Both the position numbers and the translations under genes were made by a program. DNA of 32,386 nt from Sulfolobales archaeon (lineage in GTDB: Archaea; Thermoproteota; Thermoprotei_A; Sulfolobales; AG1). The notes under the pieces were generated by a model that saw only the letters and a program-made list of their open reading frames with translations, did no database searches and was not told where the DNA came from. Positions 1 to 32,386 of the stretch are shown here, one piece after another. Positions within the stretch are counted from its first letter, which is position 1; the number at the start of each line of letters is the position of its first letter. Where the stretch lies: NCBI GenBank assembly GCA_038897115.1, contig JAWAXC010000012.1, forward strand, positions 1 to 32,386, written 5' to 3'.

Positions 1-7
1 CAGAGTT

Positions 8-47
8 TAGCCTTCACCCTACGTCTCCCAGAACGGAGAAGAGATGG
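8..47 (+). repeat. degenerate IS605-like hairpin downstream of coiled-coil gene
   Basis: The stretch carries a CTCC/GGAG mini-hairpin followed by GAAGAG and GGTTAGAT. The same arrangement (CTCC, six to seven bases, GGAGAAG, then GGTTAGAT) is found at 32062-32101, also just past the stop of the paralogous coiled-coil gene. It resembles a decayed version of the 7539-7570 hairpin, which has the form of an IS200/IS605 right end. The relationship to a real transposon is inferred; only the similarity between copies is seen. Confidence 0.35.
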
Positions 48-54
48 TTAGATG

Positions 55-579
55 CTATGTTTTTCTTGTTAGTGCTTCTACAAGTCTGTTTATCACTATA
101 TCTCTTAGGCTGTCCATGCTTGTTCTTAGCTGCTTCATATCAGCCTCTAGCCCCTCAACCCCTTTCTCAAGGGCTTCAACCCTCTTCTCTAGGAGCTCGA
201 TCCTCATTGTTAGGTTCTTCTCAACCTCCCCAATTCTTCTCTCAAGGTTTCTCCCAAGCTCTTCAACCCTTTTCTCGAGCATGTCCATCCTCTTCTCAAT
301 AAGATCCATTCTCCTCTCAATTGAGCTCATTCTCTCTGATAGGCTCTTCTCAAGAGCCTCCATCCTTGCCTTTAAACTTTCTTCTAGGCTTGCCATTCTC
401 TTCTCAATCGCGTCCATTCTAGCCACTAGCGTCATCCTTGTAGCCTCCATCAATAGGAAGCCTACCTCCCAATCGCTTAGCTTCTCACCTCTAACGGCTC
501 TATCAATGATCTTCTTAGCATATTCTGTAAGTATGGAGGCTATAACATCTATCCCGATAGATGCGACATGCTCAGCCAT
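55..579 (-). CDS. coiled-coil protein of unknown function, copy 1
   Basis: The protein has 174 residues and no recognised enzymatic motif. Residues 1-50 form a compact helical head (start MAEHVASIGIDVIAS). From about residue 52 to 165 there is an almost uninterrupted heptad coiled coil built from repeats of the type RM-x2-IEKRM and LEKRVE, rich in Glu, Arg, Lys, Leu and Met, so a long rod or oligomer is expected. No membrane segment or signal peptide is seen. The ATG at 579 has GAGG seven bases upstream and an A/T-rich TATA element at 608-617, about 34 bases upstream, so the mRNA leader would be very short. A partial paralog with near-identical C-terminal sequence lies at 32122-32386. Related coiled-coil ORFs are common in Thermoprotei genomes, but their role is unknown to me. 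Confidence 0.75.
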   Translation of the reverse strand: MAEHVASIGIDVIASILTEYAKKIIDRAVRGEKLSDWEVGFLLMEATRMTLVARMDAIEKRMASLEESLKARMEALEKSLSERMSSIERRMDLIEKRMDMLEKRVEELGRNLERRIGEVEKNLTMRIELLEKRVEALEKGVEGLEADMKQLRTSMDSLRDIVINRLVEALTRKT

Positions 580-607
580 AATCCTCTAGATATAGATGCT
601 ATAAGAG

Positions 608-617
608 TTAATAAAAA
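608..617 (-). promoter_or_regulatory. TATA box of coiled-coil gene copy 1
   Basis: On the minus strand the element reads TTTTTTATTAA. Its centre is about 34 bases before the ATG at 579, which would place transcription start within roughly 10 bases of the start codon. Confidence 0.45.
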
Positions 618-704
618 ACATAGCCTCTCAATGTTTAGGTGACCTCAGATATGTCTAGAAAGCGGTATTATAAGATCGGGGTTTTAAGCCCGAGGCTATG
701 GAAA

Positions 705-739
705 CTAATCTCTCCATGTCCTAGGAGGGCGAGGCTTCC
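705..739 (-). repeat. degenerate IS605-like right-end hairpin (minus strand)
   Basis: On the minus strand it begins GGAAGCCTCGCCCT, which matches the start of the intact hairpin at 7539-7570 (GAAAGCCTCGCCCT) except for one base. The 3' half (AGGACATGGAGAGATTAG) follows the same order as AGGGCGGGGAAGAGGTAATAG but has lost much of the pairing. Interpreted as a decayed copy of the same element. Confidence 0.35.
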
Positions 740-1110
740 AGTCATAACCTCGATCTGCCTCCATTGAGACCTCCGGATCATAGGTGTGGGGAACTTCTAT
801 ATACAGGATATTTATCTAGCTTAGCAAAAACCCCTGGGGAACTCTTTATGAAGGAGCTTTAAGTAGTCAGGCTTTTAGCTCTAGAGTTTAATTATCGAGC
901 TACCAGGTTCAACGTGTTTTAGAGCGGTGATCAGCTCTCTTCATGGTTGCTTGTGCCTGTTATTTTCACTATGTTTGTTATCTTGGGCAAGGCCTTCTCT
1001 CAACACTTGCCTATAGATCGCAGGTTCATTAGGTATAAAGTCTCTCACTTGCCAATGCCTCTAATGCTTTTAAACATCTATTATAGGTTTTGAAGGCTTT
1101 AATAAAATTA

Positions 1111-1395
1111 CTAGTCCTTATCAATTAATTGCCTTGTGTTTTCATGTTTAACTTCTATAACATATTTGTCGATCATTCTCTCAATTATGGCTCTATATCT
1201 ATTCACGCTCCTCTCCTTCAGCTCACACATGGAGAGAAGTCCAGAGAGTCTGATCGTCTCTGTTCTAGCTTCTTCCAGTTTCGTTGCTAGTTTAAAGTGT
1301 AGTGAGGCTTCGACTGAGGATAGTTCTAGGAGTGTTTTTAAGAGGTTCTCTCTGGTCTCTCTATTTTCTCCCTGGCTCCCTACTTCTCTAGGCAT
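1111..1395 (-). CDS. small charged helical protein, unknown function
   Basis: The ORF encodes 94 residues, hydrophilic and predicted mostly helical, rich in Glu, Arg and Leu, with a single Cys (in SMCELKERS). No known domain was recognised. Its start overlaps the last 16 bases of a 49-residue upstream ORF (1380-1529), so the two are probably translated from one message. No strong ribosome binding site of its own is visible; translational coupling to the upstream ORF is likely. It may be a small DNA- or partner-binding protein, but nothing in the sequence proves this. AT-rich flanks and small size leave some doubt that it is a conserved gene. Confidence 0.5.
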   Translation of the reverse strand: MPREVGSQGENRETRENLLKTLLELSSVEASLHFKLATKLEEARTETIRLSGLLSMCELKERSVNRYRAIIERMIDKYVIEVKHENTRQLIDKD

Positions 1396-1529
1396 TTTTT
1401 AAAAACCTCCTGAAGGGAATATATTGTTTCGAGATCTTTCTCAACCTCTTCTAGCCTTCTTCTTAGATGTTCAATGCTTCTCCTCTTTTCCTCGATTCTT
1501 CTCAGAATGATCTCCTCGGGATCATTCAT
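1380..1529 (-). CDS. 49-residue coiled-coil mini-protein
   Basis: This short ORF runs from the ATG at 1529 to a TAG at 1380-1382. The product starts MNDPEEIILRRIEEK and continues with heptad-like IEHLRRRLEEVEKDLETI, so it is a single charged coiled coil. A TATA-like element (TTAAAAATTA on the minus strand) lies at 1561-1572, about 35 bases upstream, and a TGA closes the frame just before the start, which supports this start codon. It overlaps the 94-residue ORF by 16 bases in another frame, a typical arrangement of coupled genes. Function is unknown; a two-component small complex (for example an antitoxin-like or structural pair) would fit, but there is no motif evidence. Confidence 0.45.
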   Translation of the reverse strand: MNDPEEIILRRIEEKRRSIEHLRRRLEEVEKDLETIYSLQEVFKKCLEK

Positions 1530-1705
1530 TAAGAGTATTCACCTTGTGATAATTATCTCCCATAATTTTTAAGTATCTCTTAACATCCTCTATCCTAGTA
1601 GTTTTATTTTCCTAGCATAGACTCGTCAATCTTGCTAACATCTTATAGCGATCCGTAGAGGGCGATGCCTCAATAATATAAGATAAATTTATTGATATGC
1701 TTTGC

Positions 1706-2503
1706 TTAATATCGGGATCTTTTGGATCTAAACACATTGTTGGATCGAAGGATCTTGGCAAATCTATATAATTTGATTAATAGGCTGCGCGATATATGGT
1801 GCTTATTATTTTCTTCTAGATCTCTATACGAAGATATTAGAGCTATCTGCGAAGATATAGATCCTTTTAAGATTTCTATAGCGTCTAGCCAAGCCCTGGC
1901 TTCATCCTCATATATAGGTCCTTTGAAGCGATAATCATGCTTCTCAACAAACCTCTCGGCATATCTTAGTATGGCTCTTAGCTTCTCGATCTGAATATCT
2001 ATTAGTTTACCCCTGCTATGTTTGCTTAGCCTATTAATGATCATATAGAGGTGTTTGTAGCATAGTATCGATGATGAGGATAAGTATATAGCAATAGCTT
2101 CTTTGATGCAGTTGGTAAAGACGTTTACATATATCAATTCAAATTCATATATATAGCTACAGAGATTACAACCGCTCCAAAGCTTCCCAGGCTCTCGGAG
2201 CCGTATAGAGGCATCCTTACTATTGTTTAGCCTGTCTATATAATCTTTAAGCATATCAATATATATCAAGGTAGAGCCGAGTCCGTCTATCCCTGGAGAT
2301 CTCTTTACAAAGTTAGCTAGCTTGAACGCATGGTAAGGGCAAAAACCATGACTTATCCTAATGTTCTCCCTTACAGAAGGATCGTTAACATTTTCATAAA
2401 GCAGATTCTCATAATATCTATCTTCAAGCCTATCTAAAAGATAGCATATCGGGCACCTCTTATCCCTGCTTCTCATTGCATCAGATATATTTATAAAGAT
2501 CAT
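1706..2503 (-). CDS. DUF6062-like protein with duplicated CxxC/CxxH motifs
   Basis: The product is 265 residues if started at the ATG at 2503. An in-frame ATG at 2560 would add 19 residues, but the 2503 start has GTGAT five bases upstream, and the sequence MIFINISDAMRSRDKRCPIC looks like a family N-terminus. Two putative metal sites repeat the same spacing: Cys17-Cys20 with Cys55-x2-His58, and Cys112-Cys115 with Cys148-x2-His151. The layout (CPIC, then GFCPYH, then CNLC, then CYKH) resembles DUF6062 proteins, which are found in archaea and bacteria and have no established function. The protein is basic at its C-terminus and has no membrane segment. A zinc- or iron-sulfur-binding role is inferred only from the cysteines. 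Gene composition is notably AT-richer than the operons downstream, which fits an accessory region. Confidence 0.65.
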   Translation of the reverse strand: MIFINISDAMRSRDKRCPICYLLDRLEDRYYENLLYENVNDPSVRENIRISHGFCPYHAFKLANFVKRSPGIDGLGSTLIYIDMLKDYIDRLNNSKDASIRLREPGKLWSGCNLCSYIYEFELIYVNVFTNCIKEAIAIYLSSSSILCYKHLYMIINRLSKHSRGKLIDIQIEKLRAILRYAERFVEKHDYRFKGPIYEDEARAWLDAIEILKGSISSQIALISSYRDLEENNKHHISRSLLIKLYRFAKILRSNNVFRSKRSRY

Positions 2504-2699
2504 TCTATCACATAGAGCGATATACCCACCTGCTATAAGATGTATAGAGGAGCTAATCAATTTTATTACATTAAGATAACTCCAGCAAAGCTACATAATC
2601 TAATAGCCACCCATAACACACAAATAATTCGGACTACAGAGAGCTATAAAGATCCAAACCAACATCTTTTTACTAAAGCCTTTCCTATCTGTTATGAAT

Positions 2700-2731
2700 G
2701 AAAGCCCCATAATTTAGAGTGGGGATGAGGT
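2700..2731 (+). repeat. solo IS200/IS605-like right-end hairpin
   Basis: The sequence starts GAAAGCCCCA, has a ten-base A/T-rich loop and closes TGGGGATGAGG. The stem CCCCA/TGGGG pairs perfectly over five bases. The frame GAAAGCC...GGGG(A/T)(A/T)GAGG is shared with 7539-7570 and is the form seen at the right end of archaeal IS200/IS605 elements, where the tnpB-linked guide RNA scaffold ends. No tnpA or tnpB is nearby, so this is a solo end or remnant. Confidence 0.5.
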
Positions 2732-2921
2732 TGGGCTACGGGAAACTTGTTTAAACAAGATATTTATACAATTTATCAGCGGAGGTTCATTAGATCATCT
2801 TTCACCGAGCGACAGCTCATCATCAATATCTATATTTCTAGGCAATCTTATAATTATGGCTTCTCAGCAGGGTTAGTTAGAGTTGGATAACGATGTTGTT
2901 ATAGACCAGGGTATCTTTTAG

Positions 2922-2930
2922 CTTTTTAAA
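2922..2930 (+). promoter_or_regulatory. TATA box of class V aminotransferase gene
   Basis: CTTTTTAAA is centred 27-28 bases before the ATG at 2954, implying a leaderless or near-leaderless message. GGTG at 2943-2946 could alternatively serve as a ribosome binding site. Confidence 0.5.
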
Positions 2931-2953
2931 GATAACTTTTTTGGTGCCCTGGC

Positions 2954-4117
2954 ATGAGGATCTATACGGATAGGTATATCATCACCCCAGGGCCTACTGA
3001 GATCCCCTATAGGGTTAGGCTTGCAATGGCTAGGGAGACAACTAATCCTGATCTGGATCCAGAGTTCCTCGATCTATATAATCGTGTTAGGGGGAGGGTT
3101 AAGGATCTCATATCTGCACAGAGATCTGATGTATATCTAATGGTTGGGGAGGCTTTGATGGGGCTTGAAATAGCTATTGCTAACATGGTTAGGAGAGGCG
3201 ATAAGGTTGTTGTGATAGCTAATGGTGTATATGGCGAGGGATTCGCCGATATTGTTAGGGCATATGGTGGTGATCCTATCCTAGTCGCCTCTAATGATTG
3301 GAGGAGATCTGTTGATCTCGGGGATCTCGAGAGGGCCCTTGAGAAGAACAAGGATGCAGATCTTATAACCCTTGTCCACTGCGATACCCCCTCAGCCCTT
3401 CTAAACGATCTAAGGGGTGTTGCTAGGATCGCAAGGGATAGGGGTGCTTATCTAGTTGTAGACGCTGTTTCAAGCGTTGGAGGGGTTGAGGTTAAATTTG
3501 ATGAATGGGGCGTTGATGTTCTCATCACAGGCTCTCAGAAGGCTCTGAACGCGCCAACAGGGGTTACCATAATGGCTATCTCTAAAAGGGCTTGGGATAG
3601 GATTGAGAGGACAGGCTATAGAGGCATATACCTCTCCCTCAAATCATGGAGGGACATGCTGGATGGCAAAGGCGTTTTCCCCTACACCATGAGCGACCCC
3701 CTGATCTATGCCCTTGATGAGGCTCTGAACATCCTATTTGAAGAGGGGCTTGAGAATGTATTTAGAAGGCATGAGCTTGCTAGAAAAGCCTCTTGGGAGG
3801 CCGCGGCATCCCTAGGCCTAGAGCCGTTTCCAGCCTCTATAGATGATTCATCACCAACTGTTACAGCACTGCTAGTGCCTCGGGGTGTTGATGAGGCTAG
3901 GCTTAGGATGCATATATGGAGGAAATATGGTGTCATGCTGGCTGGGAGCTGGGATAGGCTGGAGGGGAGGGTTCTGAGGATCGGGCATATGGGTATCCAG
4001 GCATCTAGAGGACATCTTATCCAAGCTTATACAGCCCTTGCAAGGGGTTTAAGAGATATGGGTCTCGATGTTAGCATCTCAAAGGCTGTCGAGGCTATAG
4101 AGGATGTGTTTAAATAG
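2954..4117 (+). CDS. class V aminotransferase (alanine/serine-glyoxylate type)
   Basis: The 387-residue cytosolic PLP enzyme belongs to fold type I, class V. It opens with a TPGPTEIP motif (11-18), typical of alanine-glyoxylate and serine-pyruvate aminotransferases, where it lines the substrate pocket. VVDAVSSVGG gives the PLP-nitrogen Asp at 170, and GSQKALNAPTG places the Schiff-base lysine at 196. HCDTPSALLND (142-152) matches the region binding the cofactor face. Length is normal for the family. It probably moves an amino group from alanine or serine to glyoxylate or a related 2-oxoacid; the exact donor and acceptor cannot be read from sequence. The start ATG has a TATA box 27 bases upstream. 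It stands alone, followed by an Lrp-TRASH regulator about 180 bases downstream. Confidence 0.85.
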   Translation: MRIYTDRYIITPGPTEIPYRVRLAMARETTNPDLDPEFLDLYNRVRGRVKDLISAQRSDVYLMVGEALMGLEIAIANMVRRGDKVVVIANGVYGEGFADIVRAYGGDPILVASNDWRRSVDLGDLERALEKNKDADLITLVHCDTPSALLNDLRGVARIARDRGAYLVVDAVSSVGGVEVKFDEWGVDVLITGSQKALNAPTGVTIMAISKRAWDRIERTGYRGIYLSLKSWRDMLDGKGVFPYTMSDPLIYALDEALNILFEEGLENVFRRHELARKASWEAAASLGLEPFPASIDDSSPTVTALLVPRGVDEARLRMHIWRKYGVMLAGSWDRLEGRVLRIGHMGIQASRGHLIQAYTALARGLRDMGLDVSISKAVEAIEDVFK

Positions 4118-4297
4118 CTTTTCAAATCCACATATCTTTATAGTCTCTTCGCCCCCATAGCCTTAGAGGCTGTTGAAAGGGCTTTTATCTAGCTTTTGAA
4201 AGAGGTTGCAAGAGGATCTGGGTTAACTTGTTTATACTGCTCGGTCTACATGTGTTGTATTAATATATCTATTTGTGAAATATATTTTGGGGATAAT

Positions 4298-4897
4298 TTG
4301 GTTAGGGTTAAAAAGAGTCTCGATGCTATGGATATAGAGATTCTGAAGATACTCTCTAGCAACTGTAGGGAGAAGCTCGAGGATATAGCCTCTAAGGTTG
4401 GTCTGAGCTCTCCCATGGTTAGGAAGAGGATCGAGGTTATGGAGAAGCTCGGAATTATAAGGGGCTGTGTTGCGAGGGTTGATATGTCCATGCTTGAGGG
4501 GGTGTCATCGAGCCTCGTGCTGATCAGGCATAGGGGGTCTTCTAAGCTTGCCGAGTCCCTCTATAGGCATCCAGCTGTGGAGAGGGTCTATATATCAAGG
4601 GCTGGGGATACAATAGTAGCCCTTGTAAGGGGTGTTGGTTCTGAGGGTGCTAGGGAGGTTATCGATATGGTTAGGAGGGAGGCTCCCGATGCTGAGATCA
4701 TAGATGTTGATCAGATCTATGAGAAGCCCTGGGTGCCTGAGAAGCCAGGGATATCTATTATATATAGATGTGGATTCTGCGGCGGCGTTATAATCGGATC
4801 CCCCTATGTGCTTGAGCTGGGGGATGGGATAAAGACATTCCACGGCAAGGAGTGTGCAGAGGCATATCTCCAGAAGAAGAGGCTTTTACAGGCATAG
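4298..4897 (+). CDS. Lrp/AsnC-type HTH regulator with C-terminal TRASH domain
   Basis: The protein is 199 residues from a TTG start at 4298. An AsnC-type winged helix (about residues 9-65, with LDAMDIEILKIL and SPMVRKRIEVMEKLGII) is followed by a RAM-like middle region and a TRASH domain with CGFC at 158-161 and HGKEC (His182, Cys186). TRASH domains bind heavy metals, and this architecture is the one known for CopT/CopR-type copper regulators of Sulfolobales. A TTG further upstream (4196) would keep the frame open, but the added 34 residues are a Cys-rich translation of AT-rich DNA. The 4298 TTG has GGGGAT five bases upstream and an ATTAATATAT box about 36 bases upstream. No copper ATPase or chaperone gene is adjacent, so the metal and targets are unknown. 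Confidence 0.8.
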   Translation: MVRVKKSLDAMDIEILKILSSNCREKLEDIASKVGLSSPMVRKRIEVMEKLGIIRGCVARVDMSMLEGVSSSLVLIRHRGSSKLAESLYRHPAVERVYISRAGDTIVALVRGVGSEGAREVIDMVRREAPDAEIIDVDQIYEKPWVPEKPGISIIYRCGFCGGVIIGSPYVLELGDGIKTFHGKECAEAYLQKKRLLQA

Positions 4898-4965
4898 CGG
4901 TGGACATGGATCAGAAGGAATATTAGGCTGGAACGCGGATAAAGTGATTAAGGGGGTTAGGAAAA

Positions 4966-6168
4966 ATTCCAAGGTTCGAAGAGCTGACCGAGAAGATAAA
5001 TAGGTTCCAGAGAGAGCTTGTAAAGCCATTCGTTGGTAGGGATGAGGAGACCAAGGTAGTTACTCTCGCACTCATGACGAGGGAGCATGCTCTATTGATA
5101 GGAGAGCCTGGAACGGCTAAGAGCGCCCTTATAAGGAGAGCCGCTGCCCTTCTAAACGCTAGGTTCTTCTCCTACCTCCTAACCAAGTTCACAGAGCCCG
5201 ACGAGATCTTCGGCCCTGTGGATATAAAGGTTTTTATAGATGAGAAGAGGTTTAAGAGGGTGATCACGAGAACCCTGCTCGATGCTGAGATAGCATTTCT
5301 AGACGAGATCTTCAAGGCTAGCTCAAGCATTCTCAACAGCATATTATCGATTATAAATGAGAGGATATACTACGAGGCTGGAGCTGCGATAAGGGTTCCC
5401 CTGTGGAGCTTGTTCGCAGCATCTAACGAGGTTCCAGATGATCCGGAGCTTGCCGCGATATACGATAGAATGCTTTTGAGACACCATGTTAAGCCGGTGC
5501 CAGATGATCTCTGGAAGGATCTTCTGAACCAGGAGTGGGAGAACGAGAAGAGAGAGGATATCGTTGATGTGGAGCCTGTCCTCCTAATGCAGGATCTTAT
5601 GAGTATAAGGGACGAGGTCTTTAAAGTAGATCTCGAGGGGATCAAGCCTAAGTTGATAAAGCTCTTCGCAATACTCGAGTCGAAGGGCATACATATAACG
5701 GATAGGAGGAAGGGTAAGACGCTTAAGGTGATTGCTGCGAACGCAATCCTAAATGGGAGGACAAAGGCGTTGGAGGAGGATCTTCTTGTGCTTAAATATG
5801 TAGCTCCAAGGGATATAGATGAGTTTGAGAAGGTGAATGTGATCCTTCATGAAGAGCTTAAAACCCCATATATGTATTTGAGAGAGCTGGAGGATATAGA
5901 GAGAAATGTTAAGGAGCTTATGAACTATATAAGCTCATTCCAAGCGAGCTATGGCTATGCAGAACCAATCACCCCAGGGGCTAGAACTACGCTATCTAGG
6001 TTCTACGAGGAGAGGCTCAACGAGATCTACAGAGATCTAGAGGCCCTTAGGGAGAGGGTATCAGCTATAATAATAGAGAGTGGGGATAAGAATGTCGAGG
6101 CATATGGGAAGAAGGTGATAGAGCTTATAAGTACTGCAATGGAGAAGATAAGGAAGAGGATAGAGTAG
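4966..6168 (+). CDS. MoxR-family AAA+ ATPase (RavA-like)
   Basis: This is an AAA+ ATPase of about 400 residues that partners the VWA protein immediately downstream, as in RavA-ViaA-like pairs thought to act as chaperones for protein or cofactor assembly. Walker A is GEPGTAKS (46-53), Walker B FLDEIF (about 111-116), and sensor 1 Asn lies in AASNEVPDD (about 154); candidate arginine fingers follow in YDRMLLRHH. The family-conserved N-terminus (FEELTEKINRF and KPFVGRDEE) is in frame upstream of the first ATG at 5074, but no ATG, GTG or TTG exists between the TGA at 4945 and 5074. The best start is therefore a near-cognate ATT at 4966, preceded by AAGGGGGTTAGG. A one-base indel in the A5 run at 4962-4966 would alternatively connect a GTG at 4944. 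The C-terminal part (about 275-400) is helical. Confidence 0.8.
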   Translation: MPRFEELTEKINRFQRELVKPFVGRDEETKVVTLALMTREHALLIGEPGTAKSALIRRAAALLNARFFSYLLTKFTEPDEIFGPVDIKVFIDEKRFKRVITRTLLDAEIAFLDEIFKASSSILNSILSIINERIYYEAGAAIRVPLWSLFAASNEVPDDPELAAIYDRMLLRHHVKPVPDDLWKDLLNQEWENEKREDIVDVEPVLLMQDLMSIRDEVFKVDLEGIKPKLIKLFAILESKGIHITDRRKGKTLKVIAANAILNGRTKALEEDLLVLKYVAPRDIDEFEKVNVILHEELKTPYMYLRELEDIERNVKELMNYISSFQASYGYAEPITPGARTTLSRFYEERLNEIYRDLEALRERVSAIIIESGDKNVEAYGKKVIELISTAMEKIRKRIE

Positions 6169-6175
6169 TGATATA

Positions 6176-7522
6176 ATGCCAGGTATACTTGCTGGTATAA
6201 GATATGATGATCCTCTTGTGAGGTATAGAGGGGATAAGCTGGTAGAGATTGTTAAGAAACTCTCAAGATCTAAGAGGGCTGATACGATCAACACAGATCT
6301 TGGGATAGATGTTTTCTACCTCTTCTACCTCCCATTCCCCATACTAGTTCCTCCCAAGAAGGGCGAGCTGGATCCGTGGACAATGCTTAGATATATGATC
6401 GCGAGGGAGATCCTAAGCAGTGAGGAGGCTAGGAAGATAAGGTATTACACGATAGCCCACAGCGGTAGATCTATAATAGTGGGTGCCAGCTTCCTAGAAC
6501 ACCTGTTAAACGAGCTCAGCCCACAGCAAGGGGGAGGGGGAGAAGGTGGTGGGGAGAGTGAGAAAAGGGATCAGGGGGAGGGGGAGGGGGATGAGGGTGG
6601 TGATAGAGATAAAAGAGGATCTAGTATTAGGGATGCTATTAGAAACGCTCTTAGAAAGGTTGGGAACGAGCTAGAGAATATCTCCAAGCTAGAGCATCTC
6701 TCCATGGGAACCCAAGCAGGGACTGGATCTCTGTTGGAGATGATAGAAAACTCCAGCGATATCCTCAGGCTAGCTAGGAACACAGATGTTCAGAAGCTAC
6801 TGGATAGCCTTAGCTTTATAGAGGATATGACCCTTAGATTCAGGAGGAAAACAATTAAATCACCTAAGGGAGAGGTTGTTGGCTATATAAGGGGTTCCCA
6901 CATACAGAGGGCATCTAGATCCGAGCTAGCCCTTTTCGAGGATGAGGAGGCCAGCTGGGTTCTTCTATATAAGTGGGCAACTGGCAAGCTGATCCTATAT
7001 GAGAAGGTTGTGAGACAGGACTACGGGCCCCTCTATGTTCTCCTAGATAAATCGGGATCCATGGATGGTGAGAAGATAAGGTGGGCGAAGGCAACGGCGA
7101 TAGCTCTCTTTATGAGGGCTAGGAGGGAGGGTAGGCCATTCCTAATAAGGTTCTTCGACTCAGCACCATATAGCCTTATAAAGGTATCTAGATCTAGCAA
7201 GCCCGGCGAAACCCTGAGGCTGATGGACTATCTAGCTAGGATAAAGAGCGGTGGGGGGACAGATATAACGAGATCCATTATAGTTGCGTGCCAAGACGTC
7301 TCGGAGCTGAAGATGAAGGGCCTTGGAGAGCTTATATTGATAACAGACGGTGAGGATAGGATAGCTGAGAACATGGTTAGGAGGCATCTGAAGGAGAATA
7401 ATCTAAGGCTAATAACTGTTATGGTTATGGGTGAGAACCCGGATCTCAGGAGGATCAGTGCTAAGTACTTCAAGGTAGCTAAGCTAAGCAATAAGGAGAT
7501 GCTAGAAGTTCTAGAGCTATAG
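6176..7522 (+). CDS. VWA-domain protein, MoxR partner (CoxE/ViaA-like)
   Basis: This is a 448-residue cytosolic protein. The C-terminal von Willebrand A domain (about 284-448) has an intact MIDAS: DKSGS (Asp291, Ser293, Ser295), Thr362 in GGGTDITRS, and Asp391 in LITDGED. The N-terminal half is helical and split by a Gly/Glu-rich low-complexity linker (about 118-145). The ATG at 6176 lies eight bases after the MoxR stop and is preceded by GTGAT, so the two genes form one operon. By analogy with MoxR-VWA pairs, the ATPase would remodel a client bound through the metal site; the client here is unknown. The gene ends 17 bases before an IS605-like hairpin (7539-7570) that may also act as its terminator. 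Confidence 0.85.
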   Translation: MPGILAGIRYDDPLVRYRGDKLVEIVKKLSRSKRADTINTDLGIDVFYLFYLPFPILVPPKKGELDPWTMLRYMIAREILSSEEARKIRYYTIAHSGRSIIVGASFLEHLLNELSPQQGGGGEGGGESEKRDQGEGEGDEGGDRDKRGSSIRDAIRNALRKVGNELENISKLEHLSMGTQAGTGSLLEMIENSSDILRLARNTDVQKLLDSLSFIEDMTLRFRRKTIKSPKGEVVGYIRGSHIQRASRSELALFEDEEASWVLLYKWATGKLILYEKVVRQDYGPLYVLLDKSGSMDGEKIRWAKATAIALFMRARREGRPFLIRFFDSAPYSLIKVSRSSKPGETLRLMDYLARIKSGGGTDITRSIIVACQDVSELKMKGLGELILITDGEDRIAENMVRRHLKENNLRLITVMVMGENPDLRRISAKYFKVAKLSNKEMLEVLEL

Positions 7523-7538
7523 CTCAAGGGTTATAACT

Positions 7539-7570
7539 GAAAGCCTCGCCCTTCAGGGCGGGGAAGAGGT
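7539..7570 (+). repeat. solo IS200/IS605-like right-end hairpin (best copy)
   Basis: GAAAGCCTCGCCC, loop TTCA, then GGGCGGGGAAGAGGT. The stem of 7544-7551 with 7556-7563 pairs over eight positions (one U-G) around a four-base loop. This closely matches the hairpin found at the right end of archaeal IS200/IS605 and tnpB elements. No transposase or RNA-guided nuclease gene is in the window. It sits between the convergent ends of the VWA gene and the M24 peptidase gene, so it could also work as a transcript-end hairpin. Confidence 0.6.
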
Positions 7571-7588
7571 AATAGGTAAGGATAACCC

Positions 7589-8734
7589 CTATATCTGGAT
7601 TATATCTCTGGATATCTTATCCAATATAATTACATCACCATTATCTAGGATCGCCACATCGCTCTCAACCCTGAGGCCGAAGCTACCTCTAAAATATATC
7701 CCAGGCTCCACCGTGAATACATTGCCCTTTTCAAGGATATCGCTTGAGTTTATAGATAGATAGGGTGGTTCGTGAACCTCTATCCCTATGCCATGTCCCG
7801 TTCTATGGAGTATATTCTCCTTCAACCCGTACTCTGTTAGGCAGCTCCTAACCCTAAGATCTACTTCAGAGGCTCTCACACCTGGGGATATAGATGATAT
7901 GGCTTCTGAGAAGCATGTTGATAGCTGTGAAAACCTCTCCCTAACCTTATCTGGGATTGGGCCTAGATGGTAGAGCCTTGTGAGATCCGATATATAGCCC
8001 TCCACAGACACCCCTAGATCTATTAGAACTAGATCCCCATATGCTAGTCTTCTATCACCTGGTATATGGTGTGGATTCGCTGTGTTCTCGCCAAACGCTA
8101 CTATTGCTTTGAATGCCTCGTCAAAGCCCATCGAAGCTATTATGCTGGAGAGCTGTGATGCTAGAAACTTCTCTGTAATGCCAGGAGCTAGGATCCTATA
8201 GATCTCCTCAAAGATATTCTCAGCAGCCTTTACAGCCCTCCTTATAACCCCAACCTCATATAGGGATTTCCTCGCCCTTAGATCCCTAAGGATCTCTGAT
8301 GCTAGATATGTAGATATCGGTGATAATATTTCTCTGAGGTATAGGTAGATCTTGAGATCCATTGTATCCTCGAAAGCACCCCTCCTACCATATATCCTAA
8401 GCCTTCTAGCAGCCCTCTCGATAAAGGTGCTAACGTCATCGGAGTCACTCCATATAAGTATATCCATGTACCCCCCAGCCCAGCTAGGTATATTAGCTAG
8501 CCTAGGTGCTATGAGGATCCTCTCTCCATCTGAGTTCATTAGAAGCAGCATTAGCCTTTCATAGCTCTCCTCAGAGAAGCCCGCTAGATATCTGAAATTG
8601 GGGGATGGGGTTAAGGCTATATAGTCGATACCCATCCTCCTCATAGCCTCTGAGGCAGCTCTAGCCCTTCTCTCAAGCTCTCTAGCTATCTCCTCTGGAG
8701 CCCCCACTCCTTCGTCCCTATACACTCTTACCAA
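7589..8734 (-). CDS. M24 Xaa-Pro dipeptidase/aminopeptidase
   Basis: This is a 381-residue metallopeptidase of the creatinase/prolidase fold. The N-terminal domain (about 20-150) is the usual creatinase-like region; the C-terminal pita-bread domain carries all five metal ligands: Asp239 (LIDLG), Asp250 (SDLTR), His314 (RTGHGIG), Glu343 (TVEPGIY) and Glu357 (RVESD). It would cleave dipeptides or N-terminal residues next to proline. Start choice is uncertain. The longest frame begins TTG at 8734, but a TATATTAAAA element at about 8743-8752 would put transcription start near 8722, favouring GTG at 8725 or 8707. It is monocistronic and divergent from gar1-tfb. Confidence 0.88.
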   Translation of the reverse strand: MVRVYRDEGVGAPEEIARELERRARAASEAMRRMGIDYIALTPSPNFRYLAGFSEESYERLMLLLMNSDGERILIAPRLANIPSWAGGYMDILIWSDSDDVSTFIERAARRLRIYGRRGAFEDTMDLKIYLYLREILSPISTYLASEILRDLRARKSLYEVGVIRRAVKAAENIFEEIYRILAPGITEKFLASQLSSIIASMGFDEAFKAIVAFGENTANPHHIPGDRRLAYGDLVLIDLGVSVEGYISDLTRLYHLGPIPDKVRERFSQLSTCFSEAISSISPGVRASEVDLRVRSCLTEYGLKENILHRTGHGIGIEVHEPPYLSINSSDILEKGNVFTVEPGIYFRGSFGLRVESDVAILDNGDVIILDKISRDIIQI

Positions 8735-8902
8735 TCATTTTTAATATATTCGTAATAAGCCATAGATCCTCGATGCTCTCTTGATAAACGCCTTTAGCTA
8801 TAGATATGCCTATTTTTGATCTCCTATATGTTCTCGATATATATCTTTATAAGTCTCTATACAGATGTATAAGCATGCCTCCTACGGATATATCGGGCTT
8901 AT

Positions 8903-8990
8903 AAGGGGATTATGCCTGTATTCACATATCTTCTCTGGCTGGGATTACCGTGTTTTTAGCAGAATCTCTAGGTATCTATCTAATCCCCTT
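8903..8990. repeat. ten-base inverted repeat upstream of gar1-tfb
   Basis: AAGGGGATTA at 8903-8912 is the exact reverse complement of TAATCCCCTT at 8981-8990. The arms are 68 bases apart and lie in the 300-base gap between the M24 peptidase and gar1. TATA-like TTATAAG strings occur just before the left arm. It may fold as a long hairpin in a transcript or act as a paired binding site. The rest of the gap shows no gene. Confidence 0.4.
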
Positions 8991-9002
8991 TGATGTGTAT
9001 CC

Positions 9003-9010
9003 TTTTATAA
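9003..9010 (+). promoter_or_regulatory. TATA box of gar1-tfb operon
   Basis: TTTTATAA is centred about 29 bases before the TTG at 9035 and 32 before the GTG at 9038. This suggests an essentially leaderless message and explains the lack of a ribosome binding site. Confidence 0.55.
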
Positions 9011-9034
9011 GTAATATTTATGTAATATTCCATA

Positions 9035-9298
9035 TTGGTGTATCACTTGGAGCTCACCCTCTTGGGCGAGGTCACATCTATAGTTAGGGATCAGGTGGTT
9101 GTGAGGATAAGAGATCCTCTTAAGATACCATCTATAGGTGCTAAAGCCATTCATAAGCAGTCGGGGAAGGTTATAGGGGTTGTGAACGATGTTATAGGCC
9201 CTGTATCCTCTCCATACGCTGTGATCAAGCTTGGTAAGGATGCCTCGGTGGGGGTCGGGGACGAGATTCTATATGAGGTTAGGAGGAGATCTAGATGA
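9035..9298 (+). CDS. gar1: H/ACA RNP protein Gar1
   Basis: The product is about 87 residues and matches archaeal Gar1, the Cbf5 partner in H/ACA ribonucleoproteins that helps load and release rRNA during pseudouridylation. The six-stranded barrel shows in LGEVTSIVRDQVVVRI, then GKVIGVVNDVIGPVSSPYAVIK; the IGPVSSPYA stretch is the family hallmark. The start may be TTG at 9035 or GTG at 9038; both fit a leaderless transcript given the TATA box. The stop overlaps the tfb start by four bases (ATGA), so the two are co-translated. The gar1-tfb pairing is conserved in several crenarchaea. Confidence 0.88.
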   Translation: MVYHLELTLLGEVTSIVRDQVVVRIRDPLKIPSIGAKAIHKQSGKVIGVVNDVIGPVSSPYAVIKLGKDASVGVGDEILYEVRRRSR

Positions 9299-10233
9299 GC
9301 ACAGATATAGAGGGTAAAATAGATCTTAGCGAGCTACTGGCTAGAGGAGAGGTTATATACGACTATGATAGGGGCGAGTATATAGATGTTAGAACAGGCC
9401 TTGTGATAGAGGAGAGCGTCGTATCCCTTGGAAAGGAGTGGAGGGAATATAGCCCAGAGGATAAGATAGCTAGGAGCAGGGTCGGCCCCCAGCTAACCCA
9501 TAAGGTTCACGATGCGGGCCTCACAAGCTATATAGATCCTAGGGGCTCTATTGGGAGGAAATATAGCAGGCTCAATACAGCTACTAGAAAACCAACTGAC
9601 TATAGAGCTAGGAAGGAGGTGGAGGCAAAGATGATTATGAATGATGCTGTGGCAAAGCTAGGGCTTCCAGACTTTGTTGCCGAGACAGTTGGCATGATGA
9701 TCAAGGAGGCTTCTAAGGAGAATCTCCTGAGGAGGAACACCCTAGCCGCAACTGTTGGGGCGATGATAGCGGAGGTATGCAAGATCTATGGAATACCCCT
9801 CGAAATTAAAAGGCTTAGAGAGACCCTAAGGATAGATGAGAAGAGCCTACACAACGCAACGAAGAAGCTATCCTGGGCTGGGATATTTAACGAGCTTAAG
9901 AGGAAGAGTAGGGAGAAGGGGGATCCCACCTCGAGATCGCCTATGTCTCCAGCAACATATATACCGAAGATCGCCGGTTCTCTAGGCCTCAGCGATGATA
10001 TAGTGGTTCTCTCAAAAAGAATCCTCGATGTACTTATAAAGGTAGACCCGACATCTGCGTCTGGAAAGAACCCTGAGGGAACCGCAGCGGCCTCGGTATA
10101 TCTAGCATCGATAATCCTAGAGAATAAGAGGTCTCAAAAAGCAATGGCAGATCTTCTGGGGATATCTGAGGTAACGATAAGAAATAGGTATAGAGATATA
10201 GTTGATAACCTGGATATTATAATCTATATATAA
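9295..10233 (+). CDS. tfb: transcription initiation factor TFB, zinc-ribbon cysteines missing
   Basis: This 312-residue protein is the archaeal TFIIB homologue that bridges TBP-bound promoters and RNA polymerase. The region matching the zinc ribbon (about 15-42, EVIYDYDRGEYIDVRTGLVIEE) keeps the fold signature GLVIEE but has no cysteine or histidine, so it cannot bind zinc in the usual way. The B-finger/reader (KEWREYSPEDKIARSRVGP, about 47-65) is present. Two cyclin folds follow (about 105-200 and 208-305), the second with the BRE-recognition helix-turn-helix SQKAMADLLGISEVTIRNR. It overlaps gar1 by four bases. It could be the general TFB of this organism or an alternative paralog; the gar1 linkage favours the main one. 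Confidence 0.9.
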   Translation: MSTDIEGKIDLSELLARGEVIYDYDRGEYIDVRTGLVIEESVVSLGKEWREYSPEDKIARSRVGPQLTHKVHDAGLTSYIDPRGSIGRKYSRLNTATRKPTDYRARKEVEAKMIMNDAVAKLGLPDFVAETVGMMIKEASKENLLRRNTLAATVGAMIAEVCKIYGIPLEIKRLRETLRIDEKSLHNATKKLSWAGIFNELKRKSREKGDPTSRSPMSPATYIPKIAGSLGLSDDIVVLSKRILDVLIKVDPTSASGKNPEGTAAASVYLASIILENKRSQKAMADLLGISEVTIRNRYRDIVDNLDIIIYI

Positions 10234-10277
10234 TTATTAAAATAAAAAATATTTTTATCGATATAAAAATCTCTGAT
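10234..10277. terminator. A/T-rich convergent terminator between tfb and ttrA-like gene
   Basis: This 44-base gap between two convergent genes holds A6 and T5 runs in partly self-complementary order, giving a U-tract for transcripts on both strands. This is typical for archaeal termination. Confidence 0.45.
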
Positions 10278-13200
10278 CTACCATACGATGAATGGCGCCT
10301 CGAACCTATGCCTCTTACCAGTCTTCTCTATCCTTGCCGGTACTCCGTAATATACTTGTGAGGCTCCGATCCATGATTGCAGAGGCCAGTTTCCTAGTGA
10401 GGGATCAAACATTTCTACCACATTAGGTGTTACTCCATTGAATCTCCATTTATCAATGGATAGCCCCTTCTCATAGTAATCGCTTGGGCTCTTAGTAAAC
10501 AAGATCTTTTTCACTGTTTCAGGTAGCTTCTTCACAGGATTCACAGCATCTTCTGGGATTATAGCTTCACTTGGAAGCTCTTCTACTAACTTGGATAACT
10601 CGCCCTCAAGCTTGAAGTAGCTTGGCTTCTTTATAACGGTATCTGCCCATCTGCCAAGTCCATATGGAACGTGAATTGTTCCAGGAGCTGTTGTTGCCTC
10701 TACAACAGCTGGAGCTTCGATATATCCTGCTGGTGTTACGATTCTAATCACATCTCCGGTCTCGATACCTAGCTTCTCAGCATCTACAGGATGTATCACT
10801 GCGAAATTTTCTGGGAGGATCTGTCTTATCCAGTAATAGAAGGTGCTTCTATGCTTAGTGAGTAGCGGGCCTGTTGAGAAATATAGCAAATATGGATAAT
10901 CCCTCTCGGTATAGATAGATCTAATTGGTGTTCCATGTAACCATCTATCCTCTTTAGCGATAGAAGCAGTTATGGGGGCATATGTTGCTGGTGGGAAGTA
11001 TCTGGGGCCTCCCCAGAATGGCTCGCCGGTAATGCTGTTCCTAGTCTTTGCCAGCTTATCGTTCCAGAATCTCAACACCTTATCGCCTGGCACACTTCTT
11101 CTAGAGATCCCTCTTTTGTCAAAGCTATCTTCATAGCTTACAAAGACCCCGCCTCTGGCAAGGCTATACGCTATATATATCCACTCATCCCTTGGAACTA
11201 TATCCTTGAACCTAGCTATTGGATAGTTCTTCTCAACAAACTCTATATCCTCGGAAGGCACGTTCTCTGGTATTATCTTCATATCTTTTGCATGTATGGC
11301 TGCGTTAGCAAAAGATCTGAGTATAAATTCCCAGAAGCAATGCATTGAGAAAACCTTGCCCTCATGCACCCTGCCCTTGGTACCTGGTATAGCGTTGTCT
11401 CCATAGCCAGGCATGCCAAGGGCCTTGCCAATATCTATAAAGAACTCCCACATCGAAGCATATCTTGGATGACCGTTGGGGCACTGTCCTATGTATTCTG
11501 TTAGTGGCATTATAACAGGGCTTCTCCATCCCTCAGCAATCATAACACCGGCTCCGCTTGCATAGAGATATTGGATCCCATTTGTACCTGTTTCTAGATA
11601 TGTTGTGTCAGGAACTATATAATCTGCGTAGAGAAATGTTTCGTTAATAGTTGTTGTTATCCCTATGAATAATGGTATCTTAGAGGTATCCTTAAGAACC
11701 TCTATGAATTTAACACCGTAGTTAGCACTTAGCACAGGGTTTGCGTAGTAAAGTATGAGAGCCCCGATCCTGTAGGGGTATCCCTCGGCAGCTCCAGCAA
11801 AGAACTCTGTATAGGATTCCTCAGGTGTATGTGGATACCAGGGCCTCTTAGCTGGATAGGGCTTCTCGCCTCTCTTTACCCTAAGCCAGTATTCAAGGGT
11901 ATCCTCATAGGCGTATCTATGTCTATCAATAGGTGGTCCCCATATGGTTGGTGCTTCAGGCGGTGGTACGAGTGTATATATATAGTTTGTATATGCTGTT
12001 GTGCCAGGCCTCCCCAATAATCCTCCTTTTCTATGGAAGTTCCCTATAAGCGTATCCAGAATCCTATATGCCCATGTATTGTACTCTCCATTCGGATGCA
12101 TAGCGACTCCTCTATGTATATAGGTCCCTGCATATGGTGCTGCTTCGGCGAAGTCCTTAGCCATTAGCCTAACCTTATCAACATATTCGTTAAACTCTCT
12201 GGATCCCCTCTTATATGGGCTTACTAGCTCGAGCCAATCCTCGAAACTCTTTGAGAAGACATAGTCCTTAAATATTTTGAAAGCACTTATAACCCTGACA
12301 TTCTCACCTGTCTTAAGCCTGACAACCATTTCCACCTCTAGATCTGCGAAATCTGTTTTATCATATGTGAGGAGCTTTCCTTCAACACTCACTACTGGTT
12401 TATCAGCATCTTCAATCCCCACATCCCGAGCCTTTAAAAACTCACCAAATCTGGGATGCCCCTCCTCAAATATGACGAGCCATGTTGCATTTGTATGCAC
12501 TGGATAGCCGAGCTTATTAGCTGATGCTATATTGGGTATTCTCAGAAACTCCTCATTATACCACCGATTCTCTATTAAAACCCTAGCCACAGCTAATGCT
12601 AGAGCAGCATCATGGCCTGGCTTAACTGGTATCCATATTATATTACCTCTAGCCTCTGTTCTAGGTGCGTGTGGATCCACATAGTATAGCTTTAGATCTC
12701 CCTCAGCAGCCCGCTCAACAAGGATACCATGGCCAGTTGCTCCTGGATGAACCCTGCCAAGGCCTATACCTGCTGCAATAACTACTTTGGCACTGACTAC
12801 ATCAACCTGAAGGTCAGAATATCCACACCATAGATAGTTGCCTGCATAATATCCTAGCTGGCATGCTGATGTATGCCTTAGCCAATTAACACTACCAAAC
12901 GCTGTGATCCATCTGGATGTGAAGAAATCAGCATTATCCTGCCCCCTACCCCTTATATAGACTACCATGTTAGCTTTAGTTCCTAGGTCTGGTCTATCCG
13001 GATCTATTAATATATCCTCAAGCCTTAAACCCCTTTCTCCAAGTATCCTCGACCATTTGGATTTGAAGTCGTTGATCGCTTTAACGAGATCTTCATAAGT
13101 CTTAGCGGGATCCTTAGCAATAGCTAGGATCACATCTACGTCTTTCTTCATATCAGATAAAGTTTTAACTGGATCTAAACCTGCTTGTCTCAGTTTACCA

Positions 13201-13772
13201 GCAACATAGAAGTCCCTCAGCCCAGGTAGCCTCTCACCAGTTTCCTCGATTATCCCTCCCTCAACTATTTCTCTTATCAGCTGCTCCCATGTTATAGCCT
13301 TCCACTTACCACTACCCCTAGGCCCAGCCCTCTTCAGAGGCTTAATAACCCTATATGGATCATATACATAGTGTATCCCATCCTGCCCTCTAGGACATAA
13401 AGTTCCATGCCATCTAGACATTGCCTCCTCAATAGAGGTTCTATATGCCAGGGGCGCGAGTCTATAAACCCTATTGTTAAGGGCTACAGCTCTATTGTAT
13501 GGGTGATACGGATTACCCTCTATCCTCTCAATTACCTCTATACCTCCATAATCCACCACTCTAGCTTTGATCCCGCATCTAACGTTACATCCTAGGCAGG
13601 TTGAGAGGACATATCTAACATTAGATCCAGTGTTGGGATCTGGCTGTACCTCTACATACTTAGGCCTAACTATCTTCTCTATAACGGGCCAGTATGTGGC
13701 TAGACCAGCACCAAGCAGGGCTACCCCTACAATGCCTTTTATAAGCGTTCTCCTATCTAGACCTTTACTCAT
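10278..13772 (-). CDS. ttrA: molybdopterin oxidoreductase catalytic subunit, TtrA-like
   Basis: This is a 1164-residue DMSO-reductase-family subunit. A twin-arginine signal (LDRRTLIKG, then a hydrophobic stretch to about residue 30) sends the folded protein across the membrane. A [4Fe-4S] site is formed by CLGCNVRC and Cys in GTLCPRG (residues 59, 62, 66 and 126). Cys304 in HTSACQLG is the probable Mo/W ligand. Length and the insertion-rich N-terminal half fit tetrathionate reductase TtrA; arsenate (ArrA) or polysulfide reductase are alternatives. The ATG at 13772 follows GGGGGTGGGGGAT, which is why it was preferred to the GTG at 13781. It overlaps the NrfD-like gene by eight bases, completing a ttrB-ttrC-ttrA order as in Salmonella. 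It would take electrons from the FeS subunit to reduce an external sulfur compound. Confidence 0.82.
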   Translation of the reverse strand: MSKGLDRRTLIKGIVGVALLGAGLATYWPVIEKIVRPKYVEVQPDPNTGSNVRYVLSTCLGCNVRCGIKARVVDYGGIEVIERIEGNPYHPYNRAVALNNRVYRLAPLAYRTSIEEAMSRWHGTLCPRGQDGIHYVYDPYRVIKPLKRAGPRGSGKWKAITWEQLIREIVEGGIIEETGERLPGLRDFYVAGKLRQAGLDPVKTLSDMKKDVDVILAIAKDPAKTYEDLVKAINDFKSKWSRILGERGLRLEDILIDPDRPDLGTKANMVVYIRGRGQDNADFFTSRWITAFGSVNWLRHTSACQLGYYAGNYLWCGYSDLQVDVVSAKVVIAAGIGLGRVHPGATGHGILVERAAEGDLKLYYVDPHAPRTEARGNIIWIPVKPGHDAALALAVARVLIENRWYNEEFLRIPNIASANKLGYPVHTNATWLVIFEEGHPRFGEFLKARDVGIEDADKPVVSVEGKLLTYDKTDFADLEVEMVVRLKTGENVRVISAFKIFKDYVFSKSFEDWLELVSPYKRGSREFNEYVDKVRLMAKDFAEAAPYAGTYIHRGVAMHPNGEYNTWAYRILDTLIGNFHRKGGLLGRPGTTAYTNYIYTLVPPPEAPTIWGPPIDRHRYAYEDTLEYWLRVKRGEKPYPAKRPWYPHTPEESYTEFFAGAAEGYPYRIGALILYYANPVLSANYGVKFIEVLKDTSKIPLFIGITTTINETFLYADYIVPDTTYLETGTNGIQYLYASGAGVMIAEGWRSPVIMPLTEYIGQCPNGHPRYASMWEFFIDIGKALGMPGYGDNAIPGTKGRVHEGKVFSMHCFWEFILRSFANAAIHAKDMKIIPENVPSEDIEFVEKNYPIARFKDIVPRDEWIYIAYSLARGGVFVSYEDSFDKRGISRRSVPGDKVLRFWNDKLAKTRNSITGEPFWGGPRYFPPATYAPITASIAKEDRWLHGTPIRSIYTERDYPYLLYFSTGPLLTKHRSTFYYWIRQILPENFAVIHPVDAEKLGIETGDVIRIVTPAGYIEAPAVVEATTAPGTIHVPYGLGRWADTVIKKPSYFKLEGELSKLVEELPSEAIIPEDAVNPVKKLPETVKKILFTKSPSDYYEKGLSIDKWRFNGVTPNVVEMFDPSLGNWPLQSWIGASQVYYGVPARIEKTGKRHRFEAPFIVW

Positions 13773-14898
13773 ATCCCCCACCCCCGAGCTTCTCTAAAAC
13801 AACGCTTCGCAGGGGAAGTATGAGGGATATTATGAATGCTATGCCTATGAATAACGCGAATAGAGAGATTATGGGGAGCTCCTCTACAAGATCTATATGG
13901 GCTGGGAAGATCGCAAAGCCTGTTTTAGAAACCTGCTGTATGGTTACCGCATATATCCATCTATCGATGATCACAGCTAGGAACCCTATTGCTGAGGCTA
14001 GCGGTAATGTTGAAGCCTTCTTCATAGAGTATAGGGCGATGATCATGGATGATACGAGTAGAGCGATTGATATGGCGATCAGAGGTTCCGATACATTTAT
14101 GAGGGAGCTAACTACAGGCATGCCTGAGAGCATTACGGAGATTCTGAAGTATTCGATAAGCTTCACAGCTATAGATGCGAATGCAGATGCTGCGAGGATA
14201 GTTGCTAGGGAAGTGCTTAGAGGTATTCTAATAAGGGCAGATGCTATTGAGGTTATGAAGATCGCTGCTATCAGGCTCCCAAGGAGATATGTGATTGGGA
14301 GTAATGGGTATATATTATATAGCTGTAGCTTAGCCTCTGCTGTGAATAGAAGTCCTGGGAAGTACATGGCCCATACAAGGCCGAGTATAAGGAGGAGAAC
14401 CGCTGCTATTCTGGCTACACCATAGTATTTCTCGTAATCAGCCTCGCTCTTTAGGCCGAGAGCTAGTAATCTTCGGAGGCCTCCCTTAGAATATAGATCT
14501 CCTGAGAGGATCAATAGAGTCGTTAGAGAGAATACTATGAAAGTCACGGGCCATAGCAGGGCAAATATAGCTATGGGAGCTATGCCGGGTGTTGAGCTTG
14601 TTGGAAGTATATGGGGTGAGAGGAAGATCTGGATCGCATGATCAGGCCTCCTAAGATCTGCTAGAGGGCCGAGGAGGAGGACTAGATATGCAGATACCCC
14701 TAGTATATTCATGAGAGGTACATACCTTAGTAGAGGCTTATGACGAAGAATCACTGCTAAGCTGGTTATTATAGCTAGCCCAGATGCTATGGCTATCAGC
14801 AATGTATAACCAACTATCACAGGCTTCCAGATTATGGGCTCGACAAATTCATTAGGATATGCATATCCCTCGGGGTATGAGGGCCAGCTCCAACTCAT
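13765..14898 (-). CDS. ttrC: NrfD/PsrC-family membrane subunit, TtrC-like
   Basis: This is a 377-residue polytopic membrane protein with about eight to nine hydrophobic helices, for example at 27-50, 57-76, 104-128, 160-180, 188-215 and 335-365. NrfD-type subunits anchor the FeS and catalytic subunits at the membrane and hand over electrons from the quinol pool; quinol oxidation is inferred from the family. The start ATG overlaps the upstream FeS-subunit stop by four bases (ATGA). Its end (GGGGYE) overlaps the catalytic-subunit start, so translation is coupled along the operon. Charged residues are few and cluster at helix ends, as expected. Confidence 0.8.
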   Translation of the reverse strand: MSWSWPSYPEGYAYPNEFVEPIIWKPVIVGYTLLIAIASGLAIITSLAVILRHKPLLRYVPLMNILGVSAYLVLLLGPLADLRRPDHAIQIFLSPHILPTSSTPGIAPIAIFALLWPVTFIVFSLTTLLILSGDLYSKGGLRRLLALGLKSEADYEKYYGVARIAAVLLLILGLVWAMYFPGLLFTAEAKLQLYNIYPLLPITYLLGSLIAAIFITSIASALIRIPLSTSLATILAASAFASIAVKLIEYFRISVMLSGMPVVSSLINVSEPLIAISIALLVSSMIIALYSMKKASTLPLASAIGFLAVIIDRWIYAVTIQQVSKTGFAIFPAHIDLVEELPIISLFALFIGIAFIISLILPLRSVVLEKLGGGGYE

Positions 14899-15554
14899 AG
14901 ATTCGCCACCCCCGGTAGATCTCTATAGAATATCATAGGCCTCGTCCCATATTCAGGCTTTAGAACCTGGACCGGATTCTTCTCAACTATTTTCGCTAAC
15001 TCGCTTTTTCCATCATTCAGATCTCCGAAGACCCTAGCCCCTGTTGGACATGCCTCAACACATGCAGGTAGCTTCCCCATATAAATTCTATGGTTACAGA
15101 ATGTGCATTTATCAACAACACCTGTCACGGGGTTCATATATCTAGCCCCATAGGGACATGCGGTTACACATGCTCCACATCCTATGCATTTCCTGTAGTC
15201 AACCAAGACAATGCCGTCTTCATTTACATATGTAGCCCCTGTTGGACATGGCTTAACACATGGAGGGTTGGCACAATGATTACACTGCTTAGGTACAAAA
15301 TAGATAGTGCCGTCCTCTCTCACATGTCTCTCTATCCATGTCCTAAACACCCCTACAGGCACATTATTCTCTGCAGCACAAGCAACCATACATGCATAAC
15401 ATCCATAGCACTTAGATACATCTATATACATCGCAAAACGCCTCCTAGCCCTTTGAGCCTCAGCCTGAGTAGTTGAGAGGGAGCTGATCGCTACAAGCGC
15501 TACCGCGGTTTTACTAGAGACAGCCAAAAATTCTCTCCGCGTCATATTTACCAT
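14895..15554 (-). CDS. ttrB: ferredoxin-type 4x[4Fe-4S] subunit, TtrB-like
   Basis: This is a 219-residue electron-transfer subunit with its own Tat signal: MTRREFLAVSS followed by a hydrophobic run. The mature part has sixteen cysteines in four groups starting at CYGCYACMVAC, CNHCANPPCVKPC, CIGCGACVTAC and CTFC...CVEAC, which would bind four cubane clusters and connect the NrfD-like subunit to the Mo subunit. An ATG at 15569 is in frame, but the sequence between contains the strong ribosome binding site GGAGGGTGA (15559-15567), four bases before the ATG at 15554, so the shorter start is chosen. It is the first gene of the operon, with a TATA box at 15590-15599. Confidence 0.85.
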   Translation of the reverse strand: MVNMTRREFLAVSSKTAVALVAISSLSTTQAEAQRARRRFAMYIDVSKCYGCYACMVACAAENNVPVGVFRTWIERHVREDGTIYFVPKQCNHCANPPCVKPCPTGATYVNEDGIVLVDYRKCIGCGACVTACPYGARYMNPVTGVVDKCTFCNHRIYMGKLPACVEACPTGARVFGDLNDGKSELAKIVEKNPVQVLKPEYGTRPMIFYRDLPGVANL

Positions 15555-15589
15555 TAAGTCACCCTCCATAGAATACTATTCTTTTTCCC

Positions 15590-15599
15590 TTAAAAAATC
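15590..15599 (-). promoter_or_regulatory. TATA box of ttrBCA-like operon
   Basis: GATTTTTTAA on the minus strand is about 40 bases upstream of the ATG at 15554. This leaves a leader of roughly 15 bases that includes the GGAGGGTGA ribosome binding site. Confidence 0.55.
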
Positions 15600-16028
15600 A
15601 CGTGAGAAACCGATATTCTTTTTTAATAACTCCGAGATTATTATAATTTTTTCTATACATATATGTGGATATACTAAAAATCATAATATATTATTTGATT
15701 TTAGGCACTGCTATAAACTACCTAACCAGGGATATAGATATGTATATAGATTTATCGATCACTATTAGGTTTTATATTTCCAGAATTAACACCGCTACCC
15801 TGAAGTCTCTATAGACAATATGATGTTGAAGCTTAGGTATTAATAAAAGACATAATCAAAGCCAACTCTAAATTAGAAACAGAGAGCTTATGAATATTTA
15901 AACTATTTTTAGACTCTAGTCTTTAAGAGGGGCTATGTGTTTTATAAAACCTGATATTAGAATTATTGAGATTATGTACCAATTAGCCTTTCAAAATCCT
16001 AGATCTTTGATTATAAAGAAGGCGCATG
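15600..16028. other. AT-rich divergent regulatory gap
   Basis: About 430 bases lie between the divergent ttr-like operon and chaperone-like gene. No ORF of note is present. It is markedly AT-rich and includes an imperfect palindrome AGACT-CT-AGTCT at 15911-15922, a possible regulator site. No sensor or regulator gene for the operon is in the window. Confidence 0.45.
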
Positions 16029-16029
16029 G

Positions 16030-16037
16030 ATATATAA
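16030..16037 (+). promoter_or_regulatory. TATA box of TorD-like chaperone gene
   Basis: ATATATAA is centred about 31 bases before the ATG at 16065. GTGATG at 16055-16060 may serve as the ribosome binding site. Confidence 0.5.
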
Positions 16038-16064
16038 GCCTCACACATTTATATGTGATGAAAT

Positions 16065-16535
16065 ATGGCTGGTGATATAGAGAGTATAAGATCCCAAATG
16101 TATCTTGCGCTTGTACTTATGTTTCTTAAAGAGCCTAATGCTCTGAGAGGTGGAAAAGATCTGGGGTTGGATCTATCTGATTGCGATACCAACTCTTTGA
16201 AGGCCTCTATTCTAAGAGTAGATCTAGATCCTGTAACAAGAGGGCTTATTAGAAGTGCTATCAGGGAGTTTTATGATAACTATGGTTATATCGCCATGAG
16301 TGATCCAGATAGCTTGGTGACAATGCTAGCATTTATGGCCCAGCTTTCAAAGCGAAGAGATAGAGAAGCTCTTCTAGCTCAAATTAGATTTCTAAACGTA
16401 CACCTGATACCTCTTATCAAGAAAGCTATAGAGCTAGGGACATGTCCACAGCTCAAGGAAGTTCTTAGATTAATCGAGGAGGATGTAGATATACTCAAAT
16501 CTATGCTGGATAATACTAGTACTGATACTGACTAA
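16065..16535 (+). CDS. TorD/NarJ-like redox-enzyme maturation chaperone
   Basis: This is a 156-residue soluble all-helical protein. It has a helical start (RSQMYLALVLMFLKEP), a central EFYDNYGYIAM segment and a late QIRFLNVHLIPLIKKA motif that resembles the Q-x2-FL-x2-HL signature of TorD/DmsD/NarJ chaperones. These bind the twin-arginine leader and apo-form of molybdenum enzymes until cofactor insertion. It is shorter than most members (about 180-220 residues). The divergent position beside a Tat-targeted Mo-enzyme operon strongly supports the role: its client is probably the TtrA-like subunit. The assignment rests on this motif and context, so an unrelated helical protein is possible. Confidence 0.65.
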   Translation: MAGDIESIRSQMYLALVLMFLKEPNALRGGKDLGLDLSDCDTNSLKASILRVDLDPVTRGLIRSAIREFYDNYGYIAMSDPDSLVTMLAFMAQLSKRRDREALLAQIRFLNVHLIPLIKKAIELGTCPQLKEVLRLIEEDVDILKSMLDNTSTDTD

Positions 16536-16648
16536 ATATAGGATAGATCTGTGATCTATGCTTCAGCTACTTGAATATTCAGTAGCTATATCGATGGAAC
16601 ATATTTCCTTATATTAGCTCTGAGAACATATTATATTGAGGGATCGAT

Positions 16649-17452
16649 ATGGATGGTGCTATGATAGCGTTTATAATAGCTATATTGATAATAGTTCTAC
16701 CCTTTCTCGCAGCATCTATAAAGATTGTGAGGGAATATGAGAGAGCCGTGATCTTCAGGCTTGGAAGGCTTAAGGGGGCTGCTGGCCCAGGTATATTCTT
16801 TATAATACCCATTGTTGATAAGCTCTTCAAGGTGGATCTTAGGATAAACACTGTTGACTTTCCAAAGCAGAATGTGATTACCAAGGATAATGTGAGCATC
16901 CTTGTTGACGCCGTTGTATACTATAGGGTCGAGGATCCTGTGAAAGCTGTGGTGAGGGTTGCTAACTATAACTACGCTGTGATCCAGCTTGCTATGACGA
17001 CTCTAAGGGATGTGATAGGTACTGTGGAGCTCGACGAGCTCCTAGCACATAGGGAGGAGATTAGCAAGAGGATCCAGAGGATCGTTGATGAGATCACAGA
17101 GCCTTGGGGGATAAAGATTGTTGCCGTGACTATAAAGGATATAGTGCTCCCAGAGGATCTTGTGAGGGCTATATCTATGCAGGCCCAGGCTGAGAGGATT
17201 AGAAGGGCTAGGATCATAGAGTCTGAGGGGGAGAGGCAGGCCGCTGCTATAATAGCTGAGGCAGCAAAGATCTATGCTAATAATCCTATAGCTATTAGGC
17301 TTAGAGAGCTCCAAACACTTGTGGAGGTTGCTAAGGAGAAGAACATGGTCCTCATAGCAGATACACTGAGATCCGATCTCTCGAGCCTAGCATATCAGTT
17401 GGCAGCGGCATCACTAGGAAAAGGCGCCCAGGAGCAGGGCAAGCAGCCATGA
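16649..17452 (+). CDS. stomatin/prohibitin-like SPFH membrane protein
   Basis: This is a 267-residue protein with one N-terminal membrane helix (about 5-24), then an SPFH domain (REYERAVIFRLGRLKGAAGPGIFFIIP at 28-54, ending near residue 190) and a C-terminal coiled coil rich in Ala/Glu/Arg (about 185-245). Stomatins oligomerise on the membrane and organise lipid domains; in archaea the C-terminus is a known substrate of the partner serine protease encoded next door. The ATG is preceded by GAGGGAT, with a TTATATT box near 16611. Its stop overlaps the protease start by four bases. Confidence 0.9.
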   Translation: MDGAMIAFIIAILIIVLPFLAASIKIVREYERAVIFRLGRLKGAAGPGIFFIIPIVDKLFKVDLRINTVDFPKQNVITKDNVSILVDAVVYYRVEDPVKAVVRVANYNYAVIQLAMTTLRDVIGTVELDELLAHREEISKRIQRIVDEITEPWGIKIVAVTIKDIVLPEDLVRAISMQAQAERIRRARIIESEGERQAAAIIAEAAKIYANNPIAIRLRELQTLVEVAKEKNMVLIADTLRSDLSSLAYQLAAASLGKGAQEQGKQP

Positions 17453-18798
17453 AGAGGATCCTCTTAACCCATAGAGATTTTTACATAGCATCACTAGCGC
17501 TCATATTTATAACACTAGCCATAGCCATACAAGCTATAGTAGCTAGCGCCCAGCCCCAAGGCGGGCAATATGTTGTTAAACAGGCTATTGTAGCCACTAT
17601 AAGGGGTACTGTGGATCAGGGGATGAAGAGATATATACAGGATCTAATAGATAGGGCGTACAAAGAAAACGCAGCATTGATACTAGACGTCCAATCCCCA
17701 GGAGGCTTTCTAGGAGATACAATGGATATAGCAGATGCTATATTCAACTCAAAGGCGCCAGTGATTGGATATGCATCGGGAGATAGCTTTAGCGGGGCAA
17801 CCCTCATATTGGTTCCTGTACACATCTTAGCCGTGAACCCCAGAGCCCTTGTTGGAGATGCCCAGCCAGTAACGATAGACCAGACTGGGAGGCTTGTACC
17901 AATCACGGAGCCTAAGATAATCAATCCATTGGTTAAGAAGTTCACAGACTATGCATCCCAGAGGGGTAGGAACTCTACCTTAGTTGCCATGTTCATACTC
18001 AACGCCACTGTGGTAAATGGTGAGGAGGCTGTTAGGCTACACTTCGCAGATCTAACTGCTAGCAGTCTAGACGAGCTGGTTGAAAAGATAAGGGGTAGGG
18101 TTGTAAATACAACAGCCGGTAGCTATAGGCTGGAGATAGATAGCATATCACAGGCCGGTGATTGCTTCAGCTGCAGGATCCTAAGCTTCTTCTCAGACCC
18201 AACTGTTAGTAGCATCATGCTCACCATAGGGATATTCAGCGCTATATTCGCCATATCCTCCGGCCACCTAATAGCCCTCCCAGTAGCCCTGGTATTCATA
18301 ATACTAGGGCTGGTTGGTGCAGGGCTCCAAGTTGATCTACTGACCATGGCTTTGATCTTGATAGGAGCATCATTCATAGTGGCAGGCTTCGCAATAGGGC
18401 ATGCAGACGGCGGGATCCTGATGACAGCCGGGGCTGTTATGATAGCCCTTGGAGCTGCCCTGCTACCAGTCACGGGGAGGGAGATCCTTATAGCTGGGTC
18501 AAGCGGCTTTCTAACCACAATATATGGCTTCTCCCTAGGCGTGGGAATAGCCTCAGCAACTGTGGGCGGTATTGTGGCTTGGCAGCTTGTCCTGCTTAGG
18601 AGGAGGAGATCAGAGATATTCGAGATCGTGGGTAAGGAGGGTGTGGCTAAAGAGGATATAGAGCCTGGTAGAGAGGGCTACGTTCTTGTCGAGGGAGAGC
18701 TCTGGAGAGCAGTGTCTAAGGAGCCCATAAAGGCTGGAGACCCTATAGTCGTTATAGGTAAGAAGGGCTTCCTCCTAGAGGTTAAGAAGAAGACATAG
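17449..18798 (+). CDS. NfeD-family membrane serine protease (stomatin-cleaving type)
   Basis: This is a 449-residue protein. An N-terminal hydrophobic segment (about 11-33) precedes a ClpP-like protease domain (about 43-230) with a Ser-Lys dyad: Ser115 in GDSFSGATL and Lys156 in TEPKIINP. Their spacing of 41 residues equals that of the characterised Pyrococcus PH1510 protease. Four or five membrane helices follow (about 243-370), and a C-terminal NfeD OB-fold domain (about 385-449) ends the protein. It is predicted to cut the C-terminal region of the neighbouring stomatin, and is co-translated with it (ATGA overlap). Confidence 0.88.
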   Translation: MKRILLTHRDFYIASLALIFITLAIAIQAIVASAQPQGGQYVVKQAIVATIRGTVDQGMKRYIQDLIDRAYKENAALILDVQSPGGFLGDTMDIADAIFNSKAPVIGYASGDSFSGATLILVPVHILAVNPRALVGDAQPVTIDQTGRLVPITEPKIINPLVKKFTDYASQRGRNSTLVAMFILNATVVNGEEAVRLHFADLTASSLDELVEKIRGRVVNTTAGSYRLEIDSISQAGDCFSCRILSFFSDPTVSSIMLTIGIFSAIFAISSGHLIALPVALVFIILGLVGAGLQVDLLTMALILIGASFIVAGFAIGHADGGILMTAGAVMIALGAALLPVTGREILIAGSSGFLTTIYGFSLGVGIASATVGGIVAWQLVLLRRRRSEIFEIVGKEGVAKEDIEPGREGYVLVEGELWRAVSKEPIKAGDPIVVIGKKGFLLEVKKKT

Positions 18799-18819
18799 CA
18801 ACACAGATGGGATCTAGCT

Positions 18820-19515
18820 GTGGGCTGTGGAAACACTCTAGAGCTCCTTGCAATGAGGATCATAGGGTGCTCGCTATGCCCGAGGCTCTCCAGATATAGA
18901 GTAGAGGTTGCGAAGAAATATAGCGGGGAGAGCTTCTGGTCCAAACCAGTACCGGGCTATGGAGACCCGATGGCAAGGGTATTCGTAGCCGGTTTAGCCC
19001 CAGCAGCTAGGGGCGGGAATAGAACTGGCAGGGTTTTCACAGGGGATGAAACTAGCAATAACCTTATGAGAGCTCTATACGATGCTGGCTATGCGAATCA
19101 GCCATACTCAATCTCGAAGGATGATAGTCTCATCCTAAGAGATATATATCTAACAGCCTCCGTCAAGTGTGTTCCTCCGGAGAATAGGCCTACCAAGGAG
19201 GAGATTCTGAACTGCTCCAACTACCTGGTAGAGGAGATAAGGATCCTAGGGAGAGCCAGGGTTTTCATAGCCCTTGGAAGGATAGCCTGGGAGGCTCTGA
19301 AACACGCGATAGGCATAGCGCTGGGAGCATCTATCCCGAACTATAGATTCTACCATGGTGCTGAGTATATGGTTAACACTATGCTGAGGGGGAGCGTATG
19401 GCTTATAGCCTCTTACCATCCAAGCCCTAGGAATATGAAGACCGGGAGGCTCTCCCACGAGATGCTTGTTAGCATCTTTAGAAGGGCTAGGGAGCTAGCT
19501 GATCTTTATCCATAG
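18820..19515 (+). CDS. uracil-DNA glycosylase, family 5 (UDGb)
   Basis: This is a 231-residue DNA repair enzyme that removes uracil and some deaminated purines. Motif 1 is GLAPAARGGNRTGRVFTGD (58-76), lacking the polar activating residue of other families as expected for UDGb; motif 2 is ASYHPSPRN with His200. Four cysteines (17, 20, 117 and 132) should hold a [4Fe-4S] cluster. The GTG at 18820 is the longest start; TTG at 18841 is also possible. It lies 21 bases after the NfeD gene, and its 3' end overlaps the convergent tRNA thiolase gene by 29 bases. Confidence 0.88.
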   Translation: MGCGNTLELLAMRIIGCSLCPRLSRYRVEVAKKYSGESFWSKPVPGYGDPMARVFVAGLAPAARGGNRTGRVFTGDETSNNLMRALYDAGYANQPYSISKDDSLILRDIYLTASVKCVPPENRPTKEEILNCSNYLVEEIRILGRARVFIALGRIAWEALKHAIGIALGASIPNYRFYHGAEYMVNTMLRGSVWLIASYHPSPRNMKTGRLSHEMLVSIFRRARELADLYP

Positions 19516-20491
19516 GGCTAGACCCTTTGATTCTCGGTAGAGCAGCAGCCCTTGCCTCTCCAAGGGTTTTTAGCTGTAGCTCGCATGACTTGCATATAGC
19601 CCTCCCAGGCGATGTTGGCTCGCCGCATATGGTGCATTCCCCCAGCTCGATCCTCCTATCTACTTTTGATGGGTTGAACGTTACGTCGAACCATTCTAGC
19701 AGCCTTAGCATTGTCCCTGGTTTTCTCGACTCTATCTCGTAGATCATATCCCTTATCCTGACCCTGAGGGATGGGAAATACTCTAGATAGGGGCATTCAA
19801 CCTCCTGTGGCTTGTAACCTGCTAGATATGCGTATTTAGCTGTCTCCCACTCATAGATCTTCCTCAGAGGCTTTATCTTGGGTATGAATAGCTTGGATAG
19901 CCTTGGTCTTAGTGGGTGGTTCATGTAGAGCCTATCTATATCCCCCCTCATAATGTTTATCAATATAGTCTGTGCCTCGTCATCCAGGTTATGGGCTGTG
20001 GCTACCTTATCATATCCAAGCTCCCTCGCAACTATATTTATACTCTTCCTCCTATGGATCCCACAGTATGTGCATGGCGATATCTTAACGCCACCCGCAA
20101 TTGATCTTTTAACCATATCATCCACCGAAGCACCCCAGAGATCTTTTATCGAGACTATATGGATCTCAACCCCCCTTTCAGAGGCATACCTCTTGATCTC
20201 CTCGAGATGCTCAGCCCTGTTATAACCCTCTATACCCTCCACAACCGTTACCCCTCCCAGCCTAGAGGGATCGTAGATCTGGGATAGTATGTCTAGAAGC
20301 ACAAAGCTATCCTTACCGCCCGAGACCCCAACTAGGATCCTCTCACCATATCTTATCATATTATATCTGAAAATCTCCCTCGCAACCCTAGCAACTATAT
20401 TCGATATAAAGCAGGATCTGCAGAGCCTATAGCCGGTATGGGGTTGATGCACAACGGCCTCTCTAGAGCCACATATTGTGCAGCGCGGCAT
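19487..20491 (-). CDS. TtuA/Ncs6-family tRNA 2-thiolation enzyme
   Basis: This 334-residue ATP pyrophosphatase adenylates and thiolates a tRNA uridine (position 54 in TtuA, 34 in Ncs6; which one cannot be told here). An N-terminal zinc site is made by CTIC and CRSC (Cys4, 7, 24 and 27). The PP-loop is VSGGKDS (56-62). Cys140 and Cys143 (SPCTYCG) with Cys233 (VECPYL) match the residues that hold the catalytic [4Fe-4S] cluster in TtuA. A second zinc finger (CTIC...CKSC) closes the protein. The ATG has GGTAGGA directly upstream. The last 29 bases overlap the end of the UDG gene on the other strand. Confidence 0.88.
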   Translation of the reverse strand: MPRCTICGSREAVVHQPHTGYRLCRSCFISNIVARVAREIFRYNMIRYGERILVGVSGGKDSFVLLDILSQIYDPSRLGGVTVVEGIEGYNRAEHLEEIKRYASERGVEIHIVSIKDLWGASVDDMVKRSIAGGVKISPCTYCGIHRRKSINIVARELGYDKVATAHNLDDEAQTILINIMRGDIDRLYMNHPLRPRLSKLFIPKIKPLRKIYEWETAKYAYLAGYKPQEVECPYLEYFPSLRVRIRDMIYEIESRKPGTMLRLLEWFDVTFNPSKVDRRIELGECTICGEPTSPGRAICKSCELQLKTLGEARAAALPRIKGSSPMDKDQLAP

Positions 20492-20558
20492 TCCTACCTA
20501 GTGGTATAGGCTTAGAAGCAATATAGAGTTGCTTAGACACCTAATACGGAGGTGCTGG

Positions 20559-21173
20559 GTGTCACCAAAGGTAGATCCATCTATATGGGCTAGGGATAGG
20601 GATAGGGCTTATAGAAGGATGATCAGGGATCTATATATAGGCTATCTAGACCCTGGTGTGAAGGACATACTAGAGGATCTATTTGGGATGGATGGTTATT
20701 ATCCGACTAGCTCATGCATAGGGAGGATCGTTGCTATAGATGCTCCAACACCTTGGAGGAGGAGGGATTCCCATGTAGTTATGAAGAAACACTCAGAGAT
20801 CATGGTTGAAGAGGTTGAAGAGCTATTGAGGATCCCGGTGATAAACATATTATGGCTAATAGCGAGCGGCCCCATATTCCATGTAATAGCTAGAACACCT
20901 AGGCATGCCCTCGCACTTCTGAAGAAGGCTAGGGAGGCGGGGTTCAAGCATAGCGGGTTACTAGCATCGAGTAGAAGGGGGTACCTGGTGGAGCTGGTCA
21001 CAGGTATATGGGTAGATATTCCGATCAAGACAGCTGATAGGATCCTTATAAACAGGTCAGAGGTTAAAGCGATAGTGGATATGCTTAACAACGCATTGAG
21101 GGAGGGGAGGGAGAGGCTATTATCTCTAAAAAAGATCTTGAAGGAGCTAGCTCTCTCGACATCTAATCAATAG
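20559..21173 (+). CDS. taw3: TYW3-type wybutosine methyltransferase (Taw3)
   Basis: The 204-residue protein catalyses N4 methylation of 4-demethylwyosine at tRNA-Phe position 37, using S-adenosylmethionine. The family motif TSSCIGRIVAI (about 50-60) is followed by DAPTPWRRRDSHVVMKKH. Start: an in-frame TTG exists at 20529, but GGAGGTG at 20548-20554 sits four bases before the GTG at 20559, which gives the typical length. It is divergent from the TtuA/Ncs6 gene, so two tRNA-modification genes share one promoter region. Its 3' end overlaps the RAM-domain gene by 11 bases in convergent orientation. Confidence 0.88.
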   Translation: MSPKVDPSIWARDRDRAYRRMIRDLYIGYLDPGVKDILEDLFGMDGYYPTSSCIGRIVAIDAPTPWRRRDSHVVMKKHSEIMVEEVEELLRIPVINILWLIASGPIFHVIARTPRHALALLKKAREAGFKHSGLLASSRRGYLVELVTGIWVDIPIKTADRILINRSEVKAIVDMLNNALREGRERLLSLKKILKELALSTSNQ

Positions 21174-21390
21174 CTATGAGAGTTACTGTTCTCACAACAC
21201 CCTCTACCCTGTGGATTCCCTCAACCACTATCCTCTTAACCTCCTCCAGATCCCGAGCCTCCACCTTGCATATAACATCATATTCACCAGTTACAGAGTG
21301 GGCCTCAACAACCCCTTTCAACGCTCTAACCTTGCTCAGCACATCCCCCACTCTACCTACCTGAACCTGTATAAGGACATACACGATCAT
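21163..21390 (-). CDS. stand-alone RAM (Lrp/AsnC ligand-binding) domain protein
   Basis: The 75-residue product is one alpha-beta RAM domain with no DNA-binding helix-turn-helix. It starts MIVYVLIQVQVG and includes VTGEYDVICKVEA and a final VVRTVTLIAID strand, as in ligand-binding domains of Lrp-type regulators. Such single-domain forms oligomerise and can bind amino acids or modulate partner Lrp proteins; here the ligand is unknown. A TATA-like GAATATTTTA sequence lies about 40 bases upstream (near 21425-21434), next to the end of the BtpA-like gene. Confidence 0.85.
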   Translation of the reverse strand: MIVYVLIQVQVGRVGDVLSKVRALKGVVEAHSVTGEYDVICKVEARDLEEVKRIVVEGIHRVEGVVRTVTLIAID

Positions 21391-21437
21391 TTTGAGCCCT
21401 CATATCCAATTTCTATGGGGAGGTAAAATATTCAGCC

Positions 21438-22268
21438 CTATAGGGATCGTATTTTCTCTATAAACCTCCTAGCCCTCTCCAGATCCAGGGGTTTCCCGGC
21501 TTTGCCGCCCTCCCTAATATATGATCCCACTATAACCCCGTCTGAATATCTAGCTAGCTTCTCTATATTCTCAGGCGATGCCCCGCTCCCAACTAGGACG
21601 GGGACTGATGAGTTCTTCTTAACAATCTTTAGAAAATCTATAGAAGGGGGCTCCCCTGTTCTCAGCCCCGTGACTATTAGGGCGTCGGCGCCTCCCCTTT
21701 CCACATAGTCTCTAACTAGCTCCCCTAGATAGTCCTGGAGCCCCTCAGATGCTCCAACCCTTCTAATCAATGCCTCAGACTCTATTATTGATAGCACGTA
21801 GTTCAGGCTAACAGCGTGTTTAACAGCTATGTCAGCATATACCTTGACCCCAGGGTAGTTCCTCCTTATAGTCGAGAGTCTGGGGGCCTCGGGCTCTATG
21901 ATCCCTGAATCCGATACTATGGTCTCGATCAGAGAGTTAACCCTTATAAACCTAGCTCCAGAGGCAACTGCTATTGAGTATGCCTCTCTCCCAGAGTTCC
22001 TCAGCATGTTAACGCCAACCTCCAGAGATGTTGATCTCACAACTTCCCTCACCACAATGCTCATAGATGATATTGCAAGGGGGTCTAGAACCCTCTTCCT
22101 ATACGGGTGATCCCTGAAGTTCTCCACGATAATGGCATTGTATCCAAGCCCTTCGAGGATCTTTGCTTCTGAAGTAGCCCTCTCAACTATCTCCTCAACA
22201 CCGTGCTCAGCCCTCGAAGCTATATATGGTAGCCTCGGGAGATGAATAACAGCTATAGCCCTATAGAT
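21438..22268 (-). CDS. BtpA-family protein (TIM-barrel, PSI-biogenesis-like)
   Basis: This is a TIM-barrel protein of about 276 residues. Family features are VIHLPRLP near the N-terminus, NAIIVENF, and a C-terminal VPVLVGSGASPENIEKLA and DGVIVGSYI phosphate-binding region. BtpA was described in cyanobacterial photosystem I assembly, but archaeal members must do something else, probably on a phosphosugar or nucleotide; no substrate is established. The first canonical in-frame start, GTG at 22127, would remove the conserved first 47 residues. The frame upstream is open to a TAG but has no ATG, GTG or TTG; an ATC at 22268, seven bases after GGATGGTG, is the best candidate. Alternatively, ATG at 22281 with a one-base shift would give MVFSH joined to YRAIAVIHL. 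Confidence 0.72.
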   Translation of the reverse strand: MYRAIAVIHLPRLPYIASRAEHGVEEIVERATSEAKILEGLGYNAIIVENFRDHPYRKRVLDPLAISSMSIVVREVVRSTSLEVGVNMLRNSGREAYSIAVASGARFIRVNSLIETIVSDSGIIEPEAPRLSTIRRNYPGVKVYADIAVKHAVSLNYVLSIIESEALIRRVGASEGLQDYLGELVRDYVERGGADALIVTGLRTGEPPSIDFLKIVKKNSSVPVLVGSGASPENIEKLARYSDGVIVGSYIREGGKAGKPLDLERARRFIEKIRSL

Positions 22269-22323
22269 GGCTAAACACCATCCACAGTTCTCCTATGAGA
22301 AATTTAACCGCCCTAGTGCTTTG

Positions 22324-22341
22324 AGGATCTCGTAAGATCCT
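22324..22341. repeat. perfect hairpin AGGATCT-CGTA-AGATCCT
   Basis: Seven-base arms surround a CGTA loop, 15-20 bases upstream of the likely TATA element of the BtpA-like gene (TTAAATTT near 22304). It could be a dimeric regulator site or a transcript hairpin. No T-run follows on either strand beyond two bases, so a terminator role is doubtful. Confidence 0.4.
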
Positions 22342-22454
22342 TTAGGATGATTGTTGAGCTATATATACTAGCTATTCCTCAGCTGGTTGGATTTTAAAGC
22401 CCGAGCCCGGGGATTAATTTTCTGCGGTAGCTCATTATATGTTAGGTATGTTAT

Positions 22455-22883
22455 TTGGAGAGATCCTCCGGATCTTCTGGGATCTCGATTAAGTTGAGAA
22501 GCATTGTGGAGGGCCGTGTAGAGGCTCCTATAGTGGTTGTTGATGACTATATATCATTCCTAGGAGAGCTAGATCCTAAGAGGGGTGTTCTGAGGAAGAA
22601 GGGCTATGAGGGTGTAGAGGTTGCAGGTAGGATCCTTGTGTTTAGAGGCTCTAGAGGCTCTACAGTAGCCCCATATATAATATATTCTGCCTGGAAGAGC
22701 GGTGTCGCCCCTGCAGCTATGGTTGTGACTAGGGCTGATCAGATAATTATAAGTGGGTGTGTGATAAGCAACATACCCCTTGGAGAGGCACGTGATCTCG
22801 ATGTCTCGTGGCTTAAGAAGTACTCTGGGAGGAGGGGTTTTCTAGATCTTGGTAATCGCGAGGGCGAGTTAGTGATTTTATAG
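22455..22883 (+). CDS. phosphomevalonate dehydratase small subunit (AcnX swivel, DUF126)
   Basis: This is a 142-residue swivel-domain protein of the aconitase X family. Family features are ISFLGELDPKRGVLR, then VAGRILVFRGSRGSTVAPY (active-site GSRGST loop) and a C-terminal APAAMVVTRADQIII. In archaea this small subunit pairs with a large one to dehydrate mevalonate 5-phosphate in the modified mevalonate route to isoprenoids (shown in Aeropyrum). The large subunit gene is not in this window. The start is uncertain: TTG at 22455 (used here) adds a Ser-rich tail, while TTG at 22494 (RSIVEGRVEAP) looks closer to family size. TATA-like elements lie at 22412-22420 and 22434-22441. Confidence 0.8.
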   Translation: MERSSGSSGISIKLRSIVEGRVEAPIVVVDDYISFLGELDPKRGVLRKKGYEGVEVAGRILVFRGSRGSTVAPYIIYSAWKSGVAPAAMVVTRADQIIISGCVISNIPLGEARDLDVSWLKKYSGRRGFLDLGNREGELVIL

Positions 22884-22939
22884 ATTTTATAGAGATTATT
22901 GGTTATATCCTTATGCTCTGTATCTCATATGATATCTCT

Positions 22940-23410
22940 CTATCTATTCTCTAAGCATTTCTCAGCACCCTTAATAGCTAGATCCGCTATTCTCTTTGCA
23001 ATCTCCTCAACCCCTATAAACCTATCCAGGATCTCTAGGAGTTTGCCGAGGGATACATCTGCCTGCCAGATCACATTGCTACCGCTATCCACGGGCTCGA
23101 TCCTTATGGTTAGATCTGCTTCGTAGCTGGATCCAGCTGCCTTCCCGCTAACCCTATACCTAGCTATATTCCCCTCCATCGATACTAGGGTTATTGTTAG
23201 TGTTGATGTTATGCTGCTTATCTCCGGTATGCCAGCATCTGATATATCGAGCCTAGCTCTAGCCCTTATGCTCCTATCATCTAGTTTCTCATAGCTTATA
23301 ACACCTGGTATGCACTCTGCGAATCTATTGGGTTTCTTCAGAAGCTCTATGAGATCCTCTGATCTGTGTTGGGATAGAAGCTCTCCCGAGATCCTCCTCA
23401 TAAGACCCAC
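22940..23410 (-). CDS. CoxG-like SRPBCC protein of the glycerol operon
   Basis: This is a 156-residue START/SRPBCC-fold protein of the CoxG (CO dehydrogenase subunit G) type. A long hydrophobic ligand cavity is expected; SQHRSEDLIELLKKPNRFAECIPGV and IEPVDSGSNVIWQADVS are typical of the family, and the C-terminus (EEIAKRIADLAIKGAEK) is an amphipathic helix. There is no CO dehydrogenase here. It overlaps the glycerol-3-phosphate dehydrogenase gene by 13 bases and is the third gene of the glp operon. From memory, a CoxG homologue in the Sulfolobus acidocaldarius glycerol cluster helps hold the dehydrogenase at the membrane, which would suit this position. Confidence 0.78.
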   Translation of the reverse strand: MGLMRRISGELLSQHRSEDLIELLKKPNRFAECIPGVISYEKLDDRSIRARARLDISDAGIPEISSITSTLTITLVSMEGNIARYRVSGKAAGSSYEADLTIRIEPVDSGSNVIWQADVSLGKLLEILDRFIGVEEIAKRIADLAIKGAEKCLENR

Positions 23411-24711
23411 CCAAGATCCTTTCTACTCAGCATGCTTATATGATGAGCTATAACCCTATATATTGCTCCGCATAGCCTCTCATAGTCGAGGAGCTTTTTA
23501 TCACATATACCCATCACCAAGGCTTTGAACCCTGGATCCATATCAGCTAGATCCTCCTCAGAGGCTTGGCGAAGCCTATAACCCCTTGTCCTAGAGGCCT
23601 TAGAAGACCCTAGGATCTTCGATGCCTCATCAGATACCTTCTCAGCAATAAGCCTTCCCGTTGTGAACTTACCCCCAACCACTGAGACCATATTTCGGGG
23701 CTCCACATGCCTGAAGATCTTGAAGTCCCTCGTAGCCTCTCTACCAGCCCTAGCACCCTCGGCCCTTAAAAGGGGTCTTATGGAGTGATATACCCTGGTA
23801 TAGCCGATCCTCCTGATCATTGGAAGCATCTTGGATCCCTCCTCGATGAGGAGCTCGATCTCATCCTCATCAGGCTCAACATAATCCGGATCCTCAACAA
23901 CCCTCGCCGTGGTTCCAACTATCGATGAGCCTGAATATGGGACAACTATATCCCCATCTGATGGGGGTCTAAGCCTATTTATAACCCTCCTCGATAGCCT
24001 TGCTGGGATAACTATCATAGATCCTGCCGTAGGCATGATATCTATGCTGGCTCCAGCCATAGAGGCCACCTTACCAGCCCAAGGCCCAGAGGCATTGACT
24101 ATCAGCTCTGCTCTCAAACTTCTCAGCGATCCAGATATATTGTCTCTAACAGAGATCTCCTCAATAGATCCTCCAACCACCTTGAATCCAACAACCTCTG
24201 CATCCTCCAGGATCCTAGCACCTTCTATATATGCTGAGAGGGCTACGCTCCCAAGCATATCTACAGCCCTTACAACCATATCAGGAACCTCTACAACAGC
24301 TCTTAAGGATCTGCTGAGATTCGGCTCCTCCTCGAGGGCCTCGCCAGGGTCTACAAGCCTATGGGATATACCTGTGCTTCTAAGCCCTTTTAAGAAATCA
24401 TCTAGATAGTCCTCATCCTCCTTCTCAACAGCAACGAAATAGCCACCTGTATTCTCAATAGCGTGTTGCGCTACCTCAGACAATATCTTGCTCTCCGAGG
24501 CGCATTCAACAGCTGCACTAGGATCTCTTACAGCGTATCTAGCACCGCTGTGGAGCAATCCATGCATTCTCCCGCTAGTCCCACTCCCTATGGTTCCCCT
24601 CTCTAGGAGGACTACTTTGAAGCCTCTCAGGGTTAGATCTAGAGCTGTATAGAGCCCTACAATCCCTCCTCCTATTACGGCTATATCGAACCTCTCTATA
24701 TGGGTAGCCAA
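23398..24711 (-). CDS. glpA: FAD-dependent glycerol-3-phosphate dehydrogenase
   Basis: This is a 437-residue flavoprotein that oxidises glycerol 3-phosphate to dihydroxyacetone phosphate, passing electrons toward quinone. The FAD dinucleotide fold is at the N-terminus (VIGGGIVGLYTALDL, about 12-26), with SGRMHGLLHSGARY nearby and a C-terminal VVGGKFTTGRLIAEKV motif that contacts the flavin. It is shorter than bacterial GlpD or GlpA and lacks their C-terminal extension; no GlpB or GlpC partners are present. It follows glpK by 18 bases. Membrane attachment could come from the CoxG-like protein encoded next. Confidence 0.88.
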   Translation of the reverse strand: MATHIERFDIAVIGGGIVGLYTALDLTLRGFKVVLLERGTIGSGTSGRMHGLLHSGARYAVRDPSAAVECASESKILSEVAQHAIENTGGYFVAVEKEDEDYLDDFLKGLRSTGISHRLVDPGEALEEEPNLSRSLRAVVEVPDMVVRAVDMLGSVALSAYIEGARILEDAEVVGFKVVGGSIEEISVRDNISGSLRSLRAELIVNASGPWAGKVASMAGASIDIMPTAGSMIVIPARLSRRVINRLRPPSDGDIVVPYSGSSIVGTTARVVEDPDYVEPDEDEIELLIEEGSKMLPMIRRIGYTRVYHSIRPLLRAEGARAGREATRDFKIFRHVEPRNMVSVVGGKFTTGRLIAEKVSDEASKILGSSKASRTRGYRLRQASEEDLADMDPGFKALVMGICDKKLLDYERLCGAIYRVIAHHISMLSRKDLGWVL

Positions 24712-24729
24712 CTCATACCCGCCTCTATC

Positions 24730-26313
24730 CTATCCCTCGATGCCATATGCCCATGGAACCTCCCTAGCCCATCCAAGGGCTCTTTTAACCGCTGCCCTCC
24801 ACCCGGCGTAGAGCTTCTCCCTCCTCTCGGGATCCATTAATGGCTTGAATACCCTGTCTAGGGCCCAGTTAGCCCTTATCTCCTCTAGATCCCTCCAGAA
24901 CCCGACTGCAAGGCCTGCTAGATATGCCGCTCCAAGGGATGTTGTTTCAAAGACCTTTGGCCTCCAAACCTCTATCCCAGTTATATCTGCTTGGAACTGC
25001 ATTAGGAAGTCGCTCTTAGCAGCTCCCCCATCCACCTTTAGCCTCGGTATGCTCCTCCCCGTATCGCTTATCATGGCCTCGAGCACGTCTCTGGTTAGAT
25101 ATGCTATAGCCTCTAGAGTGGCCCTCGCGATATGCTTCCTCTCGGTCCCCCTTGTAATACCTATTATAAGCCCCCTGGCATACATATCCCAATAGGGTGC
25201 TCCCAGCCCTACGAAGGCTGGGACGAAGTATACTCCTCCTGTGTCGCTTGCAGACTCGGCCAGCGGGTTGATCTCTGCCGAGACCTCTATTATCTTTAGC
25301 CCATCCCTGAGCCACTGGATCGCAGCCCCCGTTATAAATATACTACCCTCAAGGGCATAGTATGCCTTGCCAGGCTCTGTTGAGTAGTATATCGTTGTCA
25401 GCAGGTTAGCCTTGGATCTCACAGGGCTTCTCCCAATGTTCATGAGGATGAAGTTCCCCGTGCCATATGTTGATTTCACCTCACCCACATCGAAGCCCGC
25501 TTGGCCGAATAGAGCTGCCTGTTGATCCCCTGCATCCCCTGTCACAGGGATCTCGGCGCCCCCTAAGATCCCTGATACCTCTGGGCCTGTGTAGCCGTAT
25601 ACCTCTCTATCGCTTGAGGGCCTTGGCAGGGGGAGCATCTCCTCAGGGATCTTTCCTTGGATCTCCAGCAGCTCTCTATCCCAATCGAGCTTCTCTATGT
25701 TGAACAGCATGGTTCTAGAGGCATTGCTATAATCAGTAACATGAGCCCCTCCCCTCTCAGGTGTGAGGTTAGATCTCCCGCCCCTTGTTAGGTTCCATAT
25801 TATCCATGTATCTATTGTTCCAAAGACAGCCTCGCCCTTGGAGGCCTTCTCCCTAAGACCTGGGACATTGTCTAGAAGCCACCATATCTTTGTGCTGGAG
25901 AAATATGCATCCGGCACCAACCCTGTTTTCTCCTGTATAGTTTTGAAGTAGTTAGCCCTTAGATAGTCAACCAGGCCTGAGGTTCTCCTATCCTGCCAAA
26001 CTATCGCCCTATATAGTGGGACACCTGTTCTGGGATCCCAGATTACTGTTGTCTCCCTCTGATTCGTAACCCCTATAGCAGCGATCTCCCTTGGATCTAT
26101 CTTGGATCTCTCGATCACCTCCTTAATCACAGCCTTAGTCTTCTCCCATATCTCCATAGGATCATGCTCAACCCACCCAGGCTTTGGATATATCTGGGTA
26201 TGCTCGAGATAAGCCCAACCACCTCTCGCAGGAACCCCCTCATGGGTTATCAACATGGCCCTCGTACCGGTGGTTCCTTGATCAATGGCTAGAACATATT
26301 TCTTCTCAGGCAT
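24730..26313 (-). CDS. glpK: glycerol kinase
   Basis: This 527-residue FGGY-family kinase converts glycerol and ATP to glycerol 3-phosphate. Key segments: [13 protein letters not shown] (ATP phosphate-binding, 8-20), [12 protein letters not shown] and VWQDRRT (glycerol site), [14 protein letters not shown], and the FGGY-type [17 protein letters not shown]. The ATG at 26313 is preceded by GGAGATG; the 38 upstream in-frame residues up to 26427 read as promoter DNA. It is the first gene of glpK-glpA-coxG. It is divergent from glpF, sharing an intergenic promoter region of about 110 bases. Confidence 0.93.
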
Positions 26314-26425
26314 AATGGCATCTCCATATATATAGCGGAAAACATAGATAAATGCGTTTCCATCACATGGGAGAGGCAATAAAATTTTTTTAGGATTATA
26401 CACGTAGTTATCGGGGGTGGTCTTC
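26314..26425. promoter_or_regulatory. divergent glpK/glpF promoter region
   Basis: The gap holds a minus-strand ATTTATCT box near 26351 and an ATATATAT run near 26327-26335 for glpK, and a plus-strand AAAATTTTTTTAG run near 26380-26392 for glpF. GGGGGTGG lies seven bases or fewer from the glpF ATG. Two back-to-back promoters fit coordinated glycerol induction; no operator could be identified. Confidence 0.45.
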
Positions 26426-27166
26426 ATGGCAGAGCTAACCCCCTATGTAGCGGAGTTCATAGGAACCATGCTCCTGATAATCTTTGGAGATGGTGTTGTT
26501 GCAAACGCTCTCCTAGCAAGAACCAAGGGAAATATACTGGGTGGAACAACGGCTGGGTGGATAGTGATCACAACTGGGTGGGCCATGGGTGTAACTGTTG
26601 GGGTCTACGCGAGCTTCTGGGCCAGTGGTGGGCATATAAACCCTGCAGTAACCATAGCCCTTGCCTCGCTAGGTCTCTTCCCATGGTCTATGGTTCCGGG
26701 CTATATAGTCTCCCAGGTTCTAGGAGCGTTTGTTGGGGCGGTGATAGTGTATCTAGCCTATATGGATCACTTCAGAGAGACGCAGGATAAAGCTGCGAAG
26801 TTAGGGGTATTCTCGACGATCCCCCAGATAAGGAGTCTTCCTAAGAACTTCGTAACAGAGGTCATAGGAACCCTGGTGCTTATGCTAGGTGTTCTAGCAA
26901 TAACAAGTAGACAGGCGGGTGTGCCACCATATCTAGCACCAGCTCTCGTGGGTTTCCTAGTATGGGGGATTGGCCTCAGCCTCGGGGGACCCACGGGCTA
27001 TGCTATAAACCCTGCAAGGGATCTAGGCCCTAGAATAGCGCACCAGCTTCTACCAATACCTGGAAAGGGCTCCTCTGACTGGGTGTACGGGGCAACAGTG
27101 CCGATCTTCGGCCCGATAGTGGGAGCCCTACTGGGAGCCCTAATCTGGAGGCTATATACCTTATGA
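26426..27166 (+). CDS. glpF: aquaglyceroporin / glycerol facilitator
   Basis: This is a 246-residue MIP-family channel with six membrane helices and two half-helix NPA motifs ([11 protein letters not shown] and [11 protein letters not shown]). The Asp directly after the second NPAR is the glycerol-facilitator signature that separates GlpF from water-only aquaporins. It should allow glycerol to cross the membrane for phosphorylation by the divergent glycerol kinase. The ATG at 26426 is chosen over GTG at 26417 because GGGGGTGG lies directly before it. Transcription probably ends at the hairpin at 27197-27215. Confidence 0.92.
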
Positions 27167-27196
27167 TATAATATATATAATAATATATTTTATCCC

Positions 27197-27215
27197 AAGA
27201 TCTTTAGATCTTTTT
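27197..27215 (+). terminator. hairpin-T terminator after glpF
   Basis: AAGATC-TTTA-GATCTT with a T-run (TTTTT from 27211). It is a six-base perfect stem 30 bases after the glpF stop. Its position and T-tract suit a transcription end. Confidence 0.55.
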
Positions 27216-27418
27216 CCATTCTAGGTAAAATATTAGCCATATCTATGTTCAATAGCTTCAGGCAGTAATTCTTATACGTAGCCACCCTCTACCAGGCCTT
27301 CCACGTGGGAGATAGAGGCTCACTTTCCAGAGGCTTGATAACCCAGCATATCTGAGAAATCATCGATAAGTTTATTAGTGTGGATATCAGATCCCATGTG
27401 TTAGAGGGTGCATACTTC
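27216..27418. other. intergenic stretch before alpha/beta hydrolase
   Basis: About 200 bases without a recognisable gene. It has an AGTTTATTAG TATA-like element near 27366-27375 and a degenerate hairpin around CCCACGTGG. Nothing more can be supported. Confidence 0.35.
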
Positions 27419-28081
27419 ATGAGGAATGACAGCATGGAGGAGATCGCTACCCCCTATGCTTCTAATAGCCCTAGGAGGAGGGCTGTTGTCTTCCACGGCT
27501 CTGGCTCCTCTCCGAGCTCTGTTACTTGGCTCGCTAGAATCATTGGTGAGAGGGGTTTTGCTGTAGATGCTCCTGATTCGAGTGGTGATGTTATCCAGGT
27601 TGCTGAGGAGTATGCTAAAAAGGGTTTTGATCTATATGCAGGCCACTCCAGAGGGGGATCTATTGCTCTGATAGCCTCAGCCCTAGCCGGGAGAGGTGCT
27701 GTGATAACCGTGGGAACACCCGCAGACAGGCTTCTCCAGGCTAGATGGCTCTCCCTACACCAACCTGGGAGTGTTCAGAGAACACTCTATCAGGATCTAG
27801 AGAGGAGGCTTGGAAACCCGTGGGAGGATCCGATCCCCTATGATAGGACATCCCTGATCCGCTATACTAGATATGTGAGAGGCCCCGTGCTTATTATCCA
27901 CGGCGATAGCGATCCAATAGTTAGGAGCTATCACGCAGATATCCTAGAGGACTTCCTAAGACTCTCTGGAGCCCATGTAGAGAAGATCTTGGTTAGAGGT
28001 ATGGGCCATGCTCCTAGGAGGGAACATATAGAGATTATAAGAAGGGCTATCCACAGCTTTCTCGAAAGACACGGGCTATAG
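27419..28081 (+). CDS. small alpha/beta hydrolase (esterase/lipase-like)
   Basis: This is a 220-residue cytosolic alpha/beta hydrolase. The nucleophile elbow AGHSRGGS gives Ser77, with Asp165 in IHGDSDPI and His197 in GMGHAP as the triad. The oxyanion region FHGSGSSP follows the first strand. The substrate is not readable from sequence; the small size and short lid suggest a carboxylesterase or peptidase-like member. GTG at 27380 opens the frame, but the TATA element near 27371 places transcription start at about 27397, and GAGGGTG precedes the ATG at 27419, so that start is chosen. Confidence 0.78.
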   Translation: MRNDSMEEIATPYASNSPRRRAVVFHGSGSSPSSVTWLARIIGERGFAVDAPDSSGDVIQVAEEYAKKGFDLYAGHSRGGSIALIASALAGRGAVITVGTPADRLLQARWLSLHQPGSVQRTLYQDLERRLGNPWEDPIPYDRTSLIRYTRYVRGPVLIIHGDSDPIVRSYHADILEDFLRLSGAHVEKILVRGMGHAPRREHIEIIRRAIHSFLERHGL

Positions 28082-28199
28082 CTAGATCTTGTGAGTTATT
28101 TTCAAATCTAGATCGGATCCTCTGTATAGTGCTTCACAGCTGAAAGCTTGTCCATAGAGCGGTTTGAGATCAGATCTTCCTAGAGATCCTTGCCAAGGT

Positions 28200-29054
28200 C
28201 TAGAGGGCTCTGCCCCTATCTATTATGCTGAGGATCTCATCTACTATCTCCCCTGGCTTCTCATATATGAGCATATGCCCGCATCCCCTGAATATTTTTA
28301 GGGTAGCCCCCGTTGATCTTGAGAATCTCTCGAGATCTTCTTGGCTTACTAGCGGATCTCTATCGCATCCTATAATGGTTACCATTTTATTCGATAGATC
28401 GCCGACGATCTCTGCGAGATTTATGTCCTGGTTGTATCTATAGAAGCTCGCAATTGTCTTCACAAGATCAACTCTAAAGTGGAATCTCCATGCTATCCTC
28501 TCCACAAGGTATCTATAGATCTCCTTCTCCTCTATCCCAGGGGTGGAGTGCTTCAGCGTGTTAGCCATGATCTCGATAGCCTCCTCTGGATCTGATACCC
28601 TCTCCCATAGCGATGCGAGCTTGGAAAACCTATCTGGATCCCCCCTTACCATGGGTGCCAATGCTAGAGCGCCTAAGGCCCTCTCCTTTAAAAGGGCTCT
28701 AGCTAGAATCGCTACGGAGCCTCCAAGGCTTATACCCACTAGCACCGGTTTCTCAACACCTGCTCTCTCTACAAAGGATGCTATGCTCGATGCAAGCCTC
28801 TCTATCTTCATGAACTCCTCGTCATACGGGTTTCTACCTGAGAATCCATGTCCATCGAGATCCACAGCATATACTTCCAAACCCCTCCCCACAAGATCTT
28901 TATATACATCGCTCACAACCCATTGCATCATATCCCCTCCAAGGGTGTGGAGAAATATTATTGGAGGCCTCCTCAAACCCCCATCCCTTCTAAAGGCTAT
29001 CACATGTGTTGAGATATCTATAAATCTAATCCCATCGCCAAGGATTAGGACCAC
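28200..29054 (-). CDS. alpha/beta hydrolase
   Basis: This is a 284-residue soluble hydrolase. It has the HTLGGDMMQW oxyanion region, DLDGHGFSGR after the second strand, the nucleophile elbow GISLGGS with Ser109, Asp233 in CDRDPLV and His260 in GCGHML. A helical cap of about 70 residues (145-215) follows the core, as in haloalkane dehalogenase- or meta-cleavage hydrolase-like members. The substrate is unknown. It starts with GTG at 29054; a CTAAATACTT element about 30 bases upstream suits leaderless expression. It is convergent with the other hydrolase gene, and the 118-base gap between the two ends holds no gene. Confidence 0.82.
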   Translation of the reverse strand: MVLILGDGIRFIDISTHVIAFRRDGGLRRPPIIFLHTLGGDMMQWVVSDVYKDLVGRGLEVYAVDLDGHGFSGRNPYDEEFMKIERLASSIASFVERAGVEKPVLVGISLGGSVAILARALLKERALGALALAPMVRGDPDRFSKLASLWERVSDPEEAIEIMANTLKHSTPGIEEKEIYRYLVERIAWRFHFRVDLVKTIASFYRYNQDINLAEIVGDLSNKMVTIIGCDRDPLVSQEDLERFSRSTGATLKIFRGCGHMLIYEKPGEIVDEILSIIDRGRAL

Positions 29055-29232
29055 CTAATCTAGAGATCCACTGGCAAGTATTTAGGGATGTTATTAGCAG
29101 GCTTCTCCTTATATTGCTTCTTCTAGAGAATTGTTTTGCTTCTCATTATTAGATTTGAAAACCCCAGTCCTTTCTAGGGATGGATAGGTTGGTGATAAGC
29201 TTTGTTGCTGATATAATTAGGGAATATCTACT

Positions 29233-30120
29233 ATGTCCAGGGATCTGGGGTTTATCTCTGGGTTGAAGGCTTTTGATGTGGCTTCCGATGTTCCCACATG
29301 CTATGTGAATGATCCGCTTGCTATTGCTCTCAACATATTAGCTATGAAGAGGGCTCCTAGGAGGATTATACTTATAGATCAGGGGAGAAGGGTTAGAGGT
29401 GTGATCACAGCGCTCAGGATATTGGAGATACTACTTAGCTATAGAGGAGCCTCGCTCATCAGAAGCGAGGGTCTTACAAAGGTTCTGAGGGAAGAGGTCT
29501 ATCTATTCGCAGATGAAGCCCCATATACTATGGAGATGAATACACCACTTCCAGCTGTTATCATGCATATGGGTGAGAACAACATATCTATGATCCCCCT
29601 CATAGATTCTGTTGGGGTATATAGAGGAGCTGTTACCGAGAAGCAGGTGGCCTCCCTAGCCTCAGGCCGCAGGCTCGGCTTAAAGGTCTCGGAGTATGTG
29701 GAGGACTACCCAATAGTCTATATAGTGGATAGCGTGCTCAGAGCCTCTGAAGCCATGATCAGGTCTCGGAAGGCTAAGGCAGTTGTTATAGATGAAGGTG
29801 GGAGAGCTGTTGGTGTGGTTACAGCATCTGATATCCTTAGAATGCCCCTTCTCACGGAGGAGATTATAGATCTGCTGAGGGCAGATGTAGAGGTAAGCGT
29901 TGAGAGGATCCTATCCACGATACCTGTGTCAAAGGTTATGAGCGCCCCAGCTATTACAGTTGGTGAGGACGAGGATCTAGGGTATGCTGCTGAGATATTC
30001 ACAGCAAATGACATAGGTATAATGCCTATAACCAGGAGGGAGGAGGGTGGGAAGATGATAGGGGTTATTTCGAGGATGGGTGTTGTGAGGGCTCTTGCAA
30101 GGGTCTTGAGAGGAGGCTAG
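29233..30120 (+). CDS. four-CBS-domain protein (double Bateman module)
   Basis: This 295-residue protein consists of four CBS repeats in two Bateman pairs, roughly 12-72, 80-140, 148-207 and 220-292. Repeats are marked by stretches such as RRVRGVITALRILEIL, RGAVTEKQVASLA, GRAVGVVTASDIL and MIGVISRMGVVRAL. No other domain is fused, so it is probably a ligand sensor. CBS pairs usually bind adenine nucleotides or S-adenosylmethionine. TreT starts about 20 bases downstream, so the two are likely co-transcribed and the sensor may control trehalose synthesis, though that is inference. Confidence 0.88.
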   Translation: MSRDLGFISGLKAFDVASDVPTCYVNDPLAIALNILAMKRAPRRIILIDQGRRVRGVITALRILEILLSYRGASLIRSEGLTKVLREEVYLFADEAPYTMEMNTPLPAVIMHMGENNISMIPLIDSVGVYRGAVTEKQVASLASGRRLGLKVSEYVEDYPIVYIVDSVLRASEAMIRSRKAKAVVIDEGGRAVGVVTASDILRMPLLTEEIIDLLRADVEVSVERILSTIPVSKVMSAPAITVGEDEDLGYAAEIFTANDIGIMPITRREEGGKMIGVISRMGVVRALARVLRGG

Positions 30121-30142
30121 GAAAGGGTGGAGGGCTGTGTCA

Positions 30143-31360
30143 ATGGCTATTGAGAGGAGGCTTGAGGATTACAAGGGTATTGTAGATGAGGATGAGCTTG
30201 AATCTATAAGGAGGCTTGCTAAAAGGGTTGAGGGCGCTAGGATCCTCCATGTGAACTCCACCAAGAAGGGTGGAGGTGTTGCTGAGATGCTGAGGAGCAT
30301 AGTTCCCCTAGCCAATTCAGTGGGGCTTAGGGTTAGGTGGGATGTTATAGAGGGTGATAGGGAGTTCTTCGAGGTTACTAAGACCTTCCACAACGCTCTC
30401 CAGGGTAATAAGGGGCTGAGCCTGTCGAGGGCTATGGTTGAGAAGTACCTCGAGGTTAATAGGTTGAATGCTGAGAGGCTTAATCTAGATGCTGATGTAG
30501 TGGTTATACATGATCCACAGCCTGCTGCTTTGATAAGCTATAAGAGAAATGCTAATTCTAAGTGGATTTGGAGGTGCCACATAGATCTCTCAGATCCTAA
30601 TCAGGAGTTCTGGAACTTTCTAAGGGGTTTTGTCTCTAGATATGATGGCGACATATTCTCCCATGGAACCTATATACCGAGGGATCTCACAGGTGTTAAG
30701 ATCTATATCTCCCACCCATCAATAGATCCTCTCACGGATAAGAACAAGCCTCTAACCCCCTCAGAGGTAGAGGATATTATTAGGAGACACGATATAGATC
30801 CTGAGAGGCCTATAGTTGGCCAGGTAGCTAGGTTCGACCCGTGGAAGGATCACCCATCCGTGGTTAAGGTATATAGAAGGCTTAGGGAGAAGGTGGATGG
30901 CCTCCAACTAGTCCTCCTAGGATCCTTCGCAGACGATGATCCGGAGGGTGAGAGGATATATAGAGAGATCCTCAGAGAGGTTGGGGGCGAGAGAGATATA
31001 CATGTGATCAATAAGCACGATGATCTACTTGTAAACGCTGTCCAGAGATCCATGGTATTCGCATTCCAACTATCCATCAGAGAAGGCTTTGGCCTAACCG
31101 TGAGCGAGGCCCTATGGAAATACACACCAGTAATAGCTAGAAGAGCGGGGGGCATCCCACTCCAGGTGATAGATGGAGTCACAGGATACCTAGTGGACAC
31201 ACTTGAAGAGGCATATGAAAGGGGCCTCCAACTGCTTAGAAAACCATGGCTAGCAAGGATCCTAGGCTCTAACGGGCATCAACATGTGAAGAAGAACTTC
31301 CTAATAACAAGAGACCTTAGAGACTACCTGAGAATCCATATAGACCTCGTCGGGATCTAA
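30143..31360 (+). CDS. treT: trehalose glycosyltransferring synthase TreT
   Basis: This 405-residue GT4-family enzyme makes trehalose from a nucleotide-diphosphate glucose and glucose. N-terminal HVNSTKKGGGVAEML forms the acceptor-side glycine loop; VVIHDPQPAALI, WRCHIDLSDPNQEFW and SHPSIDPLTDKN are TreT-type signatures that separate it from generic GT4 enzymes. The C-terminal domain has VGQVARFDPWKD and the donor-site EGFGLTVSEA with conserved Glu. GTG at 30137 and ATG at 30143 are both possible; GGGTGGAGG upstream suits the ATG better. Trehalose would serve as a compatible solute or reserve. A hairpin (31399-31411) follows the stop. Confidence 0.9.
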   Translation: MAIERRLEDYKGIVDEDELESIRRLAKRVEGARILHVNSTKKGGGVAEMLRSIVPLANSVGLRVRWDVIEGDREFFEVTKTFHNALQGNKGLSLSRAMVEKYLEVNRLNAERLNLDADVVVIHDPQPAALISYKRNANSKWIWRCHIDLSDPNQEFWNFLRGFVSRYDGDIFSHGTYIPRDLTGVKIYISHPSIDPLTDKNKPLTPSEVEDIIRRHDIDPERPIVGQVARFDPWKDHPSVVKVYRRLREKVDGLQLVLLGSFADDDPEGERIYREILREVGGERDIHVINKHDDLLVNAVQRSMVFAFQLSIREGFGLTVSEALWKYTPVIARRAGGIPLQVIDGVTGYLVDTLEEAYERGLQLLRKPWLARILGSNGHQHVKKNFLITRDLRDYLRIHIDLVGI

Positions 31361-31398
31361 CCATACAAGATAAAGACATCAAGAACATAACAAGGAGC

Positions 31399-31411
31399 AA
31401 AGCTAAGCTTT
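31399..31411 (+). terminator. hairpin after treT
   Basis: AAAGCT-A-AGCTTT forms a short hairpin 38 bases past the treT stop, followed by an A/T-rich run. It could help to end the treT transcript; the loop is too small for a strong structure, so the confidence is low. Confidence 0.35.
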
Positions 31412-31603
31412 CAAAAATATTTAAAGAGCCCTGTATTAAACCTTAAAAATGTATCGATAAAATCACTTGTCATTCTAACTTACAAATGATATACATATAC
31501 ATCGGCATAGAGAGATCCAATATAGCTTCTATTACTCCCATAGAGAAGGGTTGATGATGAGTAGAAGTAGCTAGCCGATATCCAATAGCCCTTATTAACG
31601 TAC
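31412..31603. other. intergenic stretch after treT
   Basis: No gene or RNA could be supported in these 190 bases. A plus-strand segment TACTCCCATAGAGAAGGGTTGATGATG near 31538-31560 has a loose likeness to the degenerate hairpins next to the coiled-coil genes. Confidence 0.3.
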
Positions 31604-32021
31604 TCACTCCTTAGCCTTACTTCTACGAAGAGTAACATATATTTGATTAGCCTGCTCCACCCCTATGGAGGCTCCTAATATTGGTGCAGCTGAACCAGCT
31701 ATCTCGCAGACCCATCCCCATATACCGCATAGTATGCCCAGCACATCTACAGATCCAGAGAATATAGGGTAAGTGTTGGGTTCATTAATTACTGTGAATA
31801 CATCAAAGTAGATATAGTTCTGGCTAACGTAGTCTTTACCCCATCTCCAGTTCAGCTTGTATTATCGAATAGAATCCTCTAGGACGCCTTGCCCATCATA
31901 GGGGGTTCTCGTCCTTCATAATATAGCTGATCATCTGGTTATTAACTATTGATGGTATCATCAGAGTCATATTCGCAAGGGTATCTGTAGGGGTTTGATG
32001 AGCAGAAACCCCAGGGACATG
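31604..32021 (-). pseudogene. decayed gene, frameshift plus in-frame stop, unknown family
   Basis: On the minus strand a coding-like reading frame runs from 32021 to a TGA at 31604-31606, in two frames. The upstream part (VPGVSAHQTPTDTLANMTLM onward) ends in a C5 run near 31901-31905, where a one-base loss restores a frame continuing PYDGQGVLEDSIR. A TAA at 31862-31864 then interrupts it, followed by 85 clean codons starting YKLNWRWGKDY, containing TVINEPNTYPIFSGS and GIWGWVCEIAG, and ending LRRSKAKE. No ATG occurs in the last part, so ordinary ORF calling misses it. The family was not recognised; the hydrophobic Gly/Trp/Cys-rich segment suggests an exported or membrane-associated protein. 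Two lesions argue for decay, next to a duplicated coiled-coil gene. Confidence 0.5.
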
Positions 32022-32061
32022 TCATCACCATAGATATTCTCCTATTCCACCTTACAGCTGA

Positions 32062-32101
32062 AAACCTACTCCTCTGAATGGAGAAGGGGTTAGATAACAT
32101 C
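32062..32101 (+). repeat. degenerate IS605-like hairpin beside coiled-coil copy 2
   Basis: GAAAACCTACTCC, loop, GGAGAAGGGG, then GGTTAGAT. It parallels the element at 8-47 beside copy 1, but is separated from the coiled-coil stop by an extra block of about 24 bases. It has the same order as the clear hairpin at 7539-7570, with weaker pairing. Confidence 0.4.
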
Positions 32102-32121
32102 TCTAGTACTCCGCATATATG

Positions 32122-32386
32122 CTATGATTTTCTTGTTAGTGCTTCTACAAGTCTGTTTATTATCAGGTCTCTCAGGCTATCCATGCTTGCCCTCAACTGC
32201 TTCGTATCAGCCTCTAAACCCTCAACCCTTTTCTCTAAGAGCTCGATCCTCATTGTTAGGTTCTTCTCAACCTCTCCAATCCTTCTCTCAAGGTTTCTCC
32301 CAAGCTCTTCAACCCTTTTCTCGAGCATGTCCATCCTCTTCTCAATAAGATCCATCCTCTTCTCGATAGACTCCATCCTTGTTTTT
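32122..32386 (-). CDS. coiled-coil protein, copy 2 (5' end beyond window)
   Basis: The visible C-terminal 84-88 residues form a charged coiled coil (ESIEKRMDLIEKRM, then MLEKRVEELGRNLERRIGE), almost identical to the end of the protein at 55-579. Differences include loss of one heptad block (ALEKGVEGLEADM becomes a shorter GLEADT) and Ser instead of Thr as last residue. The frame stays open to the last base (KTR upstream of the Met at 32376), so the true start lies outside the window. The Met at 32376 is unlikely to be the start. The sequence identity of more than 85 percent by eye over the shared part points to a recent duplication or conversion. Confidence 0.72.
   Translation of the reverse strand, partial: KTRMESIEKRMDLIEKRMDMLEKRVEELGRNLERRIGEVEKNLTMRIELLEKRVEGLEADTKQLRASMDSLRDLIINRLVEALTRKS

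Follow-up and report, generated by a model that had tools for sequence, protein, structure and literature searches.

Terminal-only, single-hairpin IS200/IS605-type elements in a Sulfolobales genome and its relatives, with sister elements ending in the host CRISPR repeat

The window hairpin and its surroundings

The window, 32,386 nucleotides long, is the whole of contig C12 in an assembly of 2.44 Mb (188 contigs, 96% complete). The hairpin at 7539–7570 lies between two convergent genes, in a solo element positioned 17 nt past the stop of a VWA gene. As originally predicted, it folds as both DNA and RNA into an 8-bp stem (one G·T pair) with a TTCA loop, flanked by GAAAG on the 5′ side and GAAGAGG on the 3′ side, and 100 shuffles of the window put the chance expectation of its 21-base core at 0. 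No Rfam family matches the hairpin. The left half of the enclosing element resembles the left ends, and its right half the right ends, of elements resident in the same genome, placing the copy in the solo class described below. The covariance-model score listed for it in Table 1 is a training score, as 7529–7574 is itself among the sequences from which the model was built.

Both cleavage sites of this copy are decayed, the left one as listed in Table 1 and the right one from TCAG to TAAT, within 7564–7573 (+). The stretch upstream is VWA coding sequence and not an omega-RNA scaffold, no T-run follows the hairpin on its 3′ side, and the other copies in the window are decayed as well; for these reasons the window copy is probably inert. 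Among the further copies originally claimed here, those at 2700–2731 and 32062–32101 are recovered by the covariance model, those at 28141–28170 and 705–739 (minus) are borderline, and those at 8–47 and 22393–22414 are not recovered even at E 10. The accompanying statement that the window lacks tnpA and tnpB stands, with no tnpB match (PF07282) on the contig and no tnpA match (PF01797) in the whole assembly.

The solo is flanked by the VWA gene and an M24 peptidase gene (window 6176–8734) whose relative order is inverted in the relatives G001, G002 and G004. This places the solo at or near a lineage-specific rearrangement, and the hairpin is absent downstream of the same VWA gene in G001. Two different elements may have recombined to give the window solo. 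Paralogous coiled-coil genes occupy both ends of the contig, at 55–579 (-) and 32122–32376 (-), and resembling sequence occurs in contigs C145, C123 and C15; contig C12 probably breaks at these gene repeats.

Table 1. Positions of the features in the window (first nine lines) and of the CRISPR-ended sister elements elsewhere in the genome.
Feature	Position	Strand	Basis
Solo (terminal-only) IS200/IS605 element: left-end tip, one hairpin, right-end tip	7529..7574	+	covariance model, 64.4 bits
Left cleavage/target site TTAT (consensus TTAC), decayed	7531..7534	+	alignment with other copies
Left-end guide tetranucleotide AAAG, immediately 5′ of the hairpin	7540..7543	+	same place as AAAG in IS608 (PMC5934647)
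Hairpin, stem 7544-7551 with 7556-7563, loop TTCA 7552-7555	7544..7563	+	DNA and RNA folding
Right-end tail AAGAGGTAAT (consensus AGGAGGTCAG)	7564..7573	+	alignment with other copies
Decayed solo, outer part retained, stem broken mid-way	2690..2735	+	covariance model, 26.3 bits, E 2e-4
Decayed solo, TTACAGCTGAAAAC ... GGGGTTAGA	32050..32094	+	covariance model, 22.0 bits, E 2e-3
Possible remnant, ends only, CACAGCTGAAAG ... GAGATCAG	28132..28174	+	16.4 bits, E 0.04, borderline
Possible remnant	704..749	-	14.8 bits, E 0.11, borderline
CRISPR-ended copies 1-8	C48:6164, C69:5069, C7:37169(-), C7:30116(-), C30:19873, C102:958(-), C39:1395, C20:10553
CRISPR-ended copies 9-16	C11:4395(-), C82:581(-), C37:13556, C135:4585(-), C8:36487(-), C123:1896(-), C4:26331, C85:3775(-)
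CRISPR-ended copies, example spans	L058:1395-1656, L062:1665-1925

Copies of the hairpin and their transposon family

The whole-genome motif search proposed with the original prediction returns 56 places that match a 30-base pattern with at most three mismatches, while the reversed pattern has 0 matches in the whole assembly; together with the shuffles of the window, this rules out a chance origin of the hairpin. R1, a covariance model derived from 24 strong copies, scores 149 places at E≤1, or 72 under stricter filters at 1e-5. These counts take in the ends of full elements and are not pure solo counts; the copy number in the genome is estimated at about 100–150. Sorted by their flanks, the 100 best matches divide into 50 solos, 37 left ends and 13 right ends, a division made by simple similarity scores in which a few decayed copies may be misassigned.

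The three classes differ in layout. Left ends read TTAC, AACTG and AAAG, followed by the hairpin and ATGTTGTTAATGCTTATAA, whereas right ends lie 3′ of tnpB and consist of an omega-RNA-like stretch (ATGTAGCCCAAACCTCCCC...), then GAAC, the hairpin and AGGAGGTCAG. The solo, 43 bases long, joins the left half of a left end (TTAC, AACTG, the guide AAAG and the 5′ stem) to the right half of a right end (the 3′ stem and AGGAGGTCAG). The copies had originally been described as right-end hairpins; their left-half sequence rules out a right-end-only reading, and they are left-end/right-end fusions. In addition, the omega-RNA stretch that precedes the hairpin at the right ends of tnpB elements is absent upstream of the solos. 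In seven of the 50 solos (C24:15115, C28:12999, C39:18337, C25:8789, C2:73271, C23:24144 and C4:4831) and in no left end counted, the guide reads GAAG in place of AAAG; GAAG could pair passably with both cleavage sites, and seven solos are too few for a conclusion.

Two-ended forms tie these copies to a transposon. Around tnpB, the distance between left and right ends is about 1.4 kb (for example C13:29424 and C13:30843); in tnpB-less forms it is about 240 bp (for example C30:5167–5451 and C83:1671–1953). The genome holds 26 tnpB-type matches; this hairpin follows about ten of the resident tnpB genes, seven of which also have a matching left end upstream. The hairpin is thus shared with the right ends of resident tnpB elements, which bears out the proposed IS200/IS605 origin. 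The orphan, MITE-like status of the copies is supported as well.

The ends also obey the family's pairing code. The cleavage sites of IS608, TTAC and TCAA, are selected by base pairing with guide tetranucleotides 5′ of the hairpins, AAAG and GAAT respectively (PMC5934647). Here the corresponding pairs are AAAG/TTAC at left ends and GAAC/TCAG at right ends, so that left and right ends differ at two positions of the guide and two of the site, which co-vary with Watson–Crick pairing retained. This points independently to ends of the Y1-transposase type; the fit covered left ends and right ends other than the B-type. Subterminal hairpins in the same orientation at both ends characterize the seven resident tnpB elements, as well as complete tnpA+tnpB elements with the same ends in the relatives G072 and G022 and in Hyperthermophilic Archaeal Virus 2 (HAV2), where the element is annotated ISDka2. 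A gene in C74 is interrupted by a solo exactly at the TTA of the target, as judged by a paralogue in C1 with 82% identity over 334 bases; homology stops at TTA, which supports the left boundary at TTA(C), and the right flank is not homologous. The hairpin copies derive from an IS200/IS605-family transposon, and at the family level their origin is settled. The likeness to IS608 and ISDka2 extends over the TTAC target, the AAAG left guide, the subterminal hairpins and the presence of tnpA and tnpB in complete forms, whereas the solos lack genes, keep a single hairpin and have no guide that matches their right cleavage site.

Across the order, the hairpin occurs in 34 of 78 sampled genomes, with a patchy distribution and up to 72 copies per genome. 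Named records with near-consensus copies are Desulfurococcales, Desulfurococcaceae, Ignisphaera and one Caldivirga. Solos exceed tnpB matches in several genomes (G041 has 36 hairpins versus 5 tnpB matches), and 9 of the 11 genomes with at least 18 copies lack a PF01797 match. The solos of G061 and G041 read TTACAACTGAAAGCCTCGCCCTTYAGGGCGGGGAGGAGGTCAG with few changes and show no similarity outside the element; G061 has 48 copies, while its congener G046 has none. The 17.7-kb HAV2 genome (GU722197; L268) carries two solos, at 6690–6735 (-) and 3009–3055 (+), beside ISDka2, and one of them is identical to the consensus. No relatives of HAV2 were found among viral contigs.

Origin of the single-hairpin copies

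The hybrid structure of the solos, the guide/site code and the coexistence of full-length and 240-bp two-ended forms are direct observations. They lead us to regard the solo as probably a relic of core deletion, in which the tips of the left and right ends became joined at their shared hairpin. In full elements the two end hairpins repeat each other directly over about 20 bp, and loss of the core would therefore yield a solo: a deletion between the two hairpins, within one element or between two, would remove tnpB and the omega RNA and leave the 43-base unit, much as a retrotransposon leaves a solo LTR. The left-half/right-half hybrids that make up 50 of the 100 sorted copies support this route, and the missing resident tnpA is compatible with it, since a complete element needs TnpA and a relic does not.

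Elements of this kind are already known as the terminal-only PATEs of Haloquadratum walsbyi, which are 52 bp long and derive from HqIRS46 and ISHwa23 (PMC3119063). Both have IS605-type ends fused at one near-terminal palindrome with the core lost, no terminal inverted repeats, no expected target duplication and scarce transposase genes. Comparison of Haloquadratum strains shows elements of 390 bp and 1500 bp shrunk to 52 bp (PMC3119063); core deletion is therefore seen directly there, whereas for the present solos we infer it from their hybrid structure. The present elements differ in belonging to Thermoproteota, in sequence, in their length of 43 bases and in being present in numerous families of a single order as well as in a virus. 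The range of terminal-only IS605 relics is thereby widened from Haloquadratum to an entire order of heat-loving archaea and one of its viruses.

Several observations weigh against core deletion. Among the genomes compared, one per species, no site was found that is occupied by a full element in one of them and by a solo in another. The G061 and G041 solos are as uniform as if they were self-spreading, and solos outnumber tnpB matches in several genomes, with no tnpA found in the genome studied here. Comparisons of insertion sites gave the following. Against G001, the genome is too rearranged for an empty-site comparison. At three G061 solos the genes are collinear with G046, which has no hairpin there, and the intergenic sequences have diverged too far to show an empty site to the base. 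When joined flanks were used to look for empty paralogous sites, a single left boundary came out (C74/C1), and the two regions compared between G032 and G042 share only the hairpins.

The possible, less likely alternative is that the solo, once fused, became a mobile 43-base unit spread in trans by a Y1 TnpA gained and lost along with viruses and full elements, as in bacterial REP sequences. Uniform 43-base units in unrelated flanks and distant families fit such spread, as do high copy numbers beside few tnpB matches, the contrast between G061 and G046, and the two solos in the small HAV2 genome, one of them consensus. In Haloquadratum, moreover, six strain-specific sites all carry the 52-bp form, which its authors thought may move (PMC3119063). 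However, the single AAAG guide fits TTAC and mispairs with TCAG at two positions, so that the solo should be a dead end; most of the copy-rich genomes have no PF01797 match, and no base-exact empty site was found. The comparison with REP sequences and their TnpA_REP (RAYT) is itself mixed: both consist of numerous scattered single hairpins preceded by a tetranucleotide on the 5′ side of the stem, but the solos have AAAG in place of a GTAG-type tetranucleotide, the outer TTAC and TCAG are conserved, most carriers have no resident Y1 transposase, and neither TnpA_REP nor any other Y1 transposase match occurs in the genome studied here. The copy numbers found are high enough to address whether an element of 43 bases with a single hairpin is able to move, a question dating from 2011.

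It is very improbable that the hairpins are structured transcript ends or terminators sharing sequence with a transposon by chance, a role that the original prediction had raised. The window copy does lie between convergent genes just after the VWA stop, but it has no T-run and no counterpart downstream of the same gene in G001, many copies are decayed, and conservation reaches the TTAC and TCAG outside the hairpin, as at transposon ends. Least credible, to the point of being negligible, is the other suggested role as trans-acting omega-RNA or guide-RNA scaffolds for TnpB: the hairpin is the last part of the omega-RNA region beside the guide in full elements, but the solos have no scaffold upstream, where the window copy has VWA coding sequence.

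Sister elements ending in the host CRISPR repeat

Sixteen tnpB-less copies share the left end described above; their non-coding body is omega-RNA-like and corresponds to that region of the 240-bp forms, after which GATCTACTATAGAATTGAAAG stands in place of the right-end hairpin (Table 1). This sequence is the repeat of the genome's own CRISPR arrays on C9 (79 units counted) and C45 (57), the latter contig also bearing a type I-A operon (Cas7/Csa2, Cas5a, Cas3′, Cas3′′ and Cas8a2). After the repeat, 10 of the 16 copies continue with GGGGAGGAGGTCAG or a close variant, and in the other six unrelated DNA follows at once. A TATA-like CTTATAAG is present in the left end. Further CRISPR-ended copies lie at C14:7302 and C28:1447, with related ones on C5 and C56.

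Among copies chosen by left end and body, with up to three substitutions permitted in the repeat and none having more than one, the repeat shows a mean pairwise identity of 97.1%, against 82.5% for the rest of the element; no 21-column stretch of the rest is as conserved as the repeat. None of the resident tnpB genes is followed by the CRISPR repeat, a contrast that is not a count of independent events, as all CRISPR-ended copies may stem from one capture. A search of 320 CRISPR spacers against the element loci examined gave no match. Pairing of the repeat with the element body is not claimed, the predicted pairing resting on invariant pairs.

A tentative reading is that a tnpB-less branch swapped the 3′ terminus of its omega-RNA-like body for the host CRISPR repeat, and that its transcript could be processed by Cas6 and then either jam the CRISPR system or provide it with flanking DNA sequence as a guide. 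Cas6 processing would produce RNAs beginning with AUUGAAAG and then GGGAGGAGGUCAG, and would directly link a TnpB-type transposon to a class 1 CRISPR system. If jamming occurred, the element would be a transposon-borne RNA anti-CRISPR; if guiding, the host CRISPR system would stand in place of TnpB. Alternatively, the repeat may be retained only as a transposase recognition site, or may be the frozen accident of one capture event.

As in solitary CRISPR repeat units and RNA anti-CRISPRs (Racr; PMC10651486), a lone host-type repeat sits on a mobile element. The known cases are in viruses and plasmids (PMC10651486), whereas here, in at least 16 chromosomal copies, the repeat forms the terminus of an IS605-type element that lacks tnpB and has an omega-RNA-like body. 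In the literature searched, which lay mostly outside subscription journals, no IS605-type element with a class 1 CRISPR repeat at its end was found described. The CRISPR-ended sister element thus looks new, and these elements merit follow-up.

A separate, well-conserved repeat of about 216 bp that looks non-coding (G061 L171:5858–6078) occurs in dozens of copies in G061 and G038; it was set aside as a second CRISPR-ended element, as its end is not a demonstrated CRISPR repeat. Related CRISPR-repeat ends occur on other bodies at L283:5420 (C56) and at L291:269 and 2190 (-) (C5). The one on C56 is preceded by AGACCCCAGCAAAAA, which resembles B-type tnpB right ends, and may represent a second, independent join.
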